From IMG/VR virus record IMGVR_UViG_3300005253_000021, positions 1 through 48,872 of that record: a stretch of 48,872 nt of DNA; one strand, written 5' to 3'. This DNA comes from a virus. The notes beneath the pieces were generated by a model, which was not told the origin of the DNA, searched no databases, and saw only the letters and a program-made list of their open reading frames with translations. The translations under genes and the position numbers were made by a program. This document shows, piece after piece, positions 1-48,872 of the stretch. Numbering within the stretch: the stretch's first letter is position 1; each line of letters opens with the position of its first letter.

Positions 1-121
1 CTGATGTTAAGTGGATCAAAGAGAAACTCAGCGATCATCTAATTAAGCATTGGCGATTTACTGTGTTGGTTATATCACTCGTAGTGGGAGTTATACTTAC
101 GGGGAAATTTTTCTCATAAGC
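1..121. repeat. Terminal direct repeat, left copy
   Basis: These 121 bases are identical to the last 121 bases of the window. On the plus strand they hold the 3' part of the holin-like gene, whose complete copy lies at the right end; its TAA falls at 117-119. This is either the overlap of a circular assembly or a short terminal redundancy. The exact match ending at the sequence limits favours an assembly overlap. Confidence 0.97.
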
Positions 122-378
122 TGTACTGTAATAGGATCGAGTGGAGTTGTGTCACTCCAATGGAACACTAATTTTAATGGCTTATCTTTTGCGTATCCTT
201 TTTGTTGCTTCTCCAAGTCTATCTGACGACGCTGTAGATTTTGGACTTGGGTCTGAGAGATATATCCAAACCGTCCCTCTTGAGCCCATATAATCGGCTT
301 CGTCCAGTGGATCGCCGCGGTTAGATGTTTAATAGAGAGGGTATCTCCTGAGTGTTCTATATAGATATACGCTTCCAT
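97..378 (-). CDS. Hypothetical protein, last gene of the leftward arm
   Basis: A 93-residue soluble protein rich in aromatic and charged residues, which I do not recognise. An AGGGGC ribosome site lies about a dozen bases before the ATG, which follows the HNH gene after a 4-base gap, so it sits at the end of the leftward operon. Its last 23 bases overlap, in antisense, the end of the holin-like gene once the contig is circularised, so the two arms converge here with no terminator visible between them. Confidence 0.7.
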   Translation of the reverse strand: MEAYIYIEHSGDTLSIKHLTAAIHWTKPIIWAQEGRFGYISQTQVQNLQRRQIDLEKQQKGYAKDKPLKLVFHWSDTTPLDPITVQLMRKISP

Positions 379-382
379 TATT

Positions 383-886
383 TTATCGCCCCTTATTGTT
401 ATTATTTTCTTTACAGGTCACGAATCGTATATTGCCTTTTTCGTAGTGGCCATTATTGTTAATCCTGTCGATCTGTAACCCTTTAATTTGTTCGAGGTCT
501 GTAAAACCTAAAGTTCCGGTTACGTATTCCCGGAAGTTATGGAGGGACTCGAATTTATTTTCAATACCCCGGCCCCCGTAATGTTTATATTTTGGGTGAT
601 CCGGATGATTACAACGGGAGTGCATACCGTAGAACACTTGCCCTAAATGACCTTTAATTGTACGACGATGTTTCCTACCGTACTCTAAGTACTTCTTTCG
701 GTTTCTTCGGCAATACACCCCGTTCCGCCGTTTGATTTTATCTCGATGTCGTAAATAAAAATCTTTTTGCTCAAGGCTTATGCACTTTTTACAACAATGA
801 GTTAGCCCATCTTTCGTCGATTTATTTTTGTGGAACGCATCTACTGGAAGTTCTTGTTTACAATATGAGCATTTTTTAATTTTCAT
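383..886 (-). CDS. Zinc-ribbon HNH homing-type endonuclease (YGGRGI class)
   Basis: 167 residues. The N-terminus has a zinc ribbon (CSYC at about 6-9, then CKKC after a KDGL motif), followed by a basic Tyr/Arg-rich linker. The C-terminal nuclease-like domain contains YGGRGI and then LQIDRINNNGHYEKGNIRF and a terminal NNNNK. That IDRI-N-G-Y-GN pattern is typical of a phage HNH endonuclease class distinct from endonuclease VII. Its closest relative here is the gene at 31670, which shares the ribbon and the nuclease end. The start overlaps the upstream gene by 4 bases. It is probably a free-standing homing endonuclease; its target is unknown. Confidence 0.85.
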   Translation of the reverse strand: MKIKKCSYCKQELPVDAFHKNKSTKDGLTHCCKKCISLEQKDFYLRHRDKIKRRNGVYCRRNRKKYLEYGRKHRRTIKGHLGQVFYGMHSRCNHPDHPKYKHYGGRGIENKFESLHNFREYVTGTLGFTDLEQIKGLQIDRINNNGHYEKGNIRFVTCKENNNNKGR

Positions 887-1212
887 TTTATATTTTCGAG
901 GAAGTCACGCACCCACTGTTTTCGAGTAAACCATTTTCGAAATGTGTGTTTATCATATTTTAGTCTTATTCGTTTCCCTCGACTGTTGAGTAATCCCGGA
1001 TCAACCCAGTAATATACTCCACGCCAATGAGTACGCTTGACTCCGGTTATCTCAAAGACGTAATCCATAACTTTCATCAGGGGCATATAATCATAGTTCT
1101 CGTTCTTCTTAATAAACTTGATCCCCTTGGCAGTAACTCCGTCCTCGATCCGTTGCATACGTTCTTCGAGTTTGTCGATTCGTTCCGGTATGGATCGGGG
1201 TCGATTAACCAT
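883..1212 (-). CDS. Hypothetical protein with N-terminal coiled coil
   Basis: 109 residues. Residues 8-25 (IPERIDKLEERMQRIEDG) form a short heptad-like coiled coil, and the rest is basic and rich in Trp and Tyr. No family was recognised. It overlaps the next gene by 4 bases (ATGA), which indicates translational coupling in the leftward operon. The basic C-terminal half could contact nucleic acid, but that is only a guess from composition. Confidence 0.75.
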   Translation of the reverse strand: MVNRPRSIPERIDKLEERMQRIEDGVTAKGIKFIKKNENYDYMPLMKVMDYVFEITGVKRTHWRGVYYWVDPGLLNSRGKRIRLKYDKHTFRKWFTRKQWVRDFLENIK

Positions 1213-1363
1213 CCCTTATTATCCTTATAAATTCGTGCATAGACTCGTATTGGAGTTCGAGTAATCGATCTATGTTACTTCGAATCCTTATAAAATCGAA
1301 GTCAAGATCTTCAAGAACCTGAATAACCGGATGCGGTTTTGGCTCTGGCACTGAGTTCTTCAT
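1205..1363 (-). CDS. Small hypothetical protein
   Basis: About 52 residues from the ATG that encodes MKNSVPEP; a start 24 bases upstream (MMETTRG) is also possible. The sequence is helical and acidic. It overlaps the end of the upstream gene by about 50 bases in another frame and the next gene by 8 bases. The AGGAAG ribosome site is only one base from the chosen ATG, so the start is uncertain. No family was recognised. Confidence 0.45.
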   Translation of the reverse strand: MKNSVPEPKPHPVIQVLEDLDFDFIRIRSNIDRLLELQYESMHEFIRIIRDG

Positions 1364-1679
1364 ACTTCCTCGGGTTGTCTCCATCATGTATACCCGGTTC
1401 TCGATCTACATTCCCTAACCACCTCTCCCACGGGATACGTTTTACTATCCATACAGCAACTCGATCCGGATGTTCCCAAAGAGTGAGGGCGACATTCCAT
1501 ACTGTCCCACGTTTCGAAGTTACAATCATAATCCACCCGGAGTGTATGCTCGGAGGGATTCGTTTGAAGCCCCCCAATAACTCTACACTCCCACTGGAGA
1601 GGGCCTCACCTATCGCTGGTGTGGGTGGTTTTTCCTCGGCGATCTTAAACAGATCATTCCGAGTTCGTAAATGGACCAT
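1311..1679 (-). CDS. Hypothetical protein
   Basis: 122 residues with several Trp residues around IVKRIPWERWLGNVDRE and a charged C-terminus. It overlaps the end of the GroES-like gene by 26 bases and has only a weak ribosome site (GAAG), so coupled translation is likely. No family was recognised. Confidence 0.65.
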   Translation of the reverse strand: MVHLRTRNDLFKIAEEKPPTPAIGEALSSGSVELLGGFKRIPPSIHSGWIMIVTSKRGTVWNVALTLWEHPDRVAVWIVKRIPWERWLGNVDREPGIHDGDNPRKYEELSARAKTASGYSGS

Positions 1680-2250
1680 CTTCGAGTCTCGCTAATAATC
1701 CCGCGACAGTAATTAGATGATATTTCTCGCCATCTAAATCATACCCGATAATACCCGCGGACATATAAATTATCATATCCCCGGCTTCAAGTGGGATCGG
1801 TATCTGGGCACCTGTATCTGTAAATACGCCAGGTCCACATGCCAATACTTCTCCCTGACAAACCTGATGTCTGGGATCGTTAGATTTTTTCATCCCCTTC
1901 TCAACGTGTTGTGGAACGAGTAAAATTCCACCTGATGAAACTTCTTCCACATGGGGTTTTACCACGATGATATCGCCGAGAGGCATGGGTACACGGTTTT
2001 TAGTTAGACCTACTTTTGGATTAGCCATTTTATTCTCTCCTAAATTAAATTCGTATATAATGGTTGGATTTTTTCGTCGCTCAATGGACGAGGCTTCTTT
2101 TTTTAAATGGTCCGCCCAATACACACATTCTAATACTCGTGGTACTGGCCCCCCAGCCACACATAAAACTATACACTGTGATCGGTGTTCACAAGTTCTC
2201 GTAATTAAGCCTACTTGTTTAGCCATCTTCTTTTGCTGTTTCAGATCCAT
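1654..2250 (-). CDS. GroES-like co-chaperonin with N-terminal extension
   Basis: The C-terminal 124 residues match the chaperonin-10 fold: a start like NRVPMPLGDIIVVKP, a mobile-loop region SSGGILLVP, then a barrel with GEVLACGPGVF, GDMIIYMSAG and a final ITVAGLLARLED. Phage GroES-like proteins (T4 gp31 type) work with host GroEL to fold the capsid protein. Uniquely here the frame stays open upstream for 74 more codons, with four Cys residues and its own AAGGAC site before MDLKQQKKM, while a stronger GGAGAG site precedes an internal ATG at codon 75. Both a 198- and a 124-residue product are therefore possible. If only the short form existed, 234 bases would be left without a gene. Confidence 0.85.
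   Translation of the reverse strand: MDLKQQKKMAKQVGLITRTCEHRSQCIVLCVAGGPVPRVLECVYWADHLKKEASSIERRKNPTIIYEFNLGENKMANPKVGLTKNRVPMPLGDIIVVKPHVEEVSSGGILLVPQHVEKGMKKSNDPRHQVCQGEVLACGPGVFTDTGAQIPIPLEAGDMIIYMSAGIIGYDLDGEKYHLITVAGLLARLEDGPFTNSE
2026..2040 (-). promoter_or_regulatory. Internal ribosome binding site of the GroES-like gene
   Basis: On the minus strand GGAGAG is followed by six A/T bases and ATG (GGAGAGAATAAAATG), the best ribosome site in this neighbourhood. It starts the polypeptide at MANPKVGLTKNR, where the chaperonin-10 homology begins, and may give a short isoform besides the full-length protein. Confidence 0.7.
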
Positions 2251-2261
2251 TTCGTTGTCCT

Positions 2262-2879
2262 TTATCCTTTGATTAATATTTCCGGGGCGAGGTGGCCCAT
2301 ATTTCTTTTAACCCTATCGATATATTCTCCCTCACGAAAGTCTTTTGGTATAAGTTCACTTGGAGTCACATGAGTAATTTTAATATGTTTCGTACAGATT
2401 TTTGTGAATCTTACTGCCTCAAATAACAACCCCACTAAATGTGAACAGAATATAACCACAGTCGTTGGGGCGTTCTTTGAAAATTTCTTGAAGAACGGCG
2501 AATCCCACCACGCCTTAAATAATAGCCAAGCACCCTTATGGCCTGATGGATAAGATGTACCGCGGTGTTCTTTGATGAACCTTGTGAATATCTCCTCCGC
2601 ATAAGCACAATCTAAACGGGTCTCGGTATTCCACACCCATTTTCGCCAATAGACTTTACCGTTGTAATATTGTAGCCACAGACCGAGCGGAGTAAGTTGG
2701 ACACCCTTTATCCCCGAGAATTTATTCAGGGAAGTAGACTCAAGGACCATAAGTTGTCCGGCATTATTCTTGTAGATCACGGCGGTATGTCCAATGAATC
2801 TATAGAACCAATTTCGATTCTCGCAACAGAGCACATCAAAGTTACCCATCTGGTCACGGTATTTAAGGTAATCGTTCAT
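2262..2879 (-). CDS. Permuted papain-fold (NlpC/P60, YiiX-like) hydrolase
   Basis: 205 residues. Near the N-terminus are FDVLCCE and GHTAVIY (His31), then LEST (Glu47). The second half has FCSHLVGLLF with Cys145. The order His, Glu/acid, then Cys-Ser-x-Leu-Val is that of circularly permuted papain-like proteins (YiiX/LRAT-like), which cleave amide or ester bonds in cell-wall peptides or lipids. No signal peptide is seen. It lies between the primase-helicase and the co-chaperonin. It is one of the few candidates for a cell-wall hydrolase here, as no classical endolysin was found; lysis, anti-host or virion roles remain open. Confidence 0.65.
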   Translation of the reverse strand: MNDYLKYRDQMGNFDVLCCENRNWFYRFIGHTAVIYKNNAGQLMVLESTSLNKFSGIKGVQLTPLGLWLQYYNGKVYWRKWVWNTETRLDCAYAEEIFTRFIKEHRGTSYPSGHKGAWLLFKAWWDSPFFKKFSKNAPTTVVIFCSHLVGLLFEAVRFTKICTKHIKITHVTPSELIPKDFREGEYIDRVKRNMGHLAPEILIKG

Positions 2880-2884
2880 TTTAT

Positions 2885-5158
2885 TTACTCCAGAAATTGT
2901 CTCTTGGCATTTTCTCTAACCTGTATCCCGGTGTAGACATAAGTACGTTCTCCCTCTACACGAACTCGTACACGCTCCACAGTGGGTGCCGCTATATGTA
3001 AGAGTTGTCCAAATTGCGGACGACTCGTATGTTCCCGGCCACAGGCTTTACACCAACAAGCCCATAATTCATACAGCCCATGAGCCAGAAGTTTATCACT
3101 GTCTGCCCCGGTAATAATACAACACTCCGAAACAAACTGAGACATTGCATTTGCCGTAATACGAAAGGTGTTTAACTCATCGTGAGAAGATAATGGGAGT
3201 GTAAATTGGCCTCGCTCTCTTAGACGTTTTAATCCTTCTAAAGCCCACGGTACTAATTTATATGCTGATTTTGCTAATCGGCGTTTCAGGCCCCAGTCTT
3301 CCTTCCCGACATAAGAATTCGGAAATGATAGTATATTTAAGCGGGACTCTAATGCTCTCGCCCCATCAGGTATTTCAGGTATGATATTAACTGCCATAGT
3401 AAACTTACAAGTTAATCGAACTGCGGCCCGTACTGCTTTAAACTTAGCATTAACACCTACAGGATCTCCCCCGATTACCTGTAATAATTTCTCGGATGCT
3501 TGGCCAATATTACGCTTCCATCCTACCTTTGCATCCGGTAGAAATGCCGCGGCTTTCCCCTGTAACGGTTCGTATCCAAAATCTGTGGCTAACGCCGATA
3601 ACTCCGTTGACACTACCTGATCGTCTCCGAGCATTGCCATTAAAATTCCAAGTACAGTTCCTTTCCCTGATCGTGGAGGACCGCGGAACATCATCATCTT
3701 TTCAAAACTCATATCCGGAGTTAGATGGTACCCAAACCACTCCTGAATAAGATCAATACAATCCTGTTGATCGTTAAAAATCATACGGAAATAAGATAAG
3801 ATATCTTCTGCGGTAAGGGATGGATCAAAGTCATACGGGATCGCATTCAAACAAAAGTATCGAGGATCTGGATCTAAGGGACGCAGTTCCCCAGCGAAAT
3901 ATCGTTCGAGATCTATAATTCCGTTTTGAAATACAATACAATTCTGTGGTTCTAAATGCTGTTTACCGTCAAGCCATTGTGGGGGATCTCCTGTAATCGT
4001 ACACCATTGATTACAAGCGTCGATAACATTTGTAACCATTGCACGATTAGGCCGGAACTGAGCGTACACCACTTCACCTTTCGGCCCAATCTTTTTATGT
4101 GTCTTCCCTTCAAGGTAAGCATATATCTCTCCCCTCAAGGTGTCCGGATCTACCTTAATATATCGCCCCCGTTGAAAAAACATCCACTGTCCGTTATGAT
4201 TACGAAGAGTAAGGATTTTATTCTGTGAATATTGATCTGCTAAAAATGCAGTCGCGATGGTGGTGGGGCTGTCGTCGTCTAAAACATCCGTAGAGGCTTT
4301 ATCCTCCCCGTGTTCTTCAATATATTCGAGTAATCCCTCGCCTGTAAGTTCACCTCGATTAACCCAATCACGAAGATCCTTAAATCCCTCTAATGGCAAT
4401 AACTTTTGGGTCGAGGGGCAGTATGGTTTAAGGGCATGGAATGTTTGGTTCATTCCAGTTACCCCCACACCGCCATCGCGTTCCCCAATTACTAATACAT
4501 CTAATCCACGTACTACTTTAACAAGGGCTGTTTTTTTGGATGTCGCCGAGGGCCGTCCAATCGCGATAAAGCCCAGATCAAAAGCCGCCGCCACATCAGA
4601 AAAACCCTCGACAACCAAGACGGGGTAATCGGAGGATATAAGTACTGATCGACCAGTTTTGCCAACTCGTCCGGTACTTCTACGAATGTGCAAATAGCCT
4701 GAGTCTTCCCGTTCCTGCACGGCACCATTAGAAACCCGCCCACATAAGACTGCGGACGGATCATGTGGGTCGTCGGCTGAGACGAGGCACCAGTCATTCT
4801 TACCACAGATTGGGCAATTAATATCCCCTCCAGTGCGTCGCCAGTTATGTTTACCGGGTGCATATTTTTTTACTCCTATCTCATAGTCAGGATTTAATAC
4901 GTACGTAAGTCCTCGCTTGGACCCCGATATCATTATTTTTTTACCAGATGAAAATCGTTCCACCAATCCTACGATCTCCCCGGTTTCATCACGTTCTGGG
5001 GAGACCCAAGATTGATGCTCTGGGTTAAAGCCAATGCCGATTGCTGTGAGAGCCTCTATCGAAACCCCCAGACTCTCACTGAATTCATCCAGCATTGCAG
5101 GAAATACATTTTTAACATACTGTTCAAATTGTTCTGCAAAGGTCACAGTAGTCTCCAT
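2885..5158 (-). CDS. DNA primase-helicase (TOPRIM-like plus D5/SF3)
   Basis: 757 residues. Zinc cysteines lie at 115, 118, 124 and 139. A TOPRIM-like strand VLVVEGFSDVAAAF follows near 180-193, and a D5_N-like region and superfamily 3 helicase come next: Walker A GPPRSGKGT at 493-501, Walker B-like AAAFLPDAKV near 536-545, sensor NIIPEIPDGARALESRLNI near 591. The C-terminus looks like the D5 winged-helix end. It would unwind DNA and prime lagging strands for the phage polymerase. The ATG shares one base with the preceding stop (TAATG); an ATG 48 bases upstream is in frame but overlaps that gene. Confidence 0.93.
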   Translation of the reverse strand: METTVTFAEQFEQYVKNVFPAMLDEFSESLGVSIEALTAIGIGFNPEHQSWVSPERDETGEIVGLVERFSSGKKIMISGSKRGLTYVLNPDYEIGVKKYAPGKHNWRRTGGDINCPICGKNDWCLVSADDPHDPSAVLCGRVSNGAVQEREDSGYLHIRRSTGRVGKTGRSVLISSDYPVLVVEGFSDVAAAFDLGFIAIGRPSATSKKTALVKVVRGLDVLVIGERDGGVGVTGMNQTFHALKPYCPSTQKLLPLEGFKDLRDWVNRGELTGEGLLEYIEEHGEDKASTDVLDDDSPTTIATAFLADQYSQNKILTLRNHNGQWMFFQRGRYIKVDPDTLRGEIYAYLEGKTHKKIGPKGEVVYAQFRPNRAMVTNVIDACNQWCTITGDPPQWLDGKQHLEPQNCIVFQNGIIDLERYFAGELRPLDPDPRYFCLNAIPYDFDPSLTAEDILSYFRMIFNDQQDCIDLIQEWFGYHLTPDMSFEKMMMFRGPPRSGKGTVLGILMAMLGDDQVVSTELSALATDFGYEPLQGKAAAFLPDAKVGWKRNIGQASEKLLQVIGGDPVGVNAKFKAVRAAVRLTCKFTMAVNIIPEIPDGARALESRLNILSFPNSYVGKEDWGLKRRLAKSAYKLVPWALEGLKRLRERGQFTLPLSSHDELNTFRITANAMSQFVSECCIITGADSDKLLAHGLYELWACWCKACGREHTSRPQFGQLLHIAAPTVERVRVRVEGERTYVYTGIQVRENAKRQFLE

Positions 5159-6012
5159 TAAAATGGGATAGTCTCGCTGACAATAAGCGTCTGAACATCG
5201 AACCACTCTTCCGGGGTAAGCGTATCGTCATCTGGACCGCCATGGATTTTCTCGATGGCTTTTGTCCACTCTACTGCTCGATCATCAGCGGATAAAGCCG
5301 CTTCCGGAATTTGTTCTTCAATATAAGCCCATGCATTATCCCGAGTTGTCTTACCGGTTTTTTCCTCTACCTTTGGTGCAGGTGCAGAGGGACTAGAAGT
5401 GACAGATCCCGGGGGCGTATCTGCGGCAGTCTGATCTACTGTACCACCGGTAAGACCAGAGACGTTTTCTTTTTTCTTATCGACTTTCTTCGCATCAGCT
5501 TTTTTCGTTGAGGCTTTTGGAACTGACGGAGCACCCTTGGGTTTGACTTTTGTTTCGCCCTTCTTACCAGCCATTACCAACCCGAATTTTTTGTCGAGGC
5601 TTTGCAGGTCCTTAGTATCCAATGATGTGATCTGTCGCGTTGGACTGGCAGTATCCACATCGATCCAACTTACCTGTAACTTAGTTTCACCGTCCCAAGT
5701 ATTCGGCTCTACCCTAAAGAGGAAACGTATTTCGGTAAGATCTTTTTCGGCGAGGGCTTGGAAAGACGCTCCATCCCATCCGAAAACTTTCTTCACCTGT
5801 TCACAGTTACGAAGAGGTTTCTTTTCTTTGCCATAGAGTACAAGGTACGCCCGTAACTCTTGGTCACTGACCTCTACATAATCTTCTACCTCTTCATCAT
5901 AGAAGTGTGTCGCTTCACACTGGAGGACGAGTTGGGGGTAACCCCCACTACTCTCATCCACACCGTGAATCGGGGCATATCCCAGATACGTCCCTGCTTT
6001 GTCAATCAACAT
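5158..6012 (-). CDS. Putative ssDNA-binding/recombination accessory protein
   Basis: 284 residues. The N-terminal ~130 residues are predicted beta-rich and begin MLIDKAGTYLGYAP, like phage DUF669-type SSB/annealing proteins. A Lys/Ala/Pro/Ser-rich low-complexity linker (about 150-220) leads to a small helical C-terminal domain. It sits between the Sak4-like ATPase and the primase-helicase, the usual place for a replication SSB. The assignment rests on layout and context, not on a diagnostic motif. The start overlaps the end of the SEC-C gene. Confidence 0.55.
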   Translation of the reverse strand: MLIDKAGTYLGYAPIHGVDESSGGYPQLVLQCEATHFYDEEVEDYVEVSDQELRAYLVLYGKEKKPLRNCEQVKKVFGWDGASFQALAEKDLTEIRFLFRVEPNTWDGETKLQVSWIDVDTASPTRQITSLDTKDLQSLDKKFGLVMAGKKGETKVKPKGAPSVPKASTKKADAKKVDKKKENVSGLTGGTVDQTAADTPPGSVTSSPSAPAPKVEEKTGKTTRDNAWAYIEEQIPEAALSADDRAVEWTKAIEKIHGGPDDDTLTPEEWFDVQTLIVSETIPF

Positions 6013-6175
6013 TATTTTTCCCTTTCAATTTCTCGATTTCAATTAACTCATTAAATTTATCGAGATAAGCTGTCTTCGCGATCTCGATCTTAACATAATC
6101 ACCATGACATTTTTTAAACTTCAAACCACTATCGCAATGACATGGATCATTTCTTCCAGTTTTATTCTTTGCCAT
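6002..6175 (-). CDS. SEC-C motif zinc-binding microprotein
   Basis: 57 residues. The N-terminal sequence GRNDPCHCDSGLKFKKCHG is a clear SEC-C zinc motif (C-x-C then KKCHG), as at the C-terminus of SecA and in many stand-alone proteins. A helical tail follows. The start overlaps the previous stop (TGATG), with GGGA seven bases upstream. It ends 11 bases inside the SSB-like gene. SEC-C motifs bind zinc and can contact SecB or ribosomes; the phage target is unknown. Confidence 0.8.
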   Translation of the reverse strand: MAKNKTGRNDPCHCDSGLKFKKCHGDYVKIEIAKTAYLDKFNELIEIEKLKGKNNVD

Positions 6176-6405
6176 CATCCTATCCCATCAAAAAGTTTAC
6201 TCGCGGCTTGTAGATAATTAGCATCCGCCTCATGCCACTTATCAGCGAACAGGTTACAGATTTTTACCAAGGACGGGAAATCAAATTTATCCACATGGAC
6301 TCCTCGAAAAGTCGCCATCATGTTAGGGTCCGGCCTTTTCTCTGTCATGGTAGCCAATCTCCGTTCGGCGAGTTTCATTTCATTTTTGGTCGGTTTGTCC
6401 ATCAT
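6175..6405 (-). CDS. Small hypothetical protein
   Basis: About 76 residues starting at MMDKPTKNEMKLAERR, placed after GGGGGT; a longer frame upstream would run 110 bases into the ATPase gene. The sequence is helical and basic at the start, with no recognised family. It is translationally linked to the ATPase gene (25-base overlap) and the SEC-C gene (1-base overlap). Confidence 0.65.
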   Translation of the reverse strand: MMDKPTKNEMKLAERRLATMTEKRPDPNMMATFRGVHVDKFDFPSLVKICNLFADKWHEADANYLQAASKLFDGIG

Positions 6406-7261
6406 TACCCCCGAATAAAAATTGCCAAACTGTATCATCGTTCGGGGCATCGAAAGATACTGCTCGATTACCCTCGAACTTTTCAGCACTCCGAGTCTTT
6501 GCTACATAGTGCATTTCGTCCTGAACAAAAATAGCCCGAGATGTACCTCCTGTAGCTTTATGATCTTTATCAACCTCCACACCGAAATGATCGATCTTAA
6601 AGACATGATCTGCCCACTCGCAAAAATATCGACGCACCGAATTTTTCTCCGATGTTGGATGTGATAGCTTTGGACCGGCTTCAAGAAAGTCTAATCCGCC
6701 GGGATTCGCCACTTTAACATTCATAAGCTGACAAATCAGAATCACATTTTTACCTGTCCGAATTAATCTATCACAGTCTGCGGCAAGAGGTATCATTGTA
6801 TCGTATAGATGCTTATATCCTTTACCGAATCCATATCCTTCAAGGTGTTCAACGGTCCCGCCCTTCTCATGTTTAATAGTTCGGAACATAAAGGGTTCAG
6901 CTAATTCTTCCGCGAGAGTAAAAGTATCGATAGCGACGGTATCATATCGCTCAAAAAGTGAAGGTTGCTGTAGGGCATTTCGAATATCAGAGTATGTTTC
7001 AATACCATGAATCTTCTGTAAATCTTCCCCGGTCCGAGGATCTTTTATTTTCTTACCACCGTCATCGATGCCAATAAATACGGGCTGGGGGGCTAACGCG
7101 GCGACAGTTGTTTTCCCCATACCTGATTTTGCGTATAGGAGAATCCGTTCACCCTCGCCCTCATCTTTCCACGGACCGGTGGTAAATGTTTTCATTGGTA
7201 TGGGTGCGGCTTTTGCACTTACTCTTCTATTCTTACTGGGGGCTGGTGGTCCTTTTGGCAT
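6380..7261 (-). CDS. Sak4-like RecA-fold ATPase (AAA_24)
   Basis: 293 residues. Walker A is YAKSGMGKTT (residues 43-52), Walker B is YDTVAIDTF with Asp112, and a later ILICQLMNVKV strand matches the RecA core. Single-domain phage ATPases of this kind (Sak4/AAA_24) work with phage SSBs and exonucleases in annealing or recombination-dependent replication. It lies beside an SSB-like gene on one side and Mom-like and PD-(D/E)XK nuclease genes on the other, which fits a recombination module. The first ~22 residues are basic and Pro-rich and probably disordered. Confidence 0.87.
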   Translation of the reverse strand: MPKGPPAPSKNRRVSAKAAPIPMKTFTTGPWKDEGEGERILLYAKSGMGKTTVAALAPQPVFIGIDDGGKKIKDPRTGEDLQKIHGIETYSDIRNALQQPSLFERYDTVAIDTFTLAEELAEPFMFRTIKHEKGGTVEHLEGYGFGKGYKHLYDTMIPLAADCDRLIRTGKNVILICQLMNVKVANPGGLDFLEAGPKLSHPTSEKNSVRRYFCEWADHVFKIDHFGVEVDKDHKATGGTSRAIFVQDEMHYVAKTRSAEKFEGNRAVSFDAPNDDTVWQFLFGGNDGQTDQK

Positions 7262-7859
7262 TATTATTTCCTTTCGTATTCAATACTAAATCATACCTAT
7301 AGATAAATTTACCTTTTTGCTTAACGTAGTAAGCCCCACCACTATCAAGGGCCTTTTTAATTTTTAACGCGAATGGTTTAAGTTCACCCTTATATTTTGT
7401 CCTAATGGTTTTATCATGGTATCTTTTACCCCCATATATAATAACTCTACCCGGGGCGGACATTCCAACATGTTTAAAATTACTGGCACGATATATAATC
7501 CCTTTGTGTCCGAAATTGGGGTCGGCGTAAGATATAACGGTCTTGATTTCTGTATTGTTTTTGAGCCACCTAAGTGTCAGACCTATAAATCTTGATTCAG
7601 TATTTTTAGGGGTTTCATCTATACAACACAGTCTCCTCAACTCAATAATATCTTCTGCTTTTTCTCCGTATTTTTTCCATTGCCCAGCCATAGCCATTCT
7701 ACCATACAGCATGGCCCCGATCATTTCGGAGTCATTAAAAAGACCGAAACAATAATCCGCTATAACCCCATTTATAGATTTTGAGTAATGCCACGTCTCG
7801 ATAAAAAATCTTATCTGGGTTCTATCCAGCAATTTTATCTGCAAGTCTCTTACGTTAAT
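7233..7859 (-). CDS. Mom-like DNA modification protein (GNAT fold)
   Basis: About 208 residues. It contains ETWHYSKSINGV, GAMLYGRMA, IELRRLCCIDETPKNTESR and VISYADPNFGHKGIIYRASNF, the pattern of the phage Mu Mom family, which modifies adenine in phage DNA and protects it from host restriction. The start is uncertain. No ATG lies where the family begins, and the in-frame ATG at 7952 would need 98 bases inside the nuclease gene. An ATT codon overlaps that gene's TAA and follows GAAGGAAAATAAAA, so ATT or a TTG at 7844 may be used. The end overlaps the ATPase start by 29 bases. Confidence 0.82.
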   Translation of the reverse strand: MNVRDLQIKLLDRTQIRFFIETWHYSKSINGVIADYCFGLFNDSEMIGAMLYGRMAMAGQWKKYGEKAEDIIELRRLCCIDETPKNTESRFIGLTLRWLKNNTEIKTVISYADPNFGHKGIIYRASNFKHVGMSAPGRVIIYGGKRYHDKTIRTKYKGELKPFALKIKKALDSGGAYYVKQKGKFIYRYDLVLNTKGNNNAKRTTSPQ

Positions 7860-9066
7860 TTTTATTTTCCTTCTTTTCGAATATTCTTTTAAATCCCGAT
7901 ATCTCTCCAACTGTAGGATCAACACCATTATAACAGATCGGTATATATTCACAGGCGTATGTGGCTTCGCACTGATCTTCGTTCATCACATACGATTCAT
8001 TCCGAACCATAAACCTAAAGCCTTGGTAGACACTACATATCTGCTTCTGGAAATTTTCGATATCCTTTGGTGTACGAGAAACTTCACGCCGACCAAAATA
8101 AAACTCCGGACGTTCTCCCATATCCTGTAACAATCGCATCCCATACATTTCAGGAGTTTCGCGGATGGCATAAGTTCCTGCTTTGGCCCCGGGTTCAATT
8201 TCAACTTCTTCTCCATCGATGTGAAATTCGCTGAGGTTATCTGTAAGACAGGCTATCTCAAACTTCTTCTCGAAATATTCCCCCGTCCCGACAAACTTTT
8301 TTGAGTCCCCCTGACTCAGTTTTTTTGGGGCGATACTCGGTTTACGTAATCCATCAAATACACATTCTTGAATAAGTGGATCGGTTGCTTTGATCCCGTA
8401 CGGTTCAAGATCCCCGGCGAGTTGTAACTGTTGGGCGGCATACACGTACATACTGATCTGGATATTCAGACGGAGGTTCTCCCAAAATGTGGAGTCCGAA
8501 CCCATCGAACTCGAAGTCGTTTTGTGTTCCATTATCATTGGGATACCGTTTTGGTTACGTACTAACTTATCGATCTTCCCCACGAGTTTACAATTAGGAA
8601 GGGTCCGACCTGTCTTCGGGTTTTTAACGGGGAGATCGAATTTCAACTCAGTGGCGACAGTCTCATATTGGCTGTTACTATAGTACCAATTATATGCCGA
8701 CATACCATATAGTACCTTTACCCGCTCAACAAGCCATTCTGTCCGGTCTTTATTTGCGGGGATATCAGCGTAGAATTTATCCAGATAGTCAACCACCAGT
8801 GGCATTTGATCCTCTTCGATATACCCAGTCCCCCCACAGAAGGGACACTCAGGGTCACTAGCAGATAATTTAGCACAATCGATACAAACTCCTGCGGAGC
8901 GTCCGAGAATTTCTTGGCATCCATGCCATCGATTTCCGAATCGTTGTGTATCGGTGTCTCGGGTTGTTCGTAACCCAAGGTAATATTTCATAAAGCATAA
9001 CCAGTTACATTTCTTATAACTTCTCATAAAACTTGCGGATACATGAGTTGATTTTTTACTGCTCAT
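7855..9066 (-). CDS. PD-(D/E)XK exonuclease, RecB/Cas4-like
   Basis: 403 residues. The active site is LVGKIDKLV (Asp166) followed by MIMEHKTTSS (Glu180, Lys182). An N-terminal KKCNWLC and a C-terminal cysteine trio (CEATYACEYIPIC) could hold an iron-sulfur cluster, as in Cas4/AddB nucleases. A small inserted zinc ribbon lies at Cys61, 64, 74 and 77. Such nucleases process DNA ends in phage recombination, which suits the neighbouring Sak4-like ATPase. The start overlaps the 47-residue gene upstream by 4 bases (ATGA). Confidence 0.87.
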   Translation of the reverse strand: MSSKKSTHVSASFMRSYKKCNWLCFMKYYLGLRTTRDTDTQRFGNRWHGCQEILGRSAGVCIDCAKLSASDPECPFCGGTGYIEEDQMPLVVDYLDKFYADIPANKDRTEWLVERVKVLYGMSAYNWYYSNSQYETVATELKFDLPVKNPKTGRTLPNCKLVGKIDKLVRNQNGIPMIMEHKTTSSSMGSDSTFWENLRLNIQISMYVYAAQQLQLAGDLEPYGIKATDPLIQECVFDGLRKPSIAPKKLSQGDSKKFVGTGEYFEKKFEIACLTDNLSEFHIDGEEVEIEPGAKAGTYAIRETPEMYGMRLLQDMGERPEFYFGRREVSRTPKDIENFQKQICSVYQGFRFMVRNESYVMNEDQCEATYACEYIPICYNGVDPTVGEISGFKRIFEKKENKN

Positions 9067-9206
9067 TCGAAGTCTCCTGTACCTATCATATTCCTTTGGC
9101 CGTTACAGGCACCATTAGCAGAGCAATCCCCACAGTCTCGCTTACATTCTTTTCCATCTGGACGCATAGGCACTGAACTTTTTTCCGATTCTTCCTTATC
9201 CATCAT
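9063..9206 (-). CDS. Cys-rich microprotein
   Basis: 47 residues from the first of two consecutive ATG codons. Four Cys residues sit in CKRDCGDCSANGAC, a compact possible metal site. The stop overlaps the start of the nuclease gene (ATGA). No family was recognised; coupling and the Cys cluster support a real gene. Confidence 0.65.
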   Translation of the reverse strand: MMDKEESEKSSVPMRPDGKECKRDCGDCSANGACNGQRNMIGTGDFE

Positions 9207-9213
9207 CTAGCCC

Positions 9214-9672
9214 TTAAAAATAAATGTTTACTAAGCCTTCTAATTCTTCGACACCATGGATGACCACGTAAATCCCTTTACTCCCCATGATTTTTTCTTT
9301 CCGTTTCTGTTGGTTTAAACTTAGCACCCCGCCTTTACCCCGCTTCACCTCAATCTCAAAATGAATCCCGTGTCGAGTGAGGCCAATTATATCCCCCGCC
9401 CCTTTGATGCCATAAGTACGAAACCCACTTATACCTATTTGACCGGCACCAACATTCATCCGATCACATATAACCCCCCGCCTTCGAAGCCATGATAGAC
9501 ATTCTTTAAGGACCATGGCTTCGGACTTAGTTTTATCCACGGGTACGATGGGCTTAGTCGCTATACCGCCATCCTTGCGTCCGGGTTTAAACTTCTGTCC
9601 ACTTTCTTTAGCATGGATCATATTGACTATGCCTTCGCCGAGTCGTTGTTTAGTTATTTTTTTAGATTTCAT
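9214..9672 (-). CDS. VRR-NUC domain nuclease
   Basis: 152 residues. The C-terminal half has the VRR-NUC core: GIKGAGDIIGL (Asp94), HFEIEVKRGKG (Glu106, Glu108, Lys110) and LSLNQQKRKEKI, with a helical SEAMVLKECLSWLRRRG before it. VRR-NUC proteins are PD-(D/E)XK nucleases; phage stand-alone forms cut branched DNA or act as Holliday-junction resolvases. It lies in the replication cluster beside the polymerase and is coupled to the nucleotidyltransferase-like gene by a 4-base overlap. Confidence 0.85.
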   Translation of the reverse strand: MKSKKITKQRLGEGIVNMIHAKESGQKFKPGRKDGGIATKPIVPVDKTKSEAMVLKECLSWLRRRGVICDRMNVGAGQIGISGFRTYGIKGAGDIIGLTRHGIHFEIEVKRGKGGVLSLNQQKRKEKIMGSKGIYVVIHGVEELEGLVNIYF

Positions 9673-9890
9673 CTAAGCTCTTTTATTCTTTCTTTTTGCC
9701 AAGACTTACTTTTGGCTGGATGTATTACTGTCCTATGCCCTTCGGTACTGTGTCCAGTAGCTTTAAATTCTGCCCATTGTTCGGGTGTGTAGATACATAA
9801 ATCTACGGGTTTATCCGTTACTACGATCAAGTCGATATCATTGGCCGACTTTTCGTCGACTATACTAGATCCATAATGAAATACCTGCAT
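9669..9890 (-). CDS. Minimal nucleotidyltransferase-like protein
   Basis: 73 residues with FHYGSSIVDEKSANDIDLIVV, the GS...D-x-D motif of the polymerase-beta-type nucleotidyltransferase fold (Gly7-Ser8, Asp18, Asp20). At this length only the catalytic core start is present, shorter than MNT-type antitoxins of about 100 residues. It could be an active mini-enzyme, a subunit of a larger complex, or a decayed copy. It is coupled to the VRR-NUC gene by ATGA and follows the polymerase. Confidence 0.6.
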   Translation of the reverse strand: MQVFHYGSSIVDEKSANDIDLIVVTDKPVDLCIYTPEQWAEFKATGHSTEGHRTVIHPAKSKSWQKERIKELR

Positions 9891-9914
9891 AATATTCTCC
9901 GTACGATTACTTTT

Positions 9915-11882
9915 TTATTTTCCATACCTCTTCTTCGCGATGATCGGATCAATCGCCAGTGGGAGTCCCTCGGCCCACGCGGGGGTCGTTAGCACGACCT
10001 CTTCAAGAATCGCCCGGCTCTCGTTTTGTTTTTCTTCCAGTACCATCGTAGTCACATCATCGTGGACATGAATTACAATAGGCAGTCCAACCTTTTCACA
10101 TTCGAGTATCCAATATCCTAAGAGATCCCGGCACATCGACTGCACGATATTCTCTGTAATACTTCCGCCCCACAGGTGTCCATATTTCCATTTAATTGAG
10201 CCGTCTGCTCGTCGAATAGTACAGTGAGGATATCGCATTTCACGTCCACTCGGTAATCGTAAGAAAACCATCGAGCCCTTTGAGTAAAAAACTAATGGTC
10301 CAACTGTTCGAACCTCATTAGGGTATTTTGTTACAACTCGGAACGCCTTCTCTACAGCACTCCAGAACTTAGGAATCATCGGGTATGTTTGGCGATAAAA
10401 ATTGATATCTTTTTTACAGGTACTAAGAGTAATCTCTCCTGCCCTAATCTTTTCTGCGAACGCGGGGATCTTTCTCATTTCAACGAGCATACGGGCAGCA
10501 CCCATCCCGTAGCCACTACCAAGGACGTAGGCTTTTCCATAGTCTCGACCCAGCTTTAAAATTTTTGCTACCGGTTTTGGGTCATATTTTTCTGGTTTTC
10601 GGACGGGTCTCCCCAACAATATACTAGCAAACTCAGAGTAGGGGTCTCGATTCTGTGCAAATGCCTCAGTAAGATCATCTTGTCCGGCTATCCATGACAA
10701 CCCCCGGGCTTCGATAGCGGTGGAGTCAGCGGTCAGCAGTACCATGTCCTCGCCCGCCATTAAAAGATTTCGGACTTCAATAATAAGGGGATCTGCTTTT
10801 GATCCGAAGTTCTGGGCGTTCACGCCTTCGCAACCGGACCAACGTATCGTGTGTGCCCCGGCGTATTTAAGGGGGACCCGGAAATAACCATCCGATGCTT
10901 TGGACTGCTGGATCATATTGTGAACTCGTTTAGCGTGGAGAGGCCATGACTTAACAGCCTGTCTCGCTTCGGCTAATTTCCGTACTTTATCATCAGGATG
11001 ATTCAGTAGAGCTTTCATACCCTCATCATCTTTAGCAAACGCCGGGATCATTTTAGATTTACCAGTTTTCTTTGATGGAGTACTCCACTTCATCGGCACT
11101 TTTTCACCAGAGGGCAATGCTTCTTCCATTAGAGCTAAGAAGGTTTTATTGCCACTGATTATTTTCCGGGTGTATCCAAGTTCCTTTGCAACTTCATCAG
11201 CTTGTTTTTCCATCTTCTCTTTAAGTTTCATCGCGAGCATAAAGTCGAACTTAAAATTCTTCTGTAAGAATAATTGCGTTGTATGGTTCATTAATGGAAG
11301 TTCAAGTTCTGGATTAGTTACCAGAGGTAATGTTTTTTTGAATATTTTTGTCGTTATGTCAACGTCATTGTTACAATATATACCGAGGTCGCTTCGCTGT
11401 ATGGTGGACATATCATTCCAATGTAACCCTTTGAATTGTTTCGTATCGCCCTTCGGTTCAAGACCATATTCTTCTGCTAAGTCTCTTAGTTTATGGGACT
11501 TACGAGCTTCTAAGAAACTCGTTATTTGTTTCGTATCGAGAATATATTTCGGCCTGACATTATAATGTTCATGTAAAATTAATGCGTCGAAGAAAGCGTT
11601 TTGCATAACGACCACGCAATTTTCGAGGTTAGGGCCATACGTGACTTGGAGGTTCTCAAATACTTCGGCAATAAAAGCGGGAGATCGAAATATGGACACG
11701 CTCCCGTTTCGACTCACGCTCATTCCTGTCGCTTCAAATTTATCTGAGGTTACAAATCGTACAGTCGGCCATTCATCTTTAGACAGGGTGTAATCCTGAT
11801 CCCAATATGTTTCGAAGTCCATTGTTACAATGTCCGTTGGGAAACCAGCTTTCCTTAATATGTCTTGATAGTCTAAGCTCAC
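9915..11882 (-). CDS. DNA polymerase, family A, with 3'-5' exonuclease
   Basis: 655 residues from a GTG start with GGGA eight bases upstream. Exonuclease motifs are MDFETYW (Asp22, Glu24), QNAFFDA (Asn95, Asp99) and YCNND (Asp173). Polymerase motif A is TADSTAIEAR (Asp386), motif B KLGRDYGKAYVLGSGYG (Arg446, Lys450, Tyr458) and motif C HVHDDV (607-609, Asp where most have Glu). At the residue equivalent to E. coli Phe762 there is Leu454, the PolA-Leu type. No 5' nuclease domain is present. It is the replicative polymerase of the phage, in line with the primase-helicase in the same operon. Confidence 0.95.
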   Translation of the reverse strand: MSLDYQDILRKAGFPTDIVTMDFETYWDQDYTLSKDEWPTVRFVTSDKFEATGMSVSRNGSVSIFRSPAFIAEVFENLQVTYGPNLENCVVVMQNAFFDALILHEHYNVRPKYILDTKQITSFLEARKSHKLRDLAEEYGLEPKGDTKQFKGLHWNDMSTIQRSDLGIYCNNDVDITTKIFKKTLPLVTNPELELPLMNHTTQLFLQKNFKFDFMLAMKLKEKMEKQADEVAKELGYTRKIISGNKTFLALMEEALPSGEKVPMKWSTPSKKTGKSKMIPAFAKDDEGMKALLNHPDDKVRKLAEARQAVKSWPLHAKRVHNMIQQSKASDGYFRVPLKYAGAHTIRWSGCEGVNAQNFGSKADPLIIEVRNLLMAGEDMVLLTADSTAIEARGLSWIAGQDDLTEAFAQNRDPYSEFASILLGRPVRKPEKYDPKPVAKILKLGRDYGKAYVLGSGYGMGAARMLVEMRKIPAFAEKIRAGEITLSTCKKDINFYRQTYPMIPKFWSAVEKAFRVVTKYPNEVRTVGPLVFYSKGSMVFLRLPSGREMRYPHCTIRRADGSIKWKYGHLWGGSITENIVQSMCRDLLGYWILECEKVGLPIVIHVHDDVTTMVLEEKQNESRAILEEVVLTTPAWAEGLPLAIDPIIAKKRYGK

Positions 11883-11989
11883 TTAATATATCCCATAGTT
11901 CCATATTACATGAGGCAAGAGGGTTCTCGCATGTGTCAAGACGCCAAAGCTCTTGAGCCAAACTCTCTCTCTATACTCTTCCGCAGGAT

Positions 11990-12292
11990 TCAACGCACAT
12001 CCTCCAGAGTCTTAGCGTCGAGATCACTTATAGGCCCGTTTTCCATCCGTTTTTTATTCTCATACGGAGCAATGACCATACGATAGAATTCGAGTTTCAC
12101 ACATTCGAGGACACCAATAATAGAATTTACCGAGGCATAACGAAAACGAGTCTGTTTCGCGTCTCTGTCGATTATTATATGGAGGAGTTTTGTTATCACA
12201 TAATTTACATCGCCGAGAGTTATTATAGTATCTGCCAACTGCTTAACGATACCGTCGATCATTTTACGTTTGTCTTTTTTAATATATGGCAT
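11990..12292 (-). CDS. Conserved small phage protein (DUF6899-like)
   Basis: 100 residues beginning MPYIKKDKRK, with a central GDVNYVITKLLHIIID. This MPYI...GDLNYVIT pattern is common in a small phage family of unknown function (DUF6899-like, from memory). A GTG nine bases upstream is in frame, but the ATG has better spacing to AAGG and matches the family start. It precedes the polymerase gene, with about 107 bases between them in which I see no convincing gene. Confidence 0.75.
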   Translation of the reverse strand: MPYIKKDKRKMIDGIVKQLADTIITLGDVNYVITKLLHIIIDRDAKQTRFRYASVNSIIGVLECVKLEFYRMVIAPYENKKRMENGPISDLDAKTLEDVR

Positions 12293-12308
12293 TTCAATCA
12301 CTACCTTT

Positions 12309-12413
12309 CTATCGGTTCATGGCTATCCACAGCAGGAGCATCGCTATAACAAAAGTACAATGCCGCATTGTCTCATCTAACTGTTCCAAGACTGTTACTA
12401 TTTCCGAGATCAT
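12309..12413 (-). CDS. Single-pass membrane microprotein
   Basis: 34 residues. A short acidic amphipathic N-terminus (ISEIVTVLEQLDE) is followed by a hydrophobic segment (CTFVIAMLLLWIAM) and an end of NR. The ATG shares a base with the upstream stop (TAATG), so it is translated by coupling. It is probably an inner-membrane peptide. A role in lysis, exclusion or membrane anchoring cannot be told from sequence. Confidence 0.6.
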   Translation of the reverse strand: MISEIVTVLEQLDETMRHCTFVIAMLLLWIAMNR

Positions 12414-13027
12414 TACTCGGTCTCCTCTCGGATATCAGGATCTTCGTCGATAATAGTCACCTCTGCTGTTTCACCGACTATCGACTCATCATCAGGTTCA
12501 GAGTCATCAGCTTTTTCATTTTCTAATACGACACCGAGAGGACAACTACAACTACCCCCAGCAACATTGCCATTACTACCTATGCTTAAATCCACTCCGG
12601 TGTCTTCGCACTGTTTACATGTCACTAACCTGAAACCTTTTTCAAAACTTCCGGCGAGTGCAAATGCGTCCAATCCCTTCTCGGCGATGTTCTCCAACTG
12701 GGCGAGGAAAGCTACTGGGTAAGGTGTTGTGTTTTTCTCCAAAACATAGTCCCACCATTTCACAATGACAAAGGTGGCGAGTGCCCGAAGGCAGTCATAT
12801 TTCTTAGGTCTAGGGGCCGTGGGTCTTTTGTAGTACACCGGTAACCGTCCAGTATCATACGTGTTCTCGTTGACGTTCATACATTCAGCGATCCGCCAGA
12901 GAGAGTCACTTCGTAGTCGATGCCGGATCAACTTCGGTAACTTAACAAGTACTGCATGTATCCGGGTTTCGAGTTCTTTCTTAGCGGCATGTACGTCGCT
13001 GTCTGGGGCTTTATTTATGCTGGTCAT
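12413..13027 (-). CDS. Hypothetical protein with zinc-ribbon-like C-terminal part
   Basis: 204 residues. The first 130 are helical, with a Trp-rich centre (FVIVKWWDYVLEK). Cysteines at CKQC and CSC suggest a metal knuckle, and the last 35 residues are strongly acidic (Asp/Glu), as in SSB-like or DNA-mimic tails. No family was recognised. Two bases separate it from the HD gene upstream. Confidence 0.75.
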   Translation of the reverse strand: MTSINKAPDSDVHAAKKELETRIHAVLVKLPKLIRHRLRSDSLWRIAECMNVNENTYDTGRLPVYYKRPTAPRPKKYDCLRALATFVIVKWWDYVLEKNTTPYPVAFLAQLENIAEKGLDAFALAGSFEKGFRLVTCKQCEDTGVDLSIGSNGNVAGGSCSCPLGVVLENEKADDSEPDDESIVGETAEVTIIDEDPDIREETE

Positions 13028-13028
13028 T

Positions 13029-13544
13029 TTAATCTCCTATACCTAGTTCTTCTGCTCGTTGAAGAAAATTTTCCTCCGCTACGGGGGGAGTCCATTCTTC
13101 GATAATAATATTTTCATTTAGCCTACAACGTACTGGTTCTGGAAAAAATTCATCAGGCATAATAGCCCGGGCCTCTATTATTAGTAACTCAGTATCTCCC
13201 GGGGTCACAGGTCCGAAATCTACGCCATATTTTTCAGCGATTACCTTGTGGATTTGATCTTCCAATCGTCTGTAATTAGGGAGTAGGGCTTTAAGAGGTC
13301 GAGCAACGTCTCCCACATACGCTTCCGAGGCATCATGGAGTAACCTCGCAGAAGGTGTACCCGGCATACCCTCTGCTTTTGAAAGTAGTACACAGTGTTC
13401 TGCTACAGAATAAAAACTAATCACATGACCATTATACCGGCATATATTACTTAGGGCATGGGCTATGTCTACTAAGCAGATATCTTCTGCTTTCACATCC
13501 TCTAAGTCAATTAGCTTACCCGTATATGTGCACATTTCATTCAT
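13029..13544 (-). CDS. HD-domain phosphohydrolase (YfbR-like)
   Basis: 171 residues. SVAEHCVLL (His50), RLLHDASEAYVGDV (His70-Asp71) and a later Asp near 117 form the metal site of HD-domain nucleotidases such as YfbR, a 5'-deoxynucleotidase. AGGAAG precedes the ATG. With the diphosphohydrolase-type, deoxyribosyltransferase-like and phosphoesterase genes nearby it probably shapes the deoxynucleotide pool. DatZ-type dATPases share this fold, but no PurZ was found to support a Z-genome. Confidence 0.85.
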   Translation of the reverse strand: MNEMCTYTGKLIDLEDVKAEDICLVDIAHALSNICRYNGHVISFYSVAEHCVLLSKAEGMPGTPSARLLHDASEAYVGDVARPLKALLPNYRRLEDQIHKVIAEKYGVDFGPVTPGDTELLIIEARAIMPDEFFPEPVRCRLNENIIIEEWTPPVAEENFLQRAEELGIGD

Positions 13545-13547
13545 TGT

Positions 13548-13700
13548 TCACTTCCTTTTCGGTTCTACGTCTTCGCCTTCATGTTTTTTTAGTTCTTCGT
13601 TATATTCTTCTTGAGTTATATTACCATGAGCCAGATCGTATCGTATCGCGTATAGCCAATGTGGTATCTGACATTGCCTTTTCCATGATCCCTTACCCAT
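13548..13700 (-). CDS. Small hypothetical protein
   Basis: 50 residues starting MGKGSWKRQCQIPHWLYAIR and ending in a charged helix (NITQEEYNEELKKHEGED). The ATG overlaps the phosphoesterase stop (TAATG) and the stop lies just before the HD gene, inside its ribosome site region. The C-terminal GNITQEEYNEEL resembles SHOCT-type short helices, but no firm family can be given. Confidence 0.7.
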   Translation of the reverse strand: MGKGSWKRQCQIPHWLYAIRYDLAHGNITQEEYNEELKKHEGEDVEPKRK

Positions 13701-14392
13701 TATTTAAAATTACTCTTGTGGTAAATTTCCCCGCGTCCGCAGGGCATAATTTCAAGATAGGGTATACCCTCTATTATTACGGCGGCTGATAGAATTGGTC
13801 GTTCATCAATATGCCGACCATAGGCAAATTGCCATGCGTCTACATCAATCCCACATCCCACGTCAACGCTAAAAATACGACGTAATGGGTTCGCCCTCCA
13901 TTTTAAGCCGGCCCGGGAATGACAATGACCCATTACTACGGACATAAGTTTTTTCGCCGATGTGGTCCATGCTGGATTAATCCCGCCACGTTTTGTACCA
14001 TGTAAATAACATACCTCATCGATAATATGCTCATATTGCCAATCCCACCCCGGAGTTTTCCATATCTCAGCAAAATTCCGGAGGAACTTCGAAGGTATAT
14101 TAACACTCTCTGCTAATCGGATTACTCGCTCGTCATGGTTGCCAATACATACTTTAGCTTTTGGGAATATCTTATACCATTGTTGTATCTTTTGTTTAGT
14201 GAGGGTATACTCGTCGGTAGGTCCAGGACATTCCGGATTATTCGCATGAAAACTAATACCTTGAAAATCGGCAACATCGCCAATAAAGACCACCGAATCA
14301 CAACCCCATTGATAGTATAGATCCTGACAAAAAGTTTTATATCCGGGATGTGCCACTGGCTCGTGGATATCACCGACCACTAAAGTTTTCAT
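13700..14392 (-). CDS. Calcineurin-like metallophosphoesterase
   Basis: 230 residues with all family motifs: VVGDIHEP near the N-terminus, FIGDVADFQG, CIGNHDERV and VVMGHCHSR. These bind two metal ions and hydrolyse phosphomono- or diesters; phage versions may act on nucleotides, RNA ends or phosphoproteins. It is coupled at both ends (4-base overlap with the HNH gene upstream, 1-base overlap downstream). The substrate cannot be read from sequence. Confidence 0.9.
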   Translation of the reverse strand: MKTLVVGDIHEPVAHPGYKTFCQDLYYQWGCDSVVFIGDVADFQGISFHANNPECPGPTDEYTLTKQKIQQWYKIFPKAKVCIGNHDERVIRLAESVNIPSKFLRNFAEIWKTPGWDWQYEHIIDEVCYLHGTKRGGINPAWTTSAKKLMSVVMGHCHSRAGLKWRANPLRRIFSVDVGCGIDVDAWQFAYGRHIDERPILSAAVIIEGIPYLEIMPCGRGEIYHKSNFK

Positions 14393-14898
14393 CTTTGCCT
14401 CTGGAGATATTTAATCGCCCGTTTTAGTTTTATTGGATCGTCCCTAAATTGCCCCAATCCGGTATTACAATGATTGCAGAGCAACCCCCTCACTTCCCCC
14501 GTTTTATGGTTATGATCTGTACACACCTCCCTGTAAAGTAGGGTCTCTCGACAAATCCCGCATCGCCCCTTTTGGTTTTCATACAGTTGTCTGTGTTGTT
14601 CGAGAGTCATATGATAGAAGCACCTAAGTTCAGATCGACGTTTTAATTCTCGCCCCCGATCTGTTTTGCGATAGACTCTCTTTTTTCGGTTGATTTCACC
14701 TCGATTTTTCTGGCGGTAATTTTTTCGATCTCGTCTATTTTTATCCGGGTTCTTTTTACGATATTCTTTCATCTGCTGACTTACACACTCCCGGCAATAA
14801 ATATTTAGCCCGTCTTTTCTACGTCGGTCCCTATAGAACCCGCCCGTAGATTTTCTTGTATCGCACCGACTACAATATTTAGTCCCTACCCTACTCAC
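14389..14898 (-). CDS. Zinc-ribbon endonuclease VII-type HNH protein
   Basis: 169 residues from GTG. The N-terminal ribbon is CSRC...RRKDGLNIYCREC. A basic linker holds repeats of the YRKxNRxxINR type. The endonuclease VII-like core has YENQKGRCGIC, TDHNHKTGEVRGLLCNHCN and GLGQFRDDP, with the catalytic DH and the final Asn intact. It overlaps its neighbours at both ends. Members of this family are homing-type nucleases or, in T4, a resolvase; the many paralogs here favour homing. Confidence 0.9.
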   Translation of the reverse strand: MSRVGTKYCSRCDTRKSTGGFYRDRRRKDGLNIYCRECVSQQMKEYRKKNPDKNRRDRKNYRQKNRGEINRKKRVYRKTDRGRELKRRSELRCFYHMTLEQHRQLYENQKGRCGICRETLLYREVCTDHNHKTGEVRGLLCNHCNTGLGQFRDDPIKLKRAIKYLQRQR

Positions 14899-15313
14899 TA
14901 TCCTTCTCCCGTAAGTAACTCAGTATTATCGGTTTCAACGCCTGTACTTCCTCAACTGTATGGATCACAAATACCGGGATATTTTCCTTTGTTGCAAAAT
15001 TGATCTCAATCTGCATCCCGGTTGAAATAAAATCATCGGGAGACCATACTAGTAAAATATCACGGAGACGGATTATTTCACAATCACCCCATAGAATATC
15101 TTCCTCTTTTAGCCGTCCGTCCTGATATAATATACTAATGAGAAGATCATTCTCACCGGGGACATAGATCGAAACCTCCGGGAGAATGCACCTTATAAGA
15201 ACCGCGGCTTCGTGTGCCTTCCCATTATTAGCCATCATCGATTTAGGAGTCGCGTCAAGGCCAAGTCTCCCTCTAATACTGTGGGACATATAAGCTGTGT
15301 GGTATTGAAGCAT
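14891..15313 (-). CDS. Nucleoside 2-deoxyribosyltransferase-like protein
   Basis: 140 residues: AYMSHSIRGRLG at the start, ILWGDCEIIRLRDILLVWSPDDFISTGMQIEINFA in the middle and ENIPVFVI near the end. This matches the Rossmann-like NDT/DUF4406 layout (glycan- or base-transfer fold), in which Asp and a Glu in the late helix are catalytic. In phages such proteins are linked to nucleotide salvage. The ATG overlaps the upstream HNH stop region after AAGGGAAACTGA. The specific substrate is not determinable. Confidence 0.6.
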   Translation of the reverse strand: MLQYHTAYMSHSIRGRLGLDATPKSMMANNGKAHEAAVLIRCILPEVSIYVPGENDLLISILYQDGRLKEEDILWGDCEIIRLRDILLVWSPDDFISTGMQIEINFATKENIPVFVIHTVEEVQALKPIILSYLREKDSE

Positions 15314-15314
15314 T

Positions 15315-15779
15315 TCAGTTTCCCTTCAAATATTTAACTGCCTTTTGTAAACCCTCGACAGTATCACCGAGAAAACCGATTCCAGTATTACATCGATGGC
15401 ACAGAAAACCACGAACTTTCCCTGTTACATGATTATGGTCGGTATAAATCTTGGTGTATGCCACGGAGTCACCACAAAGTTTACAACATCCATTTTGGTT
15501 AAGGTATATCTGTTTATGCTGTTCGAGAGTTAGGCCATATACATACTTAATGCGTGTTCTACGGCTGGACTCTCGTCCCTGTTTTGATCGACCGTACTTT
15601 TTTTGTTGTCGCCGAATTTTAGCCCGTCCCTGTTCCGTTTTCCGATATTTTTTATAGCACAGACTCACACACTTCCGACACATGGGTTGTAGCCCATCTT
15701 TTGATGCTTTACGTTTCCCAAAGCTATCTAATGGAAATGTTTGCCCGCATTTCGGACATCTCTTAACTTGCATCATCAA
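15315..15779 (-). CDS. Zinc-ribbon endonuclease VII-type HNH protein
   Basis: 154 residues. The ribbon is CPKC...SKDGLQPMCRKC, and the core is YLNQNGCCKLC, TDHNHVTGKVRGFLCHRCN and GIGFLGDT, with catalytic residues intact. It overlaps the diphosphohydrolase gene upstream by 17 bases, possibly as an insertion at the 3' end of that gene. It is close in sequence to the paralog at 25761 on the other arm. Confidence 0.9.
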   Translation of the reverse strand: MMMQVKRCPKCGQTFPLDSFGKRKASKDGLQPMCRKCVSLCYKKYRKTEQGRAKIRRQQKKYGRSKQGRESSRRTRIKYVYGLTLEQHKQIYLNQNGCCKLCGDSVAYTKIYTDHNHVTGKVRGFLCHRCNTGIGFLGDTVEGLQKAVKYLKGN

Positions 15780-16314
15780 TTCCCTTCTGAGTAAATGGAA
15801 GTTTACAGTCCGGATATTTCTTTAGGACTGTGGCCGTTATCTTTTTGATATACTTCCAATGCTCTGGAGGCGTGATCGGTGGCCGATCATCGTCAACTTT
15901 ATTCTGGATCAGGCCATCACGTAGTACTGTTAGCCCGGCAATGGCTTTAGTGATATGGTGGATACCACTTTCGGGGTCAATGTCTTCACCCTCCCACCAA
16001 AGGTCTATATGTCTGCGTACTGCGTCATAATAAATCGAAGCAGTTATAACCGTATCACGATAATTGTAGCGACCATATTTTCTGGCCCCCTCCATCATGG
16101 CGATACCTACCTCAGCCATGACTGCTAAAGATACGCAGCAATGAGGGTTTTTTACTGATCCCGCAATTTCTTTGGGGTTTACACCCTGTTTAACAGGTTT
16201 TTTCCCAACCCAGTTATTGAGGTAACCTCCCGAAGCGATTCTCACGCAATTATTACAAGCTGTCAACTTATCATTTTTGCAATTCTTACAGCTTCTTTTT
16301 TTCTTTGTTTCCAT
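15763..16314 (-). CDS. dATP/dGTP diphosphohydrolase-type (MazG-like, DUF5664) protein
   Basis: 183 residues. After a zinc-like CKNCKNDKLTACNNC start, the core reads GARKYGRYNYRD, ASIYYDAVRRHIDLWWEGED and DPESGIHHITKAIA, a signature of phage proteins annotated as dATP/dGTP diphosphohydrolase N-terminal domain (helical, MazG-like). It is expected to hydrolyse purine dNTPs or balance the dNTP pool. The ATG follows GGAGAGTAGA; a TTG 12 bases upstream is inside that site and less likely. A putative promoter lies about 100 bases upstream. Confidence 0.82.
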   Translation of the reverse strand: METKKKRSCKNCKNDKLTACNNCVRIASGGYLNNWVGKKPVKQGVNPKEIAGSVKNPHCCVSLAVMAEVGIAMMEGARKYGRYNYRDTVITASIYYDAVRRHIDLWWEGEDIDPESGIHHITKAIAGLTVLRDGLIQNKVDDDRPPITPPEHWKYIKKITATVLKKYPDCKLPFTQKGIDDAS

Positions 16315-16414
16315 TCTACTCTCCAAAACAATAAGGGATAACTCGGCTCGCCCATGACTCTTTAATTTTTAAATTCGTAATCATCTGACTCCGACTTATG
16401 TTTCCCTTACCTAT

Positions 16415-16442
16415 ATCATAGTCAATTCCCAGAAAAATGCAA
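16415..16442 (-). promoter_or_regulatory. Class II promoter, leftward
   Basis: Read on the minus strand, TTGCAT is followed by 16 bases and TATGATATAG. Spacing and both hexamers match the three motifs found at the start of the rightward arm. It lies in a 125-base gap between the sigma-like gene and the diphosphohydrolase gene, so it would add transcription of the metabolism and replication genes after sigma synthesis. Confidence 0.55.
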
Positions 16443-16451
16443 AAGGATTAT

Positions 16452-17027
16452 TTATATTTTTTCACCAATAAACCCCTCAATTAGAGGGATTAAGATATTC
16501 TTTGCCTCTTTATAATAATACTGGACATTCTGACGGGACAAGGACACGAATTCTCCGATCTCAGCGAAAGTCCGGTTATTCCGGGAATATTGGACAAAGA
16601 TATACTGTTGGAGTTCACCTATGGTCTCGAAAGCAGTACATTTGAGAGGTGCTCGAGTGTTCAGTAGTAATTCCGCAGAGGCCCTTTCGTAAAAATCATC
16701 CAGTTCGGTCTTTTCTGCGATCTCATTACCTCGTTGATTATCCGCGATCCACGATAAGAAGTCTATATTTTCCATATCGATACTAACTGTTGGAACGCGT
16801 CTATTTTGCTGTCTATACACATAGGTAATCTGTCGAATCATAGCCCCGTGAACATAATCACCGAATTCATCGGCCTCGATAAGTTCCTCACAAAATGCTT
16901 TTCGAGTAGATAGATAGGTGAAGACATCCTGTACTCGGTCCTCGGCCTCTTCCCTGTTACCAATTAACTTCGATAGGTAACTTACCCAATGGTCAAAGCG
17001 TTCAGTGTAATATTCTTCGAATGTCAT
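16452..17027 (-). CDS. Sigma factor-like protein 1
   Basis: 191 residues. Residues 10-45 (HWVSYLSKLIGNREEAEDRV, then QDVFTYL) resemble sigma region 2 of ECF factors. The C-terminal helix-turn-helix (RTFAEIGEFVSLSRQNVQYY, about 152-171) resembles region 4. ECF-type factors direct RNA polymerase to special promoters. The ATG is five bases after GGAG; 36 bases of in-frame sequence upstream are unlikely to be used. A paralog with the same ribosome site lies directly upstream. The pair may read the TTGCAa-16-TATGnT promoters. Confidence 0.75.
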   Translation of the reverse strand: MTFEEYYTERFDHWVSYLSKLIGNREEAEDRVQDVFTYLSTRKAFCEELIEADEFGDYVHGAMIRQITYVYRQQNRRVPTVSIDMENIDFLSWIADNQRGNEIAEKTELDDFYERASAELLLNTRAPLKCTAFETIGELQQYIFVQYSRNNRTFAEIGEFVSLSRQNVQYYYKEAKNILIPLIEGFIGEKI

Positions 17028-17028
17028 C

Positions 17029-17601
17029 TCAACTCCGTAAAGAAATGTTAAAATATTTCTCACATAGCGGCATCAAAATTGTTGCGATCCTTCGAGAGCA
17101 CCAGAAATTTCGAGAAGTCACCCCTATCAAATCCTTTATTTCTTCAAAAGTCCTCCCATTCCGAATATGCTGTACAAACACATATTGTCGGAATTCCCCC
17201 ACAGTATTAAATTTTTCTAGTCGCGATTTTCGAGAATCGGCCAGTAATTTTACTGCGGTTTCATAAAAATCGTTTAACTCAATTTCTTCCGTCGTCCCAT
17301 TGTCCTGTTGACTCTCAGCGATTTCGACTGAAAAATCTACATCCCCATAACGGATAGTGGGGACATGTTTACCCCGAGCTTCAAAAAAGTTGGCTCTTTG
17401 TCGCATAATCGCCCCCTTAATATACTTATGGAAATTACCCCCCTTTAAAATCCCCTTACAAAACTCTTTTCTGGTTGATAGAGACATGAATATATCCTGT
17501 ACTCGATCTTCGGCTTCTTCTCTGTTACCAATTTTTTTTGAGAGGGAGTCAACCCACATTTTAAAATTTTTAATATAATATTGCTCAAATGTTTCTACCA
17601 T
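17029..17601 (-). CDS. Sigma factor-like protein 2 (paralog)
   Basis: 190 residues, aligned end to end with the gene downstream: YYIKNFKMWVDSLSKKIGNR and EEAEDRVQDIFMSLSTRKEF match region 2, and ESQQDNGTTEEIELNDFYE and VQHIRNGRTFEEIKDLIGV align with the paralog. The region 4 recognition helix differs and is two residues shorter (SRNFWCSRRIATILMPL). It therefore probably reads another sequence, or has lost DNA binding. The ATG follows GGAGTTGAA. Confidence 0.72.
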   Translation of the reverse strand: MVETFEQYYIKNFKMWVDSLSKKIGNREEAEDRVQDIFMSLSTRKEFCKGILKGGNFHKYIKGAIMRQRANFFEARGKHVPTIRYGDVDFSVEIAESQQDNGTTEEIELNDFYETAVKLLADSRKSRLEKFNTVGEFRQYVFVQHIRNGRTFEEIKDLIGVTSRNFWCSRRIATILMPLCEKYFNISLRS

Positions 17602-17611
17602 TTCAACTCCA

Positions 17612-17770
17612 CTATTTATCCTCCGCTGGCACCAATACCGGGCGTGACTTCCCACAGTTAGGGCATTTTTGTTTAGTCCGTGTCCGTTGGAACAGCCGGA
17701 TAATTTTACTTCGACAGTGCATTCTCGCAGAACACTTACAATAAATATGACCAAAAGTAAAATGTTTCAT
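17612..17770 (-). CDS. Zinc-ribbon microprotein
   Basis: 52 residues. CKCSARMHC and CPNCGKSRP form a four-Cys zinc ribbon with a basic stretch (KIIRLFQRTRTKQK) between them. AGGGATATATA precedes the ATG. It lies directly upstream of the two sigma-like genes. A nucleic-acid or RNA-polymerase contact is possible but unproven. Confidence 0.7.
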   Translation of the reverse strand: MKHFTFGHIYCKCSARMHCRSKIIRLFQRTRTKQKCPNCGKSRPVLVPAEDK

Positions 17771-17779
17771 TATATATCC

Positions 17780-17968
17780 CTAAAGAAGTTGTTTGAATGT
17801 CTTCCCGGTGCTGGGATGGGCATGAACCGCCCTATCTAAAATCCCATCGAGTCGGGCCTCAAGCTGTAATATTATAGTTTCGGAGACCCGAGTACATTCC
17901 CAGCCCAGACGGTTTCTTTTAACTTTGGCTAATATGCGACGACGCACTTCTTTTTTATTTAATAGCAT
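17780..17968 (-). CDS. Small basic protein with histone-fold-like helix pattern
   Basis: 62 residues. A basic N-terminal helix (NKKEVRRRILAKVKRNR) is followed by RVSETIILQLEARLDGILDR and then AVHAHPSTGKTFK. The RVS, long helix, AV-x2-HPS-GKT order recalls small phage proteins and, loosely, histone-fold helices. The ATG is five bases after GGAG; a GTG six bases upstream is in frame. Its start overlaps the HNH gene by 14 bases. Function is unknown. Confidence 0.65.
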   Translation of the reverse strand: MLLNKKEVRRRILAKVKRNRLGWECTRVSETIILQLEARLDGILDRAVHAHPSTGKTFKQLL

Positions 17969-18509
17969 AGCCACTCCGTAAATAATTTATTGCTTGTCTT
18001 AGAGACTTCGGATTATCCTCAAATCCCCCTAAACCTATGTTACAACCTCGACATAACAACCCCCGAATTTCTCCGGTTCTATGGTCGTGGTCAGTATGGA
18101 TCTTATTGTAGGGGAGAGGTCTTTTACATATAGCACAACAATTCCCCTGATCGGTGTATATTTGTTTATGTCGTTCAAGAGTTATGCCATATTTGTACCG
18201 AAGTTTCCATCTACGACGAGACTCCTGACTATGGCCTAAATTCCTATATATCCGTTGTCGATGGTTGATTTTATCTCGATTCGCCACTCGATATTTACGA
18301 GCGGCTTCCTGTCCCGGCTTCGAATGATAATATTTCCTTTGTCGTTGAGTGATTTGCTTTTGGTTCTTTAAATAATATTCTCTATGCCGCAAACTTTCAC
18401 ATTTTCGACACCGGGGCCGTAGCTTACCGGCACTTGTCCGGTGTTTACTAAAAGCACTTAAAGGGAGTTCTATTTGACACCCCCTACAAATTTTGGTTCG
18501 CATACTCAT
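17955..18509 (-). CDS. Zinc-ribbon endonuclease VII-type HNH protein
   Basis: 184 residues from the ATG after GGAGATAAA. The ribbon is CRGC...AGKLRPRCRKC, with a long basic linker of four or five YYLKNQKQITQRQRK-like repeats. The core is YTDQGNCCAIC, TDHDHRTGEIRGLLCRGCN and GLGGFEDNP, all catalytic positions kept. It is the longest of the endonuclease VII-type set because of extra linker repeats. Confidence 0.9.
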   Translation of the reverse strand: MSMRTKICRGCQIELPLSAFSKHRTSAGKLRPRCRKCESLRHREYYLKNQKQITQRQRKYYHSKPGQEAARKYRVANRDKINHRQRIYRNLGHSQESRRRWKLRYKYGITLERHKQIYTDQGNCCAICKRPLPYNKIHTDHDHRTGEIRGLLCRGCNIGLGGFEDNPKSLRQAINYLRSGYAIK

Positions 18510-18574
18510 TTTATCTCCAGTCATTACTGGGAAACATCCCTTCCCGGAATGTTCCCCGGTAATCATTGGAGGAG

Positions 18575-18922
18575 CTACAGATAATACTGTGCTTCGGCTT
18601 TGATCGTAACCTCTCGGTAAAGTGTGCCGTTATCTTTTTCGAGAATCGGATAATACCGGTATTGCCTTTTACCCTGTCCATCGATCCATACATTCCAGCA
18701 TTGTCCGGGACGCGGGAGAAATCCATAGCGTTCTAGACATTCTTCGACCGTAAGTTGCTCCCGCCCGTTTTTACCACGCCCGTGGTAATTAAAGTAGCAA
18801 CATCCATCACCCCGAGTGACGGTAGTGGTGAAAGCATCGGCACTTTCAATTTGATTGTTCCATATAGCTCCGTGATCTCGCGTCACCCATACATCAAATC
18901 TTTTTAATTTCTTTTTTGGCAT
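18575..18922 (-). CDS. Hypothetical protein
   Basis: 115 residues from MPKKKLKRFDVW, seven bases after AAGGGGC. The sequence is beta-rich, with a Gly/Cys stretch (RGDGCCYFNYHGRGKNGREQ) and many Tyr and Trp. No family was recognised. It lies between two HNH genes in a stretch of small accessory genes. Confidence 0.75.
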   Translation of the reverse strand: MPKKKLKRFDVWVTRDHGAIWNNQIESADAFTTTVTRGDGCCYFNYHGRGKNGREQLTVEECLERYGFLPRPGQCWNVWIDGQGKRQYRYYPILEKDNGTLYREVTIKAEAQYYL

Positions 18923-18940
18923 TTTAGCCCCTTTCAATAA

Positions 18941-19150
18941 TTACCCATAGATTTTAACCTTTTTAGTTTCATATTGTCCTTTTTGCGATGTAACAATTTG
19001 GTGGTGTCTCCCAGCTTCGTGATTAGCACCACGGACTTTAAAATTACATTCTGGACACCATGCTTTACTGGTTTTAGTTTTTAATCCCATGCGTCTTTTC
19101 TCAGGTCTACAATACAGCGGGCCGGGTTGTCGTTTTTTATCTCTTGGCAT
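18941..19150 (-). CDS. Small basic zinc-knuckle protein
   Basis: 69 residues, strongly basic, with CPEC and HEAGRHH as a possible Cys2His2 site. It overlaps the HNH gene upstream by 14 bases. No family was recognised. A nucleic-acid-binding role is plausible from charge and zinc ligands only. Confidence 0.65.
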   Translation of the reverse strand: MPRDKKRQPGPLYCRPEKRRMGLKTKTSKAWCPECNFKVRGANHEAGRHHQIVTSQKGQYETKKVKIYG

Positions 19151-19601
19151 TATTTCGTGCCCCCTGTAAATACCTTACTGCTCGCATCACACCTTTGAGA
19201 TTATCTTCAAAATACCCCAACCCCATATTGCATGTCCGACATAACAGCCCCCGTATCTTCCCAAGTTCGTGGTCGTGATCGGTATCTATTTTGTTATAGG
19301 CTACAGCCTTACCGCATATCCCGCAACAGCCGTTCTGCTTGAGGTATATTTGTTTATGCTTTTTAAGAGTAATGCCGTAAGCATGTTTAAGTCTTGCAGA
19401 CCAGCCGCGTTCTGAGTGATTGTATTTTCTCTGCGACTCATTAATTCGAGTTCGATTTTTCTTACGGTATTCCTTCGATCTCTGATTTACACACTTCCGA
19501 CAAGCCTCTTGTAGCCCATCCGCTTTTGTCCGATTCTTTTGGAACCTATCCAAAGAGAAGACTCGTCTACAGTTCGAACAAATTTTAGTTTTCTTAGCCA
19601 T
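19137..19601 (-). CDS. Zinc-ribbon endonuclease VII-type HNH protein, predicted leaderless
   Basis: 154 residues. The ribbon is CSNC...KADGLQEACRKC, and the core is YLKQNGCCGIC, TDHDHELGKIRGLLCRTCN and GLGYFEDN, catalytic residues present. The start matches the other family members (M-x-KKTKICSNC). No ribosome site precedes it. Instead a promoter places the expected transcription start on the A of ATG, so the mRNA may be leaderless. An in-frame extension of 31 codons upstream would run through the promoter and is unlikely. Confidence 0.88.
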   Translation of the reverse strand: MAKKTKICSNCRRVFSLDRFQKNRTKADGLQEACRKCVNQRSKEYRKKNRTRINESQRKYNHSERGWSARLKHAYGITLKKHKQIYLKQNGCCGICGKAVAYNKIDTDHDHELGKIRGLLCRTCNMGLGYFEDNLKGVMRAVRYLQGARNNAKR

Positions 19602-19607
19602 CACTAT

Positions 19608-19636
19608 ACCATAGCATTTTTTACTACATTTGTCAA
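19608..19636 (-). promoter_or_regulatory. Class I promoter P6, leftward
   Basis: On the minus strand TTGACA, 17 bases, TATGGT, with an extended TGC before the -10. Six bases later comes the ATG of the HNH gene. An alternative -10, TATAGT, five bases further has poorer spacing (22). Confidence 0.7.
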
Positions 19637-19665
19637 GTGTTTTTTCGATGTTTTTTAAAAATATT

Positions 19666-19767
19666 TCACTCCGCCGGATTACATATCCCAGCATCGATTA
19701 ATGCCTGTGCCTGACGACCGAACCAGTTTTTGTGCGTTTCGAATTTTTCCAGTGCTTTTTTATACAT
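19666..19767 (-). CDS. Possible 33-residue protein
   Basis: A short frame, MYKKALEKFETHKNWFGRQA then QALIDAGICNPAE, with sensible amphipathic composition. No ribosome site; TATAATATTAAT lies just before the ATG. It sits between a zinc-ribbon gene and promoter P6. Length and the missing ribosome site make it uncertain. Confidence 0.35.
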   Translation of the reverse strand: MYKKALEKFETHKNWFGRQAQALIDAGICNPAE

Positions 19768-19781
19768 ATTAATATTATAGC

Positions 19782-19806
19782 GGGCTTAAAAACTAAGCCC
19801 TTTTTT
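19782..19806 (+). terminator. Rho-independent terminator acting on rightward transcripts
   Basis: A perfect 7-base stem GGGCTTA/TAAGCCC with loop AAAAC is followed by six T on the plus strand. On the minus strand the hairpin contains the stop codon of the 57-residue gene and is not followed by T's. It would therefore block rightward readthrough into the leftward promoters, while leftward RNA keeps a 3' hairpin. Confidence 0.65.
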
Positions 19807-19959
19807 AATGAGTCTCTTACAGTCTTTACAGGTTACACAGGCCGTAATTTTTGTAACATGCTCGCGTTCGGTGTATCGCCCGCAAACTCCCGCCGTCCAT
19901 GTCAATTCATAGTGTATTTTTTTTCTTTTCTTTTTGGTTCTCATATTAGGTCTTCTCAT
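19786..19959 (-). CDS. Zinc-ribbon microprotein
   Basis: 57 residues. A very basic start (MRRPNMRTKKKRKK) is followed by TAGVCGRY and CVTCKDCKRL, a possible four-Cys ribbon. GGAGAAAATC precedes the ATG. Its stop lies within the hairpin at 19782-19806. It is the first gene with a ribosome site after promoter P5. Confidence 0.65.
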   Translation of the reverse strand: MRRPNMRTKKKRKKIHYELTWTAGVCGRYTEREHVTKITACVTCKDCKRLIKKGLSF

Positions 19960-19984
19960 GATTTTCTCCGTTATTCATTTTGGT

Positions 19985-20013
19985 ATTATACCTTATTCCA
20001 TGATCGATGTCAA
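19985..20013 (-). promoter_or_regulatory. Class I promoter P5, leftward
   Basis: Consensus TTGACA and TATAAT separated by 17 bases on the minus strand. The -35 overlaps the stop of the upstream gene. Six bases after the -10 is an ATG that opens a 10-codon frame (MNNGENHEKT) overlapping the zinc-ribbon gene start, perhaps a leader peptide. Confidence 0.85.
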
Positions 20014-20291
20014 GAGTTATTTTGCCGCAATCCCGCTAACATTGCTTGACGTTCTAATTCTGCCTTGTCAAGATCGACCTCGAAATATTTAGCGAGGAGT
20101 TTTTCGATCCCTGTACGGATAGGCATGTATCTATCCTCGTCGTACTCTTCGGCGATATTCTCGTCGCAAATACAGAGGGTTACCTGTTGATCGTTTTGTA
20201 ACCATTCGAGAAAAGCACCTAATTTTTGCGATTCGTCCCGGTTCGCTTGTATTTTCTCACATTCCGGGTGCTTACTTTGTTTTTCGTCCAT
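20010..20291 (-). CDS. Hypothetical phage protein
   Basis: 93 residues: LGAFLEWLQN, a central CIC, a YMPIRTGIEKLLAKYFEVD stretch and a C-terminal ELERQAMLAGLR. Similar small proteins (FLxWL...LLAxYFxID...KxExE) are frequent in phage early regions, function unknown. GGAGATAAA precedes the ATG. Confidence 0.75.
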   Translation of the reverse strand: MDEKQSKHPECEKIQANRDESQKLGAFLEWLQNDQQVTLCICDENIAEEYDEDRYMPIRTGIEKLLAKYFEVDLDKAELERQAMLAGLRQNNS

Positions 20292-20330
20292 TTTATCTCC
20301 AATCTCTATTTTAATTAATAACCAATAATT

Positions 20331-20378
20331 CCGGACAGTTTATAGTTAGTCTCATTTTGAGTCTTATTCCCTGTCCGG
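20331..20378 (-). other. Long-loop hairpin in leader between two genes
   Basis: CCGGACAG and CTGTCCGG are perfectly complementary with a 32-base loop, which itself holds the near-palindrome GACTCAAAATGAGAC. It lies between the stop of one early gene and the ribosome site of the next. It could be an RNA processing or stability element, or an operator. Confidence 0.5.
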
Positions 20379-20387
20379 TGTTGTGGG

Positions 20388-20702
20388 TTATTGATAACAA
20401 CTATTTTGCTCGTCCATAGTCAGTTCTTGCCCGATTTCATGGAACTCAGTGGTTTTATGCTCGAAGGTTTTACCATCAATTATACGAGTCTCAATGCAGG
20501 TAATATGTAACCCCGCGGCATAAAGACTTTCAAATCCCATACCACTATCAAGACTTCCATCGACAATACCAGCTTCGGCAAGGTCGATAAGGCCCTGTAA
20601 TGTATTGGCCTGTAATTGTTCCGCGGCGTATCCGCATCCGCCGCCGCCCCAACAATTCCCGAAGACTACACCCTCGGACTTAAACTTCTTTGTACTATCC
20701 AT
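20388..20702 (-). CDS. Hypothetical protein
   Basis: 104 residues with a Cys/Gly motif NCWGGGGCGYAAEQLQANTL, then LQGLIDLAEAGIVDGSLDSG and a beta-rich C-terminus. GGAGGTATTGTAAA precedes the ATG, and promoter P4 gives a leader of about 55-60 bases. No family of known function was recognised. Confidence 0.75.
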   Translation of the reverse strand: MDSTKKFKSEGVVFGNCWGGGGCGYAAEQLQANTLQGLIDLAEAGIVDGSLDSGMGFESLYAAGLHITCIETRIIDGKTFEHKTTEFHEIGQELTMDEQNSCYQ

Positions 20703-20766
20703 TTTACAATACCTCCAATTTCTTAAATACTATTTACTTGTCGAATACCATTGATTCGATAGTATG

Positions 20767-20795
20767 ACTATACCACAATGCCAATACAATGTCAA
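20767..20795 (-). promoter_or_regulatory. Class I promoter P4, leftward
   Basis: TTGACA, 17 bases, TATAGT with an extended TGG before the -10, on the minus strand. The -35 overlaps the stop codon of the metalloprotease-like gene. Confidence 0.85.
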
Positions 20796-21202
20796 GACAA
20801 TTCTGTCAATTTTAATGCTTTTTGCCATAATTTTGTTCTTACCAGTCTTTTAGCTGCTTTTGCATGATCTGGCCACGATACTGTCTGCTTTACAACCCAT
20901 CGTATCCAATCCATTGATAATTTCAATGCGGGAATATGGTCGGTACATTCGAGTACTTGTGCATAGTACGCATGATATTCTGTTAAGTACATTTCACTGC
21001 CCCAGCAGTGACAATTAGTTAAATGACATTCTGCATGTTTCATTTCATGAGACAAGACCGCAAATTGTTCCTCGTCTGATAGTTGTTTTGCAATTGTAAT
21101 TGTTCGACTTCTCGGGTGATAAAATCCCCCCAAGTTGCCAGATGTTTCAAATTCTATCGGACAAGGGCATAGGTCAATTAGTTCTTGTAGTTTATTATCC
21201 AT
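20792..21202 (-). CDS. Zinc metallopeptidase-like protein, predicted leaderless
   Basis: 136 residues. VLSHEMKHAECH carries an HExxH motif (His52, Glu53, His56), with SEMYLTEYHAYY downstream as the likely third ligand helix. The size and layout resemble IrrE/ImmA-like or SprT-like zincins, which cleave regulators or handle DNA-protein crosslinks. No ribosome site is present. The A of ATG lies exactly at the predicted start of promoter P3, so the mRNA may be leaderless. A start seven codons upstream would lie inside the -10. Confidence 0.7.
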   Translation of the reverse strand: MDNKLQELIDLCPCPIEFETSGNLGGFYHPRSRTITIAKQLSDEEQFAVLSHEMKHAECHLTNCHCWGSEMYLTEYHAYYAQVLECTDHIPALKLSMDWIRWVVKQTVSWPDHAKAAKRLVRTKLWQKALKLTELS

Positions 21203-21208
21203 TCCAAT

Positions 21209-21237
21209 ACTATACCATAACACCTATCTAATGTCAA
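21209..21237 (-). promoter_or_regulatory. Class I promoter P3, leftward
   Basis: TTGACA, 17 bases, TATAGT (extended TGG) on the minus strand. The sequence is nearly identical to P1. The expected +1 coincides with the ATG of the downstream gene. Confidence 0.85.
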
Positions 21238-21284
21238 CACTATTATTCCATGTATGTAAGATATCCATGGACTACTCTTGTTTA
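21209..21284 (-). repeat. Promoter cassette repeat, copy A
   Basis: P3 plus about 45 bases upstream of its -35 that contain GAGTAGTCCATGG, then CTTACATACATGGAATAA. The two CATGG boxes form a dyad (TCCATG...CATGGA). It matches the copies at 21741 and 22027. Confidence 0.75.
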
Positions 21285-21592
21285 TCTTCGGTTAAGTAGT
21301 CGTAATACTCAACCCATATTTTAGTTACTGGATTATTAGGGGCCGTTTTAATGGCGTCCAGTATATATTCTTGTCCGTCGGCTGTTAGCGGATTTTCAAG
21401 GAATACTTGGCAACTATCACAATGACAAGGACTATCCGACTCACCACCACCGTCAACGTAAGGGCCTTTTGGGTAATCGTCGCTGTCGTAAGTGTACTCA
21501 TCGGGGTATCCGTCTGGTTTTTCAAGTGTCAGTTGAATATCACTGATACAGTCAATACAATAAAAAGCAGCTTGATACATATAAACGTCCAT
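21272..21592 (-). CDS. Hypothetical acidic Cys-containing protein
   Basis: 106 residues from the ATG after GGAGAATAAA; an in-frame ATG 27 bases upstream (MEFKRMENK) is possible and lies in a leader shared with the gene at 21833. CIDC and CHCDSC suggest a zinc site; the middle is rich in Asp, Tyr and Pro. No family was recognised. It is transcribed from P2 with a leader of about 140 bases in which I see no gene. Confidence 0.7.
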   Translation of the reverse strand: MDVYMYQAAFYCIDCISDIQLTLEKPDGYPDEYTYDSDDYPKGPYVDGGGESDSPCHCDSCQVFLENPLTADGQEYILDAIKTAPNNPVTKIWVEYYDYLTEDKQE

Positions 21593-21740
21593 TTTATTCT
21601 CCATTCTCTTAAACTCCATTATCTGTTAAAAACGTGAAACAGGCAATACCGTAGTATCCGCTTCTTAAGACTGTTTTGACCCCAATAGGCTTATTGATTT
21701 TGCTATTGTTCCCGCAAGCCGCTGTCCCACTTCAATTAGT

Positions 21741-21769
21741 ACTATACCATATTACCCGGTTAATGTCAA
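21741..21769 (-). promoter_or_regulatory. Class I promoter P2, leftward
   Basis: TTGACA, 17 bases, TATAGT (extended TGG) on the minus strand. Confidence 0.85.
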
Positions 21770-21815
21770 GACTATTATCCATGATCCATAAGTTTTTCAT
21801 AGACTACTCTATTTT
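21741..21815 (-). repeat. Promoter cassette repeat, copy B
   Basis: P2 plus the upstream block with GAGTAGTCTATG and CATGGATAATAG. It is the most diverged of the three copies, but spacing to the -35 is kept. Confidence 0.7.
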
Positions 21816-21832
21816 TAATCAGTACCAATATT

Positions 21833-21976
21833 CTACCCGTGGTAGCTTGTCCACTGGTCAATTTCCCACCATATATCCCGAACACCATCATCCATAGCAG
21901 CGGTAAGTAAACAGAAAACTGTCACTGTAATTACCCAGAGTACATTCCTCCAATTATCTTTTATCCAGTCTATCAT
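21833..21976 (-). CDS. Small membrane protein
   Basis: 47 residues. A hydrophobic segment (VLWVITVTVFCLLTAA) follows a Trp-rich start and precedes an acidic tail (MDDGVRDIWWEIDQW). The ATG is seven bases after AGGGGC. An in-frame upstream ATG (MMFKRQGHK) lies in the duplicated leader. As the first gene after P1, it is probably among the earliest made; a membrane or exclusion role is speculative. Confidence 0.65.
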   Translation of the reverse strand: MIDWIKDNWRNVLWVITVTVFCLLTAAMDDGVRDIWWEIDQWTSYHG

Positions 21977-22026
21977 TTTATGCCCCTGTCTCTTAAACAT
22001 CATTATCTGTTAATTACTATTCCAGC

Positions 22027-22055
22027 ATCATACCATAACACCTATCTAATGTCAA
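22027..22055 (-). promoter_or_regulatory. Class I promoter P1, leftward
   Basis: TTGACA, 17 bases, TATGAT (extended TGG) on the minus strand. It is the outermost promoter of the left arm, next to the control region. Confidence 0.82.
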
Positions 22056-22102
22056 GCACTTTATTCCATGTACGTAAGTTTTCCATGGACTACTCTATTG
22101 TG
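22027..22102 (-). repeat. Promoter cassette repeat, copy C
   Basis: P1 plus the upstream block with GAGTAGTCCATGG and CTTACGTACATGGAATAA. The spacer of P1 is identical to that of P3, pointing to recent duplication. Confidence 0.75.
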
Positions 22103-22120
22103 TATGTATGCCCTAATGTA

Positions 22121-22137
22121 TTTTACGTAACGTAAAA
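22121..22137. promoter_or_regulatory. Palindrome TTTTACGTAACGTAAAA, probable operator
   Basis: A perfect 8+1+8 dyad, directly followed by a second palindrome AACACGTGTT at 22136-22145. It lies about 20 bases upstream of promoter cassette C. Such symmetry is typical of a dimeric regulator site. Confidence 0.6.
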
Positions 22138-22363
22138 CACGTGTTACACTATGTAAACCTGTCGTATGAATCAAGTCATAACCAGTATGAATTGGATGTT
22201 GTATGTTGTCTCGGACGCCCGAACTCGACAGTCCTTATCTTCTTAATTCTATAGATGAAGACATTCCCGATACCCCCGGGGTAGTACCTTCGCGTATGGA
22301 ACTCGGCTCTCTATAGTACCTTCTCTAGGCGGACCCCGACGTAAAAAATATAAAATATGGAGT

Positions 22364-22391
22364 TGTCCCCAGTCTGTCCCTAACGTGTCCC
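22364..22391. repeat. Helically phased TGTCCC iterons
   Basis: TGTCCC begins at 22364, 22375 and 22386, exactly 11 bases apart, so all three face the same side of the helix. Further copies of TGTCCCTA or its complement lie at 22411, 22453, 22462, 22584, 22593 and 22723. Confidence 0.7.
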
Positions 22392-22452
22392 CCATGTAAA
22401 ACTACTCTTCTAGGGACAGCTAAGTTCTTTATTAACAACCACTTATAGTTAC

Positions 22453-22479
22453 TGTCCCTAGTGTCCCTAGAGAAAGGGG
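22453..22479. repeat. 27-base inverted repeat, left arm
   Basis: It is perfectly complementary to 22574-22600 across a 94-base spacer. It starts with two tandem TGTCCCTAG units and ends with AGAAAGGGG. CTCTATAGAG, a small palindrome, lies just inside at 22489-22498. Confidence 0.9.
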
Positions 22480-22573
22480 TAAAGGTAGCTCTATAGAGAG
22501 AGCATATACGTATATATAAATGTATAGATATAGAAATATATGAAAGTACCTCTTAATAGAGAAGGGTTTTTCG

Positions 22574-22600
22574 CCCCTTTCTCTAGGGACACTAGGGACA
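22574..22600. repeat. 27-base inverted repeat, right arm
   Basis: The exact reverse complement of 22453-22479, with two tandem CTAGGGACA units. The enclosed 94 bases are mostly A and T, as at duplex-unwinding elements. Confidence 0.9.
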
Positions 22601-22738
22601 AACGGTCATAAGATATTACTCGTACAGTACTTAACTGGTTACCCCCCGAGTAATCATACGGAGGCCAAAAATGGATTCCCCGGGAACAAACCTTACCCAC
22701 AGCCCTGGATCAAAGATTCTTTTAGGGACAACTTTAGA

Positions 22739-22762
22739 GCAACCCCTGAATAAGGGGGTTGC
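22739..22762. other. GC-rich hairpin
   Basis: GCAACCCC and GGGGTTGC pair over an 8-base loop, with no T run after it on either strand. It stands between the iteron region and the first rightward promoter; an insulating, operator or RNA-structure role is possible. Confidence 0.5.
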
Positions 22763-22793
22763 ATAAAAATATATAAAATAATAAGAAATTCAT

Positions 22794-22821
22794 TTGCAAA
22801 ATACGGGGTTTCGGCTATGTT
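22794..22821 (+). promoter_or_regulatory. Class II promoter a, rightward
   Basis: TTGCAA, 16 bases, TATGTT. It is the first promoter-like site of the right arm; a leader of about 50 bases precedes the first gene. The same hexamers and spacing occur at 23535, 24678 and on the minus strand at 16415. Confidence 0.6.
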
Positions 22822-22879
22822 ATGTATGAAGACATTAATCTAAACGGGAAGAGATCTTATTTTTAAGAAGGGGAATATA

Positions 22880-23128
22880 ATGGGGATAAACAATAGGCTG
22901 CATAAAGGCGACGATGATGACTTCAGAATGGCCGAGCAGGAAGAAATCCTCGCACAGGTGTTCACTGATCAAAGAGGGTTATGTATGGGGTGTGGAGAGG
23001 CTGCCCCCTTCCGTAATATGCGGCCACAGTTTAATCGCGAGACGGAAACACTCAGGGGGTTAATATGTTCCACCTGTACCCCATGGGGATCAATATCAGA
23101 AGGGGGCGTAAATAATGAAGACCTGTAG
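22880..23128 (+). CDS. Catalytically dead endonuclease VII-like zinc protein 1
   Basis: 82 residues. The core frame of the HNH family is kept: VFTDQRGLCMGCGEA (as in YxxQxGxCxxC) and LRGLICSTC (as in RGLLCxxCN). The stretch that should read TDHxH is PQFNR and the terminal Asn is Thr, so catalytic Asp, His and Asn are gone while four zinc cysteines remain. The N-terminal ribbon is replaced by a short acidic start. AAGGGG precedes the ATG. As the first gene of the right arm, a DNA-binding regulator role is attractive but inferred. Confidence 0.75.
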   Translation: MGINNRLHKGDDDDFRMAEQEEILAQVFTDQRGLCMGCGEAAPFRNMRPQFNRETETLRGLICSTCTPWGSISEGGVNNEDL

Positions 23129-23426
23129 AAAATGTAAAAATGACCGTGATGATTTCCAACCAGATGGCCGATCAAAAGATGGTCTCTCTGTTGAATGCGA
23201 TGACTGTCGAACTGTCGGGATCGGCACCGATGAAAGATACGTTCGAATGTATATCGAACAAAGACAGCGATGTAAGATCTGTAACCGCTCTGCGTATCTG
23301 AGTAAAATGGTCATAGATTCCGGTACTGAAACTGAGGCCATAATTTGCACAACCTGTGCGGGTCTACTCAAACTCGCCCGGAAGAATCGCCGGGTCTGGG
23401 ATGCGGTTACTGAGTACCTGTCTTGA
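23115..23426 (+). CDS. Catalytically dead endonuclease VII-like zinc protein 2
   Basis: 103 residues. The family zinc ribbon is present (CRKC...RSKDGLSVECDDC), then MYIEQRQRCKICNR and IICTTCAGLL align with the HNH core. The catalytic DHxH segment is missing (VIDSG in its place) and the final Asn is Ala. The basic linker is lost too. It overlaps the preceding gene by 14 bases. The pair looks like homing endonucleases reduced to zinc-binding proteins. Confidence 0.78.
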   Translation: MKTCRKCKNDRDDFQPDGRSKDGLSVECDDCRTVGIGTDERYVRMYIEQRQRCKICNRSAYLSKMVIDSGTETEAIICTTCAGLLKLARKNRRVWDAVTEYLS

Positions 23427-23483
23427 GTGAAGTACTAATTTAACATGGATTAGTTTTAAAATATAAATCTACTACATACCTGT

Positions 23484-23509
23484 CCTACGTAGTATACATA
23501 CTACATAGG
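23484..23509. promoter_or_regulatory. Large palindrome upstream of promoter b
   Basis: CCTAcGTAGTATacATACTACaTAGG: a 16-base core GTAGTAT-N2-ATACTAC is perfectly symmetrical, and the outer CCTA/TAGG extends it with one mismatch. It ends 25 bases before the -35 of promoter b, a typical activator or repressor site. Confidence 0.65.
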
Positions 23510-23534
23510 ATGAGATTAATTTATCATAAATAAT

Positions 23535-23562
23535 TTGCAAATGCCATGGATCTGACTATGTA
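23535..23562 (+). promoter_or_regulatory. Class II promoter b, rightward
   Basis: TTGCAA, 16 bases, TATGTA (continuing TATAAG). Its expected start is at about 23569, at the foot of the following hairpin. Confidence 0.6.
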
Positions 23563-23565
23563 TAA

Positions 23566-23626
23566 GTGTGGGGCGGGGTGCGTTGGAGTCCGACCGGTAA
23601 GGCAGGCCATCCCCTCGACCCCACAC
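23566..23626 (+). ncRNA. Structured 5' leader RNA
   Basis: GTGTGGGG at the 5' end pairs with CCCCACAC at the 3' end. Inside, GGGGTG pairs with CATCCCC, and GTTGG with CCGAC as a small inner hairpin. Transcription from promoter b would begin at the base of this structure. It does not fit a tRNA (61 bases, no T arm). It may protect the mRNA 5' end or act as a regulatory leader. Confidence 0.5.
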
Positions 23627-23644
23627 CATATTAAAGGGGCAAAA

Positions 23645-23674
23645 ATGATACCTATTGTGGGCATACGAAAATAA
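23645..23674 (+). CDS. Possible 9-residue leader peptide
   Basis: MIPIVGIRK, preceded by a strong AAAGGGGCAAAA site and located directly after the structured leader. It might be a true leader peptide or a chance frame; no repeated rare codon is apparent. Confidence 0.3.
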   Translation: MIPIVGIRK

Positions 23675-23701
23675 TAATACTTAAAATAGGGGGATTAGCT
23701 G

Positions 23702-23857
23702 ATGGTAGTGTATTTGAGTTTTCTGGTGCGGGTGAATTACTGGTTACGGCAAGGCCATATTATATCAGATGCGTGGTACTGGGCGGACCTGGAATTGTTC
23801 CACCGGGGCTATCAAATTGATCCTGACAATTATCGAAGGATCCGAAGATGTCTCTAA
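23702..23857 (+). CDS. Small hypothetical protein
   Basis: 51 residues, aromatic and basic: VVYLSFLVRVNYWLRQGH, then AWYWADLELFHRGYQID and a basic end (RRIRRCL). AGGGGG precedes the ATG. It overlaps the next gene by 10 bases. No family was recognised; an amphipathic or peripheral membrane protein is possible. Confidence 0.6.
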   Translation: MVVYLSFLVRVNYWLRQGHIISDAWYWADLELFHRGYQIDPDNYRRIRRCL

Positions 23858-23994
23858 TCCTCCGTCTCGGGGCTCTGACACTGTACTCAGTCCTCATCTG
23901 GCGATTTATCCCGGCTAGGACACAGGGACAGCGATTACTCCGTGCCGGGGCACTGGTGGCCGGGTTTATTATAATTAGGATATTAAGGGGGTAA
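23848..23994 (+). CDS. Small membrane protein
   Basis: 48 residues with two hydrophobic stretches (LILRLGALTLYSVLIW and AGALVAGFIIIRIL) around a basic loop (RFIPARTQGQRLLR), so probably two membrane passes. AAGGA lies eight bases before the ATG. It is part of a chain of overlapping tiny genes. Confidence 0.6.
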   Translation: MSLILRLGALTLYSVLIWRFIPARTQGQRLLRAGALVAGFIIIRILRG

Positions 23995-23995
23995 A

Positions 23996-24235
23996 ATGGC
24001 TGGGAAATTGTTATTTGATAAGTATATGACAAAGATCGTTTCTGATGGGATTATTTTTGACGATAATGAACAATTATACGCCTGTTATGATTATATCTGT
24101 CTTACTTATTCTGTTGGAGAAGTGATGGCGGCTTGCGGGTGTTCTATCGACACAGCGGAGAGGTGGCTGGGACGGTTTCAGAGTAAACAAGATGTAATGG
24201 GTATAATGCGAGATATGAATAAGGGGATAGAATGA
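23996..24235 (+). CDS. Putative small helix-turn-helix protein
   Basis: 79 residues. YSVGEVMAACGCSIDTAERW resembles a helix-turn-helix with a Ser/Thr-rich recognition helix; the rest is acidic and helical. AGGGGG precedes the ATG, and the end overlaps the next gene by 4 bases. A transcription role near the start of the right arm is plausible. Confidence 0.6.
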   Translation: MAGKLLFDKYMTKIVSDGIIFDDNEQLYACYDYICLTYSVGEVMAACGCSIDTAERWLGRFQSKQDVMGIMRDMNKGIE

Positions 24236-24510
24236 ATCCTGAACTACAGAAATACATTAAACCCGGTGAATTCACGTTTTGCTCTCGATGCGGCCACATC
24301 TGTCGTATGGGCCTTTCTAATTTTATGTGTGTCGGTTGTACGGATTCGTTGTTTTCGAAGCCTATGACCGCACAGGAGTCCGAGGAATTACAATTAAAGA
24401 TTGTCTGTCAGAAGAAAGTTAGCGACGTGATAATGACTTATCGTGAAGAATTGGCTCGATACCGTAAGGACTTAAATATTAAGGGGGTAAAATGGGTAAA
24501 TACAAGTTAA
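24232..24510 (+). CDS. Zinc-ribbon protein
   Basis: 92 residues. CSRCGHIC and CVGC, about 20 residues apart, form a four-Cys ribbon, followed by a helical charged tail (VSDVIMTYREELARYRKDL). ATGA coupling to the previous gene; it overlaps the next by 19 bases. Function unknown. Confidence 0.7.
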   Translation: MNPELQKYIKPGEFTFCSRCGHICRMGLSNFMCVGCTDSLFSKPMTAQESEELQLKIVCQKKVSDVIMTYREELARYRKDLNIKGVKWVNTS

Positions 24511-24659
24511 AAATATACAAGAGGTGTAATGAGGGTAAACAAAAATGCCTGAAATTTGTCCGGCAAACCACTGGGCGATATTCGATTTTCTGGGGCAATT
24601 GGATCGTGGTTTGGGGTAAACGAACCCGGTATGCCCAAAGAAAATATAGTAATATTTAA
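24492..24659 (+). CDS. Small basic Trp-rich protein
   Basis: 55 residues, strongly basic with a beta-like end GRYSIFWGNWIVVWGKRTR. AGGGGG precedes the ATG. A similar ending (IGRYHVVWG) occurs in the small gene just before the terminase, so the two may be related. Confidence 0.6.
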   Translation: MGKYKLKIYKRCNEGKQKCLKFVRQTTGRYSIFWGNWIVVWGKRTRYAQRKYSNI

Positions 24660-24677
24660 TATTTCTTAGAAATCTCT

Positions 24678-24705
24678 TTGCAAAATCTTCGGAATTTGCT
24701 ATGAT
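24678..24705 (+). promoter_or_regulatory. Class II promoter c, rightward
   Basis: TTGCAA, 16 bases, TATGAT, continuing as TATGATATAAT, which also gives an extended -10 TGATATAAT. It lies about 28 bases before the next ATG. Confidence 0.65.
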
Positions 24706-24733
24706 ATAATAGGGATAATCTAAAGGTGCGTTA

Positions 24734-24829
24734 ATGCCTAAAAAGAAATTGAAACTAAAGAAAACCTCTCTCGTTAGTAGAACGAAGAAGCGGCTTAAAA
24801 AGACCTTTAAGAGTAGCGGAGGTTATTAA
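24734..24829 (+). CDS. Highly basic 31-residue peptide
   Basis: MPKKKLKLKKTSLVSRTKKR followed by LKKTFKSSGGY: almost half Lys or Arg, no acidic residue. AAGG precedes the ATG. It is the first frame after promoter c and abuts the next gene. It is likely to bind nucleic acid or an acidic partner. Confidence 0.5.
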   Translation: MPKKKLKLKKTSLVSRTKKRLKKTFKSSGGY

Positions 24830-25057
24830 ATGCGAAGCGGTATACCTATAAGTTGGGGTGCGATTTTTGAGGAGTGCTTCCCCAATGATAAATCGATGAC
24901 TAGGCTGGATTTCGTCGCCGAGGCGACTAAGGTGGATAGTGGGGAAGATGCCACGAAGGAATTGAAGGGGATAGTACTCGGTCGCCAGATGGACAGGTCT
25001 AGGGCTGGGATCGCGGACCATCGAATAAAAATAGGTAAACCGAGGAATGGGGAGTAA
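24830..25057 (+). CDS. Small hypothetical protein
   Basis: 75 residues with PISWGAIFEECFPNDKSMTR and a charged C-terminal half. GGAGG lies eight bases before the ATG, which directly follows the previous stop. No family was recognised. Confidence 0.65.
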   Translation: MRSGIPISWGAIFEECFPNDKSMTRLDFVAEATKVDSGEDATKELKGIVLGRQMDRSRAGIADHRIKIGKPRNGE

Positions 25058-25059
25058 TT

Positions 25060-25230
25060 ATGGGTTGTTGTACAGATGATGATAAAAAATGGGAGATCGA
25101 GCAAGATGCCCGATCTTTGGTAGAGGCGGAATTGGTGCGGAAGGATCCTAAGAGGTACAAAGCCGCGGTTGCTAAAATCAAGGAAGAGAATGAGGCACGT
25201 AAAAAAGCCGTTCGGGACGGGGGTTCCTAA
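25060..25230 (+). CDS. Small charged helical protein
   Basis: 56 residues: a Cys pair at the start (MGCCTDDD), then a long charged helix rich in Glu, Lys and Ala. GGGGAGTAATT precedes the ATG. MGCC would suit N-terminal lipidation only if a signal were present, which it is not. Confidence 0.6.
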   Translation: MGCCTDDDKKWEIEQDARSLVEAELVRKDPKRYKAAVAKIKEENEARKKAVRDGGS

Positions 25231-25234
25231 ATCG

Positions 25235-25768
25235 ATGGATTTCCTAAATAGGATATTTGAGATCTTGTGGAAATTTATTCCGAGGATTAAAATTATACAG
25301 CCCGATGAATTGGCCGTAAGAGTAACTCTGGGAACTAGGGAAAAAGTTCTTTATCCCGGCTGGTATTTGTTCTTAGGGATATTCCAAGAGATTTTCTATA
25401 CGACGGTTACTACTCAGATAAAGGATCTGAGAAGCCAGAGTGTTGCGTCGAAGGGGGGTCGCGATTTAATACTGAGCGGGGCGATTAAATATAAAGTTGT
25501 CGATATTCGTAAAGCCATGCTTGAAGTACAAGATTATGATCGGTCTTTAGAGGCCCTTTGTTTAGGGGTCTTATTGGCCGTGGTAAGTACTATGACCGAG
25601 AAAGAGTTGATGGACACTGAGAAATTAGGTGAAAATATATTGAAGAAGACTCGTGAAGAGGCCGCGGGTTGGGGGTTAAAACTTCAGAAAGTCTATATCA
25701 CAGATCTGGGAAAAGCCAGAAATATCAGGTTGCTGACGAATAATACGGGGGTTTGTTTAAATGGGTAA
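25235..25768 (+). CDS. SPFH/band-7 (stomatin-like) protein
   Basis: 177 residues from MDFLNRIFEILWKF. A hydrophobic or amphipathic N-terminus leads into IIQPDELAVRVTLG, LYPGWYLF and TTVTTQIKDLRSQS, then LSGAIKYKVVDIRKAML, EKELMDTEKLGENI and EEAAGWGLKLQKVYITDLGK, a canonical SPFH domain without the usual C-terminal coiled coil. SPFH proteins organise membranes and control membrane proteases. A secreted serine protease is encoded about 850 bases downstream. The end overlaps the HNH gene by 8 bases; possible roles are lysis timing, membrane protection or exclusion. Confidence 0.82.
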   Translation: MDFLNRIFEILWKFIPRIKIIQPDELAVRVTLGTREKVLYPGWYLFLGIFQEIFYTTVTTQIKDLRSQSVASKGGRDLILSGAIKYKVVDIRKAMLEVQDYDRSLEALCLGVLLAVVSTMTEKELMDTEKLGENILKKTREEAAGWGLKLQKVYITDLGKARNIRLLTNNTGVCLNG

Positions 25769-26270
25769 GAAAAAACGATGCCCTGATTGCGAGAAAGAAC
25801 TTCGATCAGGGGAGTTTTATACGAATAAGTCCAAAAAAGGGGGGCTGAGTAGTTATTGTCGAGAGTGTACTCGCCGACAAAGTAGAAAATACCGTAAAAA
25901 TAATTTGGCAAAATGTCACGGATATGAAAGAAAATACCGCCGAACAGAACAAGGTCAAAAAATATCCCGCGAGACTGCGAGAAAATATCGCCAGTCAGAG
26001 CAAGGTCGGAGAGTACATCGTCGTAACCAACTTAGAATTAAATATGGTCTAACCCCCGAACAACACGAACAAATATATCTTGACCAGAATGGCTGTTGTG
26101 CCCTCTGCGGGGATTTAGTGGCTTACGATAGGGTGAATGTTGACCACGATCACCGAACCAGCAGAATCCGGGGATTACTATGTAATCGTTGTAATCACGG
26201 GCTTGGGAGTTTTGGAGATACTCTTGAAGGCCTACAAAAAGCAGTGAACTATTTAAAGGAAGGGGATTAA
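25761..26270 (+). CDS. Zinc-ribbon endonuclease VII-type HNH protein
   Basis: 169 residues. The ribbon is CPDC...KKGGLSSYCREC; the linker repeats YRRTEQGQK-like units. The core is YLDQNGCCALC, VDHDHRTSRIRGLLCNRCN and GLGSFGDT, catalytic residues present. It is inserted between the SPFH and downstream genes, overlapping the SPFH end. It is the only intact endonuclease VII-type member on the right arm. Confidence 0.9.
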   Translation: MGKKKRCPDCEKELRSGEFYTNKSKKGGLSSYCRECTRRQSRKYRKNNLAKCHGYERKYRRTEQGQKISRETARKYRQSEQGRRVHRRNQLRIKYGLTPEQHEQIYLDQNGCCALCGDLVAYDRVNVDHDHRTSRIRGLLCNRCNHGLGSFGDTLEGLQKAVNYLKEGD

Positions 26271-26271
26271 T

Positions 26272-26598
26272 ATGGGTGTTGGGATCTGGGCTAACGGTAT
26301 TTTATGTAAAACTGGAGACGCTCAAAAAGTTCAAAGTGTTGACGGGGCAAAAGCAGATGCGACATTAGTAGTTACTGAGAGATATCGAATTTTTGCTCCG
26401 ATTAACGGTGTGACAGTAATTGGTTTGTCTACCCCCCTCACAGTAGGGAACATTATAGGGGTTATCCCCCCGGGTGGATTTATAGACTATACTGCGACTG
26501 CCGTAACTCTAATGATCGCGTGTATAGATACTGGTGGGGCGTTCGGAACTAGTTTCGACGGCACAATTTATGTTGTGAAAATATCGGATAACGCCTGA
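26272..26598 (+). CDS. Hypothetical beta-rich protein
   Basis: 108 residues with a regular Gly/Val/Thr-rich beta pattern (APINGVTVIGLSTPL, IIGVIPPGGFIDY, GTIYVVKISDNA). It resembles small virion decoration or fibre-knob domains in composition, but no motif proves it. It starts right after the HNH stop. Confidence 0.65.
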   Translation: MGVGIWANGILCKTGDAQKVQSVDGAKADATLVVTERYRIFAPINGVTVIGLSTPLTVGNIIGVIPPGGFIDYTATAVTLMIACIDTGGAFGTSFDGTIYVVKISDNA

Positions 26599-26620
26599 TG
26601 TCGGTGATCCAAGAGGGACG

Positions 26621-27322
26621 ATGAGACTTAACGTAATATTATTTTGTCTGCTATTTAGTTTTGCTATGTTTGTGGGGGCTATGATGGTCCCAGTGAATCT
26701 CGATAGTGATACATTACCGAATCTTGTGGCCCGGACTTTACCCGCAGTTGTCGAAGTGCGACCGGGTTTTGCAAGATGGATGGGGGTCGGAGTTTTGGTT
26801 TCAAGTGATGGGTGGATACTAACTGCCAAACATTTAGTTGAAAAACAAGATGTGATGATTGTGACAGCACTCGATGGTATGAAATATATGAGCACTACAA
26901 TTATAGAAGATCCGAATAACGATCTTGCTTATTTGAAGATAGACATTGAGGATGCTCCGCATGTAAAATTATCTCGAAGTTATCCTCGGCATGGAGAATA
27001 TATTTATGCAATTGGACATCCCCGTAAAATGTTTAACAGTGTTTCACTGGGGATAGTGTCAAATGTACGTATTGATGTACCCGGATTTGGTTTCGATTTA
27101 ATAGTTATCGATGCGGAAATAACCGGTGGGAATAGCGGGGGCCCTCTGTTTAATATGGAGGGGCGTTTACTCGGGATTGTTGTCGCTGGTAGTGTATACT
27201 ATTCTGGAATTGAGGCCAATTTAGTAGTGCCTATAATGAGGAGTGAGGAATTGTTAGATGGGTATCTGGGACAACAAAAAATCCCAACAGATTGTAACAG
27301 TGTGGGAGTGCCCTCTTTGTAA
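26621..27322 (+). CDS. Secreted trypsin-like serine protease (HtrA type)
   Basis: 233 residues. Residues 1-22 are a signal peptide or anchor (LNVILFCLLFSFAMFVGAMM). The catalytic triad is complete: LTAKHLVE (His71), NNDLAYLK (Asp101) and TGGNSGGPLF (Ser172). There is no PDZ domain, so it is a short HtrA-like enzyme expected to act in the periplasm or at the membrane. The gene lies after the SPFH gene and before packaging genes; processing of a membrane or envelope protein, or help in lysis, is inferred. Confidence 0.88.
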   Translation: MRLNVILFCLLFSFAMFVGAMMVPVNLDSDTLPNLVARTLPAVVEVRPGFARWMGVGVLVSSDGWILTAKHLVEKQDVMIVTALDGMKYMSTTIIEDPNNDLAYLKIDIEDAPHVKLSRSYPRHGEYIYAIGHPRKMFNSVSLGIVSNVRIDVPGFGFDLIVIDAEITGGNSGGPLFNMEGRLLGIVVAGSVYYSGIEANLVVPIMRSEELLDGYLGQQKIPTDCNSVGVPSL

Positions 27323-27431
27323 AAGTCAGATTGAGACTGTAGATCCTCGTGTTGTACGGGTACATTGCAAAGGGTGTTGCCACTGTAGCTGGATGGAACA
27401 TAATGGCGGAGAAAAAGAAAAAGAGGGATAG
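27258..27431 (+). CDS. Zinc-ribbon microprotein overlapping the protease gene
   Basis: 57 residues. CPLC and CKGCCHC form a ribbon around VDPRVVRVH. GAGGAA lies eight bases before the ATG. The first 65 bases overlap the protease gene and the last 29 the next gene, each in another frame. The zinc pattern supports expression. Confidence 0.6.
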   Translation: MGIWDNKKSQQIVTVWECPLCKSQIETVDPRVVRVHCKGCCHCSWMEHNGGEKEKEG

Positions 27432-27774
27432 CCGAGCCAAGGCAAATCGTCTGATATCTAAGTATTTGACGGAAATGGCAACCAAGGAAGACGCCCTCTT
27501 AAAAAGCGACGGTGGTGAAGATCGGATGTGTACTCGGGCGGAGGCTCTTGCCCAGATTATTTGGGAACATACTTTAGGTTTCGAGGAGACTCTTGATTCG
27601 GGTGTTGTGGTTAAACACAGTCCGAACTTATCTTATATGAAGGTCCTCTTAGAGCGAATGGAAGGAAAAGTTCAGGACGTAAGTGCTACGAAGTCGAAGA
27701 AATCTATTGCGGATCGTATTAAAGAAACTACGAAGTCGAAAATAAACGATATTGCTGAGTCAGCAAAAGGATAA
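27403..27774 (+). CDS. Putative terminase small subunit
   Basis: 123 residues from MAEKKKKRDSRAKAN. The middle reads CTRAEALAQIIWEHTLGFEE and then MKVLLERMEGKVQD, a helical pattern common in proteins before large terminases (DUF5681/TerS-like). The gene lies just upstream of the large subunit, separated by one small gene. Assignment rests on position and pattern. Confidence 0.6.
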   Translation: MAEKKKKRDSRAKANRLISKYLTEMATKEDALLKSDGGEDRMCTRAEALAQIIWEHTLGFEETLDSGVVVKHSPNLSYMKVLLERMEGKVQDVSATKSKKSIADRIKETTKSKINDIAESAKG

Positions 27775-27776
27775 AG

Positions 27777-27953
27777 ATGAAGAAGAAACCAATGATTATC
27801 CAACCAGTAAATCTTCATTTAGCATTTAGACTAAATTGTATGATATACCGCACAAATTATTGGGGGTTCTCTGTAATGCGTTGTAAACCCAAGGGGTTAC
27901 TTTTTCATATTGGGCGATATCATGTGGTTTGGGGGGTGAACCCATCACGATAA
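27777..27953 (+). CDS. Small hypothetical protein before terminase
   Basis: 58 residues, basic and aromatic, ending GLLFHIGRYHVVWGVNPSR. The ATG is two bases after the previous stop. The end overlaps the terminase start. A VVWG ending is shared with the gene at 24492. Confidence 0.6.
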   Translation: MKKKPMIIQPVNLHLAFRLNCMIYRTNYWGFSVMRCKPKGLLFHIGRYHVVWGVNPSR

Positions 27954-29878
27954 CTAATCTTATAACTGCTCCGAAACTTAAAGAACCTTTTCCTAGTATA
28001 CCGGGGATGTGGACTTGTCCCGTGACCGGACTCAAAGTACCAAAAAATATAGCGGCGAATCTTCGATACCGAGAGGATCTTCTCCGCAAAGCCGAACATG
28101 ATATTGGCCTACAAGAAGAACTTATGAGGGCGTGTCACGACTCGATATTATATTTTGTAAATACGTTTGTTTGGACGTTCAAGCAGTTCGACGTATTTCC
28201 TGATGGGACTATGCTCCCCGCCGCACAGAGTCATGTGCCAATGGTAACGTGGGATATCCAAGATATATTCTTTGATGAACTCGTTGACGCAGTAGAGACT
28301 GGCCACGATCTAGGAATAAAGAAAAGTCGTGATATGGGGGCAAGTTGGTGTTGCTTGGTTCTTCTCCATAAGTATTGGTTGTTCCATGGAGACTGTATGA
28401 TGTTGGAATTATCGCGTACTGAGGATTATGTTGATAAAACTGGTAACCCTAAAGCTCTCTTTTGGAAGCACGACTATATTAATAGTTGGCTTCCCGAGTG
28501 GATGTGCCCACCCGGAGTTTTACCTAATCAACCAAACCGAACGAAGATGCACTTATTTAATCCGCTTATGAATAGTATTATCGATGGTGAGTCTACAACT
28601 AAACATGCGGCATCTGGTGACCGGCGGAAGATCGTTCTTTTAGATGAGTTTGCGAAGGTAGAAAATGGAGAAGCGATGAGATCAGCGACGGCTGATGTGA
28701 CTCCATGCCGAATAGTGAACTCAACTCCCGCTGGGGCTGGCACGGAGTATAGCGACTGGATTAATTCTGGTCGGATAAAAGTCTTTATGCTTCCGTGGTA
28801 TGAACACCCACAAAAAGGTCATGGGCGTTATGCGGAGCGGAATGAAAAAACAAACGAGTGGGAAATAAAATCTCCATGGTTTAATAAAGAAGTACTTCGT
28901 CGATCTCCGAAGGTTGTGGCCCAAGAAATTCTTATGCAAGATATTGAATCGGGGGATGTGTTTTTCAATATCCCGAACCTCCGACAGCATAAAGATTTGT
29001 TTGCTCGTAAACCTGAGTCAATCTATAATATAGATTTTAAAAAGAATGTGACCAACGAAGAGATTCCTAAGATAATTAAGACCCACGACACCTCTCGGAT
29101 TACAGTAAAGAAAAACAGTAAAGGGAGTTTATCTCTGTGGACTAAATTGTTACTTGGGAAAGTGGATCAGAATAAAACTTATATTTTTGGGATCGACACC
29201 AGTAGAGGTATGGGGGCATCGAATTCGATTATCTCTATTCTCTGTGTTGAGACAATGGAAAAAATAGGTGAGTGGGCTGATGCAAATGTCTTGCCTTATG
29301 ATTTCGCTCGGATAATAATAGCGATAGCGTTATGGATCGGGGGGACTCGTCCTCGGAGGATTCCTTTCCTTATATGGGAGAAGAATGGACCCGGATGGGA
29401 GGTTGGGAAATTACTTGTCAAGAAATATAAATATCCTTACTATTATCGTACACGCACTGTTGGGAAAGTTACCACTAAGGCAACGGATAAATATGGGTAT
29501 CATACTTCTTCTCAGTCAAAACGAGAACTTCTTCAAACACTTGACGCGGCTTATGCACAAACTAACTACGTGAATCATTCGCTTTTGTCTTTAGATGAAG
29601 CGGAACGGTATATAGAATTTCCGGGTGGAGGTGTTGGCCCGGCTGGACTTGCTCGTGAAAGTAAGTCCGCTCGATTAACTCATGGCGACCGGGTGATTGG
29701 TGACGCCTTAACTTTAGAGGCTGTAGAAACCGCCCCCAAACTACGCCGAAAAGCACAGAAGGCACCCTTCCGCTCGGTCGCTTATCGTAAGAAACTTTAT
29801 GATGAGAAGAGGAAGAAGGCAAAAGGGGCGGGGCCATGGCGATGCGAGTTTGATTTTGAACAGGAAATATTAATATGA
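27929..29878 (+). CDS. terL: Terminase large subunit
   Basis: 649 residues if begun at a TTG; no ATG occurs before codon 27, so the exact start is uncertain. The ATPase has a deviant Walker A KKSRDMGASW (about 131-140) and Walker B KIVLLDEFA (Asp239-Glu240), with the coupling STPAGAGTEY after it. The nuclease half has IFGIDTSRGMGASNSI and HGDRVIGDALTLEA with acidic residues for metal binding. It packages DNA into the head through the portal, encoded next. Confidence 0.93.
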   Translation: MGGEPITITNLITAPKLKEPFPSIPGMWTCPVTGLKVPKNIAANLRYREDLLRKAEHDIGLQEELMRACHDSILYFVNTFVWTFKQFDVFPDGTMLPAAQSHVPMVTWDIQDIFFDELVDAVETGHDLGIKKSRDMGASWCCLVLLHKYWLFHGDCMMLELSRTEDYVDKTGNPKALFWKHDYINSWLPEWMCPPGVLPNQPNRTKMHLFNPLMNSIIDGESTTKHAASGDRRKIVLLDEFAKVENGEAMRSATADVTPCRIVNSTPAGAGTEYSDWINSGRIKVFMLPWYEHPQKGHGRYAERNEKTNEWEIKSPWFNKEVLRRSPKVVAQEILMQDIESGDVFFNIPNLRQHKDLFARKPESIYNIDFKKNVTNEEIPKIIKTHDTSRITVKKNSKGSLSLWTKLLLGKVDQNKTYIFGIDTSRGMGASNSIISILCVETMEKIGEWADANVLPYDFARIIIAIALWIGGTRPRRIPFLIWEKNGPGWEVGKLLVKKYKYPYYYRTRTVGKVTTKATDKYGYHTSSQSKRELLQTLDAAYAQTNYVNHSLLSLDEAERYIEFPGGGVGPAGLARESKSARLTHGDRVIGDALTLEAVETAPKLRRKAQKAPFRSVAYRKKLYDEKRKKAKGAGPWRCEFDFEQEILI

Positions 29879-31668
29879 GCGAAATTCTAATACCCGCTAA
29901 AATCCAAGAGGCGGCAAAGGCTGGATTTGAACGGACTAAGATACATCGTCGAGCACGGGCGATGTTTATGCGGGAATATGTTGGACAATATTATGCGAAG
30001 AATAGAGGTATCACTGGGGAAACCCCAATCAATCTTATTTTTCACGCTCTTCGATCTATTATCCCGAATATAATCATGCAGAATCCTATCACATTGATCG
30101 ATACCGATGTGGTTCCGCACAAGGAATATGCAGAGATTCTCGGTTTGGGTGTCGATACTGTTGCTAAACGTATTAAGTTAAGCGAGGAATTGCGGGCGGT
30201 AGCGTTGGACGCGTTCTTCGGCCTCGGTATTATGCAGACCGGTTTGTGTGGGTCGAATAATGTTATTATGTTAGATGACGCTGAGTTCGATCCCGGTGAG
30301 ATTTATGTGAGTAGGGTGGATTTGGATGACTTCTGTATTGACCCCACTTGTACCTCTTTAAAAAATGCTACTTTTACTGGGGCAAAACTTGTTGCACCTC
30401 GTCGATTGTTACTTGACTATGATATGTATGACCATGATCTAGTGATGCAGTTACCGAAAATAACTGAGACTGTACGAAACACTCAGCAAGTGAAAGACTT
30501 AACCCAGAAAAATCTTGGTCCGACTGGTATATATGAGTTGCAAGATTATGTTGAGATAGTTCAGCTTTGGATTCCAGAGGCGAATGCTTTGGTCACTGTT
30601 CCGAATCCTTATGATATAACTTTCGACGACTACATAGGAGTTCAGGATTATTATGGCCCGGAAGAAGGTCCCTTTGATTATTTAGCGTTGACCCCTCCGG
30701 TGGGAAATAATCCTTTTCCGGTAGCACCTGTTAGTCTGTGGTATGATTTACATAAGATGGCGAACAACATGATGGATAAGATTATGAATCAAGCGGATCG
30801 CCAGAAAGATGTTTTGGCTTATACCCCGGCTAATGCGGATGACGCCGAACAGATTGCGGATTCTAAAGATGGGGACTCAATCGCAGTAAACGATGTGACT
30901 CAAGTTAAAGTTATGTCTTATGGGGGACAAGCGAATTCAAATGAGCGGCTACTCCAACAGGTGCAAGTGTGGTTTAATTATATGAGTGGTAACCCAGATC
31001 AAATATCCGGGGCCGCACAAGAAGCCGAGACAGCTACACAAGCTCAGATCCTACAGGCAAATGCTGGTGTCGGGATACAGGATATGCGTCAGACGATATA
31101 TAATTTCTCTTCCGGGGTTACTGGAAAGATCGCATGGTATCTACACACTGACCCTCTATTGGAAATTCCAATTGCTCGGAGACAGCCGGGTGGGGAATAT
31201 ATCCAAGTTACACTCACGCCAGAACAACGGGAAGGTGACTTTCTTGAATTTAATTTTACTATCAAAGCAAGATCGATGTCAATTATTGATCCGCAGATGC
31301 GTACAAAGCGTTTACTGGAGTTTGGTACGAATCTCTTGCCCGGGGCGGCTAACGCCGCAATGGTTATGAGTCAAATGGGTCAGCAATTTAACCTCGCTAA
31401 ATTTCTAACTTTGATGGCAGAACACATGGACATCGAAGAAGAAATGGCTGATATTTTTATTGATCCAGAGTTCCAAAAGAAACAAATGCTGATATCTCAG
31501 AGTGGTCCGCAGTCGGGGGGTAAAGGAACTATTAAGGGAGTGATGCAAAATCATGGAGATCCGAACAAACATACTATTCTCGGTTCGACGGCACAGAAAA
31601 ATAGTGACAACCAAGAGGCGGGTGGAACGGCCCAACAGAGTTTTGATTCAATACGATCCGTAGGTTAA
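29875..31668 (+). CDS. Portal protein
   Basis: 597 residues, coupled to the terminase by a 4-base overlap. The N-terminal YVGQYYAKNRG and PINLIFHALRSIIPNIIMQN match the portal start in phages of this type; LDAFFGLGIMQTG and DLDDFCIDPTCT follow, then a long helical stem (residues ~330-420, with Gln-rich AQEAETATQAQILQANAG). The C-terminus is flexible and Gly/Gln-rich. It forms the dodecameric DNA gate. Confidence 0.92.
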   Translation: MSEILIPAKIQEAAKAGFERTKIHRRARAMFMREYVGQYYAKNRGITGETPINLIFHALRSIIPNIIMQNPITLIDTDVVPHKEYAEILGLGVDTVAKRIKLSEELRAVALDAFFGLGIMQTGLCGSNNVIMLDDAEFDPGEIYVSRVDLDDFCIDPTCTSLKNATFTGAKLVAPRRLLLDYDMYDHDLVMQLPKITETVRNTQQVKDLTQKNLGPTGIYELQDYVEIVQLWIPEANALVTVPNPYDITFDDYIGVQDYYGPEEGPFDYLALTPPVGNNPFPVAPVSLWYDLHKMANNMMDKIMNQADRQKDVLAYTPANADDAEQIADSKDGDSIAVNDVTQVKVMSYGGQANSNERLLQQVQVWFNYMSGNPDQISGAAQEAETATQAQILQANAGVGIQDMRQTIYNFSSGVTGKIAWYLHTDPLLEIPIARRQPGGEYIQVTLTPEQREGDFLEFNFTIKARSMSIIDPQMRTKRLLEFGTNLLPGAANAAMVMSQMGQQFNLAKFLTLMAEHMDIEEEMADIFIDPEFQKKQMLISQSGPQSGGKGTIKGVMQNHGDPNKHTILGSTAQKNSDNQEAGGTAQQSFDSIRSVG

Positions 31669-31669
31669 A

Positions 31670-32221
31670 ATGATTGAAACAATTGAGAAGAAAATTTGTT
31701 CGGGCTGTAGCATAGCGAAATTTGTAAGTGAATTTTGCAAGGATCGGTCGACAAAAGATGGGTTGCGTGCTTGTTGTCGGGAGTGTGCCGCGGCTTATCG
31801 TAGGAAATATTACAAGAATAACCGGGAGGGGGAACTATTGTATCGTGAGGAATACTATAGGGAAAATCGGGGGGAGATTTTACGGAAGCAAATAGGACGC
31901 GATAAAGAATATTATGCAAAACACCAGGAAAAAATCCTATGTCGATGCAAAGAATATCGAGGAACGTGTAGGGGTCATTTAAAACAAATATTTAACAACA
32001 TAAAAAAACGTGTGGCTAACCCCGTCGGACGGAATGCTTGTTATAAAGGCATACAAAATAGGTTTAAATCGTCGGATGACTTTGTAGATTATGTTATTAA
32101 CGAATTAAAGGTCGATCCCCGGGGATTACAAATTGATCGTATAGATAATGACGGACATTATGAAAAAGGCAATATACGTTTTGTAACCTGTAAAGAAAAC
32201 TGTAATAATAGAGGAAGATAG
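31670..32221 (+). CDS. Zinc-ribbon HNH endonuclease (second class)
   Basis: 183 residues. The ribbon is CSGC...STKDGLRACCREC, then KYYKNNREGELLYREEYYRE-type repeats. The C-terminus LQIDRIDNDGHYEKGNIRF and NCNNRGR is almost the same as in the gene at 383, but the YGGRGI motif is reduced (CYKGIQNRF). It sits directly behind the portal gene in the late operon, the typical place for an intergenic homing nuclease. Confidence 0.83.
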   Translation: MIETIEKKICSGCSIAKFVSEFCKDRSTKDGLRACCRECAAAYRRKYYKNNREGELLYREEYYRENRGEILRKQIGRDKEYYAKHQEKILCRCKEYRGTCRGHLKQIFNNIKKRVANPVGRNACYKGIQNRFKSSDDFVDYVINELKVDPRGLQIDRIDNDGHYEKGNIRFVTCKENCNNRGR

Positions 32222-32224
32222 GTA

Positions 32225-32557
32225 GTGAATAATCGACAGTATCTATGTTTAGCGTGTATGAAGTTCTGGTTTGTTTGGGAACTTGTTTCACAAAGATTTC
32301 AAACTGGTAAAGGATATGTTGATCTTAATTGTTGCCCGGAGTGTAAGAAGAAGGACAAAACTGTTTTCGTTGGGAGGCATAAGGAAAGAGGTAAAAGTTT
32401 AGATGTTGATACCCTCCCATTCTTAGAGTTCATTGCTACTAAGATGTTAAGGCTTGTTGAGAAGTCGAAGGATCTTTATGGTGATTTACAAATAACAGAT
32501 TCCGATGTTAAGAAGTTACAATATTTGAAAGAGGAATCGGGTAATGCCATTCTATGA
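32225..32557 (+). CDS. Zinc-ribbon protein
   Basis: 110 residues from GTG. CLAC and CPEC, about 30 residues apart, form a ribbon, followed by a long charged helix (FLEFIATKMLRLVEKSKDL). It overlaps the next gene by 14 bases. Its place between portal and scaffold suggests a head-related or regulatory role; no family was recognised. Confidence 0.7.
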   Translation: MNNRQYLCLACMKFWFVWELVSQRFQTGKGYVDLNCCPECKKKDKTVFVGRHKERGKSLDVDTLPFLEFIATKMLRLVEKSKDLYGDLQITDSDVKKLQYLKEESGNAIL

Positions 32558-32918
32558 TTTTCAGTGTCAAGAGCATGAGACAACTAAGGAAATTTTCTGC
32601 ACGATGAGCAAACTGCCCGTGGAAGGGAGCGGAGATCGTCCTAAGTGTCCGAAATGCTGTAAAGAAATGACCCGGGATTATATGAGTGAACGTGGAGGCA
32701 TTGGGGCAAAGAAATACAGTAAACCTTTTTTGTCAGATGCCATGGCAATAAGTCCCGATCAAATTCTAGAACACAATAGATTATTCCCTGACGTAAAAGT
32801 ATACCCAGATGGTCGCCCCTCTTTTGATAATTACAGACAACATGATGAGTATCTTAAAAAAACGGGCTTTAGAAAAATAGCCCAGAAGATTAAACCTAAA
32901 GGAAGAGTAATCGCGTAG
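32544..32918 (+). CDS. FmdB-type zinc ribbon protein
   Basis: 124 residues. It begins MPFYDFQCQEHETTKEIFC and continues CPKCCKEMTRDY, the FmdB/CxxC-CxxC regulatory ribbon pattern (MPxYxYxC...CPxC). The C-terminal part has PDVKVYPDGRPSFDNYRQHD, a stretch found in phage versions located near head genes. Function unknown; possibly a head assembly accessory protein. Confidence 0.75.
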   Translation: MPFYDFQCQEHETTKEIFCTMSKLPVEGSGDRPKCPKCCKEMTRDYMSERGGIGAKKYSKPFLSDAMAISPDQILEHNRLFPDVKVYPDGRPSFDNYRQHDEYLKKTGFRKIAQKIKPKGRVIA

Positions 32919-32987
32919 TAAAACTAATAGTAGGGGCGAGACCCCAAACAGAAACCATTAATTTGCTTACCTGTTAGGAGACATGAA

Positions 32988-34142
32988 ATGATCGATAAGT
33001 TAAAAGAAGCTATGCAAAATGTAGACGGTGGCGCTGGTACTGAGGATGATGATAAACAAACTATTGTTGACGCCGCCGCCGGAATCAAAACTGAACAGGA
33101 TCTTGAGAAATCCGTTCAGGATAAACTGGATAGCCTCGGATTAAATCCAGAGTCGGACGACAATATTGATGAGGACGACGACGACAAAACGGATGACAGC
33201 AAAACGGATGATGAAGTAGAAGATGAGGGGGGTGGTAAAGCAGATGATGAGGATGCCGAAGTAGAAGACGGTAAGAATACAGATAAAACCACGAGCGAAG
33301 ACGAGAAGAAGACCGACGATGAGCCGCTCACTCTTCCCGCCCAGTTGATGCAAACTGCTGTTCGCCTTGGTATGTCTGAAAAGGAAGTGAAGGATAACTT
33401 CGATAAAAACCCAGAGTTTATGATATCTGCTTTGGGTGAATTGCATAAAGGGGAGAACGGACTCTCGGCTCGGTATGCCCAGATGGGACGTGCAATTCAA
33501 CAGAAGCAAACTACCACACAGAAGAACACCAGCGATGACAGTGAGAACTCCCCAGAATCATTTGTGGACATCAAGAAATTGAAGGCCCAATATGAGGACG
33601 GTGACGAAGAAATGCTACTGATTGACAAGGTTATTAAACCTTTAAATGATGCACTTGGGAAATTATCGAAACAGGTTAATTCACAAGTCCAACCAAACAG
33701 TCAGCCCGCATACAGTCAACAGGATGACCGTGCAATACATTCTGAAATCAATAACTTCTTCGCGAATGACAGCTTGAAACAGTTTCAGGAGTATTATGGT
33801 ACAGTAAAACCGGGGGATGATCCCCGTGTTGTATTGACCGGAGCACAATACAAACATCGCGATGAAGTATGTCAAGAAGGTAATTTGATTCGTACGGGTG
33901 CCGATTTTGCCGGAGAAAAACTTTCGGTTACCGATGTATTAAATCGGGCACACTTACAACTTACCGAGCCAATGCGGGCAGAAATGATTCGAGAGAGTCT
34001 ATCTGCGAAAATTAAAAAGCGTGGAAAAGGTATCTCTATAAAAGCCGGGACTAAACAGGGTACAAAGAAGTCTTCGGAGGAAACCCCAGAGAAACAGCTT
34101 GAGCATGATACCGCGAAACGCCTAAAAGCCATAAAATGGTAA
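32988..34142 (+). CDS. Scaffold-like head assembly protein
   Basis: 384 residues. Residues ~40-115 are extremely acidic (runs of Asp and Glu), followed by a helical middle (PAQLMQTAVRLGMSEKEVKD) and a basic C-terminus (KIKKRGKGISIKAGTKQGTK). This layout, directly before the capsid gene, is that of podovirus scaffolding proteins, whose basic end binds the coat. AGGAGACATGAA precedes the ATG. The preceding 69-base gap has only a weak GGGG/CCCC hairpin. Confidence 0.78.
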   Translation: MIDKLKEAMQNVDGGAGTEDDDKQTIVDAAAGIKTEQDLEKSVQDKLDSLGLNPESDDNIDEDDDDKTDDSKTDDEVEDEGGGKADDEDAEVEDGKNTDKTTSEDEKKTDDEPLTLPAQLMQTAVRLGMSEKEVKDNFDKNPEFMISALGELHKGENGLSARYAQMGRAIQQKQTTTQKNTSDDSENSPESFVDIKKLKAQYEDGDEEMLLIDKVIKPLNDALGKLSKQVNSQVQPNSQPAYSQQDDRAIHSEINNFFANDSLKQFQEYYGTVKPGDDPRVVLTGAQYKHRDEVCQEGNLIRTGADFAGEKLSVTDVLNRAHLQLTEPMRAEMIRESLSAKIKKRGKGISIKAGTKQGTKKSSEETPEKQLEHDTAKRLKAIKW

Positions 34143-34161
34143 GACTTTCAGGAGAAAAAAA

Positions 34162-35247
34162 ATGGGAGTTAGAAATTCAGATTTAGCTGATTTGATCGAG
34201 ACCACTCTCGCCGATCTGCCTAAACAGCAGTTCGAAGTTATGTGGGATCATCCTCAGTATGAGTTCTGTCGTATATATCAGAACGAAAGGATAGAGATCG
34301 ATGGTGGAACCTCTATCAAACGTAAAGTAATGCTCGACCCTGCCGGTGGTGCTCATTATCGGCGTCTGTTTGATACAGATGAGCCGGATGTCGAGGACGT
34401 TATGAAGGGTATTGACGTTCCATGGACTCAGATTTCGGCAGACTACTCGTGGGATAAGGTAGAGATCCTGCGTAATAGGAATAGTGCGAAGGGTTTCATC
34501 AATTTGATGAAGACCAGACGTGTTGCGAAACTCTGGGGTCTTGCGGATCTTATCGAGGAACGTGCATGGAAGACGCCTACGAGTGCGACGGATGATTTGT
34601 ATCCGTATGGTGTACCGTACTATATCTCTTTCTACGAAGCGGATAGTACCATAAACACCTCGGATGGTTTTAACGGTGAGTTTGTTAAGTTTCAGGATGG
34701 AACTTACAGTGCAACAGTAGCGGGCCTCAGTGCAACCACTTATGATAAGTGGAGAAACTACTGTGCGGTATATACCGCGATAGACAATGCGATGTTGAAG
34801 AAATTCCGCAAAGCATTTCTGTTGACCAAATTCAAGGCCCCATTGTTTATCAACGATCCTGCCAACACGAGGAATGCGGCTAAACGTATTTATGTTGATG
34901 CCGATAACGCTGTTGAGTTGCAGGATTTGGCCGATCAGCGTGACGATAAGCATACTGGTGGTGAGTTAATGGGTAACATCCGGGCTGATGACTCTGGTGT
35001 TGTTTATATTAACCGTCTTCCAGTTGTTTATATTCCTGAATTGGTAGGGGCTACGGCCACTCCAATATACTGTGTGGACTTTGAGAAGTTCATTCCGGTT
35101 GTTCAGGATGGGTACTGGATGGTTGAAGGTGAGCCGATGGTTGATCGTGGACAGCATACTACGTTCACAGTCTTCCTTGATGGTTCTCATCAGAACCTTT
35201 GTATCAACAGGCGAAGAGCAGGATTCGTTCTGCATAAGTCTGCGTAA
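34162..35247 (+). CDS. Major capsid protein
   Basis: 361 residues: helical N-terminus (SDLADLIETTLADLPKQQFE), DPAGGAHYRRLFDTDEPDVE and a Trp/Tyr-rich middle, and a C-terminal MVEGEPMVDRGQHTTFTVFL followed by the short CINRRRAGFVLHKS end. Position after the scaffold, length and strong AGGAGAAAAAA ribosome site fit the coat protein, presumably HK97-fold. The phage GroES-like protein may assist its folding. Confidence 0.85.
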   Translation: MGVRNSDLADLIETTLADLPKQQFEVMWDHPQYEFCRIYQNERIEIDGGTSIKRKVMLDPAGGAHYRRLFDTDEPDVEDVMKGIDVPWTQISADYSWDKVEILRNRNSAKGFINLMKTRRVAKLWGLADLIEERAWKTPTSATDDLYPYGVPYYISFYEADSTINTSDGFNGEFVKFQDGTYSATVAGLSATTYDKWRNYCAVYTAIDNAMLKKFRKAFLLTKFKAPLFINDPANTRNAAKRIYVDADNAVELQDLADQRDDKHTGGELMGNIRADDSGVVYINRLPVVYIPELVGATATPIYCVDFEKFIPVVQDGYWMVEGEPMVDRGQHTTFTVFLDGSHQNLCINRRRAGFVLHKSA

Positions 35248-35284
35248 GTAAAATTAGAATTTAACTTTTTATTGGAGAAATAAA

Positions 35285-36118
35285 ATGGCAAAAGGAAAAG
35301 CAACTGTCCGCCAACTCCACAGTTCGGGTTTGATAGGTCATAATGATGCCCCTGATTGGGAGTTTCTCTACGAGACTTCTGTAATCACAGATCCAAGGTT
35401 CGTTGTCGGTGACAGAGTTGTAACTCCAGACGGTCGTGTATATCGTTACGCGAAAGCGACTAATATCTTATCAAGCTGTAAGTTTGGCGTGAAGTTTTAT
35501 GGTCAAATTGGTGACGGAGTAGCAACACAAGTTGCCGCTTCTGCCGCTTTAGGCGATAAGGAAATTAAGATCGCGGCCTCCGGTGTTGCTAAAGATGAGT
35601 ATCGTGGCGGGTATTTTATGGCCCATGTTACCATTCAACAGTTCCGCGGTATCATCGGTAACACGGCTACTGACGGCGATGGAAAAATCATAGTCTATCT
35701 CGATGCGGCTTTGACAAATGCACTTGTAGCTTCTTCTAGCTACTGCGAACTCTTACAGAGTCCATATGCAAATGTTAGACTAACTGCGGGACCAAGTGGT
35801 GGATTGTCCGGGAACGATTATTCCTCAGTAGCAGGAATTCCGAACATAATTACCACCGTGGCCGATCAGTTTGTATGGCTACAGACGTGGGGACCAATTT
35901 GGATTAATCCTCATGGTTCCAGTCTACAGGATGCCGGTATAACTGGTAGTGAGCGTCAGTTAGTGTTTGACTGTGAAGGTTCTGTCACCCTCGAAGATGA
36001 TGCGATTCATGGACCTTGTGCTGGTGGCGAGGATATGCAATACGCGGGATTTATTATCGATAGGAGTGCCGCGAGTACTTCTGGCCCGCCTTTAGTTATG
36101 TTGCAGATCAGTGTCTAA
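35285..36118 (+). CDS. Second head/structural protein
   Basis: 277 residues, beta-rich with repeated Gly/Ala/Ser turns (GVATQVAASAALGDKEIKIA). It ends in SGPPLVMLQISV. It directly follows the capsid gene with its own GGAGAAATAAA site, and a hairpin behind it would separate these two highly expressed genes from the rest. Probably a decoration or minor capsid protein; inferred from place and composition. Confidence 0.68.
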   Translation: MAKGKATVRQLHSSGLIGHNDAPDWEFLYETSVITDPRFVVGDRVVTPDGRVYRYAKATNILSSCKFGVKFYGQIGDGVATQVAASAALGDKEIKIAASGVAKDEYRGGYFMAHVTIQQFRGIIGNTATDGDGKIIVYLDAALTNALVASSSYCELLQSPYANVRLTAGPSGGLSGNDYSSVAGIPNIITTVADQFVWLQTWGPIWINPHGSSLQDAGITGSERQLVFDCEGSVTLEDDAIHGPCAGGEDMQYAGFIIDRSAASTSGPPLVMLQISV

Positions 36119-36131
36119 GTAAAGATGTTAT

Positions 36132-36159
36132 TGGGTGGGTGATTAAGTTCGCCCGCCCA
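36132..36159 (+). other. Hairpin after the capsid genes
   Basis: TGGGTGGG and CCCGCCCA form an 8-pair stem with one G-U pair and a 12-base loop. No T run follows (TAATTT), so it is more likely a 3' stability or attenuation element than a full terminator. This would raise capsid mRNA relative to downstream genes. Confidence 0.5.
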
Positions 36160-36181
36160 TAATTTAGGGAGTAGACGTTAA

Positions 36182-36343
36182 GTGCGAATACGTTGCCGTA
36201 GAAAGAAAATAAGTGCTTTGGATAAATACAGTGGCCGCGGTATCGAAGATGAGGGTGGCTGTGGTGGATGTGGTAATGCGGCATTGCCCTCCGAAGATTA
36301 CGTAACAAGGAAACTGAGAGAGAAAAAAGAAAGGGGGCAGTAA
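36182..36343 (+). CDS. Small protein with EDYVTRKLREK tail (1)
   Basis: 53 residues from GTG: a basic start (RIRCRRKK), a CGGC pair and the tail SEDYVTRKLREKKERGQ. The same tail ends the next gene. GGGAG precedes the start. Function unknown; probably a small virion or assembly protein. Confidence 0.6.
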   Translation: MRIRCRRKKISALDKYSGRGIEDEGGCGGCGNAALPSEDYVTRKLREKKERGQ

Positions 36344-36498
36344 TGTCCGAGGAAGAAAGAAACGAAGAACAAGAGATCGTTGAAGACCAAGACGGTGATA
36401 CTGAGGAAATAGCCGAAGAGGTCGAAGAGGCCGAGGAAGTACCGGAGGATTATGTTACAAGGAAGTTAAGAGAGAAAGAAGAACGAGAAAACGAATAA
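36343..36498 (+). CDS. Small acidic protein with EDYVTRKLREK tail (2)
   Basis: 51 residues, nearly all Glu, Asp and Val before the tail PEDYVTRKLREKEERENE. It shares one base with the previous stop (TAATG). The repeated tail shows partial duplication, with opposite charge in the two N-terminal parts. Confidence 0.65.
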   Translation: MSEEERNEEQEIVEDQDGDTEEIAEEVEEAEEVPEDYVTRKLREKEERENE

Positions 36499-36520
36499 CT
36501 CTATTTAGGGGGTACGATCC

Positions 36521-36691
36521 ATGTTGGATAAAAAAGTAGAAGCGGCTGTAAATGTGGTTGATAAAATATGTTCCGAGTTTCATGGTACGCGGCAAGACCA
36601 TCAAATGATACAGGAGGCGATACAAATTATCGTGGCCGCGTTGGAACCACCTGAGAATAAGAAGGCCAAGAAGAAGCGAAAAAGTATTTAA
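36521..36691 (+). CDS. Small helical protein with basic tail
   Basis: 56 residues: helix KKVEAAVNVVDKICSEF, helix QMIQEAIQIIVAALEPP and a Lys-rich end (KKAKKKRKS). AGGGGG precedes the ATG. No family was recognised; head-completion or chaperone roles are possible from position before the adaptor gene. Confidence 0.65.
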   Translation: MLDKKVEAAVNVVDKICSEFHGTRQDHQMIQEAIQIIVAALEPPENKKAKKKRKSI

Positions 36692-36701
36692 GGGGATTTT
36701 A

Positions 36702-37973
36702 ATGGAGCCCACCAGTGCCCTAGTATTTGAAGAAGTTCTAACCGAAATGGCTGAACTTGTTGGAATCGCTAACTATGATTCTTCTACAGGTATTTCGATT
36801 CACCCGAACGACAAGGGCGATATTGATAAACTCAAACGTGCCGCAAATAATGGTATGCGTCGGTTTATTTCTGATGCCCCTCCGGGGGGTTGGAACTGGA
36901 TGAAACGCATTATGATGATTAATCTGAGGATAAGTTCGAGTGGTACGGCAGATAGTGGTTCAGCAACAACTCTTGTGGATGGTGAATTAGCTGACACTTA
37001 TGCAGATGATTACTACAACGGTTTTATCCTTGAGGTTGATGGTGGCACTGGAATTGGTGAGAATGCTCTCGTTACAGATTACACAGGAAATAGTGGTACG
37101 TTTACGTTTGCCGCGTTATCTGGTGGAAGTACGCCTGACACTACGACTACATATAGGATAGGTAATCGGTATGCGTTGGACCAGACTTTTGGCGGTCAAG
37201 TTGACGGTGATATTACATACCTTCGGAGTTCTGGTGTCGGTCCGATTGAGTGGGTGAACGAGTTGAGTCTACGTGAGTTACGCCAGTTTGCTGGTTCTAG
37301 TGGGGGTAATCCTTTCTACGCGGCAACACGACCTTATGGAACTCGTAGGCACGAGATAATTTTCTATCCCGATCCTACGGCGGCGAAAGTTGTTACATTT
37401 CCGTACACTTATTTTTTCGATAAGTTGAATATTTTAACAGGAGTAGTGGACTCTGTAACTGGAAGTGCTCCCGCGTTGATAGTTGACGCTGATCGAAATG
37501 AACCCAACGATTATTTTAATACTGATTGGTTGGTCGAGGTAACTAGTGGAACAGGTAAAAACAGTTATGGTATTGTCACTGATTTTGTAAAATCATCCGG
37601 TACAATTACGGTTGCCGGGTGGTTAGATATCGACGGTACCAGTGTTGGTACTGATCCTGTGGCTAATGATACTTATCGATTACTTCCAGTTAGTAATCTT
37701 CAACCCGCTGGATTCGCATTTGATGATATAGTTCGACTGGTGATGAAGGCGGCATGTGAAGCTGAGTTTGAGGATATTTCAGGCGATTGGGAGAATAAAT
37801 ATAATCGAGCATTAACTAATGCTTATAGAATCGATGCTCGATTGGCCCCACGCACAGTGGGTAATTTTGGTGGGGAACAAAGATTTCCCGCTATGAGTTT
37901 ACTTCGAAGACGGTACTACCAATATGGGACCTCGTGGCCCCGTGATGGTAGTGGTTTAGTGGATACTTATTAA
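36702..37973 (+). CDS. Tail adaptor (head-tail connector) protein with two inserted repeats
   Basis: 423 residues. The helical ends (LKRAANNGMRRFISDAPPGG at ~43-62 and DIVRLVMKAACEAEFEDISG near the C-terminus) match podovirus adaptor proteins that dock on the portal. Between them lie two related beta modules: GFILEVDGGTGIGENALVTD followed by SGTFTF and YRIG, and WLVEVTSGTGKNSYGIVTDF followed by SGTITV and YRLL. These look like a duplicated Ig-like or jelly-roll insertion exposed on the tail. Confidence 0.78.
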   Translation: MEPTSALVFEEVLTEMAELVGIANYDSSTGISIHPNDKGDIDKLKRAANNGMRRFISDAPPGGWNWMKRIMMINLRISSSGTADSGSATTLVDGELADTYADDYYNGFILEVDGGTGIGENALVTDYTGNSGTFTFAALSGGSTPDTTTTYRIGNRYALDQTFGGQVDGDITYLRSSGVGPIEWVNELSLRELRQFAGSSGGNPFYAATRPYGTRRHEIIFYPDPTAAKVVTFPYTYFFDKLNILTGVVDSVTGSAPALIVDADRNEPNDYFNTDWLVEVTSGTGKNSYGIVTDFVKSSGTITVAGWLDIDGTSVGTDPVANDTYRLLPVSNLQPAGFAFDDIVRLVMKAACEAEFEDISGDWENKYNRALTNAYRIDARLAPRTVGNFGGEQRFPAMSLLRRRYYQYGTSWPRDGSGLVDTY

Positions 37974-38001
37974 TTAAGGCTTGAAATGAAAGGGTAAGAA
38001 A

Positions 38002-38274
38002 ATGGGTGGAAGAAGTCATGCACATGCTTTTGACCATAGTAGGATGATCGGGGGACCAGCGGCGGCTGATGGAGTGATTCAAGTTACGTGGAAGACTGAG
38101 GATGGAATTTTTTCGGCCTATGGAACTACTGCGGTTGGATCTATCACGGATACAGATACATATGCTCCCGGATGTCAGTATACTGACGTTAATCTCGCCA
38201 GAGTGTATGTCAATGAACAGACTGATATAACCTCGGCCCCATCGTGGGTTATTTTAGGGTCACATACGTCATAA
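38002..38274 (+). CDS. Hypothetical structural protein
   Basis: 90 residues, beta-rich, starting GGRSHAHAFDHSRMIGG with several His and ending in an SWVILGS strand. It lies between adaptor and nozzle genes. It may be a tail or head completion protein; no family was recognised. Confidence 0.6.
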   Translation: MGGRSHAHAFDHSRMIGGPAAADGVIQVTWKTEDGIFSAYGTTAVGSITDTDTYAPGCQYTDVNLARVYVNEQTDITSAPSWVILGSHTS

Positions 38275-38286
38275 TCCGGAGGTAAT

Positions 38287-38529
38287 GTGGCTAATTTCCG
38301 ATTAACTTTCCCTGTTAAGGGGATTAATAAAAGTCGTGTACCGGAAGATCAACCGGAAATGACTTCCCCGGATATGAATAATGTCCGTGCATTTGATGTG
38401 CTGGATGAACGTATTCGGGGGGGTCAGCGTCCGGGAATGAAGAAACGATATAGTGAGTGGGTAACAAATGTAGCGTCGGGGACTGGCCCGATTGTGGGTA
38501 TGTGTGAAGTTTCCATAACGGAGTTATAA
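38287..38529 (+). CDS. N-terminal part of a split tail nozzle protein
   Basis: 80 residues from GTG after GGAGGTAAT. SRVPEDQPEMTSPDMNNVRA and RIRGGQRPGMKKRY are the usual start of podovirus tail nozzle proteins, and PIVGMCEVS is the usual join to the propeller. Here a stop follows and the rest is encoded in another frame one base later. A split gene with coupled translation, +1 frameshifting at TTA-TAA, or a sequence error can each explain this. Confidence 0.72.
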   Translation: MANFRLTFPVKGINKSRVPEDQPEMTSPDMNNVRAFDVLDERIRGGQRPGMKKRYSEWVTNVASGTGPIVGMCEVSITEL

Positions 38530-38530
38530 T

Positions 38531-40654
38531 ATGGCTATTCTTACTTCCTATGATGATCCTGATAATGGTGTCGCGGGGTATATAACCCACGGGGCTATAG
38601 ATGGGGCCTCTACTAGTGTAGTTGCTCAAGGTTTTAAAATTTCGGGGACTAACGATCTTGAGACGGTACAGGTACGTTTATATAAATTTGATGGTGCCCC
38701 GGGTACATTAACTTGCGAGATTCGTAATGTTGATGGTGGTGGTCCCGGGGAAACTGTTTATGCCACCGCAACCTATAACGGAAATCTGATTACAGCGACT
38801 ACTCCCCCCGGCGAATTAGTCACATTTACGTTTGCCGCCCCCTATTATACGTTAATCGGCGGCACTCAATATTGTTGGGTGGTGTGGGCTGAAAGCGGGG
38901 ACAGTGAAAATACAGTGAAAACGGTACGTATAGGTTCCTCTCAATATGCTGACGGTATCGCCTACAATGATGCACAGGGTGGGGCTAGTTGGAATCAACG
39001 TACCGCAGAAGAATTTATGTTCACCGTTGGCGGAACAGCTTCCACGGTAAGTCCCCCCACAACGGATCGATCCTTTAATAAGAAATTAGTCGTTGTGGGA
39101 AGCGACACAGTATTCTATGAGAGTGCGAGTGCCCTCACTGAATTGACCGCCGCACGAGACGGTATTGACTGCACCAATCTTTTACAGATTACCCCGGCAT
39201 ACCAGAAAGTGTTTATAGCGAATGAGACTAATTTAAAAGTCGCCGATTTTGGGAATGTAAAGATTACGACGGCTAACCTCGGATCAAATCCTCCGGATAA
39301 AGGGACTCTCTTAACTGGAGGTACTTCTGGGGCGAAAATGGTAGTTGATTATATAACGACGTTATCTAGTGCCTGTGTACTTTACGGGCAACGTATAACT
39401 GCTGCCACCTTTACCGCTGAAACTGTGACGGGTACGGATGATGATGGCAACGCCATATCTTTTACGGGGACTGCGGAGGTTGCCAGACCCCATTGGTATG
39501 ATTGGACCGTGTATGGTGGAGACTCTTCTTATGGAGCGATGCCGAATTTCGCGTCGTTGATTTGCTTATATCGTGGTCGGGTCGTAATATCCGGGAATAA
39601 AGAATATTCATTTCAATGGTATATGGCCCGACAAAATCATCCGTTCGATTTTAATTATGCTAAAAATGATGCCCAGACTGCTGTAGCTGGAAGTAATGCC
39701 GATGCTGGTGAACTCGGAGATATTGTAACTGCACTTATACCTTTCAAAGATGATTATTTAGTATTTGGTTGCGGGAGTCAGATATGGTATATGGCAGGAG
39801 ATCCCGCCGCAGGTGGTTCATTGAATGAACTCGATTTAACTACTGGTATTTACGGGCCTCAAGCATGGTGTTTTGATAACGCTGAGAACTTATATTTCTG
39901 GGGAACGAACGGCGTATATAAAACAACAATCCCCGGTGTACCGATAAATATCTCCCGGGCCCATTTGCCTAATCTAGTGAAAGATGAGGCGGTAGATTCT
40001 TCGACTCATCGTATTACATTAGAATATGATCCCCGGCGGAATGGGATTTTAATCGCGATTACGAAATTCTCTGACAATACACATTCTAATTATTTCTATG
40101 ATCTTTTAACCCAAGGATTTTTTCCAGAGTCTTCCCATGCTAATTGTGCAGTATACTCGCAATTATTCTATCAAGGGGATGCTCCGGATTATAGGCGGCT
40201 ATTAGTAGGTTGTTCAGACGGATATATAAGGTACTACGACGAAGATACAAAATCAGACGTTTTAGCCGATGATACCGCAAATGCTATTAATGCGTATTGC
40301 ACTTGGGGGCCGTTGAAGTTGGCCCAGAACGATGACTATTATGGATTACTTACATCACTTGAAGTTATTACTGCGGGCGGGGCATCTGGGGGGAGTCAGT
40401 CTGATTCAAGTGATGTTAGTTTCAATCTATTCGTTGCCGATACCGCAGAAGAGATTCTGGAGAAATTATCAGCGAATACAGACTATCGTGTGACAGGTGT
40501 AATTACTGCACCCGGTCGCCCGAAGGGGTCTAAAATAAAGAGGCGACTTCGGGGTATGTTTCTCGGAATACGTTTATGGAATAGTACAGCGGCTCAGACT
40601 TGGGCTGTTAATAAAATAATTGGGACCATTAAAAAAAGTGGGAGATTTAGATAA
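38531..40654 (+). CDS. Tail nozzle, main part, with inserted beta domain
   Basis: 707 residues. Residues 1-170 are a beta sandwich (YITHGAIDGASTSVVAQGFK, VQVRLYKFDGAPGTLTCEIR) like sugar-binding domains. From about 180 the nozzle propeller continues (SFNKKLVVVGSDTVFYESAS, LICLYRGRVVISGNKEYSFQ, QIWYMAGDP, FFPESSHANC) to a basic C-terminus (KGSKIKRRLRGMF). The inserted domain occupies the place where the preceding 80-residue piece should join. It would form the tail tip through which DNA leaves. Confidence 0.78.
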   Translation: MAILTSYDDPDNGVAGYITHGAIDGASTSVVAQGFKISGTNDLETVQVRLYKFDGAPGTLTCEIRNVDGGGPGETVYATATYNGNLITATTPPGELVTFTFAAPYYTLIGGTQYCWVVWAESGDSENTVKTVRIGSSQYADGIAYNDAQGGASWNQRTAEEFMFTVGGTASTVSPPTTDRSFNKKLVVVGSDTVFYESASALTELTAARDGIDCTNLLQITPAYQKVFIANETNLKVADFGNVKITTANLGSNPPDKGTLLTGGTSGAKMVVDYITTLSSACVLYGQRITAATFTAETVTGTDDDGNAISFTGTAEVARPHWYDWTVYGGDSSYGAMPNFASLICLYRGRVVISGNKEYSFQWYMARQNHPFDFNYAKNDAQTAVAGSNADAGELGDIVTALIPFKDDYLVFGCGSQIWYMAGDPAAGGSLNELDLTTGIYGPQAWCFDNAENLYFWGTNGVYKTTIPGVPINISRAHLPNLVKDEAVDSSTHRITLEYDPRRNGILIAITKFSDNTHSNYFYDLLTQGFFPESSHANCAVYSQLFYQGDAPDYRRLLVGCSDGYIRYYDEDTKSDVLADDTANAINAYCTWGPLKLAQNDDYYGLLTSLEVITAGGASGGSQSDSSDVSFNLFVADTAEEILEKLSANTDYRVTGVITAPGRPKGSKIKRRLRGMFLGIRLWNSTAAQTWAVNKIIGTIKKSGRFR

Positions 40655-41577
40655 TGCCAGATCAAATAGACATTGGGAAATATTTATCTAGTTTATACGG
40701 CGATTATTCTCAAAGCCGAGGGCGAAAAGAAACGATGTTCGGTGAGGGGATATCTGCCTTACAAAGTTACGCCGATATATTTAAACCCGGTGGGACTTAT
40801 GGGGCTGGTACTGAGGCCGCGATAAATCGGGCGGGTACTAAGGCTGTTGCTTCTGGTTACCAGAATCTTGTGAGTGCTGGTCTCTCGAATACAACAGTAC
40901 CGGGGGGTTTACAAGCTACGTTCGAGGAAGAGGTTGGTATACCCGCACGATTACGGAGTGAGGATAGACGTATGGAACTGTTAGGTGGGGCAACTTCTCA
41001 ATTAGCGAGTGCCTATACTAACTATAATCCGTTATCTCCCTCGGCGGGAGATATTGCACACCTCGCAACGGGTGGATTTTCCGGAATACAAACTGGACGT
41101 ATCGCTGATATGAATGCACAATTAGCCGCCAATGCACAGAACCCATATCCATTTGGGCGTTTCGAAGATCAGTTTGGTAGTTCTGGTGGGGGAGGTACTT
41201 CCGGTGGTGGGGGTGGTACAGCACCCACGACATCACAGCATCTTGGTGCCGGTGGGTTTTCAAATCCTTATGGTGGAGGTTCCGGGGATGGGGGTTTCGC
41301 CGGAGGAGAGTTACCAGTAATGGTTGGGGGACAGCGGGTAGATCCGGGTACAGACACGGCATATTCCGGTGGGATGAGTCAACAAGAATATAAGGCGGCG
41401 AACCCAACAGGATACGCAGAGTGGTGGGATCAGATGCAGAGAGCATCTGCATTTGGCCGTCCAATACCACCGAAACCTTGGGAGACAGGTGGGGACGTTT
41501 TTGCACCATCGACAGCTATTGATGACCCCTTTGCTGATTATGCGAGTCGTATAAGTGGTGTTTCAGCATATATTTAA
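40654..41577 (+). CDS. Putative internal/tail virion protein, Gly-rich
   Basis: 307 residues: a helical N-terminal half (YADIFKPGGTYGAGTEAAIN, TSQLASAYTNY) and a Gly/Ser-rich region (residues ~178-225), then PTGYAEWWDQM. Coupled by one base to the nozzle gene. Similar helical proteins precede ejection proteins in podoviruses. An ejection or tail role is inferred from position. Confidence 0.6.
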   Translation: MPDQIDIGKYLSSLYGDYSQSRGRKETMFGEGISALQSYADIFKPGGTYGAGTEAAINRAGTKAVASGYQNLVSAGLSNTTVPGGLQATFEEEVGIPARLRSEDRRMELLGGATSQLASAYTNYNPLSPSAGDIAHLATGGFSGIQTGRIADMNAQLAANAQNPYPFGRFEDQFGSSGGGGTSGGGGGTAPTTSQHLGAGGFSNPYGGGSGDGGFAGGELPVMVGGQRVDPGTDTAYSGGMSQQEYKAANPTGYAEWWDQMQRASAFGRPIPPKPWETGGDVFAPSTAIDDPFADYASRISGVSAYI

Positions 41578-41589
41578 TAGGAGTTTCTA

Positions 41590-43233
41590 ATGGGCCGAGG
41601 TCGGGTAGCACCTCCGATTAAAGATGGAGACTGGACAAGTGTACGACAGGCAATTAATCGTCTAAGTGCTATTACACTTGGCTCGGAGGCTGAACCCACG
41701 TTTGCTGGATTAACTCTATCCGGTATGACAGTGGGTTCTGTTTTATTTGCTGGAGCAAGTGGCGTAGTATCACAAGACAATTCTAGTTTATTTTGGGATG
41801 ACACAAATAATAGACTTGGTATTGGGGTAAATACTCCAGCATATAAATTAGATGTTACTAGTGGAACAGATAATATAGTAGCAAATTTTGAATCAACAGA
41901 TGCTGAGGCTTTCATTACTTTCCATGATAATACTACAGTAACAAACAGAACTGCAATAGGGGCAATTGGAACAAGAATGGGTATTTTTGCAGGTGGTTCT
42001 GAAAGAATAAGTATATTGACCGGGGGAAATGTAGGAATTGGGACAACTACACCATTATCTAAACTTTCAATAAACGGCGGATTACATGTTGGCGGAGATA
42101 GTGATGCTGGAGATAATAATTTATTAGTTGACGGTACAATTGGCTCAGGTGTTCATACGATAACGCCGGGGACTGATGTTACAGGACTTATAATAAACAA
42201 CGAGCACAACTCGACAAATCCACATATTTTATTAAACAATGATACAACAAGTGCAAAAATATTTTTAACAGATGCTGACCACCTTACATTATTATCTACC
42301 TCTGGTAATATTAGACTTCAAGCAACTATGGGTGTGATAGATATACGTGGTGGAAGGAACTTAGAATTCTCAAGTGGTGGAAATATTGGTAACGGTGGCG
42401 GTGCTGGCACTGATCCTGCAAATATTTGGGCCACAACCAACATCACAGCAGGTGACAATGTTATCACATCTGGTGGTGGTGCAGGAAGCCCAAGTTATAC
42501 GTTTAAAAACGGCGGTACTTCCGGGATGTGGTTCACTATTGGACCACCCGCGGCATTAAACTTTTCGGTAAACGGGACGTTAAAAGGTGGCTTTCAGACT
42601 ACCGGATTAGTTATGAATACTGGCTCTATAACTGATACAACAGGAGCGATCAGTTTTGGTAATGAAAACCTCACTACTACTGGCCTTGTTGATATGGGTT
42701 CTGCGGTAATAGGCGATGGAACAAATGAAGTGCAAGTATCTGGAACTGGTGATCTGGTTTTTGTAGGTACGGCGGGTTTACCTTTTGGTGAGGCTCACCA
42801 AACAGATGGTCTTACGTTTAATGTAACAATGACCACTGTAAATGTTTGGGCCGAAGTAGATGCCGCAACAACTAACATCAATGCAGTGGACCTAAACCTT
42901 GTCACCTTTCCGGGCGATCATTATTTATTACTTACAGAAGAAGGAAAGTATTTTATAACTTACAGCTTTACAGCCGAGATAGATAGTGTTGCAGGGGGGG
43001 ATCAGCATGTAGAATCCGGGATTATGGTTAATGGGTCGATACAAACAGATAGGGGACTAGGACACGAACAATACGCGGCAATAAATAAAGAGAGGAATTT
43101 ACAAGGCCATACTATTATAGATGTACCAACAAACGGACAAGTAAGTTTGGCCATAAAAAATACGACATCCGGCGGCAAGGTTTTAACAATAGATCATCTC
43201 AATATAACTGTAGTACAGCACGGAGGTACCTAA
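41590..43233 (+). CDS. Tail fibre / receptor-binding protein
   Basis: 547 residues. A short N-terminal virion-anchor region is followed by repeated beta-helical stretches (RLGIGVNTPAYKLDVTSG, GNVGIGTTTPLSKLSING: the LGIGTxxPxxKL repeat of phage fibres), a Gly-rich shaft, and a C-terminal jelly-roll-like head (GKYFITYSFTAEIDS to LNITVVQHGG) of C1q/TNF style. Part of the gene is much richer in A+T than its surroundings, suggesting exchange. It should decide host range. Confidence 0.82.
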   Translation: MGRGRVAPPIKDGDWTSVRQAINRLSAITLGSEAEPTFAGLTLSGMTVGSVLFAGASGVVSQDNSSLFWDDTNNRLGIGVNTPAYKLDVTSGTDNIVANFESTDAEAFITFHDNTTVTNRTAIGAIGTRMGIFAGGSERISILTGGNVGIGTTTPLSKLSINGGLHVGGDSDAGDNNLLVDGTIGSGVHTITPGTDVTGLIINNEHNSTNPHILLNNDTTSAKIFLTDADHLTLLSTSGNIRLQATMGVIDIRGGRNLEFSSGGNIGNGGGAGTDPANIWATTNITAGDNVITSGGGAGSPSYTFKNGGTSGMWFTIGPPAALNFSVNGTLKGGFQTTGLVMNTGSITDTTGAISFGNENLTTTGLVDMGSAVIGDGTNEVQVSGTGDLVFVGTAGLPFGEAHQTDGLTFNVTMTTVNVWAEVDAATTNINAVDLNLVTFPGDHYLLLTEEGKYFITYSFTAEIDSVAGGDQHVESGIMVNGSIQTDRGLGHEQYAAINKERNLQGHTIIDVPTNGQVSLAIKNTTSGGKVLTIDHLNITVVQHGGT

Positions 43234-43490
43234 TGGGTGTAATACTCACATTAAGAGAAATACCAACTGCAAAGGTGGCTGATGCACTGGCGGGGATATT
43301 ACGAGAACATCCGGTACCTTTGATACCAGACCCCGATAGTACAGAGGAAACACCATTGCCATATATACCTAAGTATACGGGCAAGGTGTGGGCGGAGAAA
43401 CTCGCGGAAGATTACCTGAATAGAGAACGCAAGTCCGGTAATATAAAACTGCGTACTGATGCGATAATAGATATTGATATGTTTGAGTAG
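43233..43490 (+). CDS. Small protein after the fibre gene
   Basis: 85 residues with ADALAGILREHPVPLIPDPD and PYIPKYTGKVWAEKLAEDYL. It shares one base with the fibre stop. Such positions often hold fibre chaperones or attachment proteins, but no motif is recognised. Confidence 0.65.
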   Translation: MGVILTLREIPTAKVADALAGILREHPVPLIPDPDSTEETPLPYIPKYTGKVWAEKLAEDYLNRERKSGNIKLRTDAIIDIDMFE

Positions 43491-43499
43491 GAGGCTGAT

Positions 43500-44372
43500 A
43501 TGCCGGGAAGACAATTTAATCGGTTACCTGCTAGCGGGCCGATGGCTCAACAGGCAGAACAGGAATATAAAGCCGCGAAGAGAGCCGCGGGGGAAGAATA
43601 CGAGATTGAAGCACGAGCGTTAGGTCAACAAGTTCTTACTGATGCTCAATATCAGAATAAGATGGCTCAACTTCAAGGGAAACATTCCTTGAAGGCACTT
43701 CAAATGGATCGGAATTGGGATCAACAAATGACTCAGATCAATGAGTATGAAAAACTCGGTGCCGCAGGAACGATATCTCCCGAACAGGCGGATCAAGCAC
43801 AGTATGGGATTTCCGGTTATCGAGTTCCCTCACAAAAACAGCCAAATTACCAGAATGAACATAGGAATCTTATCCAAGAGCGTAATCGACTCACAGATAT
43901 GCTTATAAATAATTGGGCTAAAAAATGGGGGAAATGGCGGAGTATCGAGGAAATAAATAAAGACGGTAAGATTACAAAATGGGGTGATAAGGCGACACCG
44001 GAGGAACTACAGCAGATCGAAACCATACAGAATATGATAGGTCAATTCGATGCTTATGAGTTTGAACTTTTAAATAAGTTAGATCCCCAGCAACGTAAAG
44101 TTAATCAACTATCGCGGGCGATGTCGATGGGCCCCCGTACACAAGCGACTCCTGGTGTTGGTGGGAAACGCCCTCGTATACTATTGGGGACTGGTACTCC
44201 AGAAGATCCACTCCGGGGGTATGCCGACGCCCCAGAACCGGAACGGTTTGAGACCCCGGGTTTCAAGATGACTCGGGAGAAAGCGATTACACGAGCACGG
44301 GAACAGCTTGGTACGGGGGCTGACCGTGAACGAATTATAACCCTCGCGAAACAAATATATGGGGCTAAATAA
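43500..44372 (+). CDS. Putative ejection (internal virion) protein
   Basis: 290 residues, Gln/Lys/Arg-rich coiled coil (QQAEQEYKAAKRAAGEEYEI, NEHRNLIQERNRLTDMLINN) with a C-terminal TREKAITRAREQLGTGADRE stretch like those in podovirus internal virion proteins. GGAGGCTGAT precedes the ATG. It lies before the giant protein, matching the order of ejection proteins in other podoviruses. Confidence 0.65.
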   Translation: MPGRQFNRLPASGPMAQQAEQEYKAAKRAAGEEYEIEARALGQQVLTDAQYQNKMAQLQGKHSLKALQMDRNWDQQMTQINEYEKLGAAGTISPEQADQAQYGISGYRVPSQKQPNYQNEHRNLIQERNRLTDMLINNWAKKWGKWRSIEEINKDGKITKWGDKATPEELQQIETIQNMIGQFDAYEFELLNKLDPQQRKVNQLSRAMSMGPRTQATPGVGGKRPRILLGTGTPEDPLRGYADAPEPERFETPGFKMTREKAITRAREQLGTGADRERIITLAKQIYGAK

Positions 44373-44605
44373 TGGACGAGTTAGAATTTATATCGACAGA
44401 TGAACTTATAGGGGAGTTATCGAGTAGGCATACAGAGTTAATAGTAATTCGCAACAAAGAAAAAAGTAAAGGTGCTAATAAAGTTTTTGTAAAAACTCCG
44501 TTCGGTCCTTTGGCGAAACGAAAAAAAGGTTTTGATTTAGTTGAAGCTATAGAAATGTTAGATGCTACGCAAAAGCAATTAGTTATAGAATATTTAGAGG
44601 ATTAA
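44372..44605 (+). CDS. Small hypothetical protein
   Basis: 77 residues: acidic helix (DELEFISTDELIGELSS), a basic middle (KVFVKTPFGPLAKRKKG) and a final helix (VEAIEMLDATQKQLVIEYL). Coupled by TAATG to the previous gene. The function of this family is not known to me. Confidence 0.68.
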   Translation: MDELEFISTDELIGELSSRHTELIVIRNKEKSKGANKVFVKTPFGPLAKRKKGFDLVEAIEMLDATQKQLVIEYLED

Positions 44606-44608
44606 ACA

Positions 44609-47600
44609 ATGCCATTAGATGAATGGGATCAGGCTTATAATACAGTGAATACTCCGGCACCTGTGGAGACGACATCCGTGGAGACCGCACCTAAACAGGA
44701 TGAGTGGGATAAGGCATATATCGATGTGATCGCCCCGGAGAGTGGTTTGGTTAAAACTATTACGGATCTACCAGAACAGTTCGAGGGAGATATAGCACAG
44801 GGTTTTATGAACGCCGCAGAGGGATTATTGCGGATACCCTCGTTGGTTATGGGTCAGGCAAAAAATGCCGCTGTGAAATTCAATGATATGCAAATGCTCG
44901 CCGCGGAGGGTGTACCAGAGGAACAGCGAAGGTTACGGCAAAAACATGCTCGCTCAGAGAAAGCCTTTGATAATTTAATTAGTGGCCTTTCAGAAACCGC
45001 TGACTGGCATCACACACTACAAAAAAGCATTATTAGGAATCATCCTGAATGGGAATCTGAACCTCCAGAGGGTATAAAAGATCTGCTCCTCAGACCTGAT
45101 AAATTAGCCCATTCTCTACTGAGGTCTACACCGGTTCTTCTAACCGCAGGTTTCTTAACTGCCGCAGGACAACCGCATGTGGCGACTGCTTTAATGTTCG
45201 GGGTGGAAAGTAATGAAGCCTATCACGAGGCAATTCAATATGGAGAATCAAAAGAAACCGCCAACGATGCGGCTGTGGTATATGGTATAGTGGCCGCGGC
45301 TCTCGAACAGATGCAATTGAAGGGTATAATGAAAGTCGGTAAGGGGGCGTATAAATCTATACTTAATCGGGCCACTCAGAAAGTAGTTAAGGGCGGTGCA
45401 AAGAGTGTTACTAAAGCCATTGCCATTACTGCCTTAAAAGAAGCCGTCGAAGAAATGGCTCAAGGTCAATGGGGCGAGATAACTGCCAAGGCGATTTATG
45501 GTAAAAAACAAAAAGGCGGTGTAATAGGTTGGGTTGATCGTCGGGCACAGGAAGCCTATGTTGGATTTATGATGGGTATTATTCCGGGTGGAGGCGGTGC
45601 CGCCGCTGGAAAAATTATGGGTGGTCGGGCCTCACAACAGAATAAAGAGTTCTTACCCCCGGAGGTTGACGCGGCTTTACAATCGGATGCGGCTCGGAGT
45701 AGTTCAGAATTAACTGAACGTGTACTGGATGAATCAATTGAACGTGGATTAATCTCCCCCACAGAAAAATTACGGTACCAAACTAATCTCACTCCCAAAC
45801 AAATAAAACAGGTTCTGAAACTCCCAGAAACAGAACAAAAAGATGCTGTGGGGGTTTTCGAGCGAGATAATATAATCCGTGCAGAGCAGGAAGTCCAACA
45901 GACTGAGGCTTTTAAGAATATTGGTGAAGAGGTTGATATTAAAATAAAAGAGGGGGGTGCACGTAGGGGTGAGAAAGTCTCTCCGGGCATACCGCCAGTA
46001 ACCGTGGAAGATTTAATTAGGCGGGGACAACCGGATGCTCTCGAAGAAGCCCAGACCCCGGAAGACAAGCCTAGTCCCCCCGGGGAACCTCCGTATACTC
46101 TAGTCGAGACCCAACACGGTTTAGAGGTTCAAGACAAACAAACCGGACGTATAATTGAGCATTTCTATAATGATGATATGAACTCCGATAAAAAAGCCGT
46201 CAAGCGTCTCAAAGAAATGAACTCCGATCCTGAACAAGCGGTGAAGTATGATAAATCGACGAACGGACAGAAAGCCCGAATCTCTATATTGGGGAAGCGT
46301 CTTGGGTTAATAGATAAAAAAGGAAAACCCGGACCAGCTTTTCGTCGATTTATGAAAGACGTATCTGGAAAAACTTCTCGTAAGGCTTTGACGTGGGGGG
46401 AGGCCCAGAAAGTAATCACCGCGATGGAGAAGCATCAACCGACATTCCGTGTGAAGGATAAGGTTACCCCCACTGGTTCTGATATAGTAGGAGAAGTAAT
46501 TCAGATAAATAAAAAACGGGGTTTGGCGACGGTTCAGTTTAAAGATAAGGTGACCGGTGATACTAATTCTCGTATCTTTAACATGCAGGAATTGGCGTTT
46601 CTCGGTGAGGTTCAAGTGGCGACCGAGGAAATGATCGAAACAATTCGTGAATCGCAGAAAATTCAAACCCCCGAAGAACGAATATTTGGGCAGAAAGAAA
46701 ATCGTCTGCTTAAAAAACATTGGCAGAATGTGAAACGGTACGTGACTGGGTGGCATCATAGTTTAATAAGAGTAAATCGTATGATGGAATGGTTAGATGG
46801 TCACGAGAAAGGGCCGAATTGGAACCGTATATTTCGACCCATGTACCAAGCATCATTAGAGGCCGAGGACGCCATTAACCAGCGTTTTGGGGATATCCAA
46901 AAGTTTATGCTGGACACCTTTGGATCAGAAGGAACTAAAGGGTTATTCTCTGGGGAGAGGACCCCGGTTAATGACCCAAAATATAGGGATAAAATCTCCC
47001 TGTCTCCGGCAGAACGCATGGGTTATTATGTTCTATCAAAAAATGAGGATGGGTTACGACGACTTAAACGTGGTAACCTCGGATCTTTCGGAAATAGGGA
47101 GGCGGCACTAAAAGCAATATTGGATTCGGTGTCCGAACAAGAGCAAGCTATGGGTGATTGGGCACTCGAACAATTAAAAGCACAATACCCCCGGGCTAAT
47201 CAAGCCGCCATTTTCGCATTAGGGCGAGAATTAACTCCCGCGGATAATTATTTCCCGATGTATGCTCCTGCCGAGACTAAAGATTTGGAACAGCAATTCG
47301 ATTTTTTGACGGCATTAGAAGAGAAAGTGGGTATCCCTAAAACTTCGATGGAGATCTCCGAAACACAAGAGCGTGTAAAAACGTCTACCGGCCCAGTCGA
47401 GACTGATTTCTTCCGATCATATTTCCACAATTTTACTCGTGTCGAACAGTTTATTCACATGGCCCCCGCGATAAACGAGGTTCAAAATCTTCTGAATAAC
47501 AAAGAGTATCGTCACATCCTCAATAAAGCCACTAATGGATATGGCGTGAAAATTATCCATAAGTGGATGAAGGACACCACAAAGGGTCAATCGACGGAGA

Positions 47601-48712
47601 TTAATAACTGGATGGGGAAAACACTTATGGGTCTCCGGACTAACGGTATGATCTATGCGATTGGATTTAACATCCCGTCTGTGATGCGACAACCCCTTTC
47701 ATTAGGGAATGCGATGGCGATTGATCCTTTGATGATGAAATATGTCCCGATAAACTGGGCGAAGAATAAACAGAGTTGGGGTAATTATCAAGCGATGGAC
47801 AACGAAGTTATGGGTAAATCTATTATGATGAGAAATCGTAATTTTGATCGTGTTCAGTCTACTCTCAACAATCTTTCGGCCAGAGAGAAACATATTCTAG
47901 GGAAAAAGACCTACTCCCAAAAAGCGATATCTTGGATAAAATGGACAGATCGACACACAACCGTTCTTGTATGGAAGTCCTTATATGATGTTGCCTTAGA
48001 GCGTAACTTGAATGAAGAACAAGCTATCGCTTTCGCGGATGATGGAGTTAGTAAAACACAACCAATGGGTAATGCCCGGGATCTTCCGGACTTTTTCCGA
48101 GGGGGGGCCTTGGAAAAATTACTCTCGACATTCCAAAACCAAGTGAATAATAATTATAATTTCTGGACCCATGATATAATCGGTGAACTAAAGGCCGGGA
48201 AGACAAGTAAAAAAGTCGCGGCGTATCGTGTTATGTTCTCGTATGTTATACCCGCATTGTTGTTTGGCATGATCGGACGTGGGGGACCCCCGGAGGATTG
48301 GGGTGATGCAGTAGAGGATTTAGCGTTATACCCGCTCGGGTCTTTATTTTTGGTGGGGCGGATAATCTATAATGCTTCACGGGGGTTTGCTGGGGGTGGT
48401 ACATCGGTGGCTGGAATTGGTATTGGTGAATTGGAGAAGACCATAGCGGCTGGGTTCCGGGGAGATATAGGTAAAGTAGTTAAACACGGTGTTAAAGCCA
48501 CAGGTGCCCTTACTGGACGTATACCCGCACAGGCCATTCGAACAGCCGAGGGAGCGTATGATCTCGCACAGAATGAGACTGATGACTGGCGTAGGCTAAT
48601 ATATTCAGAGTGGACATTGAGCCGAGGAGATAAAGGGGCCGCCACTCCAATGGGACGTAAACGTAGATTAAGACGACGAACAACACGAAAACGTAAACTG
48701 AGGAGAAGATGA
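44609..48712 (+). CDS. Giant ejection-type internal virion protein
   Basis: 1367 residues. Two DEWD-x-AY motifs lie at the N-terminus. Hydrophobic stretches near 180-245 (LLTAGFLTAAGQPHVATALM) and near 300-340 could insert in membranes. A small SH3/KOW-like region (VKDKVTPTGSDIVGEVIQIN) lies near 620, and a helical C-terminal half follows. The last residues are extremely basic (RRLRRRTTRKRKLRRR). No transglycosylase or protease motif was found. Size, place and composition match giant proteins that podoviruses eject to build a channel. It may include domains I cannot identify. Confidence 0.72.
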   Translation: MPLDEWDQAYNTVNTPAPVETTSVETAPKQDEWDKAYIDVIAPESGLVKTITDLPEQFEGDIAQGFMNAAEGLLRIPSLVMGQAKNAAVKFNDMQMLAAEGVPEEQRRLRQKHARSEKAFDNLISGLSETADWHHTLQKSIIRNHPEWESEPPEGIKDLLLRPDKLAHSLLRSTPVLLTAGFLTAAGQPHVATALMFGVESNEAYHEAIQYGESKETANDAAVVYGIVAAALEQMQLKGIMKVGKGAYKSILNRATQKVVKGGAKSVTKAIAITALKEAVEEMAQGQWGEITAKAIYGKKQKGGVIGWVDRRAQEAYVGFMMGIIPGGGGAAAGKIMGGRASQQNKEFLPPEVDAALQSDAARSSSELTERVLDESIERGLISPTEKLRYQTNLTPKQIKQVLKLPETEQKDAVGVFERDNIIRAEQEVQQTEAFKNIGEEVDIKIKEGGARRGEKVSPGIPPVTVEDLIRRGQPDALEEAQTPEDKPSPPGEPPYTLVETQHGLEVQDKQTGRIIEHFYNDDMNSDKKAVKRLKEMNSDPEQAVKYDKSTNGQKARISILGKRLGLIDKKGKPGPAFRRFMKDVSGKTSRKALTWGEAQKVITAMEKHQPTFRVKDKVTPTGSDIVGEVIQINKKRGLATVQFKDKVTGDTNSRIFNMQELAFLGEVQVATEEMIETIRESQKIQTPEERIFGQKENRLLKKHWQNVKRYVTGWHHSLIRVNRMMEWLDGHEKGPNWNRIFRPMYQASLEAEDAINQRFGDIQKFMLDTFGSEGTKGLFSGERTPVNDPKYRDKISLSPAERMGYYVLSKNEDGLRRLKRGNLGSFGNREAALKAILDSVSEQEQAMGDWALEQLKAQYPRANQAAIFALGRELTPADNYFPMYAPAETKDLEQQFDFLTALEEKVGIPKTSMEISETQERVKTSTGPVETDFFRSYFHNFTRVEQFIHMAPAINEVQNLLNNKEYRHILNKATNGYGVKIIHKWMKDTTKGQSTEINNWMGKTLMGLRTNGMIYAIGFNIPSVMRQPLSLGNAMAIDPLMMKYVPINWAKNKQSWGNYQAMDNEVMGKSIMMRNRNFDRVQSTLNNLSAREKHILGKKTYSQKAISWIKWTDRHTTVLVWKSLYDVALERNLNEEQAIAFADDGVSKTQPMGNARDLPDFFRGGALEKLLSTFQNQVNNNYNFWTHDIIGELKAGKTSKKVAAYRVMFSYVIPALLFGMIGRGGPPEDWGDAVEDLALYPLGSLFLVGRIIYNASRGFAGGGTSVAGIGIGELEKTIAAGFRGDIGKVVKHGVKATGALTGRIPAQAIRTAEGAYDLAQNETDDWRRLIYSEWTLSRGDKGAATPMGRKRRLRRRTTRKRKLRRR

Positions 48713-48870
48713 TGGAACAGAGCGACCACGACAGATTAATTGAAATTGGCGCTGATGTTAAGTGGATCAAAGAGAAACTCAGCGATCATCTAATTAAGCA
48801 TTGGCGATTTACTGTGTTGGTTATATCACTCGTAGTGGGAGTTATACTTACGGGGAAATTTTTCTCATAA
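48712..48870 (+). CDS. Holin-like small membrane protein (XhlA type)
   Basis: 52 residues. The acidic helix DHDRLIEIGADVKWIKEKLS precedes DHLIKHW and one transmembrane segment (FTVLVISLVVGVILTG), the layout of XhlA-type holin accessory proteins. The ATG overlaps the preceding TGA by one base, after GGAGAAGATG. It is the last late gene. Its 3' part recurs at the start of the window because the contig closes on itself. A role in lysis is likely; no endolysin is adjacent. Confidence 0.75.
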   Translation: MEQSDHDRLIEIGADVKWIKEKLSDHLIKHWRFTVLVISLVVGVILTGKFFS

Positions 48871-48872
48871 GC
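48752..48872. repeat. Terminal direct repeat, right copy
   Basis: Identical to bases 1-121. Removing one copy gives a unit of 48,751 bases, in which the holin-like gene converges with the first minus-strand gene. Confidence 0.97.

Follow-up and report, generated by a model that had tools for sequence, protein, structure and literature searches.

Two adjacent short genes at the head of the rightward arm of a virus genome, here called A and B, encode what appear to be endonuclease VII-derived proteins that have lost catalysis and kept their zinc cysteines and open frames. In one syntenic slot shared with related phages, B occurs with the Asp-His-Asn set, in a partly changed form and, in the genome analysed here, in a form predicted to be dead, beside a set of A proteins that all appear dead. 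We consider it about an even chance that A and B are accessory, non-catalytic zinc-scaffold proteins, with A perhaps a partner subunit of B.

The two genes and their setting

The window, that is, the whole stretch of DNA analysed, is the entire virus record IMGVR_UViG_3300005253_000021 (48,872 bases), which has a direct terminal repeat of 121 bp. The left arm is transcribed leftward and holds the replication genes, its genes including a D5-type primase-helicase, PolA, an AAA ATPase, a PD-(D/E)XK nuclease, a dGTPase-like protein and a Mom-like DNA modification protein (7233-7952, minus strand). A Cpn10 (co-chaperonin-like) domain is encoded at 1654-2250 (minus strand), and an 87-nt repeat occurs in three copies amid small left-arm genes (21192-21278, 21724-21810 and 22010-22096), possibly as repeated leftward promoters. 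The right arm runs rightward, opens with A and B and carries the terminase, portal and structural genes. The features of its head, and two intact enzymes that served as yardsticks, are the following.

22453..22600, no strand: control region ('iterons'), a 27-bp perfect inverted repeat of GTCCCTAG units
22793..22830, plus strand: promoter a, TTTGCAAAATACGGGGTTTCGGCTATGTTATG, a sigma70-like element conserved in the phage clade
22880..23128, plus strand: gene A, 82 aa, endonuclease VII-like zinc knuckle, predicted catalytic residues gone, C-terminal helix apparently absent
23115..23426, plus strand: gene B, 103 aa, zinc ribbon and endonuclease VII-like domain, His and Asn gone, Asp retained
23483..23510, no strand: palindrome TCCTACGTAGTATACATACTACATAGGA, the best of the window, 57 nt behind B
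23534..23570, plus strand: promoter b, of the same family as promoter a
19137..19694, minus strand: intact endonuclease VII-like gene
25761..26270, plus strand: intact endonuclease VII-like gene, D-H-D-H and N

A sequence-only reading of the window had placed A and B first in the right arm behind promoter a, and this was borne out, the promoter being conserved and rightward. The element TTTGCAAA-N13-GCTATG is matched exactly twice in the window, where 0 matches are expected, and a similar element (TTGMAAAA, about 13-15 nt, GCGATAGTATAGT) stands at the right-arm head in all four relatives described below (L013, L021, L032 and L033), which supports promoter a as real. A and B overlap by 14 nt, with both frames present, and G-rich stretches resembling ribosome sites lie upstream (judged by eye); the two genes would be co-transcribed, with translational coupling probable.

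More copies of promoter a lie at 19637 (minus), 16443 (minus) and 24677 (plus), the first of them inside the annotated start of the HNH gene at 19137-19694; that gene probably begins further in than annotated. A hairpin-forming segment (23566-23628, GTGTGGGGCGGGG...CCCCACACC), directly downstream of a same-family promoter, is conserved in L021 (6225-6290), with folding energies of -32 (window) and -33 kcal/mol (L021) and z of -2.3 and -3.5, respectively. It lies downstream of B in the window and upstream of B in L021, and therefore B and the segment have swapped order. No group I intron or other RNA family was found at the gathering threshold.

Catalytic residues and zinc sites of A and B

The assignment of both proteins to the endonuclease VII-like HNH family was upheld, although by profile it is weak: Pfam Endonuclease_7 matched A at E = 0.0023 and B at E = 0.009, both under the curated cut-off. 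PHROG 2633 ('endonuclease VII'), a family of small phage proteins, matched the whole length of B at 1.1e-9, although B is without two of the three key residues. We regard the predicted endonuclease VII origin of A and B as real but weak by profile. Two CxxC zinc pairs bracket a hairpin in each protein, as in the beta-beta-alpha-Me fold of endonuclease VII and HNH enzymes, and the zinc cysteines are all retained (4/4 in A; 8/8 in B, including 4/4 in its HNH part).

T4 endonuclease VII (gp49; PDB 1en7, 1e7l, 2qnf) has the same zinc Cys4 knuckle and beta-beta-alpha layout, and its activity depends on Asp40, His41 and Asn62 (PMC5481773). In a common alignment, the five intact endonuclease VII-like enzymes of the window, which also has one further zinc-ribbon HNH gene, read D-H-[DN]-H and N at the active site. 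In A, Q-F-N-R replaces D-H-D-H and the final Asn has become Thr, so that the equivalents of the three T4 residues are Q, F and T; the residue table here agreed with the earlier reading (PQFNR and T). B reads D-S-G-T and A, the catalytic His having become Ser and the final Asn Ala (equivalents D, S and A). The claim that the Asp-His pair and the Asn had all been replaced in B held for His and Asn and failed for Asp: D68, the equivalent of the metal-binding Asp40 of T4, is retained and is invariant across the B alignments. Thus, compared with the T4 enzyme, both proteins are without the His41 and Asn62 equivalents and A also without that of Asp40. The N-terminal zinc ribbon is absent from A, as is most of the tail past the second CxxC, and neither protein has the long C-terminal part of the T4 enzyme. 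These residues predict that A and B are non-catalytic.

It is highly improbable, in our judgement, that B remains a nuclease, as an atypical endonuclease VII in which other residues take over. The invariant Asp68 would fit such an enzyme, as would the order of zinc ribbon and HNH domain, which is that of Hpy99I (PDB 3fc3), a beta-beta-alpha-Me restriction enzyme that the B family matches over the full profile length (E 1.6e-5). However, Hpy99I is catalytic and B is predicted not to be: small residues stand in place of the general-base His and the metal-binding Asn, three residues are deleted from the loop, and Asp40, His41 and Asn62 are all required in the T4 enzyme (PMC5481773).

The idea that A is a frameshifted fragment of a longer enzyme was rejected, as A starts directly behind the promoter, as in L033; by eye, no HNH tail is present in other frames past the last CxxC.

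Structure prediction, proposed by the earlier reading as a check, gave T4 endonuclease VII as the best structural match to both models (A, pLDDT 75: Z 7.0, 59 aligned, 3.1 A; B, pLDDT 82: Z 6.3, 67 aligned, 3.7 A). A Z below 8 is modest, and the alignments behind the models contained endonuclease VII rows, which favours this fold; the match thus suggests compatibility with the fold and is not independent proof of it. In the B model, a helix after the second CxxC (H79-90) completes the beta-beta-alpha unit. The A model retains the zinc knuckle and a long helix at the N terminus and stops shortly past the second CxxC, with no helix there and a model confidence below 50.

A shared slot in related phages

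A terminase scan gave four relatives of the window, all uncultured, with terminase identities of 87-88% (L021), 82% (L032), 82% (L013) and 78% (L033). The counterparts of A and B are listed below.

L033, 3554-3790: A-like gene, positional counterpart of A
L033, 3790-4239: B orthologue
L032, 5278-5505 and 5515-5775: A-like genes, two tandem copies, positional counterparts of A
L032, 5908-6327: B orthologue
L021, 6314-6652: B orthologue

Behind the promoter, L033 has A and then B, with overlapping stop and start; L032 has the two A-like genes, a 53-aa gene and B; and L021 has B alone, with no A. L013 has neither gene behind the same type of promoter at the head of its right arm, and its comparison with the window for a homing insertion showed A and B absent at that place and yielded no clean insertion boundary.

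Dead homologs at the same place, which the earlier reading had expected, were found for A, one in L033 and two in tandem in L032. All four A-like copies, including that of the window, appear dead and retain 4/4 zinc cysteines, and they extend 3-16 residues past the last motif position, compared with 20-31 in the others. The L033 protein and the second L032 copy are 54% identical, with the zinc cysteines kept and the active site gone. A of the window belongs to this set, all of whose members are predicted to be dead, but it is only 19-26% identical to the other copies in the alignment and its placement in the tree is unsure (branch 3.42). Rather than an orthologue of the others, it may be a dead copy of separate origin.

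For B, the search for conserved dead homologs had the opposite outcome, as Asp, His and Asn are all present in the L032 and L033 orthologues from that position, which may be active enzymes. The B proteins, including the window copy, form one clade in the tree (support 99/97), in which the active-site letters are DHDP/N (L032 and L033), DYDR/N (L021, with His changed to Tyr) and DSGT/A (window); the second His of D-H-D-H is absent from all copies, with Pro there in L032 and L033. Judged by these letters, B is fully disabled in the window lineage only, and L021 shows a partial change. Since the sequence-only reading had named homologs with restored catalytic residues as evidence against it, and the L032 and L033 proteins carry Asp-His-Asn, its claim for B is unsupported as stated.

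A search for A and B orthologues among 50,697 isolated phage records gave distant endonuclease VII matches only, with no A orthologue, and viral contigs scanned with A or B singly gave no orthologue. A was not found in bacterial genomes, and the wider terminase relatives (about 50%) had just scattered HNH genes, with no A or B, in the available sequence. Contigs L035-L037, found with the A protein of L033, were rejected as carriers of A because they have intact enzymes and come from unrelated phages. Slightly behind B, the right arm of L032 carries an MgtC-family membrane protein gene (6568-6978, plus strand; Pfam E 1.3e-38).

Selection, proposed roles and precedents

Synonymous sites were saturated, which made dN/dS unusable for A and B. 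Identity at codon positions 1, 2 and 3 was 0.59, 0.63 and 0.32 for B (window and L032) and 0.50, 0.58 and 0.26 for A (window and first L032 copy), so that third positions are nearly random and positions 1 and 2 conserved (0.50-0.63), in a comparison that was built on protein alignments and hence leans towards positions 1 and 2. When neutral substitutions were simulated on the L032 B gene up to the observed divergence, none of 20,000 runs retained all eight B cysteines (mean 1.5 of 8) and 0.7% had an open frame. B has kept its zinc cysteines and frame contrary to what neutral drift predicts, and A has the same pattern; for A of the window, the argument for selection consists of the kept cysteines and frame. 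Neither gene has a broken frame or lost structural residues and, as the earlier reading held, they do not look like pseudogenes. Catalysis lost with the fold under selection, as in a domesticated nuclease, is the pattern indicated for both, most strongly for B.

B of the window also evolves faster than the surrounding genes: between the window and L021, terminase is 88% identical and B 30%, and L021 B is 49-57% identical to the L032 and L033 proteins. Such a rate fits a fold that stayed under selection after the constraint of catalysis was lost. It would also suit an ex-homing cassette with no present role, its enzyme function lost and the rest slowly going, and so would the graded loss within the B clade, the absence of the pair from L013 and the case of I-TevIII, a dead homing enzyme of T4, inactive by deletion, whose RB3 orthologue is functional (PMC2988022), much as B has relatives with Asp-His-Asn. 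Such fading seems unlikely to us, as 8/8 cysteines with open frames are unexpected under neutral drift, codon conservation is position-specific, and dead A copies of two phages are still 54% identical.

In the accessory-protein reading, endonuclease VII/HNH nucleases would have become established downstream of the clade's first rightward promoter and given rise to A and B; the ancestral enzyme may have acted in homing or in junction resolution. The ancestor of B would have been a compact endonuclease VII-like protein whose Asp-His-Asn persists in two relatives and was disabled in the window lineage. Both proteins would act without cutting, as accessory binding proteins, and A, with its N-terminal helix and zinc knuckle kept, would be a non-catalytic partner of B. 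The N-terminal helices of T4 endonuclease VII take part in its dimer. In the window and L033, A directly precedes B, and in L032 one short gene separates them; this adjacency and the overlap of A and B, together with the kept helix, suggest the partner role as the likeliest specific mechanism for A. Against it, L021 has B without A, and A is therefore not obligatory. A may at first have modulated a catalytically active B, a state that L032 and L033 may preserve; in the window, the two would form an all-dead complex occupying DNA junctions or a protein partner. That the clade carries a nuclease-pseudonuclease pair, and that the window complex lost catalysis and came to bind DNA or protein in a structural or regulatory role, is a tentative proposal that we hold to be rather doubtful.

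The sequence-only reading had favoured DNA-binding regulators acting on the iterons or the palindrome. As an autoregulator, B or an A-B complex would bind near promoters a and b or the palindrome at 23483 and repress or activate the right arm. The placement behind a conserved promoter points this way, as do the palindrome behind B, matched in L033 by a perfect palindrome of 26 bp in the corresponding position (4251-4276), the weakly basic B with its zinc ribbon kept, and two precedents: I-TevI, a phage homing enzyme of T4 that is an autorepressor at its own late promoter (PMC2988022), and CapR of PLE satellites, a homing-endonuclease-derived zinc-finger repressor of a phage capsid operon (PMC10448857). 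However, the net charge is +19 to +31 in the intact enzymes of the window, +4 in B and -6 in A (pI 4.6), and their Lys/Arg-rich linker is missing from both proteins, which disfavours a simple DNA-binding regulator. The window and L033 palindromes are unrelated in sequence, and none comparable lies behind B in L032 or L021. The 27-bp inverted repeat was not found in the relatives having A or B, relatives sharing CTGTCCCTAG short motifs alone with the control region, and the iteron idea was rejected because the long repeat is not conserved. L013, at 82% terminase identity, uses the same promoter with neither gene. Autoregulation thus appears unlikely, and direct repression of promoters a and b by B, in the manner of I-TevI, is our second choice after the partner mechanism.

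Nuclease-derived proteins that do not cut, or that regulate, are already known in WhiA, CapR, dead I-TevIII and the I-TevI autorepressor. WhiA, a degenerate LAGLIDADG homing endonuclease serving as a transcription factor (PMC3781837), resembles A and B in keeping its (homing) nuclease fold after loss of the catalytic residues, but it belongs to another nuclease family and binds DNA via an extra HTH domain that A and B do not have. CapR shows that a zinc protein from a phage homing gene controlling structural genes is a known outcome; it derives from the DNA-binding part of T5orf172 genes, whereas in A and B it is the nuclease part that is kept. I-TevI differs in being still catalytic and in its DNA-binding architecture. 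The new element is an endonuclease VII-type case in which stages of loss can be seen together at a single slot across related uncultured phages; a limited literature text search found no earlier report of such a case. Phage HNH genes are usually viewed as selfish nucleases, and with these natural proteins the step from nuclease to non-cutting protein becomes directly testable and the ancestral and repurposed forms can be compared.

Near the left-arm head, a more distant relative (L099, 4642-5193, minus strand) carries an endonuclease VII-like gene with zinc cysteines kept and active site lost (CKVCGGSQPAGRAMSAYPGGLTCVRCT). Zinc-ribbon-only HNH-associated proteins, with no nuclease domain, are also encoded near the left-arm head in L055 (4528-5085, minus strand; same gene in L016), L059 (3396-3839, minus strand) and L083 (3318-3889, minus strand).
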